This document shows positions 1 through 64,000 of a stretch of DNA of 64,000 nt, one piece after another. Position 1 is the first letter of the stretch. Every line of letters begins with the position of its first letter. The position numbers and the translations under genes are program-made. This DNA comes from Cyanobium sp. FACHB-13342 (GTDB lineage Bacteria; Cyanobacteriota; Cyanobacteriia; PCC-6307; Cyanobiaceae). The stretch covers positions 186,001 to 250,000 of the forward strand of contig NZ_JACJRT010000007.1 in assembly GCF_014697415.1 (NCBI RefSeq). Direction: 5' to 3'. The notes beneath the pieces were generated by a model, which was not told where the DNA came from, ran no database searches, and worked only from the letters and a program-made list of their open reading frames with translations.

Positions 1-795
1 ACGCCACTGCCACCACAGGGCCGCCAGGCCAAGGCCCATTGCCAGGAAAGCCCCATCACCACGACTGAGCACAAATTGGGCACAGCAGAGCACCGGTACC
101 GCCCAACAGATCCCCCACCAGAACCTGCGTCGATACCGGATCAGGCCCTGCTGCAATTGCTGGAGCAATGGGATGAATGTCCAGAGCAGTAGCACGCTGA
201 TCTGATTGGCCCAGCGGGAATTGAGATAGAGATAGGGAACCTCAAGCAACTCGCGGCCCCCCGGAGCCAGTCGACGCAGCCAGACGTAGGGCTGCAGTTC
301 AAAGGCCCGCATCACCAGCCAGAGGCCCACATCAATCCCAACGAGGGCTACAGCCAAGAGGGCCAGGAGTCGAAAACCCTCATCCGTGCGCTGTCGCCAA
401 GCCTCCACGAGCAATGGCATCAGCCCGAACTGCAACAACACCAATCCCAGAAAACCTAGGGAAATCCAGGGAATGGGGCCCAACAAACTGGCCACCACCG
501 TGACCAGCGAAAACCCCAGCAGCCCCAGTCCATACCAACCTGAGGCGACTGGCCGACCCAACCAGGAGGCTGCCTGAGGCCGATAACACCAGGCCAGCAT
601 CCCAAGGGCCAGCCCAACCTCCACAAGCCGATGGATCTGAAACTTGCCAATTGGATTGCCGACGCCGATCGAGGCAACGGCCCCAATCAACAGCAAAGCC
701 AGATACCAGCGCAATGGACTCTCAAACAAACCTGGAAGTCGTTGGAGAGAAGAGCGATTTAGCCATGGGCGGTGCAGCGATGCAGGTGCCGTCAC
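1..795 (-). CDS. Multi-pass membrane protein, 3' end outside window
   Basis: An open frame reads leftward from a GTG at 795 to the window edge without a stop (265 codons). An in-frame TGA just upstream limits how far the start can move. After about 25 polar residues the protein is a series of hydrophobic segments, for example LRWYLALLLIGAVASIGVG, YGLGLLGFSLVTVVASLLG and LLALLAVALVGIDVGLWLV, with basic loops such as IRYRRRF. This shows an integral inner-membrane protein with at least five or six spans. I do not recognise the family, and the missing C-terminus prevents a call. Confidence 0.6.
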   Translation of the reverse strand, partial: MTAPASLHRPWLNRSSLQRLPGLFESPLRWYLALLLIGAVASIGVGNPIGKFQIHRLVEVGLALGMLAWCYRPQAASWLGRPVASGWYGLGLLGFSLVTVVASLLGPIPWISLGFLGLVLLQFGLMPLLVEAWRQRTDEGFRLLALLAVALVGIDVGLWLVMRAFELQPYVWLRRLAPGGRELLEVPYLYLNSRWANQISVLLLWTFIPLLQQLQQGLIRYRRRFWWGICWAVPVLCCAQFVLSRGDGAFLAMGLGLAALWWQWR

Positions 796-873
796 GCTGC
801 GCAGTCAAGGAGTCTTGAAGGTAGCCAGAACAACCGACATCACCACCCCACTCACACAAAAATGCCCGCGCCG

Positions 874-1809
874 TTACACTCCAAAACCCGGATCAATCGT
901 GGCCAGCGCTGCCGCTGCCTTGGTGCACAGCTCGGCATGGGACAGGCCATGGCTGGCGATTAGGCAGCCGGCCTGGCGGATGTCGCCGGTGTTGTAGCTG
1001 AGCGGTCGCCCATCGGCATGGCTGAAGGCGCCGCCGGCGGCCCGCAGCACCGCCTCGGGGGCAGCCATGTCCCAATCCTTGGGAGCGCTCTTGCCGGAGA
1101 GGGAGATGTAGAAATCGGTGTCGCCGCGCAGGATCGTGGCCACCTTGCCGCCCACGCTGCCGATCGCCTTGGTGTCGCCCAGGGCCAGGGCCGCGAGAAG
1201 CTGCTCCAGCCGCTGATCGCGGTGGTTGCGGCTGGCCACCAGCACCAGCTCGCCGAACGCCCGCCGGCCGCTGAAGCGCACCGGACTGCGGGCCCCGGCG
1301 CGGTTTTCGCACCAGGCCTCGCCGCTGGCCCCGTTAAGGGAGGGCATCACCCCCAGCCACAGCTCCTCCAGCTCCGGCAGCAGCACCACCCCCAGCACCG
1401 GTGTGCCGCCGTGCACGAGCGCCAGATGCACGGCGTACTCGCCGGTGCCCTGCAGGAAGTCTTTGGTGCCATCGAGGGGGTCAAGGATCCACAGCCACTC
1501 GGCGTCCAGGGGCTGGCCATCGATGAGCTGCTCCTTGGCGGTCTCCTCGCTCAGCACGGTCCAATCGGCAGCGGGGAACGCCGCGGCCAGCCCCTCCAGC
1601 AACCAGCGGTTCACCGCCAGATCGGCCGCGCTCACGGGGCCCTCGCCGCCCTCATCCACACGCAGTGCCCGGGGAAAGCCGTAGGGGGGCTGCTCGCCGC
1701 GGCCGTAGGCCAGCAGGATGTCGGCCGCCCCCCAGCTGAGCCGGCGCAGCTCCGCCAGCAGCCCCTCCAGCGCAATGCCCGAGGGCAGGGGGAGGGCAGC
1801 CGGCATCAT
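874..1809 (-). CDS. cysQ: 3'(2'),5'-bisphosphate nucleotidase, CysQ/inositol monophosphatase family
   Basis: The 311-residue protein has the Mg-dependent phosphatase signatures of the family: SEETAKE (about residues 88-94), the metal-site motif WILDPLDGTKDF (about 106-117) and the late motif KDWDMAAPEAVL (about 243-254). CysQ enzymes hydrolyse PAP (3'-phosphoadenosine 5'-phosphate) to AMP in the cytoplasm and so prevent toxic build-up during sulfate assimilation. The length is normal. It is divergent from rsmI with 56 bp between starts, so the promoters must be compact or overlapping. A second ATG one codon in is equally possible as start. An inositol-phosphatase activity cannot be excluded from sequence alone. 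Confidence 0.85.
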   Translation of the reverse strand: MMPAALPLPSGIALEGLLAELRRLSWGAADILLAYGRGEQPPYGFPRALRVDEGGEGPVSAADLAVNRWLLEGLAAAFPAADWTVLSEETAKEQLIDGQPLDAEWLWILDPLDGTKDFLQGTGEYAVHLALVHGGTPVLGVVLLPELEELWLGVMPSLNGASGEAWCENRAGARSPVRFSGRRAFGELVLVASRNHRDQRLEQLLAALALGDTKAIGSVGGKVATILRGDTDFYISLSGKSAPKDWDMAAPEAVLRAAGGAFSHADGRPLSYNTGDIRQAGCLIASHGLSHAELCTKAAAALATIDPGFGV

Positions 1810-1865
1810 GGTGGGGCAGGGATCAGCATTGTGCAGGAGCCCGCACCCAAGCCCACGCCCCCGCC

Positions 1866-2744
1866 GTGCAAGCCCCCGAACCCGCCCCCGGCGTGCTCTA
1901 TCTGGTGGGCACCCCCATCGGCAACCTGGCCGACCTCTCGCCCCGCGCCCGCCAGGTGCTCGCCGGCGTCAGCCGCATCGCCTGCGAAGACACGCGCCGC
2001 AGTGGTTTGCTGCTGCACCAGCTGGGCCTGCGCCAGAAGGAGCAGGGGCCCCGGCTGGTGAGCTTCCATGCCCACAACCAGACCGCCCGCATCCCCGAAC
2101 TGCTGGCTGCCCTGGCCGCCGGTGAGGCCCTGGCGGTGATCAGCGATGCGGGCCTGCCGGGCATTTCCGATCCCGGCGAGGCGCTGGTGGCGGCCGCCCG
2201 CGATGCAGGCGTGGCGGTGATCTGCGTGCCCGGCCCCAGCGCCGTCACCACCGCCCTGGTGAGCAGCGGCCTGCCCAGCGGCCGCTTCTGCTTTGAGGGC
2301 TTTCTGCCGCCCAAGGCCACCCAGCGCCGCCAGCGCCTGCAGGAGCTGGCCGCCGAGCCCCGCACCGTTGTGTTGTTTGAGGCGCCGCACCGGCTGCAGG
2401 ATCTGCTCGTGGACCTACTGGCGGTGCTGGGGGATCGGCCCCTGCGGGTGGCCCGCGAACTCACCAAGCGGCACGAAGAGCAGGTAGGCCCCACGGTGGC
2501 CGCAGCCCTGGAGCACTTCCGCCGCACGCCGCCCCAGGGGGAGTGCACCCTGGTGCTGGGGGGCGCCACGCCGCCACCGCCGCCAAGCTGGGATGCCGCT
2601 AGCCTCATGGCCGAACTTCAGGCCCTGCAGGCCGCGGGCCACAGCAGCAACGCCGCCGCCAAGGTGCTGGCCGAACGCACCGGCCACAGCAAGCGGGAGC
2701 TCTACGCCCTGCTGCACCAGCACGCCCTGCAGCCCGACAGCTGA
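1866..2744 (+). CDS. rsmI: 16S rRNA (cytidine1402-2'-O)-methyltransferase RsmI
   Basis: The 292-residue protein begins with the SAM-dependent tetrapyrrole-methylase fold signature LYLVGTPIGNLADLSPRA (about residues 11-28). It continues with CEDTRRSGLLL and the hallmark SDAGLPGISDPGE (about 92-104). RsmI 2'-O-methylates C1402 in the decoding centre of 16S rRNA. A C-terminal helical region (AELQALQAAGHSSNAAAKVLA and on) matches the usual RsmI tail. The start is a GTG, chosen because it lies just before the conserved strand. It is divergent from the CysQ-like gene. Confidence 0.93.
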   Translation: MQAPEPAPGVLYLVGTPIGNLADLSPRARQVLAGVSRIACEDTRRSGLLLHQLGLRQKEQGPRLVSFHAHNQTARIPELLAALAAGEALAVISDAGLPGISDPGEALVAAARDAGVAVICVPGPSAVTTALVSSGLPSGRFCFEGFLPPKATQRRQRLQELAAEPRTVVLFEAPHRLQDLLVDLLAVLGDRPLRVARELTKRHEEQVGPTVAAALEHFRRTPPQGECTLVLGGATPPPPPSWDAASLMAELQALQAAGHSSNAAAKVLAERTGHSKRELYALLHQHALQPDS

Positions 2745-2782
2745 AGCGGCAGACTGCCGCCAGCAGCTGCCCCATTGGCCCG

Positions 2783-3025
2783 ATGTTTGTGCGCGCGCGC
2801 CTGCTGATGGCCAGCCTGATGGGCGGCAGCCTGCTGCTGGCGATCCTCTGCCTGGGCGCCCAGAACCTCGACCAACGCCCCAGCCTCAACCTGGGCTTCA
2901 GCCGCACCGCTCCCTTGCCGGCTGGGTTTTTGGTGGGGGTGGCCCTGGTGATCGGCGTGATCAGCGGCGGCTGCAGCGCGGCGCTGCTGGCCCCCCGCAA
3001 CGCTCAGCTGCCAGGCAGGGAGTAG
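2783..3025 (+). CDS. Small two-TM membrane protein
   Basis: The 80-residue protein has two clear membrane segments, LLMASLMGGSLLLAILCLG (about 7-25) and FLVGVALVIGVISGGCSAAL (about 49-68). A short loop and a polar tail complete it. The architecture resembles the LapA/DUF1049 type of small inner-membrane protein, but I cannot show this by motif. It follows rsmI by 38 bp on the same strand and may be co-transcribed. Its last 22 bases overlap the end of the convergent gene that follows. Confidence 0.55.
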   Translation: MFVRARLLMASLMGGSLLLAILCLGAQNLDQRPSLNLGFSRTAPLPAGFLVGVALVIGVISGGCSAALLAPRNAQLPGRE

Positions 3026-3717
3026 AGGCTGCCCTCAATCACCACCCGGCTGATGCCCTGGGCGATCAGGTAAGGGGCGGTGCGCTCCAGCACCCGGGTG
3101 TCGGGCACCTTGATCACCCGCTGGGAACGGCCGCAGTGGCGCTTGGCCTGGCGCGGATTGGCAAACACCAGCAAGGCCTGACGCTCCTCCTCGCCATCAG
3201 GAAGCTGCCCCAATTCCGGGAATTCCTTGAGCGGCTTGGCCTGGAGCTCCACGGTCTTGTCGACCAGCATGTAAACGCTGGCCGGCAGGGGCGCCTGCGC
3301 TAGGGGAAGGCACTGGGCTGGCTCGCCCGCGTGGGTTCCCAGCAGCACCGGCACCTCCACGAATTGATCGGCGGAGTCGTCGTCGCTGAAGTCGTCACTG
3401 AAGTCGTCGCCGAAATCGTCGGCATCGTCGATCGCCAGCACCGAGGCGTCTTCCGCGGTGGCGGAATTGGCTGGGTTGAGGGAAACGTCTCCGGTGGCGG
3501 AGTCTTTGGGCTCAGCGGTGTATTCAGGCTTGGTGGGGCGACCGCGCTGCTGTTTGAGCTGTTCATATTCGGCCGGATCCAGGGCTGCCTTGGCCACCCG
3601 GCTCACCGTGCCGGCCGTGCAGCCATACACCTCCGCCAACTCGGCACTGCCCTCACCGGCACGAAAGCGCGCCACGATCTCGCTTTTCTGGCTGTCGGTG
3701 AGCCGGGTGGCAGCCAT
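3004..3717 (-). CDS. Helix-turn-helix protein with acidic linker
   Basis: The 237-residue protein starts with a helix-turn-helix-like domain: TDSQKSEIVARFRAGEGSAE then LAEVYGCTAGTVSRVAKAAL, about residues 7-46. A basic patch (QQRGRPTKPE) follows, then a long acidic, low-complexity linker rich in Asp and Ser (about 100-125). A folded C-terminal region of about 100 residues completes it. The HTH resembles transposase or homeodomain-like DNA-binding helices, so a sequence-specific regulator is likely. Its target is unknown. The gene is convergent with the small membrane protein before it. Confidence 0.6.
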   Translation of the reverse strand: MAATRLTDSQKSEIVARFRAGEGSAELAEVYGCTAGTVSRVAKAALDPAEYEQLKQQRGRPTKPEYTAEPKDSATGDVSLNPANSATAEDASVLAIDDADDFGDDFSDDFSDDDSADQFVEVPVLLGTHAGEPAQCLPLAQAPLPASVYMLVDKTVELQAKPLKEFPELGQLPDGEEERQALLVFANPRQAKRHCGRSQRVIKVPDTRVLERTAPYLIAQGISRVVIEGSLYSLPGS

Positions 3718-3762
3718 GGGACGAAACGTGCGCAGCAGACCACTCTAAGGGCGGCTTGGCAC

Positions 3763-4005
3763 TCAGGGAGTGGGCGGCTTGACGTTGGAACAGGTGGCGC
3801 GGTTGAACTTGGATGCGATGCGCTGGCTGCCTTCTTGGTAGATGGTCTGGGCCTTCTGGCGATCGCCAGCGGCCTGGGCCGCACTGATCTTGCTGGCAAA
3901 CCTGCCGCAAGCCTCTTCGAGGCTGACCGCCTGGGCCCCCAGAGGCGCTCCCAGGGCAAGCAGGGCCACACCAGCCAGCACCGAGGAAGAACGCACGACC
4001 CACAC
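3763..4005 (-). CDS. Small secreted or periplasmic protein
   Basis: The 80-residue protein has a signal peptide (residues about 1-26: basic start, hydrophobic SVLAGVALLALGAPLGAQA, AxA-type cleavage). A short mature helical domain has two cysteines (ACGRF and TCSNV) that could form a disulfide. I recognise no family. It lies next to tRNA-Arg and belongs to the chromosomal flank. Confidence 0.5.
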   Translation of the reverse strand: MWVVRSSSVLAGVALLALGAPLGAQAVSLEEACGRFASKISAAQAAGDRQKAQTIYQEGSQRIASKFNRATCSNVKPPTP

Positions 4006-4080
4006 ACCAGAAGGTTTCCACTCTGGCGGACGGCTGATTGAAAGGGGCGACTGGCCGCGTGCGCGATCATGAACACACGA

Positions 4081-4154
4081 GCTCCCTTAGCTCAGCTGGA
4101 TAGAGCAGCTGCCTTCTAAGCAGCCGGTCGATGGTTCGAATCCATCAGGGGGCG
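4081..4154 (+). tRNA. tRNA-Arg (anticodon UCU)
   Basis: The 74-nt cloverleaf is complete. Its acceptor stem pairs GCTCCCT with AGGGGGC (one T-G wobble) and ends in discriminator G. The D-arm is TAGCTCAGCTGGATAGAGCA. The anticodon stem GCTGC/GCAGC encloses loop CTTCTAA with anticodon TCT, and the T-arm contains GGTTCGAATCC. CCA is not encoded. It is the integration target: its 3' part is repeated exactly at 49355-49400. Confidence 0.97.
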
Positions 4155-4156
4155 TT
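4111..4156 (+). repeat. attL core (46-bp direct repeat, 3' part of tRNA-Arg)
   Basis: The repeat begins at GCCTTCTAAG, just before the anticodon, and ends two bases past the tRNA. It is identical to 49355-49400. The bases flanking the two copies differ on both sides, which fixes the repeat limits. Because the element supplies this sequence, the tRNA stays functional after integration. Confidence 0.93.
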
Positions 4157-4178
4157 TCAGTCAGGGCCTGCTTTCTCG

Positions 4179-4211
4179 GCCCAAAAGCCTTTCTGACACT
4201 GGCTTTTGGGC
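4179..4211 (+). terminator. Strong stem-loop just inside attL
   Basis: GCCCAAAAGCC (4179-4189) and GGCTTTTGGGC (4201-4211) form a perfect 11-bp stem with an 11-nt loop. It lies 25 bp after the tRNA and before the integrase. It may terminate the tRNA transcript, although no long T tract follows, or it may be a protein-binding site in the recombination region. Confidence 0.5.
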
Positions 4212-4249
4212 TGACAGGCTTTGCCGGCTTCTGCTCGCCCATGCCAGGC

Positions 4250-4283
4250 TGTGAGAAGGACCTTCTCACATACCTTCTCACAT
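4250..4283 (+). repeat. Left candidate integrase arm-type repeats
   Basis: TGTGAGAAGG (4250-4259) is the exact inverse of CCTTCTCACA (4261-4270), with one base between. A second direct copy, CCTTCTCACAT, starts 12 bp later at 4273. The same 12-bp-spaced CTTCTCACA pair occurs at 49272-49293 near the other end. Matching repeats at both ends of an integrated element are typical of arm-type integrase or excisionase sites. Confidence 0.55.
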
Positions 4284-5574
4284 GCCAGCGGTCCCGGAAT
4301 GGGATGTTCTGCTCCGCGGCGGCGTCCTGCGGGCCCTCGGCCAGAGGGGCTGCCGCAGTGGCTGGACGGTGTCGAATTTCAGGGGACGTGCCCGGCTTCA
4401 CATCACGGCTCGCGCCGGGGACGGGCAGCGCAAGCAGCTGCTCCTGCCATATCCCTGGGAGTCGGACCAACTCGAAGCCATCCGAGACGGCGTGGTGACG
4501 GTCTACGAGGCCTTCCAAAACGGGGCCCCTCTCGAGCTTTCCGTCGCCGAGCTGAGTACAGCGAAGGCTGAGGCTGAGGCCAGGCGCCAGGCAGAAGCCA
4601 TGGCCAGCCAGCCCTCAAACCTGCAGCAGAGCGTTCCATCTCCAGCAACAGCCAGCCGCCCTATCTCGATTGACTGGGCCGGCCTGATCCGCCGCTACCA
4701 GCAGCACAAGCTGCGCAGCGGTGAAATCAAGGAAACGACCTGGGAACGGCTTTACAAGCCGCGAATGGCGCTGGTCCTCAAGACAGCGAAAGGGCCACCG
4801 GCTGCCCGCGACGCAACCCAACTGCTGGAAGCGCAAGCTGATCTGTGGAGTCAGCGCCCTGGCTGTCGCACCAGAAGACTGCAAATCCAGTACACCGCTG
4901 CTTTGCTGCGTTGGGCGGCCAGCCAGAAGCTGCTTCCAGCCCAATGGGCTCCGCCGCCTGACCTCTCAACAATCATCGGCCGGTCACGGGAGAGCCGAGC
5001 GGTCACGACGCCAATCGCCGTGCCAGACATCCTGGCGATGGTGCAGGCCATCCCAGACCCGCGCTGGCGGTTTGCCTTTCAACTGCTCTGCGCCTTTGGT
5101 CTGCGACCCGAAGAGCTGCAGCATCTGCAGCTTCGCCAGGGGCGGCTCTGGTGCACGTATGAAAAGGTTGCCTCTCGCGGCAAAACCAAGCCCAGGCCCC
5201 TGCGGCTGCTGCCCTGTGACCAATGGGCCACGGAATGGCAGCTCCTCGAAACCTTTGATCCGGCAAAGCTCCCGCCCATGCGAGCTGGCTTCGGCTCGGA
5301 TTCCTTCAGTCGCTACCTGCTGCGGAGAGACCACTGGCAACACCTACGCCAGCAGTACGAAACCCAGGGAGAAAAATTGGTGCTCTATTCCTGCCGGCAC
5401 GGTTACGCCCACCGGGCCCACGTGATCTGTGACCTGCCGCCCAAGGTCGTCGCCGCCGCAATGGGTCACAGCGTTCAGACCCATTTGGCGGCCTACAGCC
5501 GCTGGTGTGGGGATGACGTGGTGGATGACGCCTTCAGCAAAGCGGCCCAACGGCTCAGTGGCATGACGCCCTGA
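4282..5574 (+). CDS. int: Tyrosine recombinase (integrase)
   Basis: The 430-residue protein has a C-terminal tyrosine-recombinase catalytic domain. Arg275 lies in FGLRPEELQ (box I). The box II region is LYSCRHGYAHRAH with Arg372, followed by AMGHS with His396 and the presumed nucleophile Tyr405 in HLAAYSRW. The usual first His of box II is a Tyr here. The N-terminal region to about residue 80 looks like an arm-binding domain, and the middle (about 125-215) like a core-binding domain. It would catalyse site-specific recombination between attP and the tRNA-Arg gene. The ATG overlaps the left arm-type repeat, so integrase binding could autoregulate expression. Confidence 0.9.
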   Translation: MPAVPEWDVLLRGGVLRALGQRGCRSGWTVSNFRGRARLHITARAGDGQRKQLLLPYPWESDQLEAIRDGVVTVYEAFQNGAPLELSVAELSTAKAEAEARRQAEAMASQPSNLQQSVPSPATASRPISIDWAGLIRRYQQHKLRSGEIKETTWERLYKPRMALVLKTAKGPPAARDATQLLEAQADLWSQRPGCRTRRLQIQYTAALLRWAASQKLLPAQWAPPPDLSTIIGRSRESRAVTTPIAVPDILAMVQAIPDPRWRFAFQLLCAFGLRPEELQHLQLRQGRLWCTYEKVASRGKTKPRPLRLLPCDQWATEWQLLETFDPAKLPPMRAGFGSDSFSRYLLRRDHWQHLRQQYETQGEKLVLYSCRHGYAHRAHVICDLPPKVVAAAMGHSVQTHLAAYSRWCGDDVVDDAFSKAAQRLSGMTP

Positions 5575-5592
5575 GCCTGCTGCTGTGCAGCG

Positions 5593-6498
5593 CTACTGCT
5601 CACCGGTTGGCTTGATGTAACCAGTGTCGATCAGAAAGGCCCGCAAGGCTTCCGGGAAAGAGCTGTAGACGATTTCCCGGCCCAGGCACTTGCCGTTGTC
5701 ATCCAGGTCGCCCTTGCACTCCTTCAACCCCCAGTCTGAGGAGTCGTAGCGCTGGGTCATGCGATCCCAGCCGTCATACAGCTCGCCCACCAGCGCCTTG
5801 TTGGCGACGTAACCGGCCAAAAACCCATTGGGTGATTCAGGGTTCTTCTGTTGGAACCATTCGGCCATGCGCTGCAGGTTGCGGCGATGAAGTGGTTTGA
5901 ACTCAGGCCGATGGGACACATCCACAAAGGCATCGCCCTGCAGCTGCCAGATGCGGGCAGGTGCGGTGCTGCAGGCGTAGCAGGCAAAGCGATAGAGGAA
6001 CCGGTTGTCGACATCGACGATCAGGAAGCGGCCATTCCGCAACGGGTCCTCTGCTGGTGAATCGCCCCCGTCGAAGGGCCCGAGTGTCACCTCACGCCAG
6101 CTCTGCCCGCTGCGATCGCTGGTGAGCACCTGGATCTGATTGCAGCAGTGCGCACCTCCGGTGAAGGAAGAGAGCAGAACTTCGGGGTAGGGGTTCTCCG
6201 GATCCATTTCTGCGATCTGGACCACCGCAGCTGGACTGCCACCCCATTTCTCAGCGCCAACGAGCCGACCGACCTCGTTGCCATTCACACGAACGACAGC
6301 CACCGGCTGAAGCACATTCGATCCGGACTCGTTGATCCGCCGCTGCTGCTGCGCGTTGACCTCCAAGGCGCCACTGCGTAACGAACCGCTCATGCGGTTG
6401 TTCTGGTAGTCCATCTTCAGGACCTGGGCGACAGCCGGACTGCCGCAGAGGGCCCCCACTCCGATCAGAACGGCAATGAAACGCGCTCGCAGAGACAC
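5593..6498 (-). CDS. Secreted protein of unknown function
   Basis: The 301-residue protein starts at GTG and has a clear signal peptide (ARFIAVLIGVGALCGSPAVA, cleavage near residue 25). The mature part has a beta-rich stretch with GGAHCCNQIQVL and FLYRFACYACSTAPARIW, then a C-terminal helical part. Two cysteine pairs (HCC, CYAC) suggest disulfides or metal contact in the periplasm. I do not recognise the family. It sits between the integrase and the early phage operon and is convergent with the integrase, so it behaves like an accessory cargo gene. Confidence 0.5.
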   Translation of the reverse strand: MSLRARFIAVLIGVGALCGSPAVAQVLKMDYQNNRMSGSLRSGALEVNAQQQRRINESGSNVLQPVAVVRVNGNEVGRLVGAEKWGGSPAAVVQIAEMDPENPYPEVLLSSFTGGAHCCNQIQVLTSDRSGQSWREVTLGPFDGGDSPAEDPLRNGRFLIVDVDNRFLYRFACYACSTAPARIWQLQGDAFVDVSHRPEFKPLHRRNLQRMAEWFQQKNPESPNGFLAGYVANKALVGELYDGWDRMTQRYDSSDWGLKECKGDLDDNGKCLGREIVYSSFPEALRAFLIDTGYIKPTGEQ

Positions 6499-6559
6499 CA
6501 GGCAATCGGCAGGCCGCTCTCACGAACCGTAGGAAGAGCGGCCGCGCCTGCAACCTCAC

Positions 6560-6796
6560 TCACTGCTTGAGATGGCGGCGGCTCCAGCCGGTGATCGAGG
6601 CCTCGATGTTCTCCCCATGCCACTGCAGGGGACCTTTGCCTTCGGTGCAGCCCCAGCGGCGGAAGTGCTTGCCGGGTTGCAGCACCCCGCGCAGCCGCAG
6701 CTGACGCAGGGTTTCGCGGCTGATACCAAGCAGCTCACAGGCCTGAGCTGTGCTGATCCAGACCCGCTGGCGGGTGGTCGTGACCTGGGTGTCCAT
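6560..6796 (-). CDS. Excisionase-like / MerR-type HTH DNA-binding protein
   Basis: The 78-residue protein carries a winged-helix excisionase/AlpA pattern: WISTAQACELLGISRETLRQ followed by LRLRGVLQPGKHFRRWG (residues about 13-49). The C-terminus is basic. It is the last gene of the leftward early operon; its ATG overlaps the KilA-N stop (TGATG). Its size, fold and location near the integrase make it the best candidate for the recombination directionality factor. A transcriptional regulator is the alternative. Confidence 0.6.
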   Translation of the reverse strand: MDTQVTTTRQRVWISTAQACELLGISRETLRQLRLRGVLQPGKHFRRWGCTEGKGPLQWHGENIEASITGWSRRHLKQ

Positions 6797-7602
6797 CAGG
6801 CCCTCGCCAGCTGCGCGCAGCAGCGCTGGAGCGTGTCGACCAACCAGCTGCGGCGGTAGCTCTTGACCTGGCGCGGGGCCCCGTCAACAAACTGTTGGCG
6901 ACACGGGGGTTCTTCGCCGAACTCCTCGCGGTAAGCCCTGGCCACGAGCTTGCCGGCGGCGCAGAACTGGCTGCGCGGCAGCGCTTGCTGGAACACCTCC
7001 AGCCAGGCATCTCCCAAGGTGAGCTCCTCGTCAGTCGGCGCACCGGGGAGCAACCCAGCACTGGCGGTCAGCACGTTGCTGCGGACGATGTCCTTGAACA
7101 GAAGCTGGTCGCGCTGATCCAGGCCGCCCAGCCGCTCGAACAGATTGATGCTCCGCTCCACCAGGGCAATCACGTCGGCTTCCCGGATCCGAGCTGGAGG
7201 GGTCTCGACGGGAGTCGGTTGGGCCTGCTGGACGCTCTCCAGGAACCAGCCATCCATCCACACCGCGAACGGCGCACTGATCCAGCGGGCCAGGTCGACA
7301 GCGACCTGGGGATGAACCCAGGTGCCGCCACCACCGGCGCCGCCTGAGCGGGACTCAACCAGGGCGTGGACGGAAATTCCGGCCACGCTCTCCAGCGCAT
7401 CCAGATAGTGCTGGCACCGGTCGGACTCGCGGTAGTCCTTCCAGCGTTTGCCATTGGCCTTGCACATGGCCGTGGCATTCACGTAGCCATCGCTGGTGCG
7501 CCGAGAGATCGGGGTGCCGTTCCAGGAACGGGAGACCAGAGCCTGCTGACTCATCAGAGCGACAGTTGTGGAGGGATGGGACGACGTTGTTGTGGTGTTC
7601 AT
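6796..7602 (-). CDS. KilA-N domain protein
   Basis: The 268-residue protein carries a KilA-N domain. After a Thr/Ser-rich start, the stretch from NGTPISRRTSDGYVNATAMC (about 24-43) through DYRESDRCQHYLDAL to TWVHPQVAVDLARWISAPF (about 94-112) gives the family pattern, including the VHPQVAVDLARW signature. KilA-N is a nucleic-acid-binding domain of many DNA phages. The C-terminal half is helical and unassigned. I chose the ATG at 7602 because the domain begins soon after and this ATG overlaps the upstream stop (ATGA). A longer frame to 7920 exists but is arginine- and glutamine-rich shadow sequence. Confidence 0.8.
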   Translation of the reverse strand: MNTTTTSSHPSTTVALMSQQALVSRSWNGTPISRRTSDGYVNATAMCKANGKRWKDYRESDRCQHYLDALESVAGISVHALVESRSGGAGGGGTWVHPQVAVDLARWISAPFAVWMDGWFLESVQQAQPTPVETPPARIREADVIALVERSINLFERLGGLDQRDQLLFKDIVRSNVLTASAGLLPGAPTDEELTLGDAWLEVFQQALPRSQFCAAGKLVARAYREEFGEEPPCRQQFVDGAPRQVKSYRRSWLVDTLQRCCAQLARA

Positions 7603-7889
7603 CGGTCTGAGGTCGGTGAAATGGGCTGGGCCCCACTGGCGGCGACGCCTGCTGCTGGGGGAAAAGGGCTGTTGGTGCTGACCGCTCGCAGCCGCGGCGG
7701 CACGGGGCCGGCGATCACCAGCAGCAGGGTGCTCAGCTGAAACAGCAGCCCCACCACCACCAGCAGTCGCAGAGCGGTGAGGCTGTTGACCGTGACGGCG
7801 ACGGTTGTGGGCCGGCGGGTGCGGCAGAACGCCGGAAGCTGGGGGCGGCGCCCAGCGCCGCCGTTGCTGACCAAGTGAGGAGCAGCCAT
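7599..7889 (-). CDS. Small single-TM protein in the early operon
   Basis: The 96-residue protein has one strong membrane segment, ALRLLVVVGLLFQLSTLLLV (about residues 39-58), flanked by a basic N-terminal part and a Pro/Ala-rich C-terminal part. Its start overlaps the SSB gene stop (TGATG) and its stop overlaps the KilA-N start (ATGA), so translation is coupled on both sides. That argues strongly for a real gene. A phage membrane protein made early could act in superinfection exclusion or membrane anchoring; this is inference only. Confidence 0.55.
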   Translation of the reverse strand: MAAPHLVSNGGAGRRPQLPAFCRTRRPTTVAVTVNSLTALRLLVVVGLLFQLSTLLLVIAGPVPPRLRAVSTNSPFPPAAGVAASGAQPISPTSDR

Positions 7890-8458
7890 CAGAAGGCGGC
7901 CTCCTCGTCGTCATCCACAACCCAGCCGCCTCCAGCGGTGTAACCCTCCTGTTCCTCGAAGCCCTCGGTGGGATCGACCTGCTCGTAGGGAACGAACTCG
8001 ACGACCTGGACGGCGCGGGGCTGGAAGGTCATGCCGCAGCCGTTTTCGCCATCCCAGTCGTAGATGTCGAAGGCCACCACGACCTTGGAGCCGTTGCCGA
8101 TGGCGGCCCCATCCCAGGGCTGCTTTTTGGCATCGACGATGCGGGGGCCCTCAGACAGGGAGCCATCACGCCGCTGGAACTGCGGCACCTTGAAGCGCAC
8201 CGCGGTGAGCTCACTGGGCTTTTCCTTATCCGGCTTCCAGGGGAAGCCCTTTTCGGCGCGGCGCTTGCGACTGCCATGCAGAGCAATGAACTGGTCCTCC
8301 ATCGCCAGCAGGAAGGACTGCGCCGTTTGGTCACTGTTGGGAAGCAGCAGATCGCAGGTCCAGGCCTTGGGTTTGCTCTTGTCGAGCTGGTGCCGGGGCG
8401 TGATCAGGTGAGCCCAGCGCACTTCGGCGAGGGGCGTGCGGAAGATCGTCTTAGCCAT
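7889..8458 (-). CDS. Phage single-stranded DNA-binding protein, DUF2815-like
   Basis: The 189-residue protein starts KTIFRTPLAEVRWAHLITPR and has an OB-fold-like sequence (WTCDLLLPNSDQTAQSFL, SKVVVAFDIYDWDGENGCGM, FQPRAVQVVEFVPYE). A strongly acidic tail ends in DDDEEAAF. This layout is typical of DUF2815 phage SSBs, whose acidic tails recruit partner proteins. It would coat ssDNA during replication and annealing. The ATG at 8458 fits the family start and overlaps the previous gene by 8 bp. Next to it lies the ERF-like annealase, a usual SSB partner. Confidence 0.7.
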   Translation of the reverse strand: MAKTIFRTPLAEVRWAHLITPRHQLDKSKPKAWTCDLLLPNSDQTAQSFLLAMEDQFIALHGSRKRRAEKGFPWKPDKEKPSELTAVRFKVPQFQRRDGSLSEGPRIVDAKKQPWDGAAIGNGSKVVVAFDIYDWDGENGCGMTFQPRAVQVVEFVPYEQVDPTEGFEEQEGYTAGGGWVVDDDEEAAF

Positions 8459-8687
8459 GGGTTGACTCGGGGTGAACGGTGGACGCGAGGGGTTGATCGA
8501 ATGGGGCCAGCGGCGGCAGGCCAAGGCGCTCGCGCAGCAGGTGATGCACGGCGCCGCTGGCCGAGAGGTTGCGGGCCTCCATCAGCTCGCGGACCTGCAG
8601 GTAGACGTCGGTGCGCACCTGGGTCTGGATGACATGGCGACCGGCCCGGGAGCGGGGTTGCTCGCCATAGCGACGGGGCTTGCTCAC
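8451..8687 (-). CDS. Small ribbon-helix-helix-like protein
   Basis: The 78-residue protein has a basic N-terminus, then HVIQTQVRTDVYLQVRELME and ARNLSASGAVHHLLRERLGL. This beta-strand/helix/helix order suggests a ribbon-helix-helix DNA-binding fold. It is translationally coupled to the ERF-like gene before it (ATGA at 8684-8687) and overlaps the SSB gene after it. It is probably an operon-level regulator or a DNA-binding accessory protein. Confidence 0.5.
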   Translation of the reverse strand: MSKPRRYGEQPRSRAGRHVIQTQVRTDVYLQVRELMEARNLSASGAVHHLLRERLGLPPLAPFDQPLASTVHPESTHG

Positions 8688-9403
8688 GGCTCGGCAGCTG
8701 CCTGAGCGCCTTCGAACTCCTCGAGGAAGCGGTCGATGAAGGCGCTGTGCTGGTGCTGGGTGATGCGATCACCGATCGAGCGGGCATTGCGCGGCACCTG
8801 GAAGTGCTCACGGAACGCCGTGGTCAGCTCACGCCGCGCGGCTTGGGGAAGGGCCAGGATGCGCTGGTGCGTGGCCTCAATCTCCTGGGCCGTGAGTGGC
8901 TCGAGAGCGACATCACCGCCACCGGCGCCTGCACAGGGTTCGGATGCCTCAACAGAGGACGTCTTCGCCGGCAGAGCGGGACGTTGCGCACCAGCAGAAG
9001 CGAGCTCAACAGTAGAAGTTGCCTCAGGCTCTACAGGCATAGCCTGCTTGTCCAAAGGAATGCCCAGCAGCATGGCCAGCATCCAGCCGGAAGCCTGAAG
9101 TGGGTCGTCGACCTCGTCGGCCCACTCCTCACTGCTGACCTCGGCGCCACCGGCGTGCATCACCGTGACCCGCAGCTTGTGGCGGCCACGGATGTCGACC
9201 AGCTGGCTACTGAAGGCAATGCCCTGGGCAAATGCCGGCCTGGCCGCTTCGACCACGGCGGCCAGGTCAAGGGACGGAACAGCCTGCACCTGTTCCTGGA
9301 AGGAGGCCAGGGCGGCCGTGAGGGCGCGCTCGGCGCTGCCTTTTTCGCCGAGCAACTCAAGGGCGCCGGCTGGCACGTCTGCGCGTGCGGGGATCTGCGT
9401 CAT
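8684..9403 (-). CDS. ERF-like single-strand annealing protein with a C-terminal domain shared with the Rad52-like protein
   Basis: The 239-residue protein has an N-terminal half (about 25-120) resembling the ERF annealase family: LTAALASFQEQVQAV, then LAAVVEAARPAFAQGIAFS, then KLRVTVMHAGG and a shortened PLQASGWMLAMLLGI in place of the usual glycine-rich segment. A proline/serine linker leads to a C-terminal domain (about 180-232). Aligned without gaps to the C-terminus of the Rad52-family protein at 46394-47161, this domain has about 21 identities in 43 positions (FQVP, SI-DRI and other shared blocks). It would anneal ssDNA during phage recombination. The ERF call is by pattern and could be wrong; the shared C-terminal domain is directly visible. 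Confidence 0.65.
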   Translation of the reverse strand: MTQIPARADVPAGALELLGEKGSAERALTAALASFQEQVQAVPSLDLAAVVEAARPAFAQGIAFSSQLVDIRGRHKLRVTVMHAGGAEVSSEEWADEVDDPLQASGWMLAMLLGIPLDKQAMPVEPEATSTVELASAGAQRPALPAKTSSVEASEPCAGAGGGDVALEPLTAQEIEATHQRILALPQAARRELTTAFREHFQVPRNARSIGDRITQHQHSAFIDRFLEEFEGAQAAAEP

Positions 9404-9487
9404 GGCATCAGGGTGTCGGGCTCGTGCCCGCTGGCCTGAGCTTAGCGGCTTTCTAACGCGAGCCGCAATCGGTTGGCGTCCTCGGAT

Positions 9488-10231
9488 TTATCCGGGTTCC
9501 TTCCTGCGTCGCCGGGTGGCAGGCTTGGGCGCTCCTGCCGGGTCGTCGGCTTCCCAGGCTCGGATCCACTCGTCAGGAAGGAACTGCTCGTCTTGCACCC
9601 AGAGTTGCGCCAGTTCGGAAGTGGAGTAGTCGTCGAGGGCCAGGACCTCTCGAAAACGCTTGCGGTACATCTCCGGCACCGACGCGGCGAGCTGCTCCAA
9701 GGCATCGGTGACGTCGGCGTCGCGCGTTCTGATCACACGACGCACATGGCGCCTCCAGTTCTGACAGAGATCTTCGGCTTCTTTCGACGAGAACGTGGGA
9801 GAGAGAACTGCCTGGTAAGTCTCTGGGACGGCCAGATATCCGATGTAGCAGCTCCAGAAATCAACGGCATCCCAGGGTTTTCCGTCGTTGCCCCGTAATG
9901 GCTCTGCATATTCGAGCTGTTCTCGAATGCGCTGGGATTTGACCCCTTCCAGTCGTCGATTGCTATCCAGCAACCTTCGGTTCAGTTCTTCGAGCTGGAA
10001 AAAAGCTTTCTGGCGCAGCTCGCCAGCCTTGCCCTGCTCGATGACTGAAAGGTTGCCGTAGGAGATCACCTCAAACTTCGCTTCCGCGCCCCACTCACAG
10101 GCGGTGTACTGGGTCCAGCCGTTGCGGCGGCGCCAGTTCAACAGCATCTTCCCGAAGGCCCGACGTGACTCCTGCTGCCAGTCGAGGACGGCCTGGTAGG
10201 AGCGCCCCGTCAGGTCCATGTCGTATGTCAT
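9488..10231 (-). CDS. Helix-turn-helix regulator (XRE-like)
   Basis: The 247-residue protein has an XRE-like N-terminal region: FGKMLLNWRRRNGWTQYTAC (about 26-45), then the recognition region FEVISYGNLSVIEQGKAGEL. The C-terminal part is helical with a very basic end (TRRRRKEPG). It is a plausible element repressor or early regulator, placed in the middle of the leftward operon. I see no protease or dimerisation domain of the LexA/CI type, so its control of induction is uncertain. Confidence 0.55.
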   Translation of the reverse strand: MTYDMDLTGRSYQAVLDWQQESRRAFGKMLLNWRRRNGWTQYTACEWGAEAKFEVISYGNLSVIEQGKAGELRQKAFFQLEELNRRLLDSNRRLEGVKSQRIREQLEYAEPLRGNDGKPWDAVDFWSCYIGYLAVPETYQAVLSPTFSSKEAEDLCQNWRRHVRRVIRTRDADVTDALEQLAASVPEMYRKRFREVLALDDYSTSELAQLWVQDEQFLPDEWIRAWEADDPAGAPKPATRRRRKEPG

Positions 10232-10274
10232 AGCCCGATTCTACGACCTACTTGCCATTGCAAGCCAGAGCCTG

Positions 10275-10454
10275 TCAAGACTTGGCGGCATGGATTGAGT
10301 GGTTCACCGGCTCGGCCAGCAGCTGTTTGACCTGCTGGCCGCTCAGGATCCGGCCCGTCTGAGCCTGGAAGCGCAGGGCCAGCGTGTACGGGTGTGCACC
10401 GGGATGACGGCGAGCGAGCGCCTGCAGCTGCCCGCGAAGCTCGGGCCGAGTCAT
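10275..10454 (-). CDS. Small hypothetical protein in the early operon
   Basis: A 59-residue frame starts at an ATG overlapping the VRR-NUC stop (ATGA). The protein starts MTRPELRGQLQALARRHPGA, continues with LALRFQAQTGRILSGQQVKQ, and ends in a short polar tail. It is basic and helical with no recognised domain. The tight coupling to the nuclease gene argues that it is real. Confidence 0.5.
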   Translation of the reverse strand: MTRPELRGQLQALARRHPGAHPYTLALRFQAQTGRILSGQQVKQLLAEPVNHSIHAAKS

Positions 10455-10828
10455 GCCGTTTGCTCGCCGACGGCGCTCAGCTTCAGGACTGCCTGGGCCT
10501 GTTGAACCGAGCGGCAGACGGCTGCAAGGCCGCCGAGATCTTGCACCGCCTGCAGGAAGGCGCGCTGCTCAGTGCTGATGACCCCGCAGTTCGTCTTGAT
10601 CTCCAGGGCAACGAACTGAGCGATCTGCTGGCCGACCAGTTCAGGCGTGATCTCCAGCGAGCGCAGACCGATCAGATCGCTGCTGCCCTTGCACAACCCG
10701 AAGCGCACGAAGCGCCCCTGCTGGTCGATCAGGGCACCGGTGTTGTTGCGCCAGAGCCGCACTGGTCCGCGGCCGCAGGCCAAGCGGATGCGCTGCTGGA
10801 TCTCGTGTTCGCTGGGGGAGGAGGCCAT
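10451..10828 (-). CDS. VRR-NUC domain nuclease
   Basis: The 125-residue protein matches the stand-alone VRR-NUC phage nuclease pattern. It has SEHEIQQRIRLACG at the start, WRNNTGAL and then GSSDLIGL, with the PD-(D/E)XK core in VALEIKTNCG (about 73-82) followed by QRAFLQAVQDLGGLAAVCRS. Such enzymes are structure-specific phage DNA nucleases, possibly Holliday-junction resolvases. The gene belongs to the leftward early operon. Confidence 0.8.
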   Translation of the reverse strand: MASSPSEHEIQQRIRLACGRGPVRLWRNNTGALIDQQGRFVRFGLCKGSSDLIGLRSLEITPELVGQQIAQFVALEIKTNCGVISTEQRAFLQAVQDLGGLAAVCRSVQQAQAVLKLSAVGEQTA

Positions 10829-10861
10829 GCCTCCTGTTGCCGGGCAGGGCGAAGGGGATGA

Positions 10862-11284
10862 TCAGCGCACGTCCCAGGGATTGATCAACTCCAGCCCGAT
10901 CTCGGCAAAGTCGGCCACGTTTCTTGTGGCCAGGGGAGCGCCATGGGCCAGCGCCGTGGCTGCGATCACCGCATCCGCTGTCGCCATCGGTCGGGCCAGC
11001 CATTCCCGCCGCTGCAGCAGTTCGCCGTACCAGTGGGCCGCTTCGCTGGTGAAGGGCCAAATTCGGCCCGCAAATAATTCGGTCGCCAGCGCATCCCAGC
11101 TCTGCTGCAGTTGCTGCTTACGGCGGCCATCCGGCAGCCGGGACAGACCGTGCAGGATTTCAGCTTCATTCATCGCCGTGATCGCCACTGCCTCTGGATC
11201 AAGGCCATTGGCCCAGGCCAGCACCCGCGGTTCCGGCTGCAGCCGCATCAGCTCTGAGATCACATTGGTATCCAGCACGATCAC
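10862..11284 (-). CDS. vapC: PIN-domain toxin, VapC/FitB family
   Basis: The 140-residue protein has the PIN RNase layout. Asp5 lies in MIVLDTNVISELMR, with acidic NEAEILHGL in the middle and MATADAVIAATAL and TRNVADF near the C-terminus. VapC toxins cleave tRNA or rRNA and are neutralised by the upstream antitoxin. It lies 47 bp after the VapB-like gene inside the early operon, so it could also be induced with the element. The pair probably stabilises the element in the host. Confidence 0.85.
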   Translation of the reverse strand: MIVLDTNVISELMRLQPEPRVLAWANGLDPEAVAITAMNEAEILHGLSRLPDGRRKQQLQQSWDALATELFAGRIWPFTSEAAHWYGELLQRREWLARPMATADAVIAATALAHGAPLATRNVADFAEIGLELINPWDVR

Positions 11285-11331
11285 CGCAAACTCCTTTCCT
11301 GTGGTGCCTGATCTCCCGAGGTTTCCGCTTC

Positions 11332-11589
11332 CTATTCGCCCTCAAACTGCGCGGGGATAGGCAGGGATGATCTTGCTGGCAGCTCCAGCTCCACGCCACC
11401 GAGCTGGGCGAAGTGCTCATGGATGCGAGTGCCCAGGCCCTTGCCTCCAGCGACAGGCTGCCGGGCTTCGATGGCGGTGCGGAGGATCGTGCGGGCTTCC
11501 TCCTCCATCGAGCGTCCATGGCGCGCGGCCTGAATGCGCAGCTGCGCTTTGGTGCGCTCGTCGAGGTTGCGGATGGTGAGGCTGGCCAT
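11332..11589 (-). CDS. vapB: Antitoxin, FitA/VapB-type ribbon-helix-helix
   Basis: The 85-residue protein starts ASLTIRNLDERTKAQLRIQA followed by RHGRSMEEEARTILRTAIE, the Arc/FitA ribbon-helix-helix pattern. A C-terminal tail that likely wraps the toxin completes it. It directly precedes the PIN-domain gene on the same strand. Antitoxin plus toxin usually repress their own promoter. Confidence 0.82.
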   Translation of the reverse strand: MASLTIRNLDERTKAQLRIQAARHGRSMEEEARTILRTAIEARQPVAGGKGLGTRIHEHFAQLGGVELELPARSSLPIPAQFEGE

Positions 11590-11663
11590 GGATGACTCCC
11601 GCTTGCACTGACAGCATTGCAGTCAACGCTAAGGCCTCTGGCGGCTGCTCGCTTGCCCAGCGA

Positions 11664-13097
11664 TTACGTGCTGCGCTGCCGTGCTGCCCAGACGTGGCGG
11701 GCCCAGCCGGGCTTGTAGCCGCGTTCCTGCTCCCGCTGCAGCAAGTCCTCGAAGGTGCGGCAGCCGGCGGCCGGGTGCGTCCGGCGTGGTCGGGCCTGCT
11801 GGAGCTTGGGGCGGTGCCGATCCGACCCGCTGATCTCGACTAGTTCACCCTCAAGCAGTTGAAGCCCACGGCGCTGCTCATCGCGGTCCTCGGCAGGAAA
11901 CAGATGGCCGCAGTCGGGGCAGACCTGGGCGGCACTGGGGCAGCTGCAGAAGCAGACCGGGCAGTCTTTGATCGGAATCGAGACGCCCTCCCGGCGGCGG
12001 CGGCCAGCCAGGCTCCACTCGCGCTCATCGGTGGGCAGGCCGTGGCGATGGGCGTTGCCGACGTGATCGAGGATCACCGCTTCCTGCTTGCCCGGTGCGG
12101 GACGCAGGGCCCGGCCAACCATCTGCAGATAGAGGCTCAGGGAAGCGGTGGGGCGCATCAGGATCGCGCCGCCCACCGAGGGGATGTCGGTGCCCTCGGA
12201 AATGATCATGCAGCTGGTGATTACCTCCACCTCGCCGGTGCCGAGCCCGGCGATCAACCGTTTGCGCTCCTCCGCTGACGTGCCACCGCTCACCGACGCG
12301 GCCCTGATCCCTGCAGCGCGGAAGGCGCCAGCCATCTGCTCGGCGTGCTGGATCGTGCAGCAAAAGCAAATGGCCGTGCCGGGGTGCAGCCGGCGGCGGT
12401 AGTGCGACACCGCATCACCGATCGCGGCCCGGTCCCCGAAGGCGCGCGCCGCCTGCTCCAGGTCGTACTCGCCCATCCGCTGTTGGAGTTCGGGACCCTG
12501 CCCCTTGCTGTTCCTGGCACCTGGCCAGGAGAAGACCTTGGGCCGGGCCAGCCAGCCCTGCTCCACCAGCCAGGCCGCAGAGGGCCCCAGCACCAGGGCC
12601 TCGAAAAAGCCGCCGGCCTCTACGCCCAACCCTTTGCCATCGAGGCGTTCGGGCGTGGCGGTCTTGCCGATCAGATGCGCCTCTGGCCAGGTGTTGATGA
12701 TCCGGCCCCAGACGTTGCCGGCCACCAGGTGATGGGCCTCGTCCTGAATGATCAGATCCGGCACAGGCAGCTGCCCCAGCCGCCGGGCCACGGTCTGCAC
12801 CGAGCCCACGGAAACCTGCCGGCCCTGCAGCCTCTGGCCAGGGGCGATCACATCGGGCTCCAGCCCCCAGGCCCGAACGGTGCCCGTGAGCTGCTCGATC
12901 AGCTCGGCCCGATGGGCCAGCACCAGCACCTTCCTGCCCTTGCGGGCAGCGCCGCGGGCGATGGCGCCGATGGTCTGGCCTTTGCCCGCGCCGGTGGGCA
13001 TCACGGCACAGACCCGGCGGTGGGCCTTGAGTGCGGCGCGGAGATCGACCAACAACTGCAGCTGGTAGTCACGCAGAACGATTGACGGCATTGGCAC
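11664..13097 (-). CDS. SF2 DEAH-box helicase with C-terminal zinc ribbon
   Basis: The 477-residue protein has the Q-like start LRDYQLQLLVDLRAAL, Walker A PTGAGKGQT (about 36-44), motif Ia VLAHRAELI, DEAHH (about 118-122), motif III KTATPERLD, and the C-terminal helicase motifs SGGTSAEERKRL, SEGTDIPSVGGAIL and QMVGRALRPAPGK. A CPVCFCSC...CPDCGH ribbon follows. It is an RecG/UvsW-like phage DNA helicase for replication or recombination. The start is GTG 13097 or ATG 13091. It heads the leftward early operon and is divergent from the primase block. Confidence 0.85.
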   Translation of the reverse strand: MPMPSIVLRDYQLQLLVDLRAALKAHRRVCAVMPTGAGKGQTIGAIARGAARKGRKVLVLAHRAELIEQLTGTVRAWGLEPDVIAPGQRLQGRQVSVGSVQTVARRLGQLPVPDLIIQDEAHHLVAGNVWGRIINTWPEAHLIGKTATPERLDGKGLGVEAGGFFEALVLGPSAAWLVEQGWLARPKVFSWPGARNSKGQGPELQQRMGEYDLEQAARAFGDRAAIGDAVSHYRRRLHPGTAICFCCTIQHAEQMAGAFRAAGIRAASVSGGTSAEERKRLIAGLGTGEVEVITSCMIISEGTDIPSVGGAILMRPTASLSLYLQMVGRALRPAPGKQEAVILDHVGNAHRHGLPTDEREWSLAGRRRREGVSIPIKDCPVCFCSCPSAAQVCPDCGHLFPAEDRDEQRRGLQLLEGELVEISGSDRHRPKLQQARPRRTHPAAGCRTFEDLLQREQERGYKPGWARHVWAARQRST

Positions 13098-13116
13098 CAG
13101 ATCAAGCGGGACGACT

Positions 13117-13149
13117 GCTAGCCACTCGCCTTCTTTGGCTCAGGCTAGC
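13117..13149. promoter_or_regulatory. Candidate operator between divergent early promoters
   Basis: GCTAGCC (13117-13123) and GGCTAGC (13143-13149) form a perfect 7-bp inverted repeat. They lie in the 57-bp gap between the leftward helicase gene and the rightward ribbon-helix-helix gene. The placement suits an autoregulatory operator controlling both directions. Confidence 0.4.
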
Positions 13150-13154
13150 GAGGC

Positions 13155-13400
13155 ATGGCCAAGGCTATTAGGCTGCAGACCACGAGCAATGGCCTGATGC
13201 CCGACTACGCCCTGCCGGTGAGTGTCTCGATCACCCAGCAGCAACTCGCCTGGCTGGATGCCCGCAGGCGTCACGGCTCCCTCAGTCGCTCGGCGGCACT
13301 GCGGCAGGTGCTGGATGCCGCCATGGACCGCGAACTCTTGCTGGACAGACCGGATCGGGCATCACCGAATCCCGCCGCGACCTCAGCAGCGAGCAGGTGA
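13155..13400 (+). CDS. Small ribbon-helix-helix-like protein before the primase
   Basis: The 81-residue protein contains LPVSVSITQQQLAWLDARRR followed by LSRSAALRQVLDAAMDREL, a ribbon-helix-helix-like arrangement. A disordered tail follows. It starts just after the inverted repeat in the divergent promoter region and ends 10 bp before the primase gene. It is therefore a good candidate for an early repressor of the element. Confidence 0.5.
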   Translation: MAKAIRLQTTSNGLMPDYALPVSVSITQQQLAWLDARRRHGSLSRSAALRQVLDAAMDRELLLDRPDRASPNPAATSAASR

Positions 13401-13410
13401 GCCGGAACCC

Positions 13411-16041
13411 ATGGCCCCTGATGCCATTGCTGCGGCCCAGGGCCGCTGGCCGGAGATTTTGGTTGCTCTGGCGGGGCTGAGCAGCGAGCAGCTCAGCAAT
13501 CGCCATCAACCCTGCCCGCTCTGTGGAGGGAGGGATCGCTACCGCTTTGACGACAAGGACGGCAGCGGCTCCTGGTTCTGCAACCAGTGCGGCGGCAAGG
13601 ACCAGCGCGGCGGCGCTGGCTCCGGCATCGACCTGCTGATGCGCCGGCAGGGCTGGAGCTTTGTGGAGGCAGCACGGCAGGTGGAGGCCTTCCTTGGCCT
13701 GGTGCCTGATCACCAGGGCACCAGTGCCGGCAGGGCCACCAGCCGAAACGGCAAGCCCTGGCGGATGCCTGACAAACCTCCCGCCGATGCCCCGCCGCCA
13801 CCGTTGAACCGCGGGGCCACCGCCCAGTGGGCCTACCGCAATCGCGCAGGGGAAGTGCTGTTCTGGATCCAGCGGATCGGGCTGCGCAGCGGCGGCAAAG
13901 CCTTCCTGCATCGCGTCTGGCTGGACGGGGACTGGCATCGCCCCAGCCGCCGTGATGCCTTCAGCTGCGACTGGCCCACCCCCAGGCCGCTCTACGGACT
14001 GCCAGATCTGCAGCAGCGCCCCGAGGCCCCGGTACTGGTGGTGGAAGGGGAGGGCACCGCCGATGCGGCCGCTCGTCTGTTCCCAGACCATGTGGTGCTG
14101 ACTTGGGCCAACGGCTCCAAGGCGATCGCCAAGGCGGACTGGACGCCGCTGGCCGGCCGCTCGGTGACGCTCTGGCCTGATGCGGATGCGGCCGGAGTGG
14201 AAGCCATGCAGAGCCTGGCCGCCCTGCTGCATCCCCTCGACTGCGAGCTGCACTTGGTGGCCCTACCGGCAGATCTGCCCCAAGGCTGGGATCTGGCCGA
14301 TGCCGACTGGACACCCCGGCAGGCTGCTCGGCAGCTGGCGAAAGCAGCCCAGCCATGGAGACCCTCAGAGACAGGTGCTGGTGGCAGCGGCGATGGTGCT
14401 TCGCTGCCGGCGCTGGCCCCGGCAGCAACCCCCAGGCCGACCACGCCGTTTCAGTGCCTGGGGTACGACGCCGACGCGAACTTCTATCAACCGGGGAGCA
14501 CCGGTCAGGTGATCCGCCTGCCCCGCGGTTGCCACACCGCCACCCACCTGGTGGCCCTGGCACCACTGGAGTATTGGGAGAGCCTCTACCCCAGCCGCAC
14601 CGGTGTGAACTGGCCGGCAGCGGCCAGTGATCTGCACAAGAGCTCGGCCGCGATGGGGATCTTTGCAGTGGAGCGCATCCGCGGCCGCGGGGCCTGGTGG
14701 GATGAAGGCCGCACGGTGCTGCACCTCGGTGATCGCTTAATCACCCCCGAGGGGGAGCACCCGATCACCAAACCCTTCCGCTCGCGGCACATCTACCAGC
14801 GCCTCAAACGCTTGGAGGGACCGTGCGGCGTAGAGCCTCTGACCGTGCAGGAGGCGGCCGTGATCGTGGGCATCGCCAACCGCTTTCGCTGGGAGGTGCC
14901 GGCCTCCGGCACCCTGCTCCTGGGCTGGGTGGTGCTGGCTCCGATCTGCGGAGCCCTGCGCTGGCGGCCCCACCTCTGGCTCACCGCCGGCGCTGGCTCG
15001 GGCAAGAGCCAGATCCTCGATCGCTTCGTGGCGCCGCTACTCGGCGATCTGAGCCTGGTGGTGGTGGGCGCGACCACAGAAGCCGGCCTGCGCCAGACCA
15101 TCTGCTGCGACGCCGTGCCCGTGGTCTTCGATGAGGCGGAGAGCAATGAGAAGGGTGATCAGCAGCGGATGCAGGCGATCCTCTCGCTGGCGCGGGTGGC
15201 CAGCAGCGAGAGCAGCGCCGAGATGCTGAAGGGTTCCCCCAGCGGTGATGTGAGCCGCTACCGGGTGCGCTCGATGTTCCTGATGTCCTCGATCGCCACC
15301 GCCCTCAAGCAGGGTGCCGACAAGAGCCGGTTCGCGCAGCTGACCCTGCGCAGCCCCACCGAGATGGGCAAGGAGGAGCGGGAGGTGCACTGGCAGAGCC
15401 TCGATCGCGATCTCGAACGCCACATCACCCCGGAGCTGGCGCGGCGGTTGATCGCCCGCACCGTGTCGTTGATCCCGGTGATCCGCCAATCGGTCGTGGT
15501 GTTTTCCGCTGCGGCGGCACGGCACTTCGATTCCCAGCGCCTGGGCGATCAGTACGGCACCTTGATGGCCGGAGCCTGGTCGCTGCTCAGTGATGCGGTA
15601 CCCACCCAGGAGGAGGCGGAGCACTGCATCGCCTGCCACGACTGGGAGAGCTACAGCCAGAGCACCGAAGTGCCGGATGAGGCCCGCTGCATGCAGACGA
15701 TCCTGCAGCGGCAGGTGCGGGTGGAGACCGACGACAAACCCGTCACCCGCACCATCGGTGAACTGGTGGAGCTGGCCGCCTGCCATGCCAGTTGCATCGA
15801 CGTGAGCGCGGGCCTGGCCGCCCAGACCCTTGGGCGCCATGGCCTGCGGGTGGATCAGGAGCGGCTGCTGGTGAGCAACACCGCCAAGGCCATCGAGCAG
15901 TTTCTTGCTGATACCGCCTGGCAGAACAGCTGGCCGGTGGTGCTGCTGCGCCTGGCTGGTGCGCAACGGGCCGGACCGGTGCGCTTCTGTGGCGCCGGCA
16001 TGGTCAGCCGTGCGGTCGCCATTCCCCTGACCGAGCTGTAA
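13411..16041 (+). CDS. Primase-helicase fusion: zinc finger, Toprim and DUF927-type AAA+ helicase
   Basis: The 876-residue protein begins with a T7-gp4-type zinc finger (Cys35, Cys38, Cys57, Cys60). A Toprim domain follows (VLVVEGEGTADAAARL near 208, PDADAAGVEAM near 255), as in DNA primases. The C-terminal half has Walker A TAGAGSGKS (about 525-532) and Walker B VVFDEAES (about 571-578), the pattern of DUF927-type phage and plasmid helicases. It would prime and unwind DNA at the element origin. I chose the ATG at 13411 because the zinc finger starts soon after. The longer frame upstream is a shadow of the RHH gene. Confidence 0.85.
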   Translation: MAPDAIAAAQGRWPEILVALAGLSSEQLSNRHQPCPLCGGRDRYRFDDKDGSGSWFCNQCGGKDQRGGAGSGIDLLMRRQGWSFVEAARQVEAFLGLVPDHQGTSAGRATSRNGKPWRMPDKPPADAPPPPLNRGATAQWAYRNRAGEVLFWIQRIGLRSGGKAFLHRVWLDGDWHRPSRRDAFSCDWPTPRPLYGLPDLQQRPEAPVLVVEGEGTADAAARLFPDHVVLTWANGSKAIAKADWTPLAGRSVTLWPDADAAGVEAMQSLAALLHPLDCELHLVALPADLPQGWDLADADWTPRQAARQLAKAAQPWRPSETGAGGSGDGASLPALAPAATPRPTTPFQCLGYDADANFYQPGSTGQVIRLPRGCHTATHLVALAPLEYWESLYPSRTGVNWPAAASDLHKSSAAMGIFAVERIRGRGAWWDEGRTVLHLGDRLITPEGEHPITKPFRSRHIYQRLKRLEGPCGVEPLTVQEAAVIVGIANRFRWEVPASGTLLLGWVVLAPICGALRWRPHLWLTAGAGSGKSQILDRFVAPLLGDLSLVVVGATTEAGLRQTICCDAVPVVFDEAESNEKGDQQRMQAILSLARVASSESSAEMLKGSPSGDVSRYRVRSMFLMSSIATALKQGADKSRFAQLTLRSPTEMGKEEREVHWQSLDRDLERHITPELARRLIARTVSLIPVIRQSVVVFSAAAARHFDSQRLGDQYGTLMAGAWSLLSDAVPTQEEAEHCIACHDWESYSQSTEVPDEARCMQTILQRQVRVETDDKPVTRTIGELVELAACHASCIDVSAGLAAQTLGRHGLRVDQERLLVSNTAKAIEQFLADTAWQNSWPVVLLRLAGAQRAGPVRFCGAGMVSRAVAIPLTEL

Positions 16042-16119
16042 CGAGCAGCCGTCACAAACGGGCCGGACATAACAGCAGAGGTAACGCCCAGATCAATTGC
16101 CCCGCAACCGATCTGGGCT

Positions 16120-16251
16120 GCTGTAACGCTGTAACGCTCCGGGGATCCGATAGAGCCCCCTATGAATTCAAAGACGAATGCACACCTGCTCAACCAGACA
16201 CTGCTGCTTGCTAAAGCTTCTATCTCTGAAAAAGGGTTACAGCGTTACAGC
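16120..16251. repeat. Inverted tandem GCTGTAAC repeats: candidate replication origin
   Basis: GCTGTAACGCTGTAAC (16120-16135) recurs as its exact reverse complement GTTACAGCGTTACAGC (16236-16251). Each arm is itself a tandem of the 8-mer GCTGTAAC. Further GTAACG/CGTTAC-like words lie nearby at about 16080 and 16286. The 287-bp gap between primase-helicase and exonuclease (16042-16328) holds no gene I can support. Iteron-like repeats next to a primase are typical of replication origins. Confidence 0.5.
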
Positions 16252-16328
16252 CACCCCTAGACGCTTTTGCTGGCCCGCCCTCTCGGCTGTTACGGCGATC
16301 GTCACGCCGCGTCACAGCTGAAACGGTC

Positions 16329-17021
16329 ATGGTCACCTCCACCTCCACCTGGCTTGATCCCATCCCCGGCCTCTGGCGGGATGAGGAGGCCCATCGCTAC
16401 TGGCTGGGCGATCACCTGTTTCCGGTGTCGATCACCGGCGTGCTGGCCCACGGCCTCAGCGAGACCGCCAAACGAGCCATCGAAGCCAAGCGGCCGATCT
16501 GGCAGCCGCGGGGCACCACGGTGCATGCCGCTCTGGAGCACTACAGCCAGGCCCGCTTCCTGGTGGGCAAGAGCGCCAGCGAGGCCCTGCTGGATGCCGA
16601 AACCATGCCAGGCCATCACCAGTACCGCGACTGGATCCTGCCTTTGCTGCAGCTGCCGCTCTGGGAGGAGGTGGAGGTGATCGCCAGCGAACGGCTCACT
16701 TGCTGCCTTACTCGCAACATCGCCGGCGCCTTCGATGGGGCCTATGTGTCACCGGCACTGAGTGAACGCCACGGCCAGCCGGTGCGGGTGCTCTACGACC
16801 TCAAGACCCTCTCGGCCCACGGCAGGCCCTATTCCACCGCCGCCCAGCTCGGCGGCTACATGGTGCTGGAGGCCGCTCAGGGGAACCACTACGAGCTGGG
16901 CCAGACGATCTGGAGCAAGCCAGGCGAGGCGTTCACCAGCAGCTTCTACAGCCGTGAGCAATGCCTGGCGGCCTGGGCTGCGGCCTGGAGCCGTTACTGC
17001 CTGAGCCACCGACCCTTCTGA
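16329..17021 (+). CDS. PD-(D/E)XK exonuclease, RecB/Cas4-like
   Basis: The 230-residue protein has the ordered motifs of RecB-like phage exonucleases: GTTVHAALEHYSQ (about 61-73), GAFDGAYVS (about 137-145) with the catalytic Asp, LYDLKTLS (about 157-164) and QLGGYMVLE (about 176-184). Such nucleases make ssDNA ends for annealases. The ERF-like and Rad52-like proteins of the element are obvious partners. It is the first gene after the candidate origin. Confidence 0.82.
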   Translation: MVTSTSTWLDPIPGLWRDEEAHRYWLGDHLFPVSITGVLAHGLSETAKRAIEAKRPIWQPRGTTVHAALEHYSQARFLVGKSASEALLDAETMPGHHQYRDWILPLLQLPLWEEVEVIASERLTCCLTRNIAGAFDGAYVSPALSERHGQPVRVLYDLKTLSAHGRPYSTAAQLGGYMVLEAAQGNHYELGQTIWSKPGEAFTSSFYSREQCLAAWAAAWSRYCLSHRPF

Positions 17022-17125
17022 TCGTCCAGGCACCCGCGAGGCAGATCGGGACATTGGCTCGTGATGCAGAGCCGCTAGATTGAGCAGGCTCGGATTTGTC
17101 CGGGTCAACGATCTAGCGCACTCTG

Positions 17126-17500
17126 ATGGCGGACCTCCTGCTCGCTGCTGCTCCATCGGCATCCCCCGCAGATGCGGATGATCTCGATGCCCTGCTGGAT
17201 GTCGTCACCGCGATCAAGGCGCAGCAGAAGGAGCTGGAGCAGCAACTTGAGCCCCTGCTGGAGGCCCTCAACTCGGCAATGGCCGCCGGCGAGCTGGATC
17301 CAGCCTTCTCCCATAACGACTGGGCCTTTGCCCACAGCCCCGGGCGGCTGAGCTACGACTTCCCGCCGGTGGTGCAACTGATCGAGCAGCAGCTCAAGGC
17401 CGCCAAGGAGTCCGCCATCCAGCAAGGGAGCGCCACTGAAAAGCGCGGCAAACCCTTTTGGACTATCCGTGCCCCCAAGACGCCGGCACTGCCGTTCTGA
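17126..17500 (+). CDS. Phage protein with coiled-coil start, unknown function
   Basis: The 124-residue protein has a helical N-terminal half (DDLDALLDVVTAIKAQQKEL then EQQLEPLLEALNSAMAAGE). A mixed region follows (NDWAFAHSPGRLSYDFPPVV), then a polar, basic end (KRGKPFWTIRAPKTP). It lies 4 bp before the terminase small-subunit-like gene. The pattern is reminiscent of small accessory proteins of phage recombination modules, but I cannot name the family. Confidence 0.5.
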   Translation: MADLLLAAAPSASPADADDLDALLDVVTAIKAQQKELEQQLEPLLEALNSAMAAGELDPAFSHNDWAFAHSPGRLSYDFPPVVQLIEQQLKAAKESAIQQGSATEKRGKPFWTIRAPKTPALPF

Positions 17501-17503
17501 CTC

Positions 17504-18040
17504 ATGGCGCGGCACACCCACCAGTACAGCGCCCCTGATCCGGTGGAAGAGCTGCGCTCTGCCGCCAGCGCAGAAGACGACAACGGCCAGCCGCTGTATG
17601 AGCCCACCGACCCCGCCCGCCCGATCGGGCATGCCAACCCCCCGCGCCGCACGCGGGGACTGCTCATGCAGCCACCCCCTCGGCCCTCGCGTTTGGAGGT
17701 GGAGCGGCGTGTGGCAGAAGCGCAGCTTTGGATCGCCCAGCGCATTCCGCTGGCGTTGATCGCCGAAAAAGCTCGTGAAAGCTGGGGGGTGAAGAACACC
17801 CAGACGATCAATCGTTACCTCAACCTGGCCCGCGAGCGCATGGTGGAGGAGCTGATCAGCGACCGGCGCCGCCACCAAGCCGAGCAGATCTTTGCCCTCA
17901 ATGACTGCGCTCGGCGGGCGATGGATGCCGAGCAGTTCTCAGCTGCAGTGGGAGCCTTTCGGGTGATCGCCGAGATCGGTGGGCTGCTGCGGGCCCCTCT
18001 CAAGGCACTGGACGGGCAGGCAGCAGGGGGCAGAAGCTGA
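17504..18040 (+). CDS. terS: Terminase small subunit-like protein
   Basis: The 178-residue protein has a proline-rich disordered N-terminal third, then helical HTH-like sequence (VAEAQLWIAQRIPLALIAEK, followed by WGVKNTQTINRYLNLARERM). A further helical region suits oligomerisation. It immediately precedes the large terminase with a TGATG overlap, the usual order terS-terL. The call rests on position and the HTH-like region, because small terminases diverge too fast for motif recognition. Confidence 0.65.
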   Translation: MARHTHQYSAPDPVEELRSAASAEDDNGQPLYEPTDPARPIGHANPPRRTRGLLMQPPPRPSRLEVERRVAEAQLWIAQRIPLALIAEKARESWGVKNTQTINRYLNLARERMVEELISDRRRHQAEQIFALNDCARRAMDAEQFSAAVGAFRVIAEIGGLLRAPLKALDGQAAGGRS

Positions 18041-19665
18041 TGGCAGGCCTGCTTGTTGATCCGGCCAGCGACCGCTGGGCCGACTGGGGTCTGCTGGATG
18101 GTCCGGATCCAGGCCGCCAGCAGAACGGCCCCCAGGTCCAGCAGGCCTTCCGTGATTTCATCGTGGCCGCTTATCCCGGCTACGCCTTCCACACCTGGGC
18201 CGAGCGCCTGATCGCCCTGCTGCAGCGGGTGGCCGAGGGCGAGCTCAACCGCCTGATCGTCTGCTGCCCCCCGCGGATGGGCAAATCACTGCTGGTCTCG
18301 AAGCTGTTTCCGGCCTACTGGGTGAGCCGCTACCCCACACGCTTCTGCGCGATCGCCTCCTATTCGGCGGAGCTGGCCTATGCCCATAGCCGTGAGGCAC
18401 GGCACTACTACCGTGCCGTCGGCCATCCCCTCTCCAAGGACTCCACCGCCGTGGGCAACTGGCTGACGCCCGAGCGCGGTGGCTGCATCGCCGCCGGCGT
18501 ACGCGGCCCCTTCACCGGCAAGGGCTACGCGCTGGGGATCATCGATGACCCCTACAAGGGTCCAGAAGACGCCAACTCCGCCGGCCAACGCCAGAAGCTG
18601 ATCGAGTGGTTCCAGTCCGTCTGGCTCACGCGAGCTGAACCGGGGGTGAACGGCAGTGCTGGAGCCGCGCAGGTGGTGGTGCTGACCCGCTGGCACCAGG
18701 ACGATCTGATCGGCTGGCTGCTGGCGCAGGAGAGCGGTGACGCTCCGCAGCAGTGGCAGGTGCTGAACTTGCCGGCCATAGCTCAACCGCCCCAGCAGCA
18801 GATCAAGTTCCCGGCCACATGCACCGTCGAGCCGGACTGGCGCCAGCCCGGTGAGCCGCTCTGCCCGGAACGGTTCCCGCTGGTGGAGCTGGAGCAGATC
18901 CGCATCCGCACCGGCAGTTACTGGTGGAACGCGCTGTATCAGCAGCGCCCCTCTCCGGCAGAGGGCCTGCTGTTTCAACGCGCCTGGATCCGCACCGTTG
19001 CGAGCAACCGTTCACCAGACGGTCGGCCGGTGCAACGGCCCTTTGCAACGGTGGTTCTGAGCTGTGACCTGAGCTTCAAGGGGGGAGCTGAGAACGACTA
19101 CTGCGGCTTCTGCCTGCTCGGCTTGCTCCCGGATCAGGAGACCCGCCACCACCCTGCAGCCCAGGCCCTGGCACGGGGTGAACAGCTCCACCCCAGTGCC
19201 GCCCAGGTGCGCTCTCCGGCCGAACCGCAGAGAGACGACAAACACCGGATCGAGGTGATCTGGAGCCAGCACCACCGCCTCGACCTTCCGGGGGTGGTCA
19301 ACTTCCTCGGCCAGACCCTTGCGTCTCTGGACAAACGCCTGAGTCCTGGTGCGGTGCTGATCGAAGACGCGGCCAATGGCCCGGCCGTCTGCCAGCTGCT
19401 GCGCCGCCAGATCCCTGGCCTGATTGCTGTGCGGCCCAATGGCAGCAAGGTGAGCCGCGCCCATGCGGTGGCTCCCTTGCTGGAAGCCGGCCAGCTGGCG
19501 TTTCGCAGCGGCAACGACGCCCTGATCAGCGAACTGCTGGGTTTTCCCAACGGGGCCCACGACGACCTGGTGGATGCCTTCTGCCAGGGCGTGATTTGGC
19601 TGCAGAGCCAGCACTGGCGCAGCCAGGGCAAGGCCACGCCCCGGCCGCTGCTGTTCTCCCGCTGA
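18040..19665 (+). CDS. terL: Terminase large subunit
   Basis: The 541-residue protein has the packaging ATPase Walker A CCPPRMGKSLL (about 75-85) and Walker B LGIIDDPY (about 165-172). The RNase H-like nuclease domain has acidic motifs SCDLSFKG (about 341-348), IEDAANG (about 441-447) and HDDLVDAF (about 507-514). TerL translocates and cuts DNA at the portal during head filling. All motifs are intact, so the packaging motor should be active. It is coupled to terS. Confidence 0.95.
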   Translation: MAGLLVDPASDRWADWGLLDGPDPGRQQNGPQVQQAFRDFIVAAYPGYAFHTWAERLIALLQRVAEGELNRLIVCCPPRMGKSLLVSKLFPAYWVSRYPTRFCAIASYSAELAYAHSREARHYYRAVGHPLSKDSTAVGNWLTPERGGCIAAGVRGPFTGKGYALGIIDDPYKGPEDANSAGQRQKLIEWFQSVWLTRAEPGVNGSAGAAQVVVLTRWHQDDLIGWLLAQESGDAPQQWQVLNLPAIAQPPQQQIKFPATCTVEPDWRQPGEPLCPERFPLVELEQIRIRTGSYWWNALYQQRPSPAEGLLFQRAWIRTVASNRSPDGRPVQRPFATVVLSCDLSFKGGAENDYCGFCLLGLLPDQETRHHPAAQALARGEQLHPSAAQVRSPAEPQRDDKHRIEVIWSQHHRLDLPGVVNFLGQTLASLDKRLSPGAVLIEDAANGPAVCQLLRRQIPGLIAVRPNGSKVSRAHAVAPLLEAGQLAFRSGNDALISELLGFPNGAHDDLVDAFCQGVIWLQSQHWRSQGKATPRPLLFSR

Positions 19666-19685
19666 GGGACCTACCCCCATTCCTG

Positions 19686-20204
19686 ATGATCCCCACACCA
19701 CAGGCCCACATCCCCAGGCCCCAGCAGACCATTGCTCGCGTAACGACATCAGTTCGTTCGCGAGGCCCTTTGCGCTCGCCTCATGCCGCTGCTGATGCTT
19801 TGGTGGTGGAGCACCTGCCTTTTGCTGCCAAGGTGGCGGCCAACTATGCGCGCCGCACCGGGCACCCGAAAGAAGACCTCGAGCAGCTGGCGGCAATCGG
19901 GCTGATCAAAGCCTCACGGCGTTACGACATCCATCGCCCGGGCCGCAGTCCCAATCACTTCATCGCCTACGCCCGGCCGTTCGTGAACGGCGAGATCACC
20001 CACTACCTGCGGGATAAGGGTTTTTTGATCTCGGTACCAGGGCGTTGGCGGGAGCTGCATGCGCGGGGGCAGAAACTTTTGAGAGAAGGGGTTGTAGCCC
20101 ACGAAATCCCGCAACAATTGGGGCTCTCGGCTGATCGCTGGGCTGGAATCTGCCAAGCATGCGCGGTTCGGGTTGTGGCGATGGAGAGCGAAAAGCAGGA
20201 ATAA
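19686..20204 (+). CDS. Element-encoded sigma-70-family factor
   Basis: The 172-residue protein contains a sigma region 2: VVEHLPFAAKVAANYARRTG, then HPKEDLEQLAAIGLIKASRR, then FIAYARPFVNGEITHYLRDK (about 40-115). A shorter helical part (WRELHARGQKLLREGVVAHE) resembles region 3. A full region 4 is not evident, so -35 recognition may need a partner or another mode. The ATG at 19686 places the fold correctly. It sits between terL and the structural genes, where a late-gene sigma factor would be expected. Confidence 0.78.
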   Translation: MIPTPQAHIPRPQQTIARVTTSVRSRGPLRSPHAAADALVVEHLPFAAKVAANYARRTGHPKEDLEQLAAIGLIKASRRYDIHRPGRSPNHFIAYARPFVNGEITHYLRDKGFLISVPGRWRELHARGQKLLREGVVAHEIPQQLGLSADRWAGICQACAVRVVAMESEKQE

Positions 20205-20352
20205 ATTTAGACGAGCTCCGCTTTATTGCCCTATTCCCGCCGAAGTAGTATCACATTCCAGTAAATAACAAAATGAGCTATTGATCCATCCCCTGTCGCC
20301 CGCTTTGGCCACTTTTCAAAGTTCCAATGCATGAGTTACACGAGGAGCTCAT

Positions 20353-20793
20353 TTAAAGCTTTATCGATGAAGTGCTATAAAACCAAAAAGGATCATCTTC
20401 GTCTCTCGGGGAAAATCCGCACTTTCTCGCCAGTGCCTTTCCTGAACTAGTTACTGGACAAACCTTCACTAATGGGTCAAGTATTGTCAGGGCACGCAGC
20501 ATCCTCGTCCCATATCCTTTTCGCTCCATGTCGTCGCGGGTGACAACCGCAACGACATGCGCTAAATCTGGCTCGTAGTGCCCCAGTGTGATAGGGCCAA
20601 TGCTATCACTTATTACCCATAATTTCTTTTCTTCGCATAAGGACTTCACAAGCGAGATCAAAGCATCGCACTTGCCTGGCTCGCTGCAACTACCAAATCC
20701 AGTTGCCGACAGCTGCTTCGAATAGAGCTTGGCAAGCAATTCTAATTCCTCGATCTTTGCAGGCCTAATCAGGCTATCAATCACCTTTGTCAT
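20353..20793 (-). CDS. GNAT-family N-acetyltransferase
   Basis: The 146-residue protein has GNAT features: an N-terminal strand-helix (SLIRPAKIEELELLAKLYSK), the central strand AHVVAVVTRDDMER and the acetyl-CoA loop RKGYGTRMLRAL (about 90-101). A C-terminal part contains CGFSPRDEDDPF. The substrate is unknown; GNATs in mobile elements acetylate antibiotics, tRNAs or proteins. It begins an AT-richer leftward gene group inside the rightward late genes, which suggests separate acquisition. Confidence 0.7.
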   Translation of the reverse strand: MTKVIDSLIRPAKIEELELLAKLYSKQLSATGFGSCSEPGKCDALISLVKSLCEEKKLWVISDSIGPITLGHYEPDLAHVVAVVTRDDMERKGYGTRMLRALTILDPLVKVCPVTSSGKALARKCGFSPRDEDDPFWFYSTSSIKL

Positions 20794-20895
20794 CGGCTTC
20801 AGAATTATCCAGGCCCCTTCTTGGGGCCCAAAAGGAGGACGGAACCAGAAAGAGATGGGACATCTCTTTCGCGAGCGCATCAAGAATAGGCGCGG

Positions 20896-21342
20896 CTATG
20901 GATCCTCGTATCTCTTTAAGATCATGTCCATGTCTGAGCAGACACTTAGCTTGCTTCGTTTTTGCAGCTTTACACTTTCTCTTCCAAAGAAGAACGCCAA
21001 TGCACCCGTAGATAGCGCAATTAGCCCAACGGTGTAGGAAGCCAGCTCGGGCAAATAAGTCACAACCTCATCCTGGACGCATGCTTGGGCATTGGCGCTT
21101 CTTTGAGGGCAAATCTTGGGTGGCGCAAGATGGAATGTTCCACCCGCAAGTAGAGCGGACAGTCCGAAGCCAATCAGTAAATTGCCGGCGGCATAAAAGT
21201 GTGATCCACCATCGGCAATATCTGCGACCTTCTTCCGTAGATCGTTCCACTCGTCGACCGGTAGCGTAATAGCGACTCGATTGCGTAGTCCGAGAATCCT
21301 GTACTCGATCGAGACGTCAAATTTCTTTGATTCGTCAGTCAT
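20896..21342 (-). CDS. Two-TM membrane protein paired with a zinc-ribbon protein
   Basis: The 148-residue protein has a cytoplasmic-looking N-terminus (about 1-48), then membrane segments FYAAGNLLIGFGLSALLAGG (about 49-68) and SYTVGLIALSTGALAFFFGR (about 102-121). The loop between them has two cysteines (ICPQR, ACVQD). A basic tail completes it. Its start overlaps the stop of the zinc-ribbon gene. Sequence and base composition differ from the neighbouring phage genes. Membrane protein pairs of this kind in prophages often act in exclusion or defence, which is inference here. Confidence 0.55.
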   Translation of the reverse strand: MTDESKKFDVSIEYRILGLRNRVAITLPVDEWNDLRKKVADIADGGSHFYAAGNLLIGFGLSALLAGGTFHLAPPKICPQRSANAQACVQDEVVTYLPELASYTVGLIALSTGALAFFFGRESVKLQKRSKLSVCSDMDMILKRYEDP

Positions 21343-21601
21343 CGCCTTCCTCCTCTGATGCGCTTGTTATTCCTGCAACAATTGAGTTCACAAGAACTGT
21401 GTTCCCACAGTTTGAGCAAGTGACGGGAAGTATGGGAACAATTGGAACGGGCCCAACAACTAGGCCTCCGCCATGAAACTCCCTAATCTCATAGACCTCG
21501 GAGGGAACATTCCAGCTACTGCGCCCGCACATTGGGCAATTCTGGGAGCTCCATTTTTCCTCAAGGTGCTTAATCAGCCTCGACTTGGCGTCATCGTTCA
21601 T
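21335..21601 (-). CDS. Small zinc-ribbon protein
   Basis: The 88-residue protein has two zinc knuckles, NCPMCGRSSW and TCSNCGNTVLV, separated by about 40 residues. These should bind one Zn ion as a ribbon. The C-terminus is acidic (SASEEEGDD). The ATG at 21601 is preferred, but an in-frame ATG at 21622 adds seven residues. Its stop overlaps the start of the two-TM protein gene, so the two are made together. Confidence 0.6.
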   Translation of the reverse strand: MNDDAKSRLIKHLEEKWSSQNCPMCGRSSWNVPSEVYEIREFHGGGLVVGPVPIVPILPVTCSNCGNTVLVNSIVAGITSASEEEGDD

Positions 21602-21873
21602 GGCTGCAGATAAAACTCCCAATCAGCATAGGGCTGTGCCGCCTTCGCTCAGAGCGCATTCCAGCCGAAAGAGGGCATGTCTTCGCTTCTCAGGATTTTC
21701 CGTAAGTCATGAAATCAACAAAAGAATCATGCCTGCATTCGTGTTCTTGGCGTTTGCAAACCAAAATCATCGTGGATAGTCAGATGCGTAGCGCTAGTGC
21801 ATGCAGTTATTGCTGGACACGAAACGTCGCCCGGATTGAGGACCACTATCGATACCGGCAATAGCTCAAAGCG

Positions 21874-23277
21874 TTGCTCATCGCCGTGCCGTCTGCTTTC
21901 GCGCCAGACCCACGCCACTGGCCTCTGCACCCCCGTTTGGCCGCCCTGCTCCCCCGCCTGGAGCTGATCCAGGACTGCTGGGACCTCCTCGCAGACCGCA
22001 AGGAGCACTACCTGCCCCGCGGCGAACGGGAGCCAGAGAGCGCCTACCGCCGACGGCTGGAGGCAGCCCTGCCCTCAGGGTTCTTCCGCGATGCGCTGCG
22101 CACCTTCGCGGGGATGCTGGCCTCCAGCCACTGGCGGGAGCTGCCGGCCTCGCTGCAGGCGGTGATCAGTGATGTGGATGGACGCGGCACCGACCTGGGC
22201 GTGTTCCTCGAACGGGCCGACGTGCTGGTGCTCCGCGATGGGGCAGCGCAGATAGGTGTCCTGCCGCCTGAGCACCTCTGGCCCAGCGAGGGCGACCGGC
22301 AGCAGGCGCTGCGCCGTGGTGATCGTCTCTCGCTGCCGCGCCTTGCTCTGCTGGAGCGCCGCGACGTCCTGAACTGGCACCTGCCTGGCCCCCAGTCCTT
22401 GCCTGACGCGGTCAGCTTCCGGCTGCCCAACCCCAAGGCCCAGGACCAGCCCCTGGACCCGGATCGACCTCAGCATCCATGGCTCTACGGATCAGTTGCC
22501 CTCGATGGCGAGGGCATGAGCGTCGAGACCATCGAGCTCATGGCAGACCCGCAGGCCCCATCTGGCTGGCGACCGCAACGCTCTGAACTACAGCACTACC
22601 GGGGTATCAGCCAGCTGCCCCTGATCTGGTACGCCAGTGATGGCGCTGCCTTTGGGGAGGGCGATCTGCCGCATCTGGGTCTGGCGCATCAGTACCTCAA
22701 CCACTTCCGCTGCCAGAGCGACTACCAGGAGCTCCTGTACCGAACGGCTCTGCCGGTGGGTGTGCGCACAGGGGTCGTGGGCCCGATGGGCAGTGGCACC
22801 AGCGAGCCGGTGGTGCTGGGCCCCAACAGCGTGATCGACCTGCCGGAGGGCGCCAGCTTCCAGTTCGTGGAGATCCAAGCCCGCTCCTTGGCCGAGCACC
22901 GCGCCTGGCTGGAATCCCTCGACCAGGGCATGCGTCGTGACGCCCTGATTCCCTCTGGCGCCCAGGGGGCTCCACGCACCGCCACCGAGATCTCGCTGGC
23001 GGCCTCGCAGGCCTATGCGCTGCTGCAGAGCCAGGCGATCCAGAAGGCCTCCATGTTTTCGTCGTTGCTGGCTCATTGGTGCGCAATCACCGGTGAACCG
23101 GTTCCCCTGCAGCAGGGTCCGGCGTTGCTGGTGGAGATCAGCCCACTCGCCCCAGCGCCCAAGCCGCAACCGACCGTGGCAGAAATGCTGCAGCTGCATG
23201 AGCGCGGCATCGTGAGCGAGCAGGCTCTGCGGCAATGGCTGGGGGATCTGGCCGGTGTCACGCCGGCTTCTGCATGA
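21874..23277 (+). CDS. Phage portal protein, DUF4055-like
   Basis: The 467-residue protein has the DUF4055 portal pattern: YLPRGEREPESAYRRRLEAA near 47-66, RDALRTFAGMLASSHWRELP, ISQLPLIWYASDG near 246-258, then LPHLGLAHQYLNHFRCQSDY and APRTATEISLAASQAYALLQ near 368-387. Portals form the dodecameric DNA channel at one capsid vertex and dock TerL. The start is TTG 21874 or GTG 21886. It opens the head-gene block after the inverted moron-like genes. Confidence 0.85.
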   Translation: MLIAVPSAFAPDPRHWPLHPRLAALLPRLELIQDCWDLLADRKEHYLPRGEREPESAYRRRLEAALPSGFFRDALRTFAGMLASSHWRELPASLQAVISDVDGRGTDLGVFLERADVLVLRDGAAQIGVLPPEHLWPSEGDRQQALRRGDRLSLPRLALLERRDVLNWHLPGPQSLPDAVSFRLPNPKAQDQPLDPDRPQHPWLYGSVALDGEGMSVETIELMADPQAPSGWRPQRSELQHYRGISQLPLIWYASDGAAFGEGDLPHLGLAHQYLNHFRCQSDYQELLYRTALPVGVRTGVVGPMGSGTSEPVVLGPNSVIDLPEGASFQFVEIQARSLAEHRAWLESLDQGMRRDALIPSGAQGAPRTATEISLAASQAYALLQSQAIQKASMFSSLLAHWCAITGEPVPLQQGPALLVEISPLAPAPKPQPTVAEMLQLHERGIVSEQALRQWLGDLAGVTPASA

Positions 23278-23801
23278 CCATCAGCAGCAATGCACCGAGC
23301 CCCTCAAGTGGTGCGACGTGGCAACAGCAAGACCAAGAGGCCATCCGCCAGTGCCTGGCGCTGCCCGCCACCGTTCCCTGCCTGGATGCCATCGGTCGAG
23401 CAATGGCGGATCTGCTGCGCCAGCACCCGGCCGGGGTGTTGAGCGCCCGAGCGCTTCTGGATGCGGTGGCCCTGATTGATCAGCAGCTGCTGGCCGGCGG
23501 CTGCGAGCAGGAGCAGCCGATTCAGAAGCGCAGCCACTCGGGACCGATCGCCGGCTCGGTGGCCGCAGCTGGAGATGCGCCCCTGCAAAAAGCAGACGTG
23601 ATCGCCTACGACACAGCGCTGCTGCGCGAAGAAAGCGAGACCACTTACGCCAGCCCCAGTTCGCCCGCGATGGCCCTGCTGCGACAGCGGCGCCGCTACG
23701 CCGAGCAGCTGCTGTTGCTCCTGCCTGCGCTCAACAGCTGGATGCAGTTCACCGCCGAGGCCGCAGGGCTGCTGGGAACCACGCCGATGCTGCGGGGTTG
23801 A
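23274..23801 (+). CDS. Phage head-region protein, unknown
   Basis: The 175-residue protein is mostly helical (ATWQQQDQEAIRQCLALPAT, SARALLDAVALIDQQLLAGG, RRRYAEQLLLLLPALNSWMQ). Its ATG overlaps the portal stop (ATGA), so the two are translationally coupled. The position between portal and scaffold suggests a head-assembly or minor head protein. No family motif is visible. Confidence 0.5.
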   Translation: MTISSNAPSPSSGATWQQQDQEAIRQCLALPATVPCLDAIGRAMADLLRQHPAGVLSARALLDAVALIDQQLLAGGCEQEQPIQKRSHSGPIAGSVAAAGDAPLQKADVIAYDTALLREESETTYASPSSPAMALLRQRRRYAEQLLLLLPALNSWMQFTAEAAGLLGTTPMLRG

Positions 23802-23804
23802 GCG

Positions 23805-24371
23805 ATGACCACAAGCCCCAGACGGTTCACCAGCAGCCAGCATCCGCGCTCAGATCAGCCCTGGCCAGCGACGCCCCTGCAGCCGTTTGCCAATGCACGC
23901 CTGCTTCTTGCGGAGAACGCCATCCCAGGGGACACCACCTCAGCGGTGGTGGCGTCGCATGTGCTCGAGTGCTTCTTGAGCCGGCAGCGCTACATCTCGG
24001 CCAAGGAGAACGGACCTGGGGTCGACACCGGCGACTTCACCTACAGCGGCACGATCTGCCGGGCTACCCGCCTGCCGCCTCACCCAGGCGCCATCTGGCT
24101 GAGCAGCACCTTGAGCTGGCAGCAGAACGGCCGCCGCGTTGCCAGCGGTGCCAGCACCGTGGTGGCCCCCTGCGAGGGGCTGATCTGGCTGGGCAATCTC
24201 AGCCTGCTCAACCCTTCGGGCGCAGCTGATGTGGATCCCTACGCCCAGCACACGGCCTTCGTGGTGCTGGAGTTTGGCGCCGACTACGGCTCTGGGGGCA
24301 TCGGCGCCCTGGTGCAGCCGTTGATTGGTGAGCGGGTGTTCGGGACGCTCAAGCCGAATCGAGTCGTCTGA
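23805..24371 (+). CDS. Phage structural protein, unknown
   Basis: The 188-residue protein is beta-rich with many Gly, Ser and Thr (DTTSAVVASHVLECFLSRQR, TLSWQQNGRRVASGASTVVA, GLIWLGNLSLLNPSG). This composition is typical of virion proteins. It lies 3 bp after the previous head-region gene and 70 bp before the scaffold gene. I cannot assign it to a named family. Confidence 0.5.
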   Translation: MTTSPRRFTSSQHPRSDQPWPATPLQPFANARLLLAENAIPGDTTSAVVASHVLECFLSRQRYISAKENGPGVDTGDFTYSGTICRATRLPPHPGAIWLSSTLSWQQNGRRVASGASTVVAPCEGLIWLGNLSLLNPSGAADVDPYAQHTAFVVLEFGADYGSGGIGALVQPLIGERVFGTLKPNRVV

Positions 24372-24441
24372 TTCCTGCCTCGGCAACAGGGGATGGCAGC
24401 GCCGCGATGGGCTGCCGATCCACTGACAGCCGAGACGGGTC

Positions 24442-25302
24442 ATGGCCACTGCTTCCACAACCCCCAGCACCACCACCACCCGCAGCGGAGGTGATGGCAA
24501 CGAACTCCTGGATCTCCAGGGCTCTGAGACCAGCGAGCAGGACAGCACTCAGGGCGACCACAGCAGTGGCTCGGATCCTGCACCCACCTCCAATGAACCA
24601 ACCCAGGGGGCCGGTGGTGATGGCCTCAGCGAGGCCCTCAAGGCCGAGCGCCGCCGCAGCAATAACCTCGAAAAAGAACTGCGCGGGCTGCGGCAGCAGC
24701 TGACCCGCTTCTCGGAGATCAATCCCGAGGAGTACGCCCGCCTGCAGGAGGCCGAACGCCAGAAGCAGCACCTCGAGCAGCAGCTGGAGCTGCGGGAACG
24801 CCAGATGGAGGAGGCCGCCGCCAAGCGGGTGGCCGCCGTCAGTGCTGAACGCGATGCCGCCCATGAGCGGGTGCAGGAGCTGCGCAAGGAGCGGCTGCTG
24901 GAGCGGGCTTTCTCAGAAGCGGAAGGGCGCACCGGCGGCGATGGGCGCGGCACCTTCTTTCAGGTGTTTCGCTCGATGCTCTGGGACTGCTTCCGGCTGG
25001 GCAGCAGCAAGGACGGCGGCGATGTGCTCGAACCCCTTGATGGCCATGGCCAGCCGCTGCTGGGTGATGACGGCCGGCCGATGACCACAGCCGACTACCT
25101 CGATCAGCTGCGCATCCACCCCGTGTATGGCTTTCTGTTCCAGCAGCGCGGCGCCATGGGCACGGGCGCTTTGCCCGCGGGCACTCCAGCCGGCAGCCTC
25201 GGCGCCAGCGGTTTTGGGGAGGTGATCAATCCGCAGGCGATGAGCGCCAGCGAGCTCTACCGGGCTGGCTTTGCCCTCAATGGCCGCAGCCCGCGCAGCT
25301 GA
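24442..25302 (+). CDS. Capsid scaffolding-like protein
   Basis: The 286-residue protein has a disordered, acidic and Ser/Thr-rich first 60 residues. A long charged coiled coil follows (about 62-160, including EALKAERRRSNNLEKELRGL and LEQQLELRERQMEEAAAKRV). The C-terminal part (about 165-286) ends GEVINPQAMSASELYRAGFA. This is the usual build of phage scaffolds and is in the usual place between portal and major capsid. A capsid maturation protease is not seen nearby, so scaffold removal may not need cleavage. Confidence 0.72.
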   Translation: MATASTTPSTTTTRSGGDGNELLDLQGSETSEQDSTQGDHSSGSDPAPTSNEPTQGAGGDGLSEALKAERRRSNNLEKELRGLRQQLTRFSEINPEEYARLQEAERQKQHLEQQLELRERQMEEAAAKRVAAVSAERDAAHERVQELRKERLLERAFSEAEGRTGGDGRGTFFQVFRSMLWDCFRLGSSKDGGDVLEPLDGHGQPLLGDDGRPMTTADYLDQLRIHPVYGFLFQQRGAMGTGALPAGTPAGSLGASGFGEVINPQAMSASELYRAGFALNGRSPRS

Positions 25303-25307
25303 GCGTC

Positions 25308-25592
25308 ATGACGCGCTGGCACTACTACCTGGCCTTTTGGAGCCGTCGCTCCACCGCCACCGTGGTGCCGGCGCTGAATCGCAGCCAGGCTAGGGATCGT
25401 GCTCATGCAAGGCAGAAAGCCGGCTACGGCAGCTTGGTGGCGATCCAGCAGGCCAATGAGGCCGACCGCCGCCTGATCCGTCAGGGCGTGTGGGTGCGGC
25501 GGCGCCGCAATGGCAGCAGCCCCCAGTTCGGCTCAGCTCCCGCTCGTGCTGCAGCGCGCAGGCAACGGAGCCTCTACCGGCCCTGGCTCTGA
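25308..25592 (+). CDS. Small arginine-rich protein after scaffold
   Basis: The 94-residue protein is strongly basic (SRRSTATVVPALNRSQARDR, VWVRRRRNGSSP, RAAARRQRSLYRP) with a hydrophobic start WHYYLAFWS. It starts 5 bp after the scaffold stop. It may bind DNA or RNA or be a minor head component; no family is recognised. Confidence 0.45.
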   Translation: MTRWHYYLAFWSRRSTATVVPALNRSQARDRAHARQKAGYGSLVAIQQANEADRRLIRQGVWVRRRRNGSSPQFGSAPARAAARRQRSLYRPWL

Positions 25593-25634
25593 GATCAGCC
25601 ACTGGTCTGCAGGTGGGCTGGCCAAGGGCAGAAA

Positions 25635-25653
25635 GGCCCGGCAACGCCGGGCC
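25635..25653. terminator. Bidirectional stem-loop between convergent genes
   Basis: GGCCCGGC (25635-25642), a three-base loop and GCCGGGCC (25646-25653) form a perfect 8-bp hairpin in the 75-bp gap between convergent genes. There is no T tract. The same 8-base arms recur at 31548-31583, the other convergent junction in the structural region. Confidence 0.6.
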
Positions 25654-25667
25654 ACAAGGCCGCCGCC

Positions 25668-25883
25668 TCAGAGCACCGAGACGGTGCCGAGTCGTTTGGC
25701 GGCCAGCTTGCGGGCCAGCTGATGGGCCAGCTCAGCTGGAATGAAACGCGGCTTCTTCACGGGCTTGCCGCGGCGGCCATAGAAGACCGTGACGCGCTCG
25801 GCAGCGGCGACCTTGAGCCCAGCCGGATAGCAGTGCAGCACGAGCTGACGGATCGGACAAGCCAGAGGAGCAGAGGAGGCCAT
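25668..25883 (-). CDS. Small basic protein in the lysis-like cassette
   Basis: The 71-residue protein (CPIRQLVLHCYPAGLKVAAA, ERVTVFYGRRGKPVKKPRFI, AHQLARKLAAKRLG) is rich in Lys and Arg. The ATG at 25883 is chosen because upstream sequence is the structured noncoding region. It is the last gene of the leftward group that starts with the C39-like peptidase. The function is unknown; DNA or RNA binding is possible. Confidence 0.5.
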   Translation of the reverse strand: MASSAPLACPIRQLVLHCYPAGLKVAAAERVTVFYGRRGKPVKKPRFIPAELAHQLARKLAAKRLGTVSVL

Positions 25884-25892
25884 GGGACTGAG

Positions 25893-26029
25893 GCGAGGAA
25901 CACCTGTCCCATCGCCCCGGACGACACGCCCTGGCCAGGGTCGGCGTAGCCGACTCGCGTCAGCCCTTGCCAGGGCGGGGCGAGCAGGGCGCAGCCCTGC
26001 GCTCCGGGGCAGTGCTGGTGCTTCCTCGC
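25893..26029 (-). other. Highly structured intergenic element (candidate RNA or attenuator)
   Basis: A nested set of complementary segments folds the whole gap. GCGAGGAACACC (25893-25904) pairs with 26017-26029 (12 bp, one bulge) and GCCCCGG (25914-25920) pairs with CCGGGGC (26004-26010). Inside lies CGCCCTGGC (25927-25935) with GCCAGGGCG (25969-25977), which encloses GTCGGC-GTA-GCCGAC (25940-25954). A further hairpin has stem AGGGC/GCCCT (25986-25998). The result is a branched structure closed by a long stem. Flanking genes read leftward, so a leftward transcript would contain it. The family is unknown. Confidence 0.55.
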
Positions 26030-26061
26030 TGACCCCATGGCCGGACCGCTGGACCCGGACA

Positions 26062-26319
26062 TCAGTTGTCTGGATCGCGGCGCCGGGCACTGACGATGCT
26101 GCCGCCACCGAGCAAGGCCAGGCTGGTTCCAACCGCCGCCTCAAAGGTCTGCTGCAGGTTCTCGGCGTAGCTGCTGCACACCGGGCCAAGCCGCCGCTGC
26201 AGACCAAGCCAGAAGCAACCGCCCAGGCCAGCGGCATAGAGCGCGAACTGGGCGATGAACACCCCAGCCACGGCCCGCAATAGGAAGCGCTCGCGATCAA
26301 ATCCTTCCCCACCAGCCAT
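26062..26319 (-). CDS. Small membrane protein, holin-like
   Basis: The 85-residue protein has hydrophobic segments FLLRAVAGVFIAQFALYAAG (about 12-31) with GLGGCFWLGLQ, and TFEAAVGTSLALLGGGSIVS (about 58-77). A charged tail (ARRRDPDN) completes it. Size, two-span build and the position just after a peptidase gene suit a phage holin. Holins have no sequence signature, so this is a positional call. Confidence 0.5.
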   Translation of the reverse strand: MAGGEGFDRERFLLRAVAGVFIAQFALYAAGLGGCFWLGLQRRLGPVCSSYAENLQQTFEAAVGTSLALLGGGSIVSARRRDPDN

Positions 26320-26336
26320 GGCTGTGCTCCTTGGGG

Positions 26337-27122
26337 TCAGGGATGGCAGGTGAGCAGCCAGCCGGTGCCGGGGCCATCGGCCTGCCAGCGCGGCAGCCAG
26401 TTCTTCCAGCTGTAGTGCTGCCCTGCTCCATTGGTGTTGGCGGTGTAGCCGCCGTGGACCAGGTCGGCCTCACCGTTGGGGTCGTTGTGGATGGCGACTG
26501 TCTCGGTGAAACCGATCACCACGCTCCAGTGACCGCCGCCGCTGGGTGCAGAAGCGGGGCCATGGTGCAGCCAGCCCACAGCCACTGGCCGCCCCAGCTT
26601 GATCTGCTCCTCCAGCGTTGCGCGCTGGCCGTTGGTGGCGAAGTGGGCGGTCAGCCCCAGGGACCGCAACGCCGCCAACTGCGCTTCTGCCGAGGTGGTG
26701 TCGCCATAGCGGGCACGGATGACGTTGTAGGCGTCATCGCCACTGACCTTGCCCCAGAAGCGGGCGAGCATGGCGCAACTGCTGGAGAAGCACTCGCGAT
26801 AGCCGGTGCCTGAAGCGTTGTCGTTCTGGTTCTCCCAGGCCACCGGCAGCGGATTGGCATGGGCCGAGGCTGGGGGAGCTGATGAAAAGGTCTGCCGCCA
26901 GAGGGCGGCCTCGGTGAGGACCTGTGGATCGGCCGCCATGACCGCCTGGCGCAACTGCTCGATGCCGGCGAGCTGCTGAGGCTGAGCCTTCCAGTGGTCC
27001 CAGAACTGGCGCCAGCGTTCAGCACTGAACGGCGCCTGGACAGCAGGCGTGACGGCAGCCGGAGCGGGAGAGCTTGCAGACATGGCAGCAGGGCAGTCCT
27101 CTGCTGTTGCCGCAGCATCCAT
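26337..27122 (-). CDS. C39-like cysteine peptidase, candidate lysis enzyme
   Basis: The 261-residue protein has a C-terminal C39-like fold. The catalytic Cys region is GTGYRECFSSSCAMLARFWG (about 104-123), the His is in GGGHWSVVIGFTE (about 195-207) and the Asn/Asp loop is HNDPNGEAD. Peptidases of this family cleave peptide bonds, here possibly peptidoglycan cross-links or a protein substrate. It is the first gene of a leftward group with a holin-like protein. In-frame ATG 27083 is an alternative start. No classical lysozyme or amidase domain is present. Confidence 0.68.
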   Translation of the reverse strand: MDAAATAEDCPAAMSASSPAPAAVTPAVQAPFSAERWRQFWDHWKAQPQQLAGIEQLRQAVMAADPQVLTEAALWRQTFSSAPPASAHANPLPVAWENQNDNASGTGYRECFSSSCAMLARFWGKVSGDDAYNVIRARYGDTTSAEAQLAALRSLGLTAHFATNGQRATLEEQIKLGRPVAVGWLHHGPASAPSGGGHWSVVIGFTETVAIHNDPNGEADLVHGGYTANTNGAGQHYSWKNWLPRWQADGPGTGWLLTCHP

Positions 27123-27217
27123 CCACTGATCCAGGCCTGCCTGCGTGTCACCTGTCGGGCTGCTTGAGACCGCCGCGCCCGTGATCCCTGCGGTTCAGAT
27201 TGCTTAGCCTGGGGGCC

Positions 27218-27436
27218 ATGACCAACCCCCAGCTCACCGAGAACCTGCTCGCCGTGATCCGCAGCCTGCCGGCTGACGATCGCCGCTGGCTGCTCAGGCA
27301 GCTGGAGCAGGACAACAGTGACCTGAGTCACGGTGCCCTGGCTGAGATGGCGATGGCCGGGGGAGCCTTTGACGACCTGGCCGCTGAACCTGAGCTCTAC
27401 AGCTTCTCCGACGGAGAAGCGATCGTTGCCGGCTGA
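27218..27436 (+). CDS. Antitoxin of a MazF-type TA pair
   Basis: The 72-residue acidic protein (NPQLTENLLAVIRSLPADDR, RWLLRQLEQDNSDLSHGALA, AEPELYSFSDGEAIVAG) has a helical start like small DUF-type antitoxins. Its TGA overlaps the ATG of the MazF-like gene (TGATG). The tight coupling and acidic tail are the main evidence. I prefer ATG 27218 over 27200. Confidence 0.65.
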   Translation: MTNPQLTENLLAVIRSLPADDRRWLLRQLEQDNSDLSHGALAEMAMAGGAFDDLAAEPELYSFSDGEAIVAG

Positions 27437-27783
27437 TGCTCAGCCGCTACGACATCGTGCTTGTCGCCTTCCCTTTCACGGATGGGCCGGCGGCCAAGCC
27501 TCGCCCGGCTTTGGTGATCACCACCAGTGATCGCCATGGGGATGTGCTGCTGGCCTTCATCAGCTCCAACATCAGCGGCCCAACGGCCAGCGATGAGCTC
27601 GACATCCCAGCCGACCATCCAGGCTTCTCAGACACCGGCCTGAAGGTGAGCTCAAGGCTGCGGCTCAGCCGCATGACAACGCTGGCCATGCCACTCGTGA
27701 AACGGCGCATCGGACGGCTGCCACTGGCCTTGCAGACGAACTGCCAGCAGGTGCTGCAGCGGGTGATCGGCGGCCAAGGCTGA
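27436..27783 (+). CDS. MazF/PemK-family endoribonuclease toxin
   Basis: The 115-residue protein starts YDIVLVAFPFTDGPAAKPRP then ALVITTSDRHGDVLLAFISS, the PemK/MazF beta-barrel signature. SRLRLSRMTTLAMPLVKRRI and ALQTNCQQVLQRVI follow toward the C-terminus. MazF toxins cut mRNA at short motifs. It is the second TA pair in the element and lies between the lysis-like cassette and the major capsid gene. Confidence 0.82.
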   Translation: MLSRYDIVLVAFPFTDGPAAKPRPALVITTSDRHGDVLLAFISSNISGPTASDELDIPADHPGFSDTGLKVSSRLRLSRMTTLAMPLVKRRIGRLPLALQTNCQQVLQRVIGGQG

Positions 27784-27859
27784 ACGCTCTCCTGTGGGGC
27801 AGTTCGTGTCGCCTCGGCAATAGCCCCTGACATCACTGGGGCCTGGCCCCACCTGTGCC

Positions 27860-28789
27860 ATGGGCCTCACCCTGATCGAGGCAGCAAAATACGAGCACCG
27901 TCTTGAGCACCTCGCTGTGCTCAAGACGTTCTCGGAGGGCGAACTGCTCGCCCGGCTGCCGTTCATGAACATCGCCGGCAGCGGCCTCTTCTATTCCGCC
28001 GAGCAGGAGCTGCCCTCGGTGGGCTTCCGCGCCGTGAACGAGGGCTACACCCAGAGCTACGGCGTGGTGGACCAGCGCGCAGAAGCGGTGCACCTGTTTG
28101 GCGGAGACGTCGATGTGGACCGCTCGATCGTGGACCTGATGGGCCCTGAGGCCCGCGCCAGCCAGATCGAGATGAAGGTGCGCTCGATGCGCCTGACGTT
28201 GGAGGCGACCGTGATCAACGGCGACACCGCCAGCAACCCTCGCGCCTTTGACGGCTTGAGCAAGCGCCTGCCGCCCGGCAACCCGATGGCGATCAACAAC
28301 GCCACCGGTGCCATACCCGGTGCACCGCTGAACTTCGATCGGCTTGATGAGCTGATCGATTCAGTGAACGCCTACGGCGGCAGCAAGGTGCTGGTGATGA
28401 GCAAGGCGATGCGCCGCCAGCTCAATGCTCTCGCCCGTGCCTCTATCGGCGGTGGTGTGTACCAGACCAGCACCAACTCCTACGGGATGACGGTGCATCG
28501 CTACCAGGACTGCGACATCCTCACCGTCGACCGCGATGCCCAGGGCGTCGAGGTGATGGGCTACGACGAGGCGGGCGGCACCAGCTCGATCTACTGCTGC
28601 ACCTTTGGTGATCAGGGCGTGACCGGCCTGCAGGGTCCGTTCCAGGGCCGCTACGGCATCTCGGTGCGCGATCTGGGCGAGGTGCCCGATGCCCCGGTGT
28701 TCCGCACCCGCGTGGATTGGTACGTGGGCTTTGCCGTGCTGCAGCCCCGTGCCGCCGGCCGTCTGTTCAACATCACCCCCGCTGCCTGA
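27860..28789 (+). CDS. Major capsid protein, HK97-fold type
   Basis: The 309-residue protein starts with LTLIEAAKYEHRLEHLAVLK, LARLPFMNIAGSGLFYSAEQ and AVNEGYTQSYGVVDQRAEAV, typical of phage major capsid proteins. Later segments include NGDTASNPRAFDGLSKRL and KVLVMSKAMRRQLNAL, ending with RTRVDWYVGFAVLQPRAAGR. There is no long N-terminal delta domain, which fits the separate scaffold gene. It would form the icosahedral shell. Confidence 0.85.
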   Translation: MGLTLIEAAKYEHRLEHLAVLKTFSEGELLARLPFMNIAGSGLFYSAEQELPSVGFRAVNEGYTQSYGVVDQRAEAVHLFGGDVDVDRSIVDLMGPEARASQIEMKVRSMRLTLEATVINGDTASNPRAFDGLSKRLPPGNPMAINNATGAIPGAPLNFDRLDELIDSVNAYGGSKVLVMSKAMRRQLNALARASIGGGVYQTSTNSYGMTVHRYQDCDILTVDRDAQGVEVMGYDEAGGTSSIYCCTFGDQGVTGLQGPFQGRYGISVRDLGEVPDAPVFRTRVDWYVGFAVLQPRAAGRLFNITPAA

Positions 28790-28792
28790 GCC

Positions 28793-29230
28793 ATGGCCCT
28801 CACAAACGGCAACCCCTTGATCGATGCGGAGACCACCCTGGTGGGCTGGACCAACCGCAGCGCCATCCGCAACAGCGAGCACACCTTCCTCTCCGGTGAG
28901 GAGGTGCTGCTCAACACCAAGCTCGATGCGGCCTCCCGCTTCTCGCTGGTGGCCTCCCACCCCGGCGCGCCTGCCGCGGTGGAGGTGGAGCTGCTGCTGG
29001 CACCGGTGCTGCGCGATGGCACCACCGGCAGCTGGATCAGTGCTGTCCGCGTTGCCCTACCGGCAGAAGGCGGCCGGGTGGAGGCATTCCTTTCTGGGCA
29101 CGACATCCAGATCGCACCGGCGGATCTCCCCAACCTCGACCTGCCGGCGGTGTGTTTCGCCAAGGCGCTCGTGACCCCGACCACCCCGGCGGGCATGCAC
29201 GCGGGCCTGACGGCCACGATTGCGGCCTGA
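28793..29230 (+). CDS. Phage structural protein after the capsid gene, unknown
   Basis: The 145-residue beta-rich protein (NPLIDAETTLVGWTNRSAIR, FLSGEEVLLNTKLDAASRFS, PAAVEVELLLAPVLRDGTTG) starts 3 bp after the capsid stop. The location is where head decoration or head-completion proteins usually sit. No family motif is visible. Confidence 0.5.
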   Translation: MALTNGNPLIDAETTLVGWTNRSAIRNSEHTFLSGEEVLLNTKLDAASRFSLVASHPGAPAAVEVELLLAPVLRDGTTGSWISAVRVALPAEGGRVEAFLSGHDIQIAPADLPNLDLPAVCFAKALVTPTTPAGMHAGLTATIAA

Positions 29231-29234
29231 GCCC

Positions 29235-29657
29235 ATGGCCCGCAAACGCTCTTCCAGCCCTGCAGAGGAACCGGCAGCCGAGGCGCTGCCGGCGCAGCCC
29301 ACGGCGATCGAGCTGCCACCCGCCGCCGCAACCCGCCACGACCTGGTGGATCCCACCGTGCCGGCCGGCCTGGTGCGCATCAGCAACGGCAGCGGTGAGC
29401 GCTTCATCTGGCCAGTGCACCTGGGCGGCTGGCAGCAGCAGGGCTGGACCCTGATCGCTGCCGCCACCGGCGTTCAGATCACGCCGATGCCAGCTGCCCC
29501 TACAGCCCTGATCGAGGCACCGCCGGCCGCAGCAACGCCAGAGCCGATCACAGCTGACGCAACCCCAGACGTCGCCGAAACCGAGTTGGCAGCCAACTGG
29601 GAGCTGGAGACCAGCGCCACAGACGAGGCGCTGCTGCTCGACGACCCGCTGCTTTGA
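29235..29657 (+). CDS. Ala/Pro-rich phage protein, unknown
   Basis: The 140-residue protein has a basic start (ARKRSSSPAEEPAAEA) and a short folded middle (RISNGSGERFIWPVHLGGWQ then QQGWTLIAAAT). An acidic, Ala/Pro-rich C-terminus ends ALLLDDPLL. It begins 4 bp after the preceding structural gene. The middle resembles small motifs seen in phage structural proteins, but no function can be assigned. Confidence 0.45.
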   Translation: MARKRSSSPAEEPAAEALPAQPTAIELPPAAATRHDLVDPTVPAGLVRISNGSGERFIWPVHLGGWQQQGWTLIAAATGVQITPMPAAPTALIEAPPAAATPEPITADATPDVAETELAANWELETSATDEALLLDDPLL

Positions 29658-29660
29658 GGG

Positions 29661-30449
29661 GTGATCGCTTCCGTGCGCTCCTTTCTGCCCTCCCAAGCGA
29701 GCAGCACAGCAGCCAGCCCGCAGCTGATCCGGCTGCTGCCGCCCCTGGGCTGCCCGGGCGAGAGCGTGTGGGTGCCTCCCGTTGAGGTGCCCCGCTGGGA
29801 GCAGCAGGGCTACCGCCGCGCTCCCATCCCCGCCGCACCGCTGGAGTTGGCCTGGCTGCCGGATGCACCTGTGCCCCTGGACCCAGCTGGCAGCACCGCG
29901 GTGTTGCTGCTGCTCAAAGCACGGCCACCACTGCCAGCGGCGCTGTCGCTGGATTGGGGCGACGGCACCGTTGAAACCTGGCCATGGCCCAGCGGCGACA
30001 ACATGCCGCGGTTGCGTCATGCCTATGCCTGCGCTCAGGACTGGAAGGTTTCGGCGGAACTGAGCGGCAGCGGCATCAGCGCCGAGCTGGCAGTGCATCT
30101 GCTGGGCTGCCCGATCTGGCCGCCAACGCCACCCCTGCCGCCGGGTGCGATTCAGCCGCTCATCCCCGGCAGTGGCCTGCTCGGCCAACCGTTTGATGGC
30201 CGGCGCCGCGAGCAGTGGCAGCTGCAGCGCTGGAGTGGCGGCACCAGCAGCGGCGGCGTACCCGCCAGCGATGGCTCCAGCATCCGCTTCCTACGCGCCG
30301 ATGGCCTCTGGGCCACCCCGCCGGGCAGTGGCGGCGGCACCCGCTGGTGGAGCGGCGAGGGGCCACCCGGAGTGCTCCCTGATGCCCAAGCCGGTGACTT
30401 CTATCTCGACACCCGCAGCGGTGATGTCTACCAACTGGAGCTGAGCTGA
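29661..30449 (+). CDS. Virion or fibre protein with a C-terminal GDFYLD module
   Basis: The 262-residue protein begins with a Trp/Pro-rich region. A segment like LSLDWGDGTVETWPWPSGDN resembles PKD/cadherin-type repeats. A glycine-rich part leads to the C-terminal module GGGTRWWSGEGPPG...GDFYLDTRSGDVYQLELS. The same module ends the collagen-like protein at 30987-31547. Such modules are common on phage fibres and adhesins. It is coupled to the next gene by an overlap at 30449. Confidence 0.5.
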   Translation: MIASVRSFLPSQASSTAASPQLIRLLPPLGCPGESVWVPPVEVPRWEQQGYRRAPIPAAPLELAWLPDAPVPLDPAGSTAVLLLLKARPPLPAALSLDWGDGTVETWPWPSGDNMPRLRHAYACAQDWKVSAELSGSGISAELAVHLLGCPIWPPTPPLPPGAIQPLIPGSGLLGQPFDGRRREQWQLQRWSGGTSSGGVPASDGSSIRFLRADGLWATPPGSGGGTRWWSGEGPPGVLPDAQAGDFYLDTRSGDVYQLELS

Positions 30450-30916
30450 TGCCCTGGACCCACAGCACCAATCTCAAAGGGCCCTCGATGCTGCGGCTGG
30501 CGCGGCTACCGGCGGCGTTGAGCACCAGCTCCAGCACCAGCTGGCTCACCCTGTTCACCACACCACTGGCGGCACAGCAGGTGCTCTCCTTTGCGGCGGA
30601 GCTCTACTTCTCCAGCGGCGCCAACAACACCGGTCTGGTGACCACCCTCTCTGGCCCCGCCGGGCCGCAGGCGGTGCTCCACAACCTGGTGACCGGTGAA
30701 TCGCTCACCACCTTCCGCAACCTCACCGCCAGCAGCTACGACACACCCCTGATCGGTACCAGCTCCGCCGGCAGCTCGGTGCTCAGGGCCCAGGTGAGCG
30801 GCACGGTGGAGAACGGCGCCAATGCCGGCAACCTCAGCCTGCGTTTTCGCTCAGAGGTGGCCGGCACCGCGGTGACAGTGCTGCGCGGCTCCTGGTGGCA
30901 AGTGCTGCAGCACTGA
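30449..30916 (+). CDS. Virion protein, unknown
   Basis: The 155-residue protein is rich in Ser, Thr, Ala and Gly with beta-rich patterns (QQVLSFAAELYFSSGANNTG, LVTTLSGPAGPQAVLHNLVT, SLRFRSEVAGTAVTVLRGSW). It overlaps the previous gene by one base and precedes the collagen-like protein. Position and composition suggest a fibre or surface component. Confidence 0.45.
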   Translation: MPWTHSTNLKGPSMLRLARLPAALSTSSSTSWLTLFTTPLAAQQVLSFAAELYFSSGANNTGLVTTLSGPAGPQAVLHNLVTGESLTTFRNLTASSYDTPLIGTSSAGSSVLRAQVSGTVENGANAGNLSLRFRSEVAGTAVTVLRGSWWQVLQH

Positions 30917-30986
30917 GCTGCGCTCCGCTCAACTCACCATCGGCAATAGGGAGTGTTCTCTCTGGCCCTTGGGCCGCTGCTCTGTC

Positions 30987-31547
30987 ATGGCCTGGATTCC
31001 CTCCGGTTCACTCAAGGGTCCGCACGGTGATCCCGGCCCCCAGGGCCCCCAGGGGGTGCAAGGCCAACCCGGTGCCGATGGTGCCCAGGGCGTGCAAGGC
31101 CCGCAGGGACCAGCGGGGATACAGGGCGTCGCCGGCCCAGAAGGCCCCCAGGGCCAGCAGGGCATCCAGGGTGCCCCGGGCCTGGGCATCACCTTTAAGG
31201 GGCATGTGCCCACCCTGGCGGATCTGCCCGCCGATGCCGCCCAGGGCGATGCCTACATCGTGCAGGCGGATGACTCCTTCCGCGTCTGGGACGCCACCAG
31301 CAGCACCTGGGTGGATGGTGGCTCGATCCAGGGCCCCCAGGGCATCGCTGGCCCCCAAGGACCGCAAGGGTTGCAGGGAGAGCCCGGCCCCCAGGGCCTG
31401 CAGGGCGTGGAGGGCCCCAGTGGCCCCCAGGGCAACCGCGGCACCGGTTGGTTCACCGGCAGTGGTGCACCCACCACCATTCCCGGCTCCATGCCGGGTG
31501 ATCTGTATCTGGATCAGACCAGCGGCGATGTGTACGTGTTGAGCTAA
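30987..31547 (+). CDS. Collagen-like phage fibre protein
   Basis: The 186-residue protein has two Gly-X-Y collagen blocks (about 10-70 and about 114-156, mainly GPQGPQG-type triplets). They are separated by a globular insert (ITFKGHVPTLADLPADAAQG to FRVWDATSSTWVDGG) of a type common in phage tail fibres. The C-terminal module GTGWFTGSGAPTT...GDLYLDQTSGDVYVLS matches the end of the protein at 29661-30449. It probably forms trimeric fibres. ATG 30987 is chosen over an upstream ATG that adds six non-collagen residues. Confidence 0.8.
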   Translation: MAWIPSGSLKGPHGDPGPQGPQGVQGQPGADGAQGVQGPQGPAGIQGVAGPEGPQGQQGIQGAPGLGITFKGHVPTLADLPADAAQGDAYIVQADDSFRVWDATSSTWVDGGSIQGPQGIAGPQGPQGLQGEPGPQGLQGVEGPSGPQGNRGTGWFTGSGAPTTIPGSMPGDLYLDQTSGDVYVLS

Positions 31548-31583
31548 GGCCCGGCGCTGCATGATGATCACGCCCGCCGGGCC
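31548..31583. terminator. Stem-loop after the collagen-like gene
   Basis: GGCCCGGC (31548-31555) pairs perfectly with GCCGGGCC (31576-31583) across a 20-nt loop. It lies between the collagen-like gene and a convergent small gene. The arms are identical to those at 25635-25653. It ends the structural gene block. Confidence 0.55.
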
Positions 31584-31592
31584 GGGATGGCC

Positions 31593-31916
31593 TCAGGCCA
31601 GCATCAGCCGCCGCTGCGCCTCGAGCTGGGAGCGCCGCAGCAGTTCCTGCTCGGCCAGCAGCCGCTCATCGAGCTCATCGATGCGAGCCAGGCACTGCTG
31701 GATCGCGGGAATCACCTCTTCCTCCAGCAGGGTGATCTCCTCTTCTCCATAGGGCTGCTCGATCCAGGTGCGCCGCAGCGCCAGCCCGCGCCGGCGCAGC
31801 AGGATCTCCTGCACGGAGCGGAGCGTGGATTCCAGCAGCAGGAACGGATCTTCCTCGGGCGAGCAGAACGGTGATTCCGCGGAAGCCGGGATGCCAGCAG
31901 CAGAGCGTGTGGCCAT
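31593..31916 (-). CDS. Small coiled-coil protein
   Basis: The 107-residue protein is mainly charged helix (SPEEDPFLLLESTLRSVQEI, EITLLEEEVIPAIQQCLARI, DELDERLLAEQELLRRSQLE). It is convergent with the collagen-like gene. It lies at the junction between phage structural genes and metal cargo. No function can be read from the sequence. Confidence 0.45.
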   Translation of the reverse strand: MATRSAAGIPASAESPFCSPEEDPFLLLESTLRSVQEILLRRRGLALRRTWIEQPYGEEEITLLEEEVIPAIQQCLARIDELDERLLAEQELLRRSQLEAQRRLMLA

Positions 31917-32043
31917 GACGATCGGCGCCGAGAGCGGCGCAGCGACGGGACCGATCCCAGCGGAGGCCCGACCGCAGGAGGGCCTCAGACTGGAGAGGCC
32001 CCGAGCCAGCCAGCTTCAGGGTCAGCTCAGGGCAGTCGATGCC

Positions 32044-32415
32044 TCAGTTGCTGCAGGCGTTCTGCGGCCTGTGTGGCTTCCTGCAAGAGCTGATCCCAGT
32101 CGTCCGGCGGATGGCCTTGATGCGCTTGGCCAGCTCCCTGATCTCGGGCCGCTTCGCGCGGTTGAGGGCGAGATCCGCCATGGCGATCGCCCCCTCGTGG
32201 TGGGGAATCATCATCACGATGAAGCGCTGATCGTTCGGCCCCATTCGTCCGGCCCCATCCCAGCCCACACCGGGTCCAGGCCGCTGCCCTCCACCCCAGC
32301 CCTGGGCCAGGCCAGGGGTGTTGATCATCCACGCCAGGGCACAGGCTCCTGAGGCCGCCAGCAAGACACCAACTGTGGATCGCTTCCCTGGGGAGCGCTG
32401 GTGGACCTGGGCCAT
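32044..32415 (-). CDS. DUF305 protein, C-terminus possibly frameshifted
   Basis: The 123-residue protein starts at ATG 32415, with a GGAGG ribosome site 8 bases upstream. It has a membrane or signal segment (STVGVLLAASGACALAWMIN) and a DUF305 core NDQRFIVMMIPHHEGAIAMA then RPEIRELAKRIKAI. After RIKAI the frame gives RRTTGISSCRKPHRPQNAC, which does not look like DUF305. An adjacent frame gives DDWDQLLQEATQAAERLQQL and closes at about 32027, which is helical. A one-base shift near 32105-32115 is therefore suspected. DUF305 proteins are periplasmic and linked to copper and silver handling. Confidence 0.65.
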   Translation of the reverse strand: MAQVHQRSPGKRSTVGVLLAASGACALAWMINTPGLAQGWGGGQRPGPGVGWDGAGRMGPNDQRFIVMMIPHHEGAIAMADLALNRAKRPEIRELAKRIKAIRRTTGISSCRKPHRPQNACSN

Positions 32416-32707
32416 GGATCCGTCCTCCAAGGCTGCCGAAGTCTTGATCTCCACCCTGGCCACGCCGGCATGGTCCGAGGGTCCTTCGTGGCATTGCTTC
32501 ACGGATTCACCGCACGGCCGTTGGATCACACCCTCAGGACCGGGCAGATCACGGCGCCATCCTTGGCGTGATCGCCTCTTCTGAGCCCCATGAGGAGCGG
32601 CTGAGGCTTGCGGAGGGCCTCACCCCCAGGACAATGTTCTGATGCAACAGGTTCAGAAGGGTCACGGCGATAGCAGCCACGGGCGCAGGTATCGAAGCGA
32701 TCCGTGG

Positions 32708-33118
32708 ATGCGCCAGGTCCTGACCCTCTCGCTGACCTGCTGCTGGCTGGCAGCTCCGGCGATGGCGGCTGAATCGGAGGCGTGTCGGAACCTGCTGGAT
32801 CAACGCAATGCCCTGGCCGAGCAGGCGATGAAGGCCGAAATCGCCTTGGTCCGCACCATCCGCGAACGGATCTGCCCGGTCCTCAGCCAGCAGGCTGATC
32901 AGGCCAATGCCAACGACCGCAACGCGCTGACCATCGACTACCAGGCCCTGATCGACTGCCGCTACAAGGTGGAAGAACAGCTGCTGCGCAGCCAGCGGGT
33001 TCTCTACGTCAACCGCCAGCAGTTCAGGTTCTACACGGCGGCTGGAGCCAAGCTGGCCCGGCAGGCCGATGGGCTGGCTCAGGAGTTGCGGGAAGGGGAG
33101 TGTCCCCAGCTGCGTTGA
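32708..33118 (+). CDS. Periplasmic helical protein with signal peptide
   Basis: The 136-residue protein has a signal peptide (RQVLTLSLTCCWLAAPAMAA) and a mature helical part with cysteines in EACRNLL, RICPVL, DCRYKV and GECPQL. I chose ATG 32708 because the signal peptide follows directly. It precedes the P-type ATPase gene by 91 bp, with a MerR-type promoter in between, so it may not share that promoter. Periplasmic metal binding is possible but unproven. Confidence 0.55.
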   Translation: MRQVLTLSLTCCWLAAPAMAAESEACRNLLDQRNALAEQAMKAEIALVRTIRERICPVLSQQADQANANDRNALTIDYQALIDCRYKVEEQLLRSQRVLYVNRQQFRFYTAAGAKLARQADGLAQELREGECPQLR

Positions 33119-33158
33119 TCAACAGCCAGCCAGCGGCCACCCGGTGCCGTCCAAACCC

Positions 33159-33189
33159 TTGACCCTGGAGTGACTACAGGCTGTTTGCT
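33159..33189 (+). promoter_or_regulatory. MerR-type metal promoter before the P1B ATPase
   Basis: A -35 TTGACC (33159-33164), 19-base spacer and weak -10 TTTGCT (33184-33189) frame the dyad CCTGGAGT-G-ACTACAGG (7 of 8 bases paired). The overlong spacer with a central dyad is the signature of MerR-family activation. The dyad closely resembles ZntR/CadR/PbrR operators. The ATPase ATG follows at 33210. Confidence 0.8.
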
Positions 33190-33209
33190 GGGGTCTGGAT
33201 GACAGGACC

Positions 33210-35423
33210 ATGGCGGAACATTGCTGCAGCAGCGGAACCAGCGGACAGAAGGCCGGAGCCACCACGGAGCCGCAGCCGGAGCCGGCAAGCGGCAGAGAAG
33301 CGCTGTTTCGGATCAGCGCCATGGATTGCGCCACGGAGGAAGGCGAGATCCGCCATGCCCTCGCAGGTGTTGACGGCATCCGCGGCCTGAGGTTCCTGCT
33401 CGCCGAGCGCGTTCTGGCGATCGATGCCGAAGCCGCTGCACTGAGCTCCGCCCTTACTGCGATCCGGCGGCTGGGATTCAACCCGGAGCCGATCAGCCCC
33501 GATCAGCGGCCGTCTTTGGCCCAGACGCGTCTGGGGCAGCGACGTGAACGTCTCCGCCTGAGTGGTGCCTTGGTGCTGGCGATCTCAGCGGAGCTGCTGC
33601 ATCTGGTCGTTCCCGCCTTCCCGGGCCATGAGCTGCTGGAGAGCGGGATCGCCATCGCCGCGATTGCCCTGGCGGGCTTCTCCGTGTTTCTCAAGGGCCT
33701 CGCGGCCCTCCGCCAGGGCCGGCTCAATATCAATGCGCTGATGAGCGTGGCGGTCACGGGCGCCTTCCTGATCGGCCGCTTCCCGGAAGCCGCCATGGTG
33801 ATGGCGCTCTATGCCGTGGCCGAGGCGATCGAAGCTCGGGCGGTGGAGCGGGCCCGCCAGGCGATCACCAGCCTGATGGCCCTGGCCCCCGATGAGGCGG
33901 AGATCCGCCAGAGCGATGGCCGCTGGCAGCGCGTGCCGGCTAGTGCTGTGACCATCGGCGATGTGGTGCGTGTCCGCCCGGGCGAGAGGCTGCCGCTCGA
34001 TGGCACGGTGCTCAGCGGCGAGAGTGCGATCAACCAGGCACCGATCACCGGCGAAAGCCTGCCGGTCGACAAAGGCCCAGGGGATGAGGTGTTTGCGGGC
34101 ACGATCAACCAGGGCGGCGCCCTGGAAATCCAGGTGACGGCACCTGCTTCGCTCAGCACCCTGGCGCGCATCATCCAGGTCGTGGAGGAAGCCCAGGCCT
34201 CCCGTGCCCCGATCCAGCGCTTCGTCGATCGCTTTGCGGCCCGCTACACCCCGGCGGTGTTCGTGGTGGCCCTGGCGGTTGCTCTGTTGACGCCGCCCTT
34301 GCTGGGGTTCACCCCCATGCAGGCGATCTACAAGTCCCTGGTGCTGCTGGTGATCGCCTGCCCTTGTGCGCTGGTGATCGCCACACCAGTCACGGTGGTG
34401 AGCGGCCTGGCCGCCGCCGCCCGTCGCGGCATCATCATCAAAGGCGGCCTCTATATCGAGGAGGCCCGCAAGATCAAGGTGCTGGCCCTCGACAAGACAG
34501 GCACGATCACCCTGGGCCAGCCCAAGCTGGTGGCCTTCTCCCCTCGCCTAGAAGGCGCAGACGCTGGCCTTCTCAAACAGTGGGCCAGCAGCCTGGCGGA
34601 GCGCTCCGACCATCCGGTGTCGCGGGCCATTGCCGCAGGCCTCGATGGCGAGCGGCTGGCCGTGGAGGCCTTCGAGGCCCTCCCCGGAAGGGGGGTGCGG
34701 GGCGTGATCGAGGGGCGACCGCTGATGCTGGCCAACCACCGCTGGATCGAGGAGCTGGGGCTTTGCTCCAGCGCACTGGAAGCATCGATGCAGGTTCACG
34801 AGCGCCAGGGCCGCTCGCTCAGCCTGCTGGCGGATGACACCGGCGTGCTCGCCCTGATCGCCGTAGCCGACACCGTTCGGCCCAGCTCCGCGCCCGCTAT
34901 GAAAGCCCTGCGGGCCCTCGGCGTCACCCCGGTGATGCTCACGGGTGACAACGCAGCCACAGCCGGTGCGATCGCGGCCGTGGCCGGCATCGAGCAGGTG
35001 AAAAGCAATCTTCTGCCTCAGGACAAGCTCGAGGCGGTGGCCGATCTGCAGGCCCGCTATGGATTCGCGGCCATGGCCGGCGATGGCATCAACGATGCGC
35101 CGGCCCTAGCCCAGGCGAACATCGGTTTCGCGATGGGGGCCGCGGGCACCCACATCGCCATCGAAGCGGCCGATGTGGTGATCATGAACGATGATCTGAC
35201 GCGCGTACCGGAGACAATCTCCCTCTCTGGCCGCACCTTTCGCATCCTGCGCCAGAACATCGCGCTGGCGCTGGGAATCAAGATCATTTTTCTGGTGCTC
35301 ACCGTGGCCGGGAATGCCACGATGTGGATGGCGGTTTTCGCGGACATGGGCACCAGCCTGATCGTGATCGCCAATGGCCTGCGGCTGCTCCGCACACCCA
35401 CGCCAGGAAAGATCAAGGGCTGA
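33210..35423 (+). CDS. zntA: P1B-type heavy-metal-exporting ATPase (Zn/Cd/Pb type)
   Basis: The 737-residue protein has an N-terminal metal-binding-like domain with MDCATEEGEI in place of a CxxC. The translocation motif CPC is at 384-386 (IACPCALVIATPV), the phosphorylated Asp428 is in DKTGTITLG, and SDHPVSRAI and GDGINDAPAL are present. The last helices carry IALALGIKIIF and AVFADMGTSLIVIANGLRLL, with the Lys and Asp typical of P1B-2 pumps for Zn2+, Cd2+ and Pb2+. It would export metal from the cytoplasm. A MerR promoter lies upstream and a Cd/Pb-type MerR gene converges downstream. Confidence 0.92.
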   Translation: MAEHCCSSGTSGQKAGATTEPQPEPASGREALFRISAMDCATEEGEIRHALAGVDGIRGLRFLLAERVLAIDAEAAALSSALTAIRRLGFNPEPISPDQRPSLAQTRLGQRRERLRLSGALVLAISAELLHLVVPAFPGHELLESGIAIAAIALAGFSVFLKGLAALRQGRLNINALMSVAVTGAFLIGRFPEAAMVMALYAVAEAIEARAVERARQAITSLMALAPDEAEIRQSDGRWQRVPASAVTIGDVVRVRPGERLPLDGTVLSGESAINQAPITGESLPVDKGPGDEVFAGTINQGGALEIQVTAPASLSTLARIIQVVEEAQASRAPIQRFVDRFAARYTPAVFVVALAVALLTPPLLGFTPMQAIYKSLVLLVIACPCALVIATPVTVVSGLAAAARRGIIIKGGLYIEEARKIKVLALDKTGTITLGQPKLVAFSPRLEGADAGLLKQWASSLAERSDHPVSRAIAAGLDGERLAVEAFEALPGRGVRGVIEGRPLMLANHRWIEELGLCSSALEASMQVHERQGRSLSLLADDTGVLALIAVADTVRPSSAPAMKALRALGVTPVMLTGDNAATAGAIAAVAGIEQVKSNLLPQDKLEAVADLQARYGFAAMAGDGINDAPALAQANIGFAMGAAGTHIAIEAADVVIMNDDLTRVPETISLSGRTFRILRQNIALALGIKIIFLVLTVAGNATMWMAVFADMGTSLIVIANGLRLLRTPTPGKIKG

Positions 35424-35439
35424 GCGTGGGCGGGAACGA

Positions 35440-35856
35440 TCAGATCTGATCCTTGTCGATGCGAGCCGAACGGTTCAATTCCATCAGGATGCCGCAGGTC
35501 TTCTCCTCATCAGGTTGCGGACAAAGCCCTCTGAGGTTCCGCAACTGATGCTGTAGCTGGCGGAGTTCATCGACCCGCGCATCAACTTCGGCCAGCTTCT
35601 CGTCCAGCAAGGCGTTCACAGTCCGGCAGCTCCCGGCTGGTGCGTCCCGCGCTCCGATCAGGATGCGCACCTCCTCCAGGCTCATGTCAAGGCTGCGGCA
35701 GTAGCGGATGAAGCGCAACTGCTCCACATGCCGCGGCGAATAGAGGCGGTAGTTGCCATCCGTGCGCTGCGGCACCGGCAGCAAGTGCTCGCGTTCGTAA
35801 TAGCGGATGGTCTCGATCTTCACCCCTGTAGACCGTGCCAACTCGCCGATCTGCAT
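35440..35856 (-). CDS. MerR-family regulator, CadR/PbrR-like
   Basis: The 138-residue protein has the MerR winged helix (QIGELARSTGVKIETIRYYE then REHLLPVPQRTDGNYRLYSP). A dimerisation helix follows, then a C-terminal metal site with cysteines in GSCRTVNALLDEKL, GLCPQPDEEKTCG, as in Cd/Pb sensors. ATG 35856 has a GGGGAGGAA ribosome site. It is convergent with the ATPase and divergent from the VKOR gene, and both have a matching operator, so it probably controls both. Confidence 0.85.
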   Translation of the reverse strand: MQIGELARSTGVKIETIRYYEREHLLPVPQRTDGNYRLYSPRHVEQLRFIRYCRSLDMSLEEVRILIGARDAPAGSCRTVNALLDEKLAEVDARVDELRQLQHQLRNLRGLCPQPDEEKTCGILMELNRSARIDKDQI

Positions 35857-35918
35857 GGATTCCTCCCCTTGGGTTGACAAGTCGGGCGGACAAGCCTCCC
35901 TGGCGCGACACTAGGCCC

Positions 35919-35949
35919 TTGACCCTGAAGCCACATTAGGCTTTTCAAT
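35919..35949 (+). promoter_or_regulatory. MerR-type promoter before the VKOR gene
   Basis: TTGACC (35919-35924), a 19-base spacer and TTCAAT (35944-35949) mirror the promoter at 33159. The first nine bases, TTGACCCTG, and the AGGCT near the right end of the spacer are shared. The dyad itself is weaker (CCTGAAG and ATTAGG). It lies in the MerR-VKOR divergent gap and reads toward VKOR. Confidence 0.65.
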
Positions 35950-35972
35950 GGCGAGGCCGACCGTCCATCCTT

Positions 35973-36902
35973 GTGAACAGCACCTCGCTCACCCAACGAC
36001 TCTCCCGCCGTCGAACCGGCCAGCACCAATGCCGGCCCTGGGCGCGGCTGTGCATGGCCGTTCTGGCCACGATTGGGATGATCGACACCGGCTCGATCAC
36101 CGCCAAGCGCTGGGGTTGGATCGGCAGCCTGTCCTGTCCGGGCGGCAGCGATGGCTGCGACAAGGTTCTCAGCAGTGCCTGGGGCTCAATCTGGGGACAG
36201 CCGCTCTCACTGTATGGATCCTTGACCTATGGCCTGGTGATTCTGTTGGCTGTGCTTCCACTGTTGCCGATCGGGAAAAACAACAGAACGAGCGAGCCGC
36301 TGACAGTCACTCTGCTGGTCTTGATCACCACTGGAATGGCCTGCTTCAGCGCGGTGCTGATGGGAATCATGGCGCTGCAGATAAAGGCATTCTGCGCATT
36401 TTGCGTTCTATCCGCTGCTCTCTCCTTTTCTCTCTTTGTTCTCGCCTTGATCATGGCCAGAGGAGAGGAGCGATCATCCACCGTGTTCCGTGTCGTGATC
36501 ACGGCTTTGCTCGTCTTGCTTCTGGGCCTGGGCTGGTCGGCCATGGCCGATCAACCATCTATCAGTGGCGGTCCAGGCTCAGCTCCAGCTGTCCAGGCGG
36601 AAAGCAGCCCCGCCAGGGTCCAATTGGCAGAGCACCTCAGCGCAATTGGCGCCAAGCTGTATACCGCCTATTGGTGTCCCCATTGCCGTGAGCAAAAAGA
36701 GCTCTTTGGCAAGCAAGCAACGGCCAAGATCAGCGTGATTGAGTGCGCTCCCGATGGCCAGAACAGCCAGAGCACGCTTTGCGCCCAGAAGGGCGTTCAG
36801 GGTTACCCCAGCTGGGAGATCAATGGCACGCTCGATTCTGGCGTGAAATCACTGGATCAGTTGGCTGATCTCAGTGGCTACAAGGGATCCCGCGCGTTCT
36901 GA
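35973..36902 (+). CDS. VKOR-thioredoxin fusion (disulfide-forming oxidoreductase)
   Basis: The 309-residue protein has a VKOR domain with five likely helices: SCPGGSDGCDKVL holds the loop cysteines and FCAFCVLSAALSF the CxxC site. A periplasmic thioredoxin-like domain follows (AYWCPHCREQKELFG and QGYPSWEINGTLDSG). Cyanobacterial VKOR fusions oxidise the thioredoxin-like partner to drive periplasmic disulfide formation. The start is GTG. Coding sequence is visibly less GC-rich than its neighbours. A MerR-type promoter upstream suggests metal control, unusual for this family. Confidence 0.88.
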   Translation: MNSTSLTQRLSRRRTGQHQCRPWARLCMAVLATIGMIDTGSITAKRWGWIGSLSCPGGSDGCDKVLSSAWGSIWGQPLSLYGSLTYGLVILLAVLPLLPIGKNNRTSEPLTVTLLVLITTGMACFSAVLMGIMALQIKAFCAFCVLSAALSFSLFVLALIMARGEERSSTVFRVVITALLVLLLGLGWSAMADQPSISGGPGSAPAVQAESSPARVQLAEHLSAIGAKLYTAYWCPHCREQKELFGKQATAKISVIECAPDGQNSQSTLCAQKGVQGYPSWEINGTLDSGVKSLDQLADLSGYKGSRAF

Positions 36903-37003
36903 CCAAGCTGCTGTTTGTTGTCCAGAGCGGTCGTCAGGTCAGCAATACCCAACCAGGTTCACAGCCTTGATCGCCTTAACGTCCAGCTCCTCGGCATTGC
37001 CCC

Positions 37004-38314
37004 ATGCCTGATGCACCACTCGGCAACTCCGCCCCCGTCACCCCTCGGGTCGTGGACGTTCCGGCCGGTTTAGGCACGCTGCGCACCTTTCTACGGGTAC
37101 TGGGCCCCGGCTACCTGGTGGCCGTGGGCTATATGGATCCGGGCAACTGGGCCACCGATCTGGCGGCAGGCTCCCAGTTCGGGTACCGCCTGCTGTGGGT
37201 GATCGGACTCTCCAGCCTGATGGCGATGGTGCTCCAGTCGCTGTGCTGCCGCTTGGGCATCGCCACACGGATGGACCTGGCCGAGGCCTGCAGCCGTTTG
37301 CTGCCGCGGTCCTGGCGGATCCCCCTCTGGCTTCTGGCCGAGATGGCGATCATCGCCTGCGACCTGGCCGAGCTGGTGGGCAGCGCCATCGCCTTGCAGC
37401 TCCTTTTCGGCCTGCCCCTGCCCTGGGGGGTGGGCCTCACGGCGGCCGACACCCTGCTGCTTCTGGCGTTGCAGCGTTTCGGTGTCCGACGCCTCGAGGC
37501 GCTTGTGATCGCCTTGGTGGCCCTGGTGGGCGGTTGCTTCGCCGTGGAGATGTTTCTGCTGCAGCCGGATTTGGGCCAGGTGGGCCAGGGATTCCTTCCC
37601 CAATCCTCCAGCCTCAGAGACGGCACGCAGCTCTTTCTGGCAGCCGGCATTCTTGGCGCCACGGTGATGCCCCACAACCTCTATCTCCATTCCTCCCTGG
37701 TGCAGACCCGCCACTGGAGCGCGGCGGCGGGGGAAACGCGCAGGGCCCTGGCCTTCAGCACCTGGGACACGCTGATCGCCCTCAGCCTGGCCCTCCTGAT
37801 CAATGTCTCGATCCTGGTGCTGGCCGCCGGCAGCTTCTACGGACGACTGCCACAGCCGGTCACGGACCTCAGCGAGGCCTATCGGCTGCTGACGCCGATG
37901 CTGGGCACCTCTCTGGCCAGCGTGCTGTTTGGGGTGGCGCTGCTGGCGGCGGGCCAGAGCTCAACGCTCACCGCCACCATGGCCGGCCAGATCGTGATGG
38001 AGGGGTTCCTGCAGATCCGTCTGCCGGACTGGAAGCGGCGGCTGCTCACCCGCGGCCTCGCCCTGATCCCGGCGATGGCCACGGTGATCCTGTTCGGTGA
38101 GCGGGCCACCACCAACCTGCTGGTGCTGAGTCAGGTGGTGCTGTCCCTGCAGTTGCCGTTCGCGGTGATCCCGCTGGTGTGGTTCTGCGGGCGGCGCGGC
38201 CTGATGGGCGAGCTCCGATCACCGCTCTGGCTGCAGGTCGCGGGCTGGCTGTGCGCCAGTGTGATTGTGTCGATCAACCTCTCGTTGCTGAGTTCGGTGC
38301 TGCGTGGCGGCTGA
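37004..38314 (+). CDS. mntH: Nramp-family Mn2+/Fe2+ transporter
   Basis: The 436-residue protein has the Nramp metal-site motifs DPGNWATDLAAGS (about 45-57) in helix 1 and MPHNLYLHSSLVQ (about 222-234) in helix 6, with eleven likely helices in all. Nramp proteins import Mn2+ or Fe2+ with protons. As part of a toxic-metal cassette it may restore Mn or Fe under competition, or it may import another divalent ion. No MerR-type promoter is seen directly upstream. Confidence 0.9.
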   Translation: MPDAPLGNSAPVTPRVVDVPAGLGTLRTFLRVLGPGYLVAVGYMDPGNWATDLAAGSQFGYRLLWVIGLSSLMAMVLQSLCCRLGIATRMDLAEACSRLLPRSWRIPLWLLAEMAIIACDLAELVGSAIALQLLFGLPLPWGVGLTAADTLLLLALQRFGVRRLEALVIALVALVGGCFAVEMFLLQPDLGQVGQGFLPQSSSLRDGTQLFLAAGILGATVMPHNLYLHSSLVQTRHWSAAAGETRRALAFSTWDTLIALSLALLINVSILVLAAGSFYGRLPQPVTDLSEAYRLLTPMLGTSLASVLFGVALLAAGQSSTLTATMAGQIVMEGFLQIRLPDWKRRLLTRGLALIPAMATVILFGERATTNLLVLSQVVLSLQLPFAVIPLVWFCGRRGLMGELRSPLWLQVAGWLCASVIVSINLSLLSSVLRGG

Positions 38315-38453
38315 ACGGTCGGCAATGCAGCTTCTCCGTCGCCGCATGACGAGCAAACAATCCCTGAGGCACGACCGACGCAATCAAGGACCCTGAGTCG
38401 TTGAGCCGGTATCGGAGGCACCATGCCCGTCCAGCGGCTGGAGGCCTGGAGTC

Positions 38454-39655
38454 TCAGCCCACCGCCAGCTGCAGCACCCCGCGCCCCAGTCCCACCAGGG
38501 CGGCGAGACCGATCAGGGGCAGGACGCCCCAGCGGAAGCGCAGCAGCAGGGTCAGCGCCAGGGCGGCCAGCAGGAGCGCCAGGGCATCGAGCTCGCCAGC
38601 TGGCCACAGCACAGGCCCGGCGAAGAACACCGCCAGGCTCACGATCACGCCCACCACCGCTGCGGTGATCGCCGTGAGCGGGGCGCCGAGGCGCAGATCG
38701 TCGCGGGTCGCCTCCACCAGCGGAGCGCCGCAGAGGATGAACCCGAAGGTGGGAAGGAACGTGAACCAGATCGTCACCAGAGCAGCCGCTGCTGCCCCGA
38801 TCCAGGTGCCAGGGGGGCCGAACACCCCGCCGTTCCAGCCGCCCATGAAGCCCACGAAGGCCAGCACCATGATCAACGGCCCAGGTGTGGTTTCCCCGAG
38901 GGCCAGGCCATCCACGACCTGGGCAGCGCTGAGCCAGCCGAACTGTTCCACCGAAGCCTGGGCCACGTAGGTCAGCACCGCGTAGGCACCGCCGAAGCTC
39001 ACCAGCGCCACCCGGCTGAAGAAGCGCCCCATGGTGGGCAGGAGACCCTGCTCGCCGAAGCCGGCGCTGAGCAGGGCCAGGGGCACCAGGGTGGCCAGCC
39101 CCCAGACGAGCAACATCAGCGCGAGGCGCCGGTGCGAGGGCCGGGCATGGGGCGGGATGGGGGTGTCGTCGCCATGGATGGCGGGCGGCTCGGCAGCGGC
39201 CTTGGCCGCCTGGCCTTGGCGGGATTCGGCCCTGGGCTTCTGCACCCACTGAGGTTTCCAGCGTCCGGCGCCCCAACCCAGCAGCGCCGCCGCTGCCACG
39301 ATGAGCGGGTAGGGCAGCTTGAGCAAGGCCAGGGCCACGAAGGCCGCAGCGGCCACCAGCACCAGGGCTGGATGGTGCAGGGTGCGGCGGCCGATCCGCA
39401 ATCCGGCCTGCAGCACGATCGCCAGGACCGCCGGCTTGAGCGCCCAGAACACGGCAGCCAATAGGGGCAGCTGGGCTCCGACCGCGTAGAGCGTGGAGAG
39501 GCAAAGCAGCACCAGCACCGATGGCGCCAGGAACAGACCACCGGCGATGAGACCCCCGGGGATGCCATGCATCAGCCAGCCCAGATAGGTGGCCAGCTGA
39601 ATCGCCTCCGGCCCCGGCAGCACCATGCAGTAATTGAGGGCATGCAGGTAGCACC
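38454..39655 (-). pseudogene. chrA: chrA copy lacking its N-terminus, fused to an ATPase remnant
   Basis: This reading frame matches the intact ChrA at 40904-42247 from its residue 51 (YLHALNYCM) to the end: LPGPEAIQLATYLGWLMHG, FGGAYAVLTYVAQ, GLALGETTPGPLIM and so on. The first 50 residues, including the conserved FGGPAG segment, are absent. At about 39655 the sequence switches to a P-type ATPase gene. The first in-frame ATG (39662) is made of ATPase-derived bases. ChrA transporters export chromate as two tandem halves; without the first helix the protein is probably inactive. Confidence 0.8.
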
Positions 39656-40350
39656 ACATCACCCCGCTGCACGGCCTCGGCCGGCACGGTCATCTCCTGG
39701 CCCTCGCGGATCACGGTGGCGGTGGCGGGCTGCAGATCCAGCAGCCGCCGCACCGCCGCCGAGGAGCGCTGCTTGATGATCTCCTCCATGTATTTGCCCA
39801 TCAACACGAAGGCGATCACGACCGCCGACACCTCGAAATACACCCCCCGCTCATCGATGCCGACCGGCAGCAACTGGGGCGCAAAGACGACGACCACGCT
39901 GTAGAGGTAGGCCACCGAGGTGCCCAGCGCGATCAACACATCCATGTTCAGGGCCCGGCGGCGCAGGGCGGCCCAGGCCCCGGTGTAGAAGCCCCAGCCG
40001 CCGATCACCTGCACGGGAGTGGCCAGCAGGAAGAGCCAAACCCCCCAGGTGAGCCAGGGGAGTTGGGCCACGGGTGCCCAGCTCAGCAGGCTGACGCCCG
40101 CCGCCAGGGCGATGAAGGCGGCGGCCCGCAGGATCGCCAGCGCCAGCACCCCGGAGAGGGCAATGCTCACGCGACGCCGCATCCGCCGCAGCTCCTGTTC
40201 CGGGGCCAGGAAGCTCTGCCGGCAGCCCTGGCTGCAGAAGTAGTAGGTGCGGCTACCCCGCCTGGCCGACAGGGCCGTGGCCACGGGCACCACCATGCCG
40301 CAGATCGGATCCTTGGCCATCGAGCCGGATGTCGCCGCTGCAGCGTCCAT
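39656..40350 (-). pseudogene. 5' fragment of a YHS-domain copper-type P-type ATPase
   Basis: About 230 codons remain. A YHS-type metal-binding start (DPICGMVVPVATALSARRGS then YYFCSQGCRQSFLAP) is followed by four membrane segments (including WGVWLFLLATPVQVIGGWGF) and ALNMDVLIALGTSVAYLYS. The beginning of the actuator domain ends at EAVQRGDVV. The CPC, DKTGT and ATP-binding parts are missing because the gene runs into the truncated chrA in another frame. The 739-codon frame that continues to 38131 is not ATPase beyond this point. Confidence 0.85.
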
Positions 40351-40469
40351 GGCAGGAGCCTGACTGAATTCAGTGTGGTGGCTCTGGCGTGTTCTGACTG
40401 CAAGGCAGACGAACCAGCCAGCGCTTCCAACCTCCCTACCGAGTCGTGCGGCTCTGCTTTTACCTGCCT

Positions 40470-40835
40470 TTACCCCTTCTCAAGCAGCCGATCGGGCACA
40501 CCACCGAGTCCACGTTCCAGGGTCTGGACGTTGGGGTAGCCGTGGTCGAGGAGTGCAGCCGCCGCAATCGCACCGCGGTTGCCGCCTGTACAGAAACACA
40601 CAATCGGGACCGAGCGATCGGGGATGACTGTCTCGATCTCCTGCAGCAACACGTCCAGTGGAATGTTGTGGGCGTTGCGGATCGTGCCGGACTTGATTTC
40701 AGCCGGCTCACGCACATCGATCAGGATGGCTCCGCGCTCAAGCTGCTGCTCCAAGTCCTCTGGAACCAGCCCGGGAACCCTGGCCTTGGCTTCAGCAGCT
40801 CTGCGCAGAAACGCTTCGTCGTGGTGCACGACCAA
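40470..40835 (-). CDS. Rhodanese-domain protein
   Basis: The 121-residue single rhodanese domain has AILIDVREPAEIKSGTIRNA (about 36-55) and the active-site Cys loop VCFCTGGNRGAIAAAALLD (about 79-97). The closing GYPNVQTLERGLGG follows. The loop differs from the standard CRxGxR but keeps the catalytic Cys. It may transfer sulfane sulfur or reduce oxyanions. It lies between the truncated ATPase and the intact chrA and probably belongs to the same detoxification set. Confidence 0.85.
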   Translation of the reverse strand: MVVHHDEAFLRRAAEAKARVPGLVPEDLEQQLERGAILIDVREPAEIKSGTIRNAHNIPLDVLLQEIETVIPDRSVPIVCFCTGGNRGAIAAAALLDHGYPNVQTLERGLGGVPDRLLEKG

Positions 40836-40903
40836 GGGGGATCATCGTGCCTTGACCGTAGATGCAACATCTGGCCTGCGTTTGTGCATCGGGCTACACC
40901 GGA

Positions 40904-42247
40904 TCAGCCCGTGAGCCTGGCCAGTCCGGTGAGCAGCGCTCCAACGAGGGCGGCAGCGCCGATCACCTGAAGGACGCTCCAACGCAGCCGCAGCTGGGCA
41001 AACAACGCCACCCCCACCACCAGCAGCGCCCATGGGTTGAAGGCACCGCCGGGCCACAGCACCGGGCCGGCAAAAAACAACGCCAGGCTGGCGATCACGC
41101 CCACGACCACGGCGGTGATGGCACTCAGCGGCGCCCCGAAACGCAGGTCGCCGCGGCTCCCTTCCACCAGTGGCGCCCCAGCCAGGATGAAACCGAAGGA
41201 GGGCAGGAAGGTGAACCACACCGTGACCGCCACCGCCGCCAGGGCCAGGGGCCAGGGCGTTGCACCAGCGGCGATCGACTGATTCCAGCCGCCCATGAAG
41301 CCCACGAAGGCCACCACCATGATCAGCGGCCCGGGCGTTGTTTCCCCCAGCGCCAGCCCGTCGAGCATCTGACTGGCCGAAAGCCAGCCGAACTGCTCCA
41401 CCGCCCCCTGGGCCACGTAGGGCAGCACGGCATAGGCCCCCCCGAAGCTGAGCAACGCCACTCGCGTGAAGAAGCGGGCCATCAGCGCCAGCGAACCATT
41501 CCAGCCGCCGGCGATCGCCAGGCCTGCCAGGGGCAACAGCAGAGCCAGCGCCCAGATCAGCAGCGTGGTGGCTAGCCGCCGGCGCGAGAGGCGGGCGTGC
41601 TCAGGGCTTTCGGTGTGGTCGTCGTGCAGAGCAACCGCCTGAGCCGCGTCTGCCTTGGCCGCCGCGGAACCATGGGCGCCGCCCGTCTGCAGCAAGGCGG
41701 GCCGCCAGCGGGCGACCACCAGGCCGATCAAGCCGGCCACGAGCACCACCAGCGGGTAGGGCAGCTTGAACAGGGCCAGGGCCAGAAAGCCAAGGATCGC
41801 CAGTGCCACCAACAAAGGGCTGTGCAGGGTTCGCTTGCCAATGCGCCAGGCCGCCATCAGCACGATCGCCAGCACCGCCGGCTTGAGCACCGCGAACACC
41901 GAGGCCAGCAGCGGAAGCTGCCCCCAGAGGGCGTAGATGCTGGCCAGGGCCGTAAGCACGAACACCGAGGGGATCACGAACAGGGCGCCGGCGATCAGGC
42001 CGCCGGGCACGCCATGCATCAGCCAGCCGAGATAGGTCGCCAGCTGCATCGCCTCCGGCCCGGGCAGCAGCATGCAGTAGTTGAGGGCATGCAGGTAGCG
42101 CCGCTCTGAGAGCCAGCGCCGCTGGTCGACCAGCTCACGGTGCAGCAGGGAGATCTGGCCGGCCGGCCCACCGAAGCTCACCCAGCCGAGCTGGAACCAG
42201 AAACGGGAGGCCTCCGCCAGGGCCACGGCGGAGGGTGGTGGTGTCAT
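40904..42247 (-). CDS. chrA: ChrA-family chromate transporter
   Basis: The 447-residue protein has two homologous ChrA halves. The first has FWFQLGWVSFGGPAGQISLL (about 16-35) and LPGPEAMQLATYLGWLMHG. The second has RVALLSFGGAYAVLPYVAQG and LALGETTPGPLIMVVAFVGF. About ten helices are visible, with a variable His/Asp-containing linker (about 200-215). CHR proteins export chromate. ATG 42247 gives the family start; upstream frame sequence does not look coding. It is divergent from the glutaredoxin-MauE gene. Confidence 0.9.
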   Translation of the reverse strand: MTPPPSAVALAEASRFWFQLGWVSFGGPAGQISLLHRELVDQRRWLSERRYLHALNYCMLLPGPEAMQLATYLGWLMHGVPGGLIAGALFVIPSVFVLTALASIYALWGQLPLLASVFAVLKPAVLAIVLMAAWRIGKRTLHSPLLVALAILGFLALALFKLPYPLVVLVAGLIGLVVARWRPALLQTGGAHGSAAAKADAAQAVALHDDHTESPEHARLSRRRLATTLLIWALALLLPLAGLAIAGGWNGSLALMARFFTRVALLSFGGAYAVLPYVAQGAVEQFGWLSASQMLDGLALGETTPGPLIMVVAFVGFMGGWNQSIAAGATPWPLALAAVAVTVWFTFLPSFGFILAGAPLVEGSRGDLRFGAPLSAITAVVVGVIASLALFFAGPVLWPGGAFNPWALLVVGVALFAQLRLRWSVLQVIGAAALVGALLTGLARLTG

Positions 42248-42328
42248 GAGTTCTCTTACGGGCCTGGCATCAGGGCCCATCTTGCGGGGAACCGCACCCC
42301 GGCGGGGTGAATGCGAGCACAACCGCTC

Positions 42329-42359
42329 TTGACTCTCCAGTAGCTGCAGACCTCAGGCT
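42329..42359 (+). promoter_or_regulatory. MerR-type promoter before the glutaredoxin-MauE gene
   Basis: TTGACT (42329-42334), exactly 19 bases of spacer with the dyad CTCCAG-TAG-CTGCAG, then CAGGCT (42354-42359). The -35 box, the CTCC after it and the CAGGCT at the -10 position are the same as in the promoter at 44430-44460. It lies between divergent chrA and the glutaredoxin-MauE gene and reads toward the latter. Confidence 0.65.
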
Positions 42360-42386
42360 GGAGGGATCCTGTCCTCCCCGTCGTCC

Positions 42387-43112
42387 ATGGCCGCCACCAG
42401 CCTCCATGCCGTCCGCCTGTACCGGATGGATCTGCCGGACCACCCTTGTCCCTGGGGCCTGCGGGCCGTGCGCCTCTTGCAGGAGCGGCACATTCCCTTT
42501 GAGGACCATCGCCTCACCAGCACTGAGGCGGTGGACTCCTTCAAAGCGGCCCAGGGGGTGGCGACCACGCCCCAGATCTTTGCCGGCCCTGAGCGGATTG
42601 GCGGGTACACCGAGCTGGCCGCACGGCTCGGCGTCCGGCCGGAAACGGCCGTGATCTCCTACACGCCGGTGGTGGCGGTGTTCAGCACTGCGGCCCTGAT
42701 GGCGCTGGCGCTGAGCGCCGGGGTGAGCGGCTTCATGGGGTTCGCCATCTGCCTGCTGGCCATGCTCAAGCTGATGGATGTGGACGCGTTTGCGGCCAGC
42801 TTCCGCAAGTACGACCTGCTCAGCCAGCGTTGGCGGCCCTGGGGTCGCCTCTACCCAGGTATTGAGCTGCTGGTGGGCCTCGGCGTGTTGCTCCAACCCG
42901 AGCCCGCCGCCGCTTCCCAGCTGGTGGGCGCCGTAGCTGTGTGGCTTGGGGCGATGGGGATGGTGTCGGTGGGCAAGGCGGTGTTCAGCGATCACTTGGC
43001 GCTCAACTGCGCCTGTGTGGGCGGCAACTCAAAAACACCCCTTGGGGTGGTGAGTTTCGCCGAGAACCTGATCATGGCCGCCATGGGGGCCGTGATGCTC
43101 GCCGGCCGCTGA
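42387..43112 (+). CDS. Glutaredoxin-MauE fusion membrane protein
   Basis: The 241-residue protein has a glutaredoxin-like N-terminal domain (HAVRLYRMDLPDHPCPWGLR, with CPWG instead of CPYC; VATTPQIFAGPERIGGYTEL). Four membrane helices of the MauE/DoxX type follow (about 92-240) with the cysteine pair NCACVGGN. MauE-like proteins deliver reductant across the membrane. The fusion suggests redox transfer linked to metal or mercury-type detoxification. A MerR-type promoter lies directly upstream. Confidence 0.82.
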   Translation: MAATSLHAVRLYRMDLPDHPCPWGLRAVRLLQERHIPFEDHRLTSTEAVDSFKAAQGVATTPQIFAGPERIGGYTELAARLGVRPETAVISYTPVVAVFSTAALMALALSAGVSGFMGFAICLLAMLKLMDVDAFAASFRKYDLLSQRWRPWGRLYPGIELLVGLGVLLQPEPAAASQLVGAVAVWLGAMGMVSVGKAVFSDHLALNCACVGGNSKTPLGVVSFAENLIMAAMGAVMLAGR

Positions 43113-43119
43113 GCGGCGA

Positions 43120-43404
43120 TCAGGCTCGGGTCCGGCTGCTGGAGAGGAGCATGGCAGTCCCGGAAACAATCACCACCAGGGTGAGGACACCCAGGAGCAA
43201 CGAGTAATACGGCTGCAGGTTGATCGGCCCAAACCGGCCGGTGTGGATCTTGACCAGCCAGAAGGCATCGATTCCCTGCTCCAGCAACAGGCTGTAAAGC
43301 GAGCCACTGGCCGCCGTGAGCAGCAGGGGGGCAGCCGCCAGGGGCACCACTACTCGGTGGGCGCGGCGGAACCTGGCGTTGAGGGCGCGCGGCATCGGCA
43401 TCAT
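43120..43404 (-). CDS. Two-TM membrane protein
   Basis: The 94-residue protein has spans VVVPLAAAPLLLTAASGSLY (about 18-37) and YYSLLLGVLTLVVIVSGTAM (about 66-85), joined by a loop with IHTGRFGPINLQP. The loop pattern resembles PepSY-type small membrane proteins. Its start overlaps the stop of the DUF3721-like gene (ATGA), so the two are co-translated. Confidence 0.55.
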   Translation of the reverse strand: MMPMPRALNARFRRAHRVVVPLAAAPLLLTAASGSLYSLLLEQGIDAFWLVKIHTGRFGPINLQPYYSLLLGVLTLVVIVSGTAMLLSSSRTRA

Positions 43405-43655
43405 TCCTGCCGCAGCTCCTTGTGCAGCATCGCCTCACCGCTGCAGGGCATCCACAGTCCGTTGGTCTGGTGTGTGCCTTTGCAGCCGAGCTCCTTGGCC
43501 CGCTGCTCCGCTTCTGCCTGGGTCTTGTACATGCCCTTGGCATGGGCCAGGGCCTGGTTGGGCAGCTGCAGAACAGACAACAGTGCCAAGGCACCAACCG
43601 CGAAATGTTGCTTGCGGATCCAATGGATCCGAACCTGTGAGAACAGGTAGGCCAT
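43401..43655 (-). CDS. Secreted DUF3721-like protein
   Basis: The 84-residue protein has a basic start, a signal-like segment (HFAVGALALLSVLQLPNQAL) and the cyanobacterial DUF3721 pattern AKGMYKTQAEAEQRAKELGC followed by KGTHQTNGLWMPCSGE. The two conserved cysteines probably form a disulfide or bind metal. ATG 43655 is chosen because the signal peptide follows. It is coupled to the two-TM gene and lies downstream of the DUF305 gene in the same direction. Confidence 0.72.
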   Translation of the reverse strand: MAYLFSQVRIHWIRKQHFAVGALALLSVLQLPNQALAHAKGMYKTQAEAEQRAKELGCKGTHQTNGLWMPCSGEAMLHKELRQE

Positions 43656-43686
43656 CTGGAGAGGATTGACAGGACGCGGGTGGTGA

Positions 43687-44400
43687 TCAGAAGGAGAAAA
43701 GTGCATCGAACTGGTAGTACTCAGGCTTGTCGAGCCCGTCATGCCTGAGCATGCGGCGCAGCTGGAGAATCTCGCGGCGTTGGGCGACGATGATCTGTCG
43801 CGCCAGGCGTTGGATGGTGGGGTTGCTGCTCTTCTTGAGCGCATCGTGAGCCATCACCAGCGCACCGCCGTGATGGGCGATCATCCCTTCCAGAAACCAG
43901 GTGACGCGGTTGTCCTTTGTTGGCGTGGAGCCCGTCATCTGCATCGCCTGAATCTGGGCAGCACTCATGCGCTCAAGGCTTCCCATGCTGTTGGGATCCC
44001 CACCGGCCTTCAGGGCCACGGGATAGACGGGGGCCTCGGGATACCAGGCCTTACGCCATTGCCCCATCGCCTTGACCTCCTGGGCCTGATCCCGCCAGAT
44101 GTCCTTCCCCAGCGAGCCCACACCGGGCACACCGATGTCGAAGACAAACTCACTCATCCGCAGCGCGCCGGTGTGGTGCTGGACCATCGCATCGAGCCAG
44201 CGCAGGTCATAGGTGCTTCCCGCTGGGCCCACGTCATGGTTGTGGGCGCTGTGATCCATGGGTGTGGCAGCCGGCGCTGATCCCGGCGCGGGAGCCGGAA
44301 CAGCCATCTGATGGTGTTGATGGGGATCCATCTGGGCCAGGGCCGGAGCTGTAGCCCCAAGCAGGCCCAGCAGGGCAGTGGAGACGGCGGCGAGTCGCAT
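43687..44400 (-). CDS. DUF305 protein, periplasmic
   Basis: The 237-residue protein has a signal peptide (RLAAVSTALLGLLGATAPAL) and a His/Met-rich mature start (MDPHQHHQMAVP, MDHSAHNHD). Two DUF305-type units follow: WLDAMVQHHTGALRMSEFVF and FLEGMIAHHGGALVMAHDAL. The His and Met richness suits copper or silver binding in the periplasm. ATG 44400 is preferred because the alternative at 44427 would overlap the promoter. A CueR-like promoter lies just upstream. Confidence 0.85.
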   Translation of the reverse strand: MRLAAVSTALLGLLGATAPALAQMDPHQHHQMAVPAPAPGSAPAATPMDHSAHNHDVGPAGSTYDLRWLDAMVQHHTGALRMSEFVFDIGVPGVGSLGKDIWRDQAQEVKAMGQWRKAWYPEAPVYPVALKAGGDPNSMGSLERMSAAQIQAMQMTGSTPTKDNRVTWFLEGMIAHHGGALVMAHDALKKSSNPTIQRLARQIIVAQRREILQLRRMLRHDGLDKPEYYQFDALFSF

Positions 44401-44429
44401 GAAAACAGCAGGGGAAACGTCCAGCATTT

Positions 44430-44460
44430 AGCCTGCACCCTCCAGCGGGGGGAGAGTCAA
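44430..44460 (-). promoter_or_regulatory. CueR-like MerR promoter in the DUF305/MerR divergent gap
   Basis: Read leftward: TTGACT (44460-44455), a 19-base spacer containing the dyad CTCCCCCCGCTGGAG, then CAGGCT (44435-44430). The spacer resembles the E. coli CueR site at copA (CTTCCCCTTGCTGGAAGG) in length and in the central CCC..GCTGG. It faces the DUF305 gene; the MerR gene starts at 44461 in the other direction. Confidence 0.72.
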
Positions 44461-44871
44461 GTGGCTGCGCGACATCCAGCGGGCCTGCTGCCCGGGGCGC
44501 TCGAAAAGATCGGCGCGGTGGCCAGCCGCTCGGGCCTGACGGTCAAAACCATTCGCTTCTACTGCGACGAGGGCTTGATTCAGCCGAGCAGCCGCAGCGA
44601 GGGCGGCTACCGCCTGTTTGATGAGGGCGTCTTCGCTGAACTCGCCCTGATCCGCACCCTGCGGGCGATGGAGATCTCACTGCCGGATGTGCGCCGGATC
44701 CTCGAGGCGCGGCGTTCAGGCATCTGCACCTGCAGTGATCTGAAGGCACGGATCCGCAGCAAGGCCGGCGAGATCGGCGAGAAGATCGTCGCGATGCAGA
44801 ACCTCCAATCTGAACTGTTTGGCCTGCTCAACAGCTGGGAAGCCTGCGGCGGCAAAACTCCAGGTTCATGA
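44461..44871 (+). CDS. MerR-family regulator, copper-type candidate
   Basis: The 136-residue protein starts at GTG 44461. It has the MerR winged helix (KIGAVASRSGLTVKTIRFYC then DEGLIQPSSRSEGGYRLFDE) and a dimerisation helix. The C-terminal region has CTCSDLKARIRSKAGEIGEK and EACGGKTPG. The CxC and a later Cys could bind a metal ion. The GTG directly abuts the promoter element, so its own transcript must start inside or upstream of it, as in divergent MerR loci. The metal is not certain. Confidence 0.8.
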   Translation: MAARHPAGLLPGALEKIGAVASRSGLTVKTIRFYCDEGLIQPSSRSEGGYRLFDEGVFAELALIRTLRAMEISLPDVRRILEARRSGICTCSDLKARIRSKAGEIGEKIVAMQNLQSELFGLLNSWEACGGKTPGS

Positions 44872-44896
44872 CCGTGATGAGGCGCTGTGCTGGCGC

Positions 44897-45102
44897 TCAG
44901 TGTTCGCGGGGGGCCAACTGGCGCACTGACTCCCCAACTGGATGGATTGTTTCCAGCTGCAGGGTGCTCTTCCGAACCCCCAGCCGTGCCAACTGCTGCT
45001 GCGCCAGGATCAGCAGTTGATCACGACTGAGCCCTTCCGCCGTCAGTTGCTGAGGATTGATAACCACGTGGGCGGTGAGTGCGGCGCGCGAGGTGCCCAA
45101 CC
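44897..45102 (-). pseudogene. C-terminal fragment of a cation diffusion facilitator
   Basis: About 65 codons encode a pattern like the cytoplasmic C-terminal domain of CDF metal exporters: LGTSRAALTAHVVINPQQLT, LILAQQQLARLGVRKSTLQL, then a short tail. No membrane domain precedes it. Instead the sequence joins a NUDIX-like start at about 45100 in another frame. It is a leftover of a deleted Zn/Co exporter gene. Confidence 0.6.
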
Positions 45103-45210
45103 GAACAGTCCCAAGCAACCGGGCGCGACGATGTTGGGGATCTCGTCGCGCAGCTGCATCAGCCAGCGGCCATCCTGCTGCAGCATGGCCAGGGCGATTT
45201 CAACGGCCAT
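45100..45210 (-). pseudogene. N-terminal fragment of a NUDIX hydrolase
   Basis: From ATG 45210 the frame reads AVEIALAMLQQDGRWLMQLR then DEIPNIVAPGCLGLFG, the usual NUDIX start up to just before the GGHLE/NUDIX box. At that point the sequence changes to a CDF remnant in another frame and stops at 45043. The catalytic box is lost. Confidence 0.6.
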
Positions 45211-45219
45211 GGCTCGGGC

Positions 45220-45486
45220 TCAGGCTGCGGCCGGCCGGCGCCGCTGCGTGGCATAGACCGCTGCTCCACCAGCCGCCAGCACCAAGCCACCGCTGATGGC
45301 CAGGAACACCAGGGTCTGCACCAACAGCAGCAAGATCCCCAAGGCCGAGCCAGCCGCGATCTGCACCCTTGCCTTGATCAGCAGGGTGAGCAGCAGCAGC
45401 ACGGTGGCCTTGAGGGCCAGCACCTTGGCCGTGCTGAGCGGGCAAAAGGGGTTGAACAACACAGCCAGGCCACGACGTGAACCCAT
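45220..45486 (-). CDS. Small membrane protein
   Basis: The 88-residue protein has a polar start (GSRRGLAVLFNPFCPLS) and two membrane spans: VLALKATVLLLLTLLIKARV (about 21-40) and LLLLVQTLVFLAISGGLVLA (about 53-72). A basic tail (ATQRRRPAAA) completes it. ATG 45486 gives the natural start. The family is not recognised. It lies directly upstream of the NUDIX remnant and may once have been its operon partner. Confidence 0.5.
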   Translation of the reverse strand: MGSRRGLAVLFNPFCPLSTAKVLALKATVLLLLTLLIKARVQIAAGSALGILLLLVQTLVFLAISGGLVLAAGGAAVYATQRRRPAAA

Positions 45487-45506
45487 GCTGGCGGGCTGAA
45501 AGCGTC

Positions 45507-45803
45507 TCAGTGGGTTGTTTTCAGACGCAGCGGTTGCGGCGGGCTCCACTGCGGTTCACAGGCCCGCCAGCCCTGCTGCCGTTTTTGCTGCCAGAGCTTG
45601 ATCGCCTGCTCCCGCGTCAGCTCCTTGCGACGTTTCAGGAGGGGTGCCGCCTGCCCGGGAATCAACTCCCCAAGCGTCACCTCCAGGCTCTGGCTCCAGC
45701 GGTCGTAGCGGCGCGGCTGGAAATGCAGGACCTGACGGCCATCACTGATCCAGCCCTCCTGCGGGGAAAGCGGCGGTCGGCCGTGCCTGCCCGTCACGTT
45801 CAT
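45507..45803 (-). CDS. DUF1651-like cyanobacterial protein
   Basis: The 98-residue protein has the DUF1651 pattern: EGWISDGRQVLHFQPRRYDR near the start, then ELIPGQAAPLLKRRKELTRE and QAIKLWQQKRQQGWRACEPQ. Such proteins are common in picocyanobacterial genomic islands. Their function is unknown to me. It is 7 bp from the next small Cys-containing gene in the same direction. Confidence 0.75.
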   Translation of the reverse strand: MNVTGRHGRPPLSPQEGWISDGRQVLHFQPRRYDRWSQSLEVTLGELIPGQAAPLLKRRKELTREQAIKLWQQKRQQGWRACEPQWSPPQPLRLKTTH

Positions 45804-45810
45804 CGGCCGT

Positions 45811-46071
45811 TCAAGCCACCTCAGGCGCCCAGCCTTGTTGACGCGTCATGTCATCGGTCCAACCCTGACAGCGGCTGGTGAGATGCTCGCCATGGGCGAT
45901 CAACCCTTGGTGCAGCTGGCAGGTGAGCACCGGGATGCAGTTCACCCCGGCGTGGTGGCGAAACCAGTGGCAGGTCATGCAGACCTTGCGGCTACGGGTC
46001 TTCACCAGCACCTCGCTGTCGAGATAAGGCCACTCCTCGATTGGGTTTTCAAGCCTGGGCGCAAGGGCCAT
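45811..46071 (-). CDS. Small cysteine-containing cyanobacterial protein
   Basis: The 86-residue protein has RKVCMTCHWFRHHAGVNCIP, then TCQLHQGLIAHGEHLTSRCQ and GWTDDM. The spaced Cys and His residues suggest a zinc or iron-sulfur site or redox role. ATG 46071 is chosen over 46095. I do not recognise a named family. It is the leftward partner of the DUF1651-like gene. Confidence 0.55.
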   Translation of the reverse strand: MALAPRLENPIEEWPYLDSEVLVKTRSRKVCMTCHWFRHHAGVNCIPVLTCQLHQGLIAHGEHLTSRCQGWTDDMTRQQGWAPEVA

Positions 46072-46189
46072 AGACCGAGACGAGGGAACATCCACGACCG
46101 ACTCCAGATGCGTACGTCTGTACTAGCACGCATTGCTGGGGTTGGCGGCCGCATCCCTTGAGCCTGAATACGGTTCAGGCAAAGGATGC

Positions 46190-46390
46190 GTGTCGATGCT
46201 CCGCGAACTCGTGCTGGCCATTGGCATCCCCCTGCTGGTGCTGCTGCTGGCGGTGCTGGCCCTGGAGCAGTGGCGTGATCAGCTGCCGGCCTGGCTGAAG
46301 CGGTTGGCCGAGCGCCCGTCCTGGCTTTGGAACACCGGCATCGGGCTGATCATCGGCCTGTCGCTGCTGCGCTGGCTGCTGCAGCGCTGA
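46190..46390 (+). CDS. Small two-TM membrane protein at the cargo edge
   Basis: The 66-residue protein (GTG 46190, or ATG 46196) has spans VLAIGIPLLVLLLAVLALEQ and NTGIGLIIGLSLLRWLLQR, joined by a basic loop (QLPAWLKRLAERPSW). It is convergent with the Rad52-like gene, 3 bp away, and marks the right edge of the metal cargo. No function can be assigned. Confidence 0.5.
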   Translation: MSMLRELVLAIGIPLLVLLLAVLALEQWRDQLPAWLKRLAERPSWLWNTGIGLIIGLSLLRWLLQR

Positions 46391-46393
46391 TGC

Positions 46394-47161
46394 TCAGGCC
46401 GTCAGCGCCTGGCGTTGGCCCGCAGGGTGCAGCGATCGGTGCGACACCAGAAACGCTTCGATCCAGTCGTGGTGACGCCGCTGGCAGATCCGATCGGCGA
46501 TCGAAGGGGCATCAGCTGGCACCTGGAACCGCTTGCGGAACGCCTTGGTGAAGCCCTCCAGCTCCGGGCGAGGCAGGCCCCGCACCGTGGCAAGAATCTG
46601 CTGGACGGTTTCCGGATCGAGGGGATCCAGACCCACCTCGGCCGTGGGCTCGGCAGCAGTGCTGTTGCGTTGAGAAGCCGGTGCTTGGCGGGCTGATGTG
46701 GGAGCAGTTGAGCTGGTGACCTCCCGCTGCTGCTTGTCGTAGAGCGCCAGGCCAAAGGGATTGCCAAAAGTCATCAGGGCCCGCTTCATGGCATCGGTCT
46801 CGGCCTCCTTGAGTGCGGACTCATGGGCCTGGCCCAGGTCAGCGTCGATGCCGTGGCCGGCACCGCTGCCTTCTCGGATGACATCCCCGACACGGATACG
46901 AACGCGAGCGGTGTAGGTGACACCCCAGCCGGCGCGGTTGCTGCTGCCCAGAGTGCGCTCCCGCTCAGAGACGCACTGCACGCCGATGGTTTCGCGCTGC
47001 CAGCCATCGAAGCCAAAGATTCGATTCGCCTCCGCGATGGCTTGCCATCCCTCCAGGTAGGCCAGGGAGCGACCAGCCTGGCTGCGGGTCTGGACCTTGG
47101 CGCGATCAAGGGGTGCGGAGAGAGCAGCGATCTGCTCAGTGGAGAAGACAGCGGGGGCCAT
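46394..47161 (-). CDS. Rad52-family single-strand annealing protein
   Basis: The 255-residue protein has the Rad52/Rad22 fold pattern: SLAYLEGWQAIAEANRIFGF (about 32-51), GVTYTARVRIRVGDVIREGS, GHGIDADLGQAHESALKEAE and TDAMKRALMTFGNPFGLALY (about 122-141). A linker leads to a C-terminal domain (about 188-240) that matches the end of the ERF-like protein at 8684-9403. Rad52-type phage proteins anneal complementary ssDNA. It is the last gene of the leftward right-end operon. Confidence 0.9.
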   Translation of the reverse strand: MAPAVFSTEQIAALSAPLDRAKVQTRSQAGRSLAYLEGWQAIAEANRIFGFDGWQRETIGVQCVSERERTLGSSNRAGWGVTYTARVRIRVGDVIREGSGAGHGIDADLGQAHESALKEAETDAMKRALMTFGNPFGLALYDKQQREVTSSTAPTSARQAPASQRNSTAAEPTAEVGLDPLDPETVQQILATVRGLPRPELEGFTKAFRKRFQVPADAPSIADRICQRRHHDWIEAFLVSHRSLHPAGQRQALTA

Positions 47162-47257
47162 GGCGGTGCTCCGAGATGAGGAGGGTTGGAGATCGGTCTT
47201 GAGAGATGTGGACCCGCCCGTGCAGCAGGCCCATGTCGACGGGGGGCTCTGCCCCCC

Positions 47258-47911
47258 TCAGTGGATGCGCCAGCTGCGGCGGGAGAGGAGCTGGGCGCCG
47301 GTGATCTGGCGGCCGGCCTTGAGGGCTTCCTTGATGGCTGCCTTGTCGGGCTTGCTGGTGGTGGTGACGGCGAGCCATTCGGAATCGAGGGCCTGCTCGT
47401 CGTCGATCACGACGGCCGTGGATTTGCGGCTGCTGAGCTCGTGGTTCGGGAACGAGAACCGGGTGGCGCTGGGCTGCAGCTGGGTGAGGACAAAGATCAG
47501 CGACTCCTCAAGGGCATCGGCTCGGCCTGCATCGGAGCGGGCCAGATCGCTGAGGCGCTTGGCCTGCTGCTGGCGGTAAGCGGCCTGGCCACGCAGGTGT
47601 TCGATCACCCAGCAGGTGGCATCGGCCTTAGCGGCCAGGGCCGCCTTGTTTCCCTCTTCTGCAAGGAGTGCCGCCTCTAGCTCAGTCAGAGCCAGGGCAC
47701 GCTGTTCGGGGTCATCGGTTTCGAGCTGTTCGGCCAGCTGGCCGATCGCGGTGGTGAGCTCTTGGGCCTCGATGCCCAGCTGCCAGAGAGAGCCTGATCG
47801 CTCCAGAGAGCAGGCCGGACCTGCCGCTGAGGGAGCCGACTCCAGGACAGCAGTCGCACCGTGAGGTGCGCTTGGCAGCGCAGTGGCGGGGATGGGAGTG
47901 AGAACAGCCAT
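47258..47911 (-). CDS. Siphovirus Gp157-family protein
   Basis: The 217-residue protein has a long helical middle (about 40-145) and the family C-terminus: SFPNHELSSRKSTAVVIDDE then QALDSEWLAVTTTSKPDKAA and IKEALKAGRQITGAQLLSRR. Gp157 proteins occur in phage recombination operons and were linked to phage resistance in Streptococcus. ATG 47911 is chosen because upstream frame sequence is a shadow. It lies between the SLOG and Rad52 genes, a common context for the family. Confidence 0.85.
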   Translation of the reverse strand: MAVLTPIPATALPSAPHGATAVLESAPSAAGPACSLERSGSLWQLGIEAQELTTAIGQLAEQLETDDPEQRALALTELEAALLAEEGNKAALAAKADATCWVIEHLRGQAAYRQQQAKRLSDLARSDAGRADALEESLIFVLTQLQPSATRFSFPNHELSSRKSTAVVIDDEQALDSEWLAVTTTSKPDKAAIKEALKAGRQITGAQLLSRRSWRIH

Positions 47912-47970
47912 GAGGGTGTGGGGAATGAATGGACCAGATACAGAACGGAGCGCCGATAGGGCGGAAGGCT

Positions 47971-48489
47971 TCAGGAGCGGGCGGAGGCAGGAACAGCCCA
48001 GAGCCCAGCCGAGGGGCTGACTTGCGCAACCGAGATCGGCACTGGAGATCGGGCGGCCATGCTCCGGGCCTGCTGCACCAGCGAGGCGGTACCTGCGCCG
48101 CCGGGGAAGGCCACCACCAGCACCGAAGCGATCGAGCCGGGGGAGGTGTGAGCCTCCGCTCGGGCAATGGCCTGCTGGAGCAGCTCGCGATTGCGGATTG
48201 GCCCGGCGGCCCGGCCGTGGCGCTCCCACTGGGCCGGCATCACCAGAGACGACCAGCCCAGCTGGTGAGCAGCACGGCCGATGGCGGCATCGGCGCCACG
48301 GGCACCGCCATGGAGCAGCAGGTGCACCAGCCGGCCGCCGCTACGGGCGAGCAGCTCAGCGGCAACCCGTTGATGGGGCCAGGCCAGATCACGGCCGCCA
48401 CCAGCCGCGATCACAAGCGAGTAAGCAGAGCCCGAACGTGGCTCGAGTGAATGACAAATAGCCATGGAATCAGCTGCCAAAAGTGACAA
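47971..48489 (-). CDS. YspA-like SLOG-domain protein (DUF2493 type)
   Basis: The 172-residue protein has a nucleotide-binding SLOG pattern: SLVIAAGGGRDLAWPHQ, VHLLLHGGARGADAAIGRAA, IRNRELLQQAIARAEAH and LVVAFPGGAGTASLVQQAR. YspA-like proteins may sense or process nucleotide-derived ligands such as ADP-ribose, and they are frequent in phages. ATG 48465 is an alternative start. It heads the leftward operon that reads inward from attR. Confidence 0.78.
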   Translation of the reverse strand: MSLLAADSMAICHSLEPRSGSAYSLVIAAGGGRDLAWPHQRVAAELLARSGGRLVHLLLHGGARGADAAIGRAAHQLGWSSLVMPAQWERHGRAAGPIRNRELLQQAIARAEAHTSPGSIASVLVVAFPGGAGTASLVQQARSMAARSPVPISVAQVSPSAGLWAVPASARS

Positions 48490-49271
48490 CTGATCGGGGC
48501 ATCACAACCGCTCAGAGATACGCGGCTTTGATGGCGAGATCAGGGGATGAGGTTGCCGCAGGCGATGGGCTCGGGGCCTTTGGCGCAACCCTTATTCTAC
48601 CAGTACAGATGCACTCTGGAGGCAGTAGAGCCACTGCGATGCAATGGATCTACGAAAAGCTGAGCTCCATAGAGGAGCCCCGGCTCGCTGAGAATCAAGA
48701 CCATCAGATCTGAGCCGAATCAACCCGCCCCGCCGCGCAGCTGCGAGAGAATCGCTGGGGCCCCTATGGCAGCTACCGCCGGTGAGCAGCCCCTAGGCCA
48801 CCGCAGCCGCGGGAGAGCAGCTGAGCCCGCCACCCCACACCGGCCCCGGCGCGGAGGGCGGCGGCGGCTGGCCGATACACGCCACGGCACTGCCGTGGCA
48901 CGCTGAAGGACGGCCGCTGCCGAACGGAGCCTTGCCGGTGCCCGCAGAACTTTTGGCACGGCTGACATCGGCAAGCCGGACGCTGTGGAGAAGAGCGCTC
49001 AAAGCGGATTGGTGACTTGGCGCCGCACATCGACAGGGCCACTTCCGCGGGAACCTTGATTAAGCCCTCGCCTTGCTCAAGGAACCGGCCCTTCCATTGA
49101 ATAAGGGGGAGGGGGAGTTAGCGCATCCAGCACAGCTCTCTAGCCCCGCCGCAGCCTCCGGGGCGCATGTGCGCATGCCTCTCCAATCCCCTCTATCGAG
49201 CAGCTGCCCTGGAAGCAGCTGCTCGAAGCCCAGAGATTCCCCAGGCGCCCGGAGCGCGGGAAACCAGAAAA
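48490..49271. other. Gene-poor region before attR
   Basis: This 780-bp stretch has several short overlapping frames but none with a recognisable protein pattern, so I annotate no gene. It must contain the promoter of the leftward YspA-Gp157-Rad52 operon. It also holds a perfect palindrome at 48881-48899. Confidence 0.5.
48881..48899. repeat. Perfect 19-bp palindrome
   Basis: GCCACGGCACTGCCGTGGC has 9-bp arms and a single central base. It lies in the gene-poor region between the right-end operon and attR. It could be an operator, a terminator stem or part of a replication or packaging site; nothing decides between these. Confidence 0.4.
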
Positions 49272-49293
49272 ACTTCTCACATAACTTCTCACA
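49272..49293 (+). repeat. Right candidate integrase arm-type repeats
   Basis: ACTTCTCACATA (49272-49283) is followed directly by ACTTCTCACA (49284-49293), a 12-bp-period direct repeat. It has the same core and period as 4261-4283 near the integrase and lies 61 bp inside attR. Confidence 0.55.
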
Positions 49294-49330
49294 CCCAAAG
49301 CACTAGAGCCACAACCGCCAGATGCAGCAA

Positions 49331-49351
49331 GGGATTACAGTGATTACACCC
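49331..49351 (+). repeat. GATTACA direct repeat next to attR
   Basis: GATTACAGTGATTACA (about 49333-49348), framed by GG and CC, is a 9-bp-period repeat that ends just before the attR core. It resembles the iteron-like arm at 16236-16251 (GTTACAGCGTTACAGC, also framed by GGG and CACCC). It may bind the same protein. Confidence 0.4.
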
Positions 49352-49354
49352 TGA

Positions 49355-49400
49355 GCCTTCTAAGCAGCCGGTCGATGGTTCGAATCCATCAGGGGGCGTT
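49355..49400 (+). repeat. attR core (46-bp tRNA-Arg fragment)
   Basis: An exact copy of 4111-4156, covering the anticodon region to just past the 3' end of tRNA-Arg. The 5' half of a tRNA is not present before it, so it is a fragment and not a gene. Confidence 0.93.
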
Positions 49401-49425
49401 CAGACGGGGCAGGGTCCTTCTCAGT

Positions 49426-49456
49426 CTGTTAAAAATCTGTTACAGTCTTCGTAACA
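49426..49456 (+). promoter_or_regulatory. Repeat-rich promoter region of the first Hlip gene
   Basis: CTGTTAAAAAT and CTGTTACAGT (49426 and 49437) form an 11-bp-period direct repeat. TGTTAC (49438-49443) and GTAACA (49451-49456) form an inverted repeat. The words resemble the TTACA-type HLR1 element bound by RpaB upstream of high-light genes, but HLR1 has a 10-bp period, so the match is imperfect. The ATG follows at 49470. Confidence 0.4.
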
Positions 49457-49469
49457 TAACGCAACACCC

Positions 49470-49613
49470 ATGGCCCAGCCCGCTCCCCGCTTTGGATTTG
49501 TGGCCTTCGCCGAAAGCTGGAATGGCCGCCTGGCCATGCTCGGCTTCGTGATCGGCCTCGGCACCGAACTGCTCACCGGCCAGACCATCCTCGCCCAGCT
49601 GGGTCTGGGTTGA
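49470..49613 (+). CDS. hli: High-light-inducible protein (Hlip), short form
   Basis: The 47-residue protein (AQPAPRFGFVAFAESWNGRL then AMLGFVIGLGTELLTGQTIL) has the chlorophyll-binding helix motif E-x-x-N-G-R-x-A-M-x-G. Hlips bind chlorophyll and carotenoid in the thylakoid membrane and protect photosystems under high light. It begins 69 bp after attR, so in an uninserted genome it would lie just after tRNA-Arg. Confidence 0.92.
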   Translation: MAQPAPRFGFVAFAESWNGRLAMLGFVIGLGTELLTGQTILAQLGLG

Positions 49614-49618
49614 TCGCC

Positions 49619-49735
49619 ATGAGCACCGATTACACCGCTGCCATTACCGCCGTCATCGCCCTCGTGGTTGTTCTCACGGGCATGACCACCTACGTGCTGA
49701 GCCGCCCCAGCGACCTGACGTCAAAATCCCGCTGA
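49619..49735 (+). CDS. Small single-TM protein between Hlip genes
   Basis: The 38-residue frame reads STDYTAAITAVIALVVVLTG then MTTYVLSRPSDLTSKSR, a single membrane span with a short polar tail. It starts 5 bp after the Hlip stop and precedes the second Hlip gene by 12 bp. Size and context suggest a small thylakoid protein; I do not recognise a named photosystem subunit. Confidence 0.6.
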   Translation: MSTDYTAAITAVIALVVVLTGMTTYVLSRPSDLTSKSR

Positions 49736-49747
49736 TCCCCCCACCCC

Positions 49748-49984
49748 ATGACCAACACCCCCGCCAACGACAAGTGGTTTCAGCATCGTGCTGAACAGCT
49801 GATTCACATGGAACAGCTCCAACGGGTGGAGCGCTTCAACGGTCGCGCCGCCATGCTCGGCATCGTGATTGGCATCGTGATCGAAGGACTCACGGGCTCG
49901 GGGATTGCCCACCAGATCGGACTGGGCGCCCTTGTGGACGGCTACGCCGCCTGCCGCACCCAGTTCCTGCCCTTCTGTTTCTGA
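49748..49984 (+). CDS. hli: High-light-inducible protein (Hlip)
   Basis: The 78-residue protein has a polar N-terminus, then VERFNGRAAMLGIVIGIVIE with the E-x-x-N-G-R-x-A-M-x-G chlorophyll-binding motif, and a second hydrophobic stretch. It is the third gene of a likely light-stress operon with the shorter Hlip and the 38-residue protein. The 263-bp gap that follows (49985-50247) shows no gene. Confidence 0.9.
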   Translation: MTNTPANDKWFQHRAEQLIHMEQLQRVERFNGRAAMLGIVIGIVIEGLTGSGIAHQIGLGALVDGYAACRTQFLPFCF

Positions 49985-50247
49985 GTTCGGAATCACTCCA
50001 CTCTGGCCACCAGCACCACCACGCTTCAGCAGGGCAGCTCTGGCCATCGCCAGCCACCCTTAGAGAAGCGACCGACCTCGCTGAGTAGCCAAGGCTGGCC
50101 GGAATTCACTCGCTTCGGTCCATTTGGACCCCGATCTAGCCCCCAACGGCTGGCCATTGGGGCGAGTGGCCCGTTCCCCCTTTCGCTGGCTGAACCTGTC
50201 AGCTATGAAAGGAGTCGGGACCCACGACCGACGTCACCAGCAGAGCC

Positions 50248-50760
50248 ATGGAGGGGGAAGGTCGGTTCCAGAAGCTTGACGGGGCCGAGCGGCGCAGCGG
50301 CGGAGACCGGCGTAGCAATGAGGAGCGACGGGGCGTTCAAGACTGGCTCAACGAGGAGCAACAGGAGGAACGGCGCAGCGGCATGGACCGCCGCAGCGGC
50401 ATCAGCCGCCGAGGCACCCCCGACAATCGTCAGGACGAACGCAAGGTCATCCCCTTCGCCATCGCCCCCCGGGGATCGATCCAGGCCCCGGACGGTCGCC
50501 GATGGGTCACCACCCTGTGGGATCTCAGCAACACCGGCCTGTGCGTGATCGCCAATGGCCAGGTGGATCTGCCGGTGGGCACCCTGGCCGACCTCACCCT
50601 CACCGAAGTGGTGGGGACGGGTCTGGTGACCTTCCAGGCCCGCTTGATGTGGTTTTCCGACGACGCCTTCCAGACCTACCTGGGCATGAAGTTTGAAGAC
50701 CCTCCCAAGTTGCCTCCGGGCTCATTTCTGGAGCGATATCTCAAGGCCAACTTCGACTGA
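50248..50760 (+). CDS. PilZ-like domain protein with Arg-rich N-terminus
   Basis: The 170-residue protein starts with RRSG/DRRS-type charged repeats (about 10-65). A PilZ-like beta domain follows: TLWDLSNTGLCVIANGQVDL (about 90-109) and LVTFQARLMWFSDDAFQTYL with GMKFED. PilZ domains bind cyclic-di-GMP; the RxxxR part is hard to place here. A stable protein-interaction role is the alternative. Confidence 0.7.
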   Translation: MEGEGRFQKLDGAERRSGGDRRSNEERRGVQDWLNEEQQEERRSGMDRRSGISRRGTPDNRQDERKVIPFAIAPRGSIQAPDGRRWVTTLWDLSNTGLCVIANGQVDLPVGTLADLTLTEVVGTGLVTFQARLMWFSDDAFQTYLGMKFEDPPKLPPGSFLERYLKANFD

Positions 50761-50766
50761 GCCACC

Positions 50767-51276
50767 TTGAACCCCAGCCGCCCGACACGTCCTGAACTGA
50801 GCGGCAACGAGGTGCTGGCACGGGAGCGCCGCAGCCGCAGCCAGGGCTCCGGCCTGACCCGCGAAACCATTCAGGGCCGCTGGCGCCTGGATCAGCTCTG
50901 GAGCAAACGGCAAACCCAGCCCCAAATCCGAACCGCCGCCCTGCTCCGCGCTCTCCAGGCCACCCTGGCCATCACCTCCAGCCCCGAGGGGGATGGATTG
51001 GCGGTGCTCAACAGCGTGCAGGTGGGTGGCCTGCAGCTTTGCTTCAGCGGCGAAGGACAGCTGCGGGGGCGGCGGCCTCTCCTGGTGTTCTGGTTCACCC
51101 AGCTCGAGGTGCGCTGCGGCGATCACACCCTGTGGCGGCAGGCCATTGCGGGGCCGCCGGAGCCCCGCAAGCGCCCCTTCTTCGCGCTCATCGCGCGGGA
51201 GGGGGAAGGGGAGTCGGCCTGGCTCCTGGCCCGGGGACGGGGCGGTGGCCTGGCCCTCTGGCTCCTGGGTGACTGA
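50767..51276 (+). CDS. Conserved-looking cyanobacterial hypothetical protein
   Basis: The 169-residue protein starts at TTG. It has RSQGSGLTRETIQGRWRLDQ (about 22-41), then LQATLAITSSPEGDGLAVLN and LRGRRPLLVFWFTQLEVRCG. The beta-rich pattern after an ETIQGRWRL start resembles lipid-associated or lipocalin-like small proteins, but I cannot confirm this. It is 6 bp downstream of the PilZ-like gene and probably in the same operon. Confidence 0.5.
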   Translation: MNPSRPTRPELSGNEVLARERRSRSQGSGLTRETIQGRWRLDQLWSKRQTQPQIRTAALLRALQATLAITSSPEGDGLAVLNSVQVGGLQLCFSGEGQLRGRRPLLVFWFTQLEVRCGDHTLWRQAIAGPPEPRKRPFFALIAREGEGESAWLLARGRGGGLALWLLGD

Positions 51277-51294
51277 GCGGCAGGCGGTGACCCC

Positions 51295-51534
51295 TTACAG
51301 GCTGGTTTTCAGCTCCCGCTGCAGCAGGGCAAAGAGGTAGTCGGGCTCGCGGTACTGGCCCGGCAGGCAGTTGTGGAGGATCTCCAGCCGCTGCCAGCAC
51401 ACGGTGCGGCGCACCTTGGCAATCGACTTGCCCTCGCGGATCAGCAGGCGCAGGGCTTTGCAGTAAAGGGAGTAGTTGGCTTCGAGCTCACCAATGGTGA
51501 GGCCGGGAGCGGGGGCAGGCAGGGATGGGGGCAT
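51295..51534 (-). CDS. DUF3136-like cyanobacterial protein
   Basis: The 79-residue protein has the pattern LTIGELEANYSLYCKALRLL then IAKVRRTVCWQRLEILHNCL and PDYLFALLQRELKTS, which I know as DUF3136 of picocyanobacteria. It is a helical cytoplasmic protein of unknown function. It is convergent with the previous gene. Confidence 0.7.
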   Translation of the reverse strand: MPPSLPAPAPGLTIGELEANYSLYCKALRLLIREGKSIAKVRRTVCWQRLEILHNCLPGQYREPDYLFALLQRELKTSL

Positions 51535-51646
51535 GGAACCGGCGGCCTTCGGGTCAGCGCAGAACCCAGGTGGGCACTGGATTCACTTTGCGCCCAACGG
51601 ACCGGTTCCCGATCCCCCCATACGGGGACAATTGAGGGGCTGCCCC

Positions 51647-52333
51647 TTAAAGCTGGACCATGCCGCAGCGCATGCCCTTGAGCACCGCCTGCAGCCGATT
51701 GTTGACGTCGAGGGTCTTGAGCAGACGCTTGGTGTAGGTCTTCGCCGTCTCCTCACTCACCACCAGGCTCTCTGCGATCTCCCGATCGGTGAGCCCACTG
51801 GCCAGCAGATCCAGCACCTCGTATTCCCGCTTGGTGAGTCGGGGGCAACTCAGATAGGGCAGGGTGCCGGAGCGCAGCGAGGGGCTTCGGTAGGAGTGGT
51901 GTCCCATCACCGCCAGCACCGCCGCCTGCAGGGGCCGCTGATCGCCGATGAAATCGGCCTCCGCCACTACCGCCTCCAGCCACGGGGCATCCACATACTG
52001 CGCCGGGATCACATCTCCCAGAGCCAACACCACCACCCGCAGGCCCGGCTGGGCGGCGCGGGCCTTGCGGGCCAGCTCAAAACCGCTGCCATCCTCGAGG
52101 TAGTCGGTGCAGATCAGCAGCTCATAGGGCTCCCGCTCCAGGTAGCTCAGGCAGGTGACCTCATCGGTGACGGCGCAGCCGATACGGGTGCGGTCCTTGA
52201 AGCTCTCGCACACGGAGCGCAGCAGGAAACGGCCCTTCATGGCGATGGCCACCTTGCCGCTGATGGCCACTGAAATCAGCACCTGGTCGAGGGTGGTGCC
52301 CTCCAGGCTGTTGAGAAAAGGCGTGAGGTCCAT
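51647..52333 (-). CDS. LuxR-type response regulator
   Basis: The 228-residue protein has an N-terminal receiver-like domain whose phosphoacceptor region reads YELLICTDYLEDGSGFELA (about 70-88). A C-terminal LuxR HTH follows: RLTKREYEVLDLLASGLTDR then EIAESLVVSEETAKTYTKRL and LLKTLDVNNR (about 165-215). An unusual extra segment of about 40 residues precedes the receiver. It lies next to the hyp operon but has its own direction start, so any control of hydrogenase is speculation. Confidence 0.8.
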   Translation of the reverse strand: MDLTPFLNSLEGTTLDQVLISVAISGKVAIAMKGRFLLRSVCESFKDRTRIGCAVTDEVTCLSYLEREPYELLICTDYLEDGSGFELARKARAAQPGLRVVVLALGDVIPAQYVDAPWLEAVVAEADFIGDQRPLQAAVLAVMGHHSYRSPSLRSGTLPYLSCPRLTKREYEVLDLLASGLTDREIAESLVVSEETAKTYTKRLLKTLDVNNRLQAVLKGMRCGMVQL

Positions 52334-52405
52334 GGACCCTCCACCGGGGCGGATGCCAACCGGATCAGTTGTGAAATCTAAACAATTACGGGCCCGGACC
52401 GGGCC

Positions 52406-53404
52406 TCAGCAAATCCGGGGCAACAACTCGCCGCTCAGCGGGATCAGCAGACGGTCCGTGCCCAAGGCCGTGGTGAGCCACACCTGTCCCCCGGCACCCG
52501 GGGCCGGTCGCACCGTGCCAATCCAGGCCCCACCGCCGGTGGCCAGCAGCGCGCAGGCCAGGTCGGCGGCCTCGGGCGGCACCACCGCCACGAAACGCCC
52601 CTCGTTCGCCAGATGCAGGGGCTCAAAACCGAGCAGGTCGCAGGTGCGGGCCACGGGTTCGGCCACCGGCAGACAGGCCTCTTCGATCGCCAGCTCAACG
52701 CCGGCCGCCACGGCCAACTCCTGCAACGCGCTGGCCAGGCCGCCGCGGGTGAGATCGCGCAGGCAGTGGATCCGCACGCCCGCCGCCAGCAGTCCCTGCA
52801 CCTGGGGCCAGAGGGGGGCGCAGTCGCTCAGCACCGGCGGCACCAGGTTCAGGCCATAGCGCGCCGCCAGGATCGCCACGCCGTGGCGTCCCAGGTCGCC
52901 ACTCACCAACAGCTGGTCTCCTGGGCGGATCGCCCGGGGATCAATCGGCTCAGGGGCCTCCACCAGGCCGACGCCACTGGTGGTGAGGAACACCCCATCG
53001 GCCTTGCCCCGCTCCACCACCTTGGTGTCCCCGGTGACGATCGTGAGGCCGCACTCGCGGGCCGCCGCGGCCATCGAGGCCACCACGCGTCGCAGCAGCT
53101 CCAGGGGCAACCCCTCCTCCAGGATCATCGCCACACTCAGGTGCAGCGCCCGGGCCCCGGCCATGGCCAGATCGTTGGCGGTGCCGACTACCGCCAAGCG
53201 GCCAATGTCGCCGCCTGGGAATTCCAGGGGCTGCACCACGTAGCCATCGGTGCTGAAGGCCAACGGGCCAGGGGGCAACGGGAGCAGGGCGGCATCGTGG
53301 AGCACCTGGGTCGGATCGGCGTAGAGCGCCCGCAACTCCTGGTCGATCAACTGCTGCATCAGGGTGCCGCCGCCGCCATGGGCCAACTGGATGCGCTCAG
53401 CCAT
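52406..53404 (-). CDS. hypE: Hydrogenase maturation factor HypE
   Basis: The 332-residue protein starts ERIQLAHGGGGTLMQQLIDQ and ends with the HypE signature ELLPRIC, whose last Cys accepts the carbamoyl group. Motifs FSTDGYVVQPLEFPGGDIGR and VTGDTKVVERG are typical. HypE dehydrates the thiocarboxamide to thiocyanate for CN ligands of the NiFe centre, working with HypF, HypC and HypD. It is the last gene of the leftward operon. Confidence 0.95.
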   Translation of the reverse strand: MAERIQLAHGGGGTLMQQLIDQELRALYADPTQVLHDAALLPLPPGPLAFSTDGYVVQPLEFPGGDIGRLAVVGTANDLAMAGARALHLSVAMILEEGLPLELLRRVVASMAAAARECGLTIVTGDTKVVERGKADGVFLTTSGVGLVEAPEPIDPRAIRPGDQLLVSGDLGRHGVAILAARYGLNLVPPVLSDCAPLWPQVQGLLAAGVRIHCLRDLTRGGLASALQELAVAAGVELAIEEACLPVAEPVARTCDLLGFEPLHLANEGRFVAVVPPEAADLACALLATGGGAWIGTVRPAPGAGGQVWLTTALGTDRLLIPLSGELLPRIC

Positions 53405-53412
53405 GCCACCCC

Positions 53413-54552
53413 TCATGCGGCCTGGCGCCGGTAGCGGTAGTAGGCGGCGCAGGCTCCTTCGCTCGACACCATCGGCGCCCCCAGCGGGTGCTCGGGGGTG
53501 CAGGAGCCGCCAAAGGCCGGGCACTCCGACGGGATCGCCCGCCCCTGCAGGATCCGGCCACTGATGCAGGGGCTGGAGGCGGCAGAAGTTGCATCGCTGA
53601 CCGCAGACCCCGGGTTCGGCATCAGGGGGGCCAGGCGCGCCAGGGCATCGAAGTGCCGGTAGGCCGGGGCGAGGGCGAACCCGCCGCCGGCGATGGGGCC
53701 CAGGCCGCGCCAGGGCTGATCCGTCACTTCAAACACCTCCTCCAGCAGGGCCTGGGCCGCAGCGTTTCCCCGATCCCGTACTACCCGGCCGTAGGCATTG
53801 GCGAGGGCCGGCGTGCCCGCCTCCAGCAGCTGCACCAACCGCAGCAGGCCCGCCATCACCTCGACCGGCTCAAAGCCGGTCACCACCACCGGCACCCGGT
53901 GACGCTGCACCAGCTGGTGCAGCTCGGTGGTGCCCATCACCGCGCCCACGTGGCCCGCCGCCAGGAAGCCCTGCACCTGGTTGGCGGGCTCCAGCAGCAG
54001 CGCCTCCATGGCCGGGGCCACCCGCACGTGGGCCAGCAGCACCGAGAGGTTGGCGAGCCCCAGGGCCCGGGCCTGGCACAGCAGCAGGGCCGTAGCCGGG
54101 GCGGTGGTTTCAAAGCCCACCGCCAAAAACACCACCTGCCGATCGGGGGCAGCCTGGGCCAGGGCGATGGCCTCCAGGGGCGAGGTCAGCAGCCGCACGT
54201 CACCGCCAGCAGCCCGCGCGCCGAGCAGGTCGGTTGCCGCCACGGGATCAGCCCCCCCAGCAGCGGTGGCACTGCCCGGCACCCGCAGCATGTCGCCGTA
54301 GGAGCAGAGAATCACCCCGGGCTGGGCCGCCAGCGCCAGGGCAGCATCGAGGCGCTCGGCCGGCGTCACGCACACCGGGCATCCGGGCCCATGGATCAAG
54401 CGCAGCCCCGGCGGCAGCAGCTGGTCGAGACCCCAGCGCAGGATCGCGTGGGTCTGGCCGCCGCACACCTCCATCACCGTCCAGGGACGGCTCACCGTGG
54501 CCGCCAGCGCCGCCGCCAGCTCCCCCACCCGACCAGCCACGGCGGGGCTCAC
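53413..54552 (-). CDS. hypD: Hydrogenase maturation factor HypD
   Basis: The 379-residue protein contains TVMEVCGGQTHAILRWGLDQ (about 24-43), HGPGCPVCVTP and the C-terminal Fe-S cysteines in SPCISGRILQGRAIPSECPA then GSCTPEHPLGAPMVSSEGAC. HypD assembles the Fe(CN)2CO unit with HypC. The start is GTG 54552, overlapping the stop of the dihydroorotate-dehydrogenase-like gene. It lies 8 bp before hypE. Confidence 0.95.
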   Translation of the reverse strand: MSPAVAGRVGELAAALAATVSRPWTVMEVCGGQTHAILRWGLDQLLPPGLRLIHGPGCPVCVTPAERLDAALALAAQPGVILCSYGDMLRVPGSATAAGGADPVAATDLLGARAAGGDVRLLTSPLEAIALAQAAPDRQVVFLAVGFETTAPATALLLCQARALGLANLSVLLAHVRVAPAMEALLLEPANQVQGFLAAGHVGAVMGTTELHQLVQRHRVPVVVTGFEPVEVMAGLLRLVQLLEAGTPALANAYGRVVRDRGNAAAQALLEEVFEVTDQPWRGLGPIAGGGFALAPAYRHFDALARLAPLMPNPGSAVSDATSAASSPCISGRILQGRAIPSECPAFGGSCTPEHPLGAPMVSSEGACAAYYRYRRQAA

Positions 54553-55580
54553 CAGGGCCCCGGCGCCTGGCGCGCCTCCGCCGGGCGGTACCCCGCGATG
54601 GCCCGCATGTACTGGGCCCGCTCGTATTCGGCCGGGTTGGGGCAGCGCCGCTGGCTCATGCAGCCGATCAGCTCGGCCACCGAGGCCACCTCGTGCTCCA
54701 TCAACCAGGTGGCCAGCTCCTCCTCCAAACCCGCCAGGCGCTCGGGGCCGTGGCGCAGCAGCGCCCCCACCACCTGGGTGACGGACGCACCGGCCATCAA
54801 CAGCCGCACCACATCGGTGCCGCGGTGCACGCCACCACTGGCTGCCAGATCGAGGCGATGGCGGCCATGCAACAGGGCGATCCACCGCAGCGGCAGGCGC
54901 AGGTCGTGGGGGGTGGACAGCAGCAGGTTGGGCCGCAGCTCCAGGGTCTCGATGTCGATATCGGGCTGGTAGAAGCGGTTGAACAGCACCAACCCATCGG
55001 CCCCTGCCGCCGCCAGGCGCTTGGCCATGGCGCTGAGGTTGGTGAAGAAGGGGCTCAGCTTCACCGCCAGGGGCAAGCCCACCTCAGCACGCACCTGGCG
55101 CACGATCTCCTCCACCCCGGCCTCAATGGCGGCGCTGGAGAGCTCCGGATCGGTGGGAATGGCGTAGATGTTGAGTTCGAGGGCCGAGGCACCGGCCGCC
55201 TCGATCCGCCGGGCCGATTCCACCCAGCGGCCGGGAGTGGTGCCGTTGAGGCTGGCGATCAGGGGCACGGCCAGATGCTTGCGGGCCTGCTCCAGCTGGC
55301 GCAGGTAGAGATCTTCTCCGCCATGGAAAAGGGATGGCTCCGGTACGTAGGTGAGCGCTTCGCCATAGCTCTCGGCCCCTTGGCCGAGGCGGTGATGCAG
55401 GTCGAGCTGTTCCTGCTCGATCTGCTCCTCAAACAGCGAATGGAGCACGATCGCCGCCGCCCCAGCCCGCTCCAGGGCCTGCAGCTGGGCCAGATCGTCG
55501 CTCAGGGGAGCCGCAGCCCCCACCACCAGGGGGGTGCGCAGGGGCAGGCCGAGGTAGGTGGTGGCGAGATCGGGGGTCAT
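54549..55580 (-). CDS. Dihydroorotate-dehydrogenase-like flavoprotein
   Basis: The 343-residue protein has a TIM-barrel flavin-binding pattern: TYLGLPLRTPLVVGAAAPLS, VPLIASLNGTTPGRWVESAR, ALELNIYAIPTDPE, PLAVKLSPFFTNLSAMAKRL and ASGGVHRGTDVVRLLMAGAS. In cyanobacteria this DHOD-like gene is often found beside nifJ; its substrate is not established. It overlaps nifJ by four bases (ATGA) and hypD by four, so it is translated as part of the operon. Confidence 0.85.
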   Translation of the reverse strand: MTPDLATTYLGLPLRTPLVVGAAAPLSDDLAQLQALERAGAAAIVLHSLFEEQIEQEQLDLHHRLGQGAESYGEALTYVPEPSLFHGGEDLYLRQLEQARKHLAVPLIASLNGTTPGRWVESARRIEAAGASALELNIYAIPTDPELSSAAIEAGVEEIVRQVRAEVGLPLAVKLSPFFTNLSAMAKRLAAAGADGLVLFNRFYQPDIDIETLELRPNLLLSTPHDLRLPLRWIALLHGRHRLDLAASGGVHRGTDVVRLLMAGASVTQVVGALLRHGPERLAGLEEELATWLMEHEVASVAELIGCMSQRRCPNPAEYERAQYMRAIAGYRPAEARQAPGPW

Positions 55581-58500
55581 GGCTTGGGGGTGGGCTGCGC
55601 CAGGGCGCGATAGGTGGCCCAGCGGCACGCCAGCTCGCGCTGGGCCTGGCGCACCAGGGCCCGGGCCCGCTCCGGCTGGCTGTAGCGCAGCATGCGGAAG
55701 CGATTTTCCCGCTCCATCGCCTCCTCGAGGGAGCGCTTCGGCGCCGGGCTGTCGAGCTGCAGGGGTGTCTCGCCCCGCTCGGCGCGGCGGGGGTCGTAGC
55801 GGTAGAGCAGCCAACGGCCCGAATCCACCGCCAGCTTCTGGTGCGCCATGCCCTGGGCCATGTCGATGCCGTGGGCGATGCAGTGGGAGTAAGCAATGAT
55901 CAGCGAAGGCCCTGGGTAGCTCTCGGCCTCCAGAAACGCGCGGATGGTGTGCTCGTCGCGGGCCCCCATGGCCACGCTGGCCACGTAGACAGTGCCGTAG
56001 GTCATCGCCATCAGGCCCAGGTCTTTTTTGGGGGCCGCCTTGCCCGCCGCCGCAAACTTGGCCACCGCACCGCGGGGGGTGCTCTTGGAAGCCTGGCCGC
56101 CGGTGTTGGAGTACACCTCGGTGTCGAGCACCAGGGCATTCACATCCCGGCCACTGGCCAGCACGTGGTCGAGGCCGCCAAAGCCGATGTCGTAGGCCCA
56201 GCCATCGCCGCCCACCAGCCACACGCTGGTCTTCACCAGGGCATCGGCCAGCTCCAGCAGCTGGCGGGCCTCCCCGGCGATGGCGTCGCCTGGGGTGCTC
56301 TCCAGCACGGCCTGCAGCCGCTGCTTCAAGGCCGCCACCCGCTGGCGCTGCTCGACGATGCCGGCCTCATCGCTCTGGTCGGCCCAGCGCAGGGCGTCCA
56401 GCAGGGAAGGCGGGAGTTGTTCCGGCTGCAGCTGGCCCGCCAGCCGCTCCAAGCCATCGAGGGCCATCTGGCGCTGCTGGTCGCGTGCCACCCGCATGCC
56501 GTAGCCGAATTCGGCGTTGTCTTCAAACAGGGAATTGCTCCAGGCCGGCCCCCGCCCCTCGGCATTGGCACTCCAGGGGGTGGTGGGCAGGTTGCCGCCA
56601 TAGATCGAACTGCAACCGGTGGCGTTGGCGATCAGCATCCGATCGCCGAACAGCTGGGAGGCGAGCTTGAGGTAGGGGGTTTCGCCGCAGCCACCGCAGG
56701 CCCCGGAAAACTCAAACAAGGGCTGCTGCAGCTGCTGCTGGCCGATCTTGTGCAGGTTGAGATCGGCGCGCGGCACCTCCGGCAACTGCAGGAAGAAGTC
56801 CCAGTGGCCGCGGGCCTGCTGGCGCAACGGCCGCTGCGGCGCCATGTTGATCGCCTTGCGCTGCGGCTCACTGCGGTCGCGGGCGGGGCACACCTCCACG
56901 CACAGGGCACAGCCGGTGCAGTCTTCTGAGGCCACCTGCAGGGTGAAGGTCTGGCCGGCGAAGGCGGGGTCGCGGGCGGGGGCGGTGCGGAAGCCTTCGG
57001 GGGCGGAGGCAAAGGCCTCCGGGGCGCCCACCTTGGCGCGGATCACCGCATGGGGACACACCATCACGCACTTGCCGCACTGCACGCACAGGTCGGTTTC
57101 CCAGACGGGCACCGCAGCGGCGATGTTGCGCTTCTCCCAGCGGGCCGTACCCACCGGCCAGGTGCCGTCGCAAGGCAGGGCGCTCACCGGCAGGGCATCG
57201 CCGCGGCGCTCCAGCATCGGCCCGATCACGGTGCGCACAAACGCCGGAGCCGTGGCGAGGCGGTCCTGCGGCAACGGTGCCGGGATCGGGGCCGTGGCAG
57301 CGGCGTCCAGGGCCTGCCAATCGAGGGGCTCCAGGTGATCGAGGCTGGCGTCGAGGGCCGCCAGGTTCATCGCCACCACCGCCTCGCCCTTGCGGCCATA
57401 GCTGTGCTGAATCGAGGCGCGAATGCGTTCGATCGCCTCATGGCGCGGCAACACGCCACTGAGGGCAAAGAAACAGGCCTGCATCACCGTATTGATGTGG
57501 GGCCCCATGCCCGCCTGCCGCGCCACCTGATAGGCATTGATCTGGTGCACCGCGAGCCGCTTGCTGCGGATCTGGGCGCGCAGGGCTTCCGGCAGCCGCG
57601 CCCAGGTGTCGGCGGGGGCGAAGGGGCTGTTGAGCAACAACACACCACCGGGCTCGATGCCAGCCAGCAGATCGAAACGCTCGACAAAGTCCCACTGGTG
57701 GCAGGCCACGAAGGTGGGCCGCTGGATCAGGTAGGTGGAGCGGATCGGCCGGGGGCCGAAGCGCAGGTGCGACACCGTGACCGACCCCGATTTCTTGGAG
57801 TCGTACACGAAATAGCCCTGGGCCCAAAGATCGGTGCCCTCGCCGATGATCTTGATGGCCGCCTTGTTGGCCCCCACCGTGCCATCGGAGCCCAGGCCGT
57901 AGAACACGGCGCGCACCTCGGCTTGGTCGGTGTGGAAGCCCTGTTCGAGGGCATCGTCGAATGGCAGGGAGCGGTGGGTGACGTCATCGTCAATCCCCAC
58001 GCTGAAGTGGTTGATCGGCCGGCCCTCCCGAGCCGTCGGCAAGGGTGCCAGCAGCGGCCGCAGGTGATCGAACACCGCCTTCACCATCGCCGGGGTGAAC
58101 TCCTTCGACGACAGCCCATAGCGGCCGCCCAACACCGCCGGCAGCGCAGCGCCATGCACCGCGACCCACTCTTCGGCCAAAGCCGCCACCACATCGAGGT
58201 AGAGGGGTTCACCGGGGGCACCCGGCTCCTTGCAGCGGTCGAGCACGGCGATCGCCCGGGTGCTGGCCGGCAGGGCCTCCACCAGCAGCCGGGCGGCAAA
58301 GGGGCGGAACAGCCGCACCTTCAGCACCCCCACCCGCTCGCCGGCAGCCTGCAGCGCCTCGGCCGTTTCCACGGCGGTCTCGCAGCCGGAGCCCATCAGC
58401 ACCAGCACCCGCTCCGCATCGGCGGGGCCGACGTAGTCGTAGGGGCGGTAGTGGCGACCGGTGAGCTCCCCGAAACGGTCCATCGCCTCGATCAGCTGCC

Positions 58501-59236
58501 CGGGCGCTGCGTCGACGAAGCGGTTCACCGATTCCCGCGCCTGGAAGGCGACGTCGGGGTTCTGGCTGGTGCCGCGGATCACCGGGTGCTCAGAACTGAG
58601 GGCCCGCGCCCGGTGGGCGCTGATCTCGGTGGGGGGGATCAGCTGGCGCAGCTGGTCGTCACTGAGGGGCTCAATCTTCTGGATTTCGTGGGAGGTGCGG
58701 AAGCCATCAAACACATGCAGATACGGAAGGCGACTGCGCAGGCTGGCCCGGGTGGCCAGGGCCGCAAAGTCGCCCGCCTCCTGCACCGAGGAGGAGACGA
58801 GAATCGCGCAGCCCGTGCCGCGGGTGGCCATCACATCGCTGTGGTCGCCGAAGATCGAGAGCCCCTGGGCCGCCAGGGAGCGGGCGGCCACGTGCAACAC
58901 CGCTGACGTCAGCTCCCCCGCCAGCTTGTAGAGGTTGGGGATCATCAACAGCAGCCCCTGGCTGGCCGTGAAGGTGGTGGTGAGCGCCCCGGCCTGCAGG
59001 GCACCGTGCACGGTGCCGGCGGCACCCGCCTCGCTCTGCAGCTCCACCACGGCGGGCACCGTGCCCCAGAGGTTGGGCCGCCCCTCGGCCGCCCAGGCAT
59101 CGGCCCACTCCCCCATCGGCGAGGCCGGCGTGATCGGGTAGATGGCGATCACCTCGTTGAGGCGATAGGCCACCCGGGCCACGGCCTCGTTGCCGTCGAT
59201 CGTGAGCTGGGGTGCCGTGGCCAGGGCAGCACTCAT
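55577..59236 (-). CDS. nifJ: Pyruvate:ferredoxin (flavodoxin) oxidoreductase
   Basis: The 1219-residue protein has all PFOR domains. The start is [20 protein letters not shown] with [13 protein letters not shown], and the middle ferredoxin domain has [14 protein letters not shown] and [14 protein letters not shown]. The TPP domain has [20 protein letters not shown] and [20 protein letters not shown]. The enzyme oxidises pyruvate to acetyl-CoA and reduces ferredoxin, which can feed the Hox hydrogenase. Its start overlaps hypC and its stop overlaps the DHOD-like gene, which places it firmly inside the hyp operon. Confidence 0.96.
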   Translation of the reverse strand: [1219 protein letters not shown]

Positions 59237-59454
59237 GGCTCGTCCAGCACCAGGCTCAGGGCGATGCCCACGTGCACCAGCACCCGATCCCCCACCTCCG
59301 CCTCCGGCAGGCAGGCCAGGCTCACCCACTGACGCACCCCACCGAAATCCACCTCGGCGCGGCGCCACAGGTCCGGCTCAGAGGCTTCACCGGGCCCGGC
59401 AGCGGCAGCGGGGCTGGTCACCGCGAGGATCAGGCCGGGGGTGGCCAGGCACAT
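59233..59454 (-). CDS. hypC: Hydrogenase maturation chaperone HypC
   Basis: The 73-residue protein starts CLATPGLILAVTS (the Cys after Met is essential). It ends VGDRVLVHVGIALSLVLDEP, as in HypC. It shuttles the Fe(CN)2CO group between HypD and the large subunit HoxH. Its start overlaps the end of hypF by 25 bases and its stop overlaps the nifJ start. Confidence 0.93.
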   Translation of the reverse strand: MCLATPGLILAVTSPAAAAGPGEASEPDLWRRAEVDFGGVRQWVSLACLPEAEVGDRVLVHVGIALSLVLDEP

Positions 59455-61811
59455 GGGGAGGCCTCCACGCTTTCCTTCGTTATAGGGAGATTGGCCAAAG
59501 CTGCCCAAAGCTGACCCAGGGCCAGACCGCCGTCGTTGCAGGGAACCTGCTCGGCCCAGTAGGGCTCCAGGCCCGCCGCCCGCAAAGCGGCGCTGGTTCT
59601 CTCCAGCAACAGGCGATTCTGAAAGCAGCCACCGGCCAGCAGCACGGGCCCATTGCCGCTGCGGGCCGCCGCCTGGGCCGCCGCCCCAGCCAGACCCGCC
59701 GCCAGGGAGGCGTGAAACGTCGCGGCCCGCTGCCGGGGCGACACCCCTGCGGCACCGGAGTCCAACAGGCTGCGCACCAGGGGGGCCCAATCGAGCCAGC
59801 CCAGCTCTAGCCCCGCCGCCGGCAGCAGGGGCATGGGCACAGGCTGGATCGGCTCAGACTGCAGCGCCAACCCCTCCAGCCGCAGCCCCGTCTCCCCCTC
59901 AAAGCTGCTGCGCTGGCACAGGCCCAGCAGGGAGGCCACCGCATCAAACAGCCGGCCGGTGCTGGAGCAGAGCGGAGTGTTGCAACCCGTGGCCAGGGCC
60001 TGCAGCAGCAGCTCCCACTCCCCCTCCGCAAAGGCTCTGCGGCAAGCAGCGGCGCCGGGGTGGGCCAGGGCCCCGGGCCCGGTGGCTACCAGCAAGCCCA
60101 GGGCCGCCCGGCGTGGTTCGGCCATCGCCCGCTCCCCTCCCGGCAGCGGGAAGGGCCGCAGGCAGGCCCAGCGCTCGGCGCCGGCAGCGGTGAGCCGCAG
60201 CAGCTCCCCGCCCCAGAGCCGGTGGCCACCCGCCGAGTCGCCGTAGCCCAGCCCATCGCAGGCCCACACCAGCAGCGGCAGTTCCAGACCGTGCTCCGCC
60301 GCCACCGCCAGCCCATGGGCCCGGTGGTGCTGCACCGTCTGCAGCGGCACCCCCCGCCGCCGGGCCGCCCCCGCCGCCAGCTGGTGGCTGCCGTAGCCGG
60401 GATGGAGATCGCAAACAAGGGCATCCAGCTGGGAGCCATAGCGCCCCAACAGCTGGTCCACCCCCTGCTGCATCAGCTGCATCTGCCGGCCGCCGGCCAG
60501 ATCGCCGAGCACCGGCGCCAGCCACACCCGGCCGCCCTGGGCCAGGGCGGGGGCATTCTTGAGGTCGCCACCGAAGGCCAGGGCGGTGCCCGGCGGAGCC
60601 TGCAGGGCCAGGGCCCTGGGGGCGTAGCCGCGGGCCCGGCGCAACAGCACCGGCCGCCCTTCGATCACCTGCAGCACCGAGTCGTCGAGGCGGCGCGCAA
60701 TCGGACGGTTGTGCAGCAGAAAGCCATCGGCAATACCCGCCAGGCGCTCCAGGGCTTCGGCGGGATCGCAGCAGAGGGGTTCACCGCTGCGGTTGCCGCT
60801 GGTGGCCACCAGGGGCCGGCCAAACCCCGCCGCCAGCAGCTGGTGCAGGGGCGAAGCGGGCAGCATCACCCCCAGGGCCGCGCTGCCCGGCGCCACACCC
60901 GGAAGGGCCTCAGGCGCTCCGAGGCGGCGGCGCAGCAGCACGATTGGCGCCGCCGGATGCTGCAGCTGGAGCCGTTCGTCCGTCGATAGCTCCACCAGGG
61001 TTGTGATCGCCTCCAGATCGGCCACCAGCAGGGCAAGGGGCTTGGCGGGGCGGTGCTTGCGCTGGCGCAGCCGGGCCACCGCCGCCCCGTTGCTGGCATC
61101 CACCAGCAGCTGGAAGCCCCCCACCCCCTGCAGGGCCAGGATGCCCCCCGCGGCCAGCAGGTCCAGGGCCTGATCGAGGGGGTCACCACCCGCCTCACCA
61201 CCAGCCTCGCCACCGGGCCCGTGCCACGCCAGCCGGGGGCCGCAGGTGGGGCAGCCGATCGTTTCGGCGTGGAAGCGGCGATCAGCCGGATCATCGAACT
61301 CCCGCTGGCAGGCAGCGCACAGCGGAAAGCCCGCCAGGCTGGTGTGGGCGCGGGCGTAGGGCTCGGCGGTGGCGATCGAGTAGCGCGGCCCGCAGGCGCT
61401 GCAGCTGATGAAGGGGTAGCGGTGGCGACGGTTGGCGGGGTCGTGGAGCTCGGCCAGGCAAGCGGTGCAGGGGGCGAGGTCGGCGGCGAGGGACGGGGCA
61501 ACCAGGCCTTCCCCCAGCGGCTGACCTGCAGCGGCGGCGATGCGCAGGCCAGCTGGCGCCGGAACGCGGGGCGGGAGCCAGTCCGGCTCCAATGGCTCCA
61601 ACGCGCCGGGGGGCTGCAACGCCTCGGGCAACCGCCGCACCAGCAGCTCGAGGCACCGGCGCTCCCCCTGCAACTCGAGCCGCACGGCGCCCGCGACGTT
61701 CTCCACCTCCCCCACCAGCGCCAGCTCACTGGCGAGGCGGTGCACCAGCGGCCGGAAGCCAACCCCCTGCACCACGCCGCGGCACCAGAGGCGCAGGCGG
61801 GCCTGGCTCAT
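59430..61811 (-). CDS. hypF: Carbamoyltransferase HypF
   Basis: The 793-residue protein has an N-terminal acylphosphatase domain (RLWCRGVVQGVGFRPLVHRL), two zinc-finger units (FISCSACGPRYSI, CAACQREFDDP, CPTCGPRLAW) and a YrdC-like domain. The C-terminal carbamoyltransferase domain has VCDLHPGYGSHQLA, HHRAHGLAVAAE and LAGGCFQNRLLLERTSAAL. HypF makes the carbamoyl group used by HypE. It is coupled to hypB (ATGA). Confidence 0.95.
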   Translation of the reverse strand: MSQARLRLWCRGVVQGVGFRPLVHRLASELALVGEVENVAGAVRLELQGERRCLELLVRRLPEALQPPGALEPLEPDWLPPRVPAPAGLRIAAAAGQPLGEGLVAPSLAADLAPCTACLAELHDPANRRHRYPFISCSACGPRYSIATAEPYARAHTSLAGFPLCAACQREFDDPADRRFHAETIGCPTCGPRLAWHGPGGEAGGEAGGDPLDQALDLLAAGGILALQGVGGFQLLVDASNGAAVARLRQRKHRPAKPLALLVADLEAITTLVELSTDERLQLQHPAAPIVLLRRRLGAPEALPGVAPGSAALGVMLPASPLHQLLAAGFGRPLVATSGNRSGEPLCCDPAEALERLAGIADGFLLHNRPIARRLDDSVLQVIEGRPVLLRRARGYAPRALALQAPPGTALAFGGDLKNAPALAQGGRVWLAPVLGDLAGGRQMQLMQQGVDQLLGRYGSQLDALVCDLHPGYGSHQLAAGAARRRGVPLQTVQHHRAHGLAVAAEHGLELPLLVWACDGLGYGDSAGGHRLWGGELLRLTAAGAERWACLRPFPLPGGERAMAEPRRAALGLLVATGPGALAHPGAAACRRAFAEGEWELLLQALATGCNTPLCSSTGRLFDAVASLLGLCQRSSFEGETGLRLEGLALQSEPIQPVPMPLLPAAGLELGWLDWAPLVRSLLDSGAAGVSPRQRAATFHASLAAGLAGAAAQAAARSGNGPVLLAGGCFQNRLLLERTSAALRAAGLEPYWAEQVPCNDGGLALGQLWAALANLPITKESVEASPCAWPPPA

Positions 61812-62557
61812 CGCACCGCCGGTGTGGCCAACCCGAGGGCGGCGATCAGGGCGTCGAGGCCCGCGCCACTGCGGGCGGACACCTCCAGCACCTGGGCGTG
61901 GGGCGCCACGCGGGCGATGGCGGCGTGGGCGGCGGCGCGGTCGAAGCCCACCGCCTCGGCCAGGTCGATCTTGCTGATCAGCACCAGATCGGCGCCGTGG
62001 AAAATCGGCGCGTATTTGAGCGGCTTGTCCTCGCCCTCGGTGGTGGAGAGCAGCACCACCCGCAGGCCTTCGCCGAGGTCGTAGGCGCCGGGGCACACCA
62101 AATTGCCCACGTTCTCGATCACCAGCAGCTCCAATTGCCCCAGCGCCACGCCCTGATGGCTGAGGCGATGCACCCCCTCCGCGACCATCGGCGCCTCCAG
62201 GTGGCAGGCCTGGCCGGTGGTGATCTGCACCGCTTGCACCCCGGCGGCCTGCAGGCGGCGAGCGTCGTTGTCGGTGGCCAGATCGCCCACGATCACCGCC
62301 AGGCGCGGCGCGGCGCCCTCGGCGCTTCCCAGGCGTTGGGCCAGGGCTTCCAGCAGGGCCGTCTTGCCCGAGCCGGGGGAGGAGAGCAGGTTCACCACCG
62401 TGACCCCGGCCGCCGTGAAGCGTTGGCGCAGGGCAGCGGCCCCGGCGTCGTTGCGCTGGAGCAGGGCCGTGTGCAGCGGTAGCCGGCGCGGTTGTTCGGG
62501 GAGCGGCTCAGGGTTGGACTCAGGGGCCGGCTGTCCGCAGGAGCAGTCGCGGCACAT
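61808..62557 (-). CDS. hypB: Nickel-incorporation GTPase HypB
   Basis: The 249-residue protein has the N-terminal metal motif CRDCSCG, P-loop LLSSPGSGKTALLEAL (about 58-73), the second metal site TGQACHLEAPMVAEG, and NVGNLVCPGAYDLGE. The G-domain SKIDLAEAVGF follows. HypB loads Ni into the hydrogenase with HypA. It lacks the His-rich stretch of some HypB proteins, so nickel storage is unlikely. Confidence 0.94.
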   Translation of the reverse strand: MCRDCSCGQPAPESNPEPLPEQPRRLPLHTALLQRNDAGAAALRQRFTAAGVTVVNLLSSPGSGKTALLEALAQRLGSAEGAAPRLAVIVGDLATDNDARRLQAAGVQAVQITTGQACHLEAPMVAEGVHRLSHQGVALGQLELLVIENVGNLVCPGAYDLGEGLRVVLLSTTEGEDKPLKYAPIFHGADLVLISKIDLAEAVGFDRAAAHAAIARVAPHAQVLEVSARSGAGLDALIAALGLATPAVR

Positions 62558-62616
62558 GACGGCGATCAGCAAAGGCCTGCATCCAGGCTAGAGAGGCCGG
62601 GCAGGATGGCGCCCCT

Positions 62617-62958
62617 TCACACCACCTCCAGGGCGAGCAGCCGCAGGTCGCGGCCGCGCAACAGTTGGCGACTGATGGCGCCGCAACGGGGGCAGTCGCA
62701 GCAGCCATCGGCGGCCGGGAACGGGGCGTTGCAGGCGGCGCAATGGCATTCGGCCGGTTCGCTCTCGATGCGCAGCTCGGCGCCGGCGGCGATCGTGCCC
62801 GCCATCGCCACCGGGAACGCGAAGCGCAGCGCCTCGAGCTCCACCCCCGCCAGCTCGCCCACCCGCAGGCTGATCACCGTGATGCGGATGGCACCGTCGG
62901 CATGGGCCGCCGCCAGCGCCTGATCGCGCACCGCCTCCATCAGGCTGAGCTCATGCAT
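62617..62958 (-). CDS. hypA: Nickel/zinc metallochaperone HypA
   Basis: The 113-residue protein starts with MHELSLMEAV, where His2 binds Ni. The zinc knuckle CHCAACNAPFPAADGCCDCP then RCG follows (about 71-92). HypA delivers Ni together with HypB. It overlaps the hoxW stop by 8 bp. Confidence 0.94.
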   Translation of the reverse strand: MHELSLMEAVRDQALAAAHADGAIRITVISLRVGELAGVELEALRFAFPVAMAGTIAAGAELRIESEPAECHCAACNAPFPAADGCCDCPRCGAISRQLLRGRDLRLLALEVV

Positions 62959-63385
62959 GGCCGCTCAGCCACTGGCGCAGCAGGGCACGGGCCGCCGGCA
63001 GGGCGGCCTGCAGCTCGGGCGACAGGGCCGTGCCGTGTTCAAAGCTGTCGGCCGGCACCCGCAGCAGATGGACCGTGGGGGCGCGGCCGTAGAGCGCCTG
63101 GCTGATCGCCAGCAGCTGGGCTGGTTCGAGCCGGTGGCTCTCGGCGGAGCTGCCTGTCGCGCCCTTGGTAGGGGCAATCGCGATCAGCTCTGGGCCGGCC
63201 CCGGCCGGTGCCAGCCAGGCATCGATGAACAACACCGCCTCCAGCTCGGCCAACTCCGCAGCCAACTCGGGGGTGAGCTGCTGCACGCTGCGGCCTCCCA
63301 CCTGCTCGGCCAGCAAGCCCCCCACCCCGTCGTCACCGCGCTGGGGGTTGCCGATGCCGATCACCAGACGCCGTGCTGAGGTCAA
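62951..63385 (-). CDS. hoxW: Hydrogenase maturation protease, HoxW-type
   Basis: The 144-residue protein has the M52 protease pattern: VIGIGNPQRGDDGVGGLLAE (about 8-27), a conserved acidic site VLFIDAWL, and HLLRVPADSFEHG. Such proteases clip the C-terminal peptide of the large hydrogenase subunit after Ni insertion. The best start is TTG 63385; GTG 63364 is inside the first strand. It follows hoxH by 8 bp. Confidence 0.88.
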   Translation of the reverse strand: MTSARRLVIGIGNPQRGDDGVGGLLAEQVGGRSVQQLTPELAAELAELEAVLFIDAWLAPAGAGPELIAIAPTKGATGSSAESHRLEPAQLLAISQALYGRAPTVHLLRVPADSFEHGTALSPELQAALPAARALLRQWLSGHA

Positions 63386-63393
63386 GGGCTCCC

Positions 63394-64000
63394 TCAATCC
63401 CGCACCCGCTCCGCCAACACCCGCCCACCGGCATCCACCAGCGCCATCCGCAGCGGCATCTGACCCGCCGCGTGGGTGCTGCAACTCAGGCAGGGGTCAA
63501 AGCAGCGGATGCCCGCTTCCACCCGGTTGAGCAGGGGCTCGGGGATCTCGGCGCCAGCGGCGACCGGCTCCGGGATGAACGCGCGGGCGATCTGGGCCAC
63601 GGTGCGATTCATCGCCAGGTTGTTCTGGCCGGTGGCGATGATCAGGTTCACCCGGGTGATCAGGCCGTCGTCATCCACCCGGTAGTGGTGAAACAACGTG
63701 CCCCGGGGCGCCTCGCTCACCCCCACCGCCTCGGTGGCGTTGAGGCCGGCATGGCTCCGCACATGGGGCGATTGCAGCTCGGCATCCTCCACCAGCTGCC
63801 CGATCGCCTCCAGGCAGGCCACGATCTCCACCAGCCGGGCGTGGTGATAGGCAAAGGACGAGGTGACAATCCGGCCGCCGCTCTCTGGGGTGCCGCTGCG
63901 GGCGCGAAACTCCGCCAGCTCCCGGTCGGCCCAGGCCGTGCCGATCCGCTCGCAGACATTGAGCCGGGCCAGCGGCCCCACCCGATACATCCCGCCGGGG
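63394..64000 (-). CDS. hoxH: Bidirectional NiFe hydrogenase large subunit HoxH, C-terminal part
   Basis: The visible 200 residues include LNATEAVGVSEAPRGTLFHH, the C-terminal nickel ligands DPCLSCSTHA and the cleavable tail after His (AAGQMPLRMALVDAGGRVLA and a short end). HoxH carries the NiFe active site. The frame runs off the right edge, so the N-terminal part and other hox genes lie outside. It heads the visible part of the leftward maturation operon. Confidence 0.93.
   Translation of the reverse strand, partial: PGGMYRVGPLARLNVCERIGTAWADRELAEFRARSGTPESGGRIVTSSFAYHHARLVEIVACLEAIGQLVEDAELQSPHVRSHAGLNATEAVGVSEAPRGTLFHHYRVDDDGLITRVNLIIATGQNNLAMNRTVAQIARAFIPEPVAAGAEIPEPLLNRVEAGIRCFDPCLSCSTHAAGQMPLRMALVDAGGRVLAERVRD

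Follow-up and report, generated by a model that had tools for sequence, protein, structure and literature searches.

The window, by which we mean the whole stretch of 64,000 nt that was analysed (Cyanobium sp. FACHB-13342), contains a prophage. On its + strand lie the genes for the terminase large subunit, the portal, the scaffold, the major head protein and a collagen-like tail fibre; a short leftward cluster encodes an endolysin, a holin-like protein and a basic 71-aa protein. Among the relatives of the source genome are Cyanobium usitatum and Synechococcus sp. HJ21-Hayes. The basic protein, a marker of the lineage, matches nothing in Pfam, in PHROG or in the phage collection that was searched; its AlphaFold model is beta-rich with one helix, at a mean pLDDT of 64.7 that is too weak for a fold search. 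The interval between the endolysin and the major head protein genes (window 27200-27783) holds a toxin-antitoxin-like pair of 78 aa and 115 aa, MazF/PemK-like by eye, and a very similar pair is found close to prophage genes in G061 (L272:17910-18475).

Between the holin-like gene and the basic-protein gene lies a GC-rich (74%) element that folds back on itself in a nested manner. RNA of the - (gene) strand at 25893-26029 is predicted to fold with -84.8 kcal/mol, compared with -67.2 +/- 4.1 kcal/mol for dinucleotide shuffles (z -4.3), and 0/200 shuffles folded as well as the real sequence; the + strand reaches -89.4 kcal/mol (z -5.2). The nested fold of the original prediction is thus present, and each of its stems was found again: P1 of about 12 bp with a bulge, P2 of 8-9 bp, the P2a hairpin of 7 bp, P3 of 9 bp or more and the apical hairpin P4 of 6 bp. 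The extent needs correction. The 137 bp had been taken for the whole gap between the genes, which actually measures 178 bp (25884-26061, bounded by the basic-protein ATG at 25883-25881 and the stop of the holin-like gene at 26062), so that the structure occupies most but not all of it, and the outer boundary had been drawn too tightly, because a further stem (26042-26034 / 25886-25878) pairs across the start codon. None of 4227 Rfam families matched the window at the gathering score, and at E<=1 twelve loci gave no family match, with one chance match elsewhere in L075.

Table 1. Parts of the structured element and the adjoining genes, with window coordinates.
Feature	Position	Strand	Basis or remark
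P0 5' strand, anti-start segment GGCCAUGGG	26034..26042	-	pairs with start-codon region CCCAUGGCC
P1 5' strand GCGAGGAAGCACC	26017..26029	-	fold; both-side changes in 6/12 P1 pairs, 19 elements
P2 5' strand GCCCCGGA	26003..26010	-	fold and covariation model
P2a side hairpin GCAGGGC UGC GCCCUGC	25984..26000	-	fold
P3 5' strand, ends with conserved CAAGGG	25964..25977	-	covarying; both-side changes in 9/13 pairs
Conserved unpaired tip CUGACGCGA	25955..25963	-	near-invariant between gene families; flanking stems vary
P4 apical hairpin GUCGGC UAC GCCGAC	25940..25954	-	covaries with GCCGC/GCGGC and GUGGUGCG/CGCACCAC
P3 3' strand	25927..25939	-	fold and covariation
P2 3' strand UCCGGGGC	25914..25921	-	fold and covariation model
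P1 3' strand GGUGUUCCUCGCC, holds GUYCYUCGCC motif	25892..25904	-	
P0 3' strand	25878..25886	-	contains AUG of basic protein
Tip RNA segment CAAGGGCUGACGCGAG..CCUUG			
Downstream gene, 71-aa basic protein	25668..25883	-	
Upstream gene, 85-aa holin-like membrane protein	26062..26319	-	
Endolysin	26337..27122	-	PHROG 10051; Peptidase_C39-like

From the outside inwards the stems follow in the order P0, P1, P2, an optional P2a, P3, the unpaired CUGACGCGA and P4. Stem lengths, and the spacing between conserved blocks, differ widely among elements. In the window group P1 reads GGCGAGG.../...CCUCGCC, and a GCCCC/GGGGC pairing in P2 recurs across most families; P2a is replaced by CACCCC/GGGGUG in L075 and is missing from several families. 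The tip has the architecture CAAGGG-CUGACGCGAG-hairpin (P4)-CCUUG, with CAAGG and CCUUG closing P3. Three basic-protein leaders (L051, L053 and L071) lack P3 and P4 while retaining P0, P1 and P2; the tip domain is therefore a module that can be removed. The second conserved block, GUYCYUCGCC, starts 18-21 nt 5' of the start codon, at the same position in all leader-bearing genes, and among the ORF starts of the window and of nine prophage loci it was found mainly before such genes; a match at window 38607 lies within an unrelated gene and was discarded as chance. The window copy itself carries CCUGG, not CCUUG, facing CAAGG (25930-25940) and an A in place of G at the first P1 pair (26030), and because these are single-sided changes this copy may be slightly decayed.

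The outermost stem pairs with coding bases, the second codon included. Its partners are GGCCAUGGG/CCCAUGGCC in group A of the basic-protein leaders, AGCCAUCAC/GUGAUGGCU in group B and GCCCAUGG/CCAUGGGC in L075, and the AUG-spanning pairing covaries between groups A and B. Compared with random windows from the same locus, P0 is significant in 6/6 group A leaders (p < 0.03) and, within group B, in L051-L053, L070 and L071 (p < 0.02); by the same comparison it is not significant in L041, L054, L072-L074 and groups C and K. Swapping the partners of the basal stem between elements is decisive for the basic-protein groups only, and partly for the 70-aa family, while in the 65-aa, sigma, ArdC and other families the cognate partners pair no better than swapped ones. 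Where the basal stem ends, the start codon follows 8-10 nt further 3'.

The pairing is kept by compensatory change. Across 19 elements from several gene families both sides have changed in 30/47 pairs and 92.2% of cells are paired, in an alignment that was fitted to a covariance model and is therefore biased towards the model pairing. The covariation score of these elements is 0.303, compared with <=0.050 when the partners are slid, and 0/500 shuffles reach it. Among 11 close relatives both-side changes occur in 9 pairs, again reached by 0/500 shuffles. A check of P3 without the covariance model gives 8.6/12 pairs for the true partners and 6.9 for swapped ones (0/2000 shuffles reach the true value), although here too there is a bias, the closing arm having been picked for best pairing. 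Homologues that keep the genes without the stems, or shuffled sequences of equal GC that fold as well, had been named in the original prediction as evidence against a functional RNA; since the homologues retain the stems by compensatory change and the shuffles fold less well, the prediction has passed on both points. When sequences are folded singly, the z-scores of the 65-aa and sigma families are weak. As to the strand on which the structure acts, the opposite strand folds equally well or better in most families, and single-sided changes at pairs predicted in both strands leave G-U in 14 cases and A-C in 15.

In prophages of Synechococcus/Cyanobium and in IMG/VR contigs, a scan for the tip CAAGGGCTGACGCGAG and a covariance model, R1, found the same architecture ahead of genes from at least six families. 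The families are the basic 71-aa proteins, a family of 70-79 aa (CPIRIISVHL...) whose 70-aa protein is a distant relative of the basic protein, a 65-aa family that follows the holin, ArdC (ArdcN + MPTase-PolyVal), a sigma-like factor (Sigma70_r2 and r4), and proteins of 115, 146 and 174 aa. An ORF start lies within a fixed range 3' of 52/60 distinct sites having the tip motif and a closed hairpin, and the orientation is constant: the element is always on the same strand as the ORF start and directly upstream of it. One viral contig (L088+L103) has the element three times, and the region before its sigma-like gene probably holds a fourth copy. Counts of the tip pattern far exceed those of a reversed-pattern control in the window's family of genomes and are near the control level outside it; a second pattern used on IMG/VR, GGCAAGGATCRGGCC, proved too unspecific. 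The source genome holds one copy, which led us to reject a dispersed host genomic repeat. On another viral contig, L066 + L076 (IMGVR_UViG_3300042113_000560), the element and a basic-protein gene occur together twice, ~5 kb apart.

Comparison of related prophages shows with which gene the element travels. In three relatives it is 85-97% identical and lies directly before the basic-protein gene, with the holin ~600-770 bp away from it, and an IMG/VR entry (L062) has a basic protein and element identical to those of the window; more distant basic-protein homologues, to ~50% identity, carry leaders of the same plan. In G005 a gene on the opposite strand, absent from the window, stands between holin and element, and in G004 the intervening gene is a 65-aa gene bearing its own copy of the element. 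The neighbours of the element thus appear, from these gene orders, to be exchanged as modules. Whatever its upstream neighbour, the element accompanies the basic-protein gene, and so it belongs with the downstream gene and not with the lysis genes. Its earlier description as a feature of a lysis cassette has to be abandoned, as it recurs before many different phage genes. By eye, the intervening gene of G005 (L285, G005:C2) is HD-phosphohydrolase-like.

We consider it probable, from comparative sequence analysis, that the element is a structured 5' leader which recurs in a freshwater Synechococcus/Cyanobium phage lineage and controls the translation of scattered genes. The fold, the covariation, the recurrence, the orientation, the fixed distance to the start and the pairing of the AUG in most members of groups A and B were computed directly, and a leader that masks the start is the most economical account because it explains the constant orientation and start distance, the variable stems with kept pairing and the compensation at coding bases. 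Among the three functions originally proposed, regulation of the downstream basic protein by a leader agrees best with the data, because the element is retained beside that gene when the gene upstream differs and because the start codon is covered by the element's outer stem. Such a leader would be transcribed in the same direction as the downstream gene and would fold as a long nested rod, P0-P1-P2-P3-P4. When closed, the rod should block ribosome entry, because the basal stem lies near the start and, in most basic-protein leaders, the AUG is paired. The tip, CAAGG-CUGACGCGAG-P4-CCUUG, and the GUYCYUCGCC block are the likely recognition sites of a shared phage or host factor, which would act in trans to open or to stabilise the rod, so that the basic protein, its 70-aa relative, the 65-aa protein, ArdC and the sigma-like factor would be regulated together. 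That factor could be one of the small leader-bearing basic proteins, which would make it a candidate for autoregulation. The absence of a Shine-Dalgarno sequence from 57/57 leaders was dropped as a special trait, since many window genes lack one too.

Some observations do not favour this reading. The G-U changes do not exceed the A-C changes, so selection on the mRNA strand is not favoured; P0 is not significant in several leaders, the basal stems of the 65-aa, sigma and ArdC families are no better than swapped partners, and no sigma-70-type promoter was recognised near or upstream of the window copy. Arm-templated correction of quasi-palindromes could also mimic part of the covariation. The even G-U and A-C counts, and the comparable folding of both strands, would be expected if the element acted as DNA, with transcripts beginning at the start codon or close to it. 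It would then either extrude as a cruciform or single-strand hairpin to which a phage protein binds, or be an unusual promoter that the phage sigma-like factor uses. That one of the leader-bearing genes encodes a sigma-like factor, and that GUYCYUCGCC occupies the place expected for the -10 box of a leaderless transcript, agree with these DNA-level accounts. However, a promoter would have no need of a P0 that pairs coding bases including the second codon, and the stem lengths and spacings vary widely, P3 and P4 sometimes being absent. Taken jointly we regard the two DNA-level accounts as rather unlikely; the cruciform site of the original prediction keeps some probability, because the other strand folds as well and G-U changes do not exceed A-C changes.

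Other explanations are harder to reconcile with where the element sits. Nested stem-loops that head several separate phage genes in one orientation recall put-like antitermination, in which the nascent RNA would interact with RNA polymerase so that it reads into each leader-bearing gene, but the fixed 8-10 nt spacing to the start and the pairing of the AUG point to translation, and there are no terminators beside the window copy, which makes such a role improbable. The count of intrinsic terminators at 25550-26400 is 0, and TTTT occurs in the last 60 nt of 2/57 elements only; with neither T-tract nor terminator, the attenuator originally suggested finds no support in its strict sense of transcription termination. 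We think it just as improbable that the element is an imperfect palindrome marking exchangeable gene cassettes (morons), with a role like that of attC or REP sequences. Element and gene do act as a cassette, the intervening gene varies among relatives and integron integrase genes occur in the same genomes, but the attC boxes are missing (RYYYAAC, R'', in 0/57 and GTTRRRY, R', in 3/57 elements), the source genome has one copy, and the element always has one orientation immediately before a start codon; against a REP element, which would be present in many copies, the source genome has one copy and gave no PF01797 match for a Y1 (TnpA_REP) transposase. The idea of a packaging-type RNA (pRNA) is likewise unsupported, as a phage carries several copies, every one of them immediately ahead of an ORF start, and none of the Rfam families matches. 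Chance self-complementarity, or an ordinary terminator, might be suspected in intergenic DNA of 74% GC where strong stems form easily; the z-scores against dinucleotide shuffles and the conserved compensatory changes make this extremely improbable, and we take it to be refuted by the covariation.

Returning to the masking leader, a broader version can be put forward tentatively: a rod-like, start-codon-masking leader class with a common tip has spread before unrelated accessory genes, among them those of the anti-restriction protein ArdC, a sigma-like factor and small basic proteins, to form a post-transcriptional regulon, and one trans factor switches all of its members. Within that version the factor is perhaps the leader-bearing basic protein family itself. 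If true, this would be a testable RNA-based control system in the prophages of freshwater picocyanobacteria, and ArdC and the sigma-like factor, being downstream of it, are relevant to host takeover. The strong covariation, the conserved candidate binding tip and the tip-less natural variants are assets for such work; L051, L053 and L071 are natural tip deletions and would be useful controls.

Leaders that mask a translation start site are established in phage cIII-type and ribosomal-protein-leader-type control. As in those systems, an alternative RNA structure over the initiation region is predicted to control translation, and the small basic product could be an autoregulator. Unlike them, a single class, recognised here from sequence alone, is common to many unrelated genes of the same phage, and this, together with the basal stem covering the start codon, would make the leader unusual. 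To our knowledge, shared leader RNAs before several genes of one phage have rarely been described. Among cyanophage RNAs, the manA, wcaG and PhotoRC-II motifs are structured elements in potential 5' UTRs, reported mainly from marine sequences and upstream of metabolic or photosynthesis genes (PMC2864571); the present element, which has no Rfam match, differs in preceding small phage proteins, ArdC and a sigma-like factor. The glnA and Downstream-peptide motifs are cyanobacterial leader RNAs upstream of a short ORF (PMC2864571), whereas here a long rod, again without an Rfam match, precedes conserved phage proteins of 65-330 aa. With integron attC sites the element shares the form of a long imperfect intergenic palindrome with conserved ends and variable stems; it differs in lacking R''/R' boxes, in its location 5' of phage genes and in its single copy in the source genome.

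Two further observations concern genes mentioned above. The terminase gene is overlapped at its end by an ORF (window 19596-20204) for a protein with sigma-70 region 2, in which region 4 was not detected; sigma-like genes of related prophages carry a leader, but none was found in front of this ORF. Homologues of integron integrases, full-length and scoring over the TIGR02249 cut-off, are present in G005 (G005:C5:260168-261106) and in the source genome outside the window (G000:C1:20462-21418), the latter copy having one in-frame TAG.
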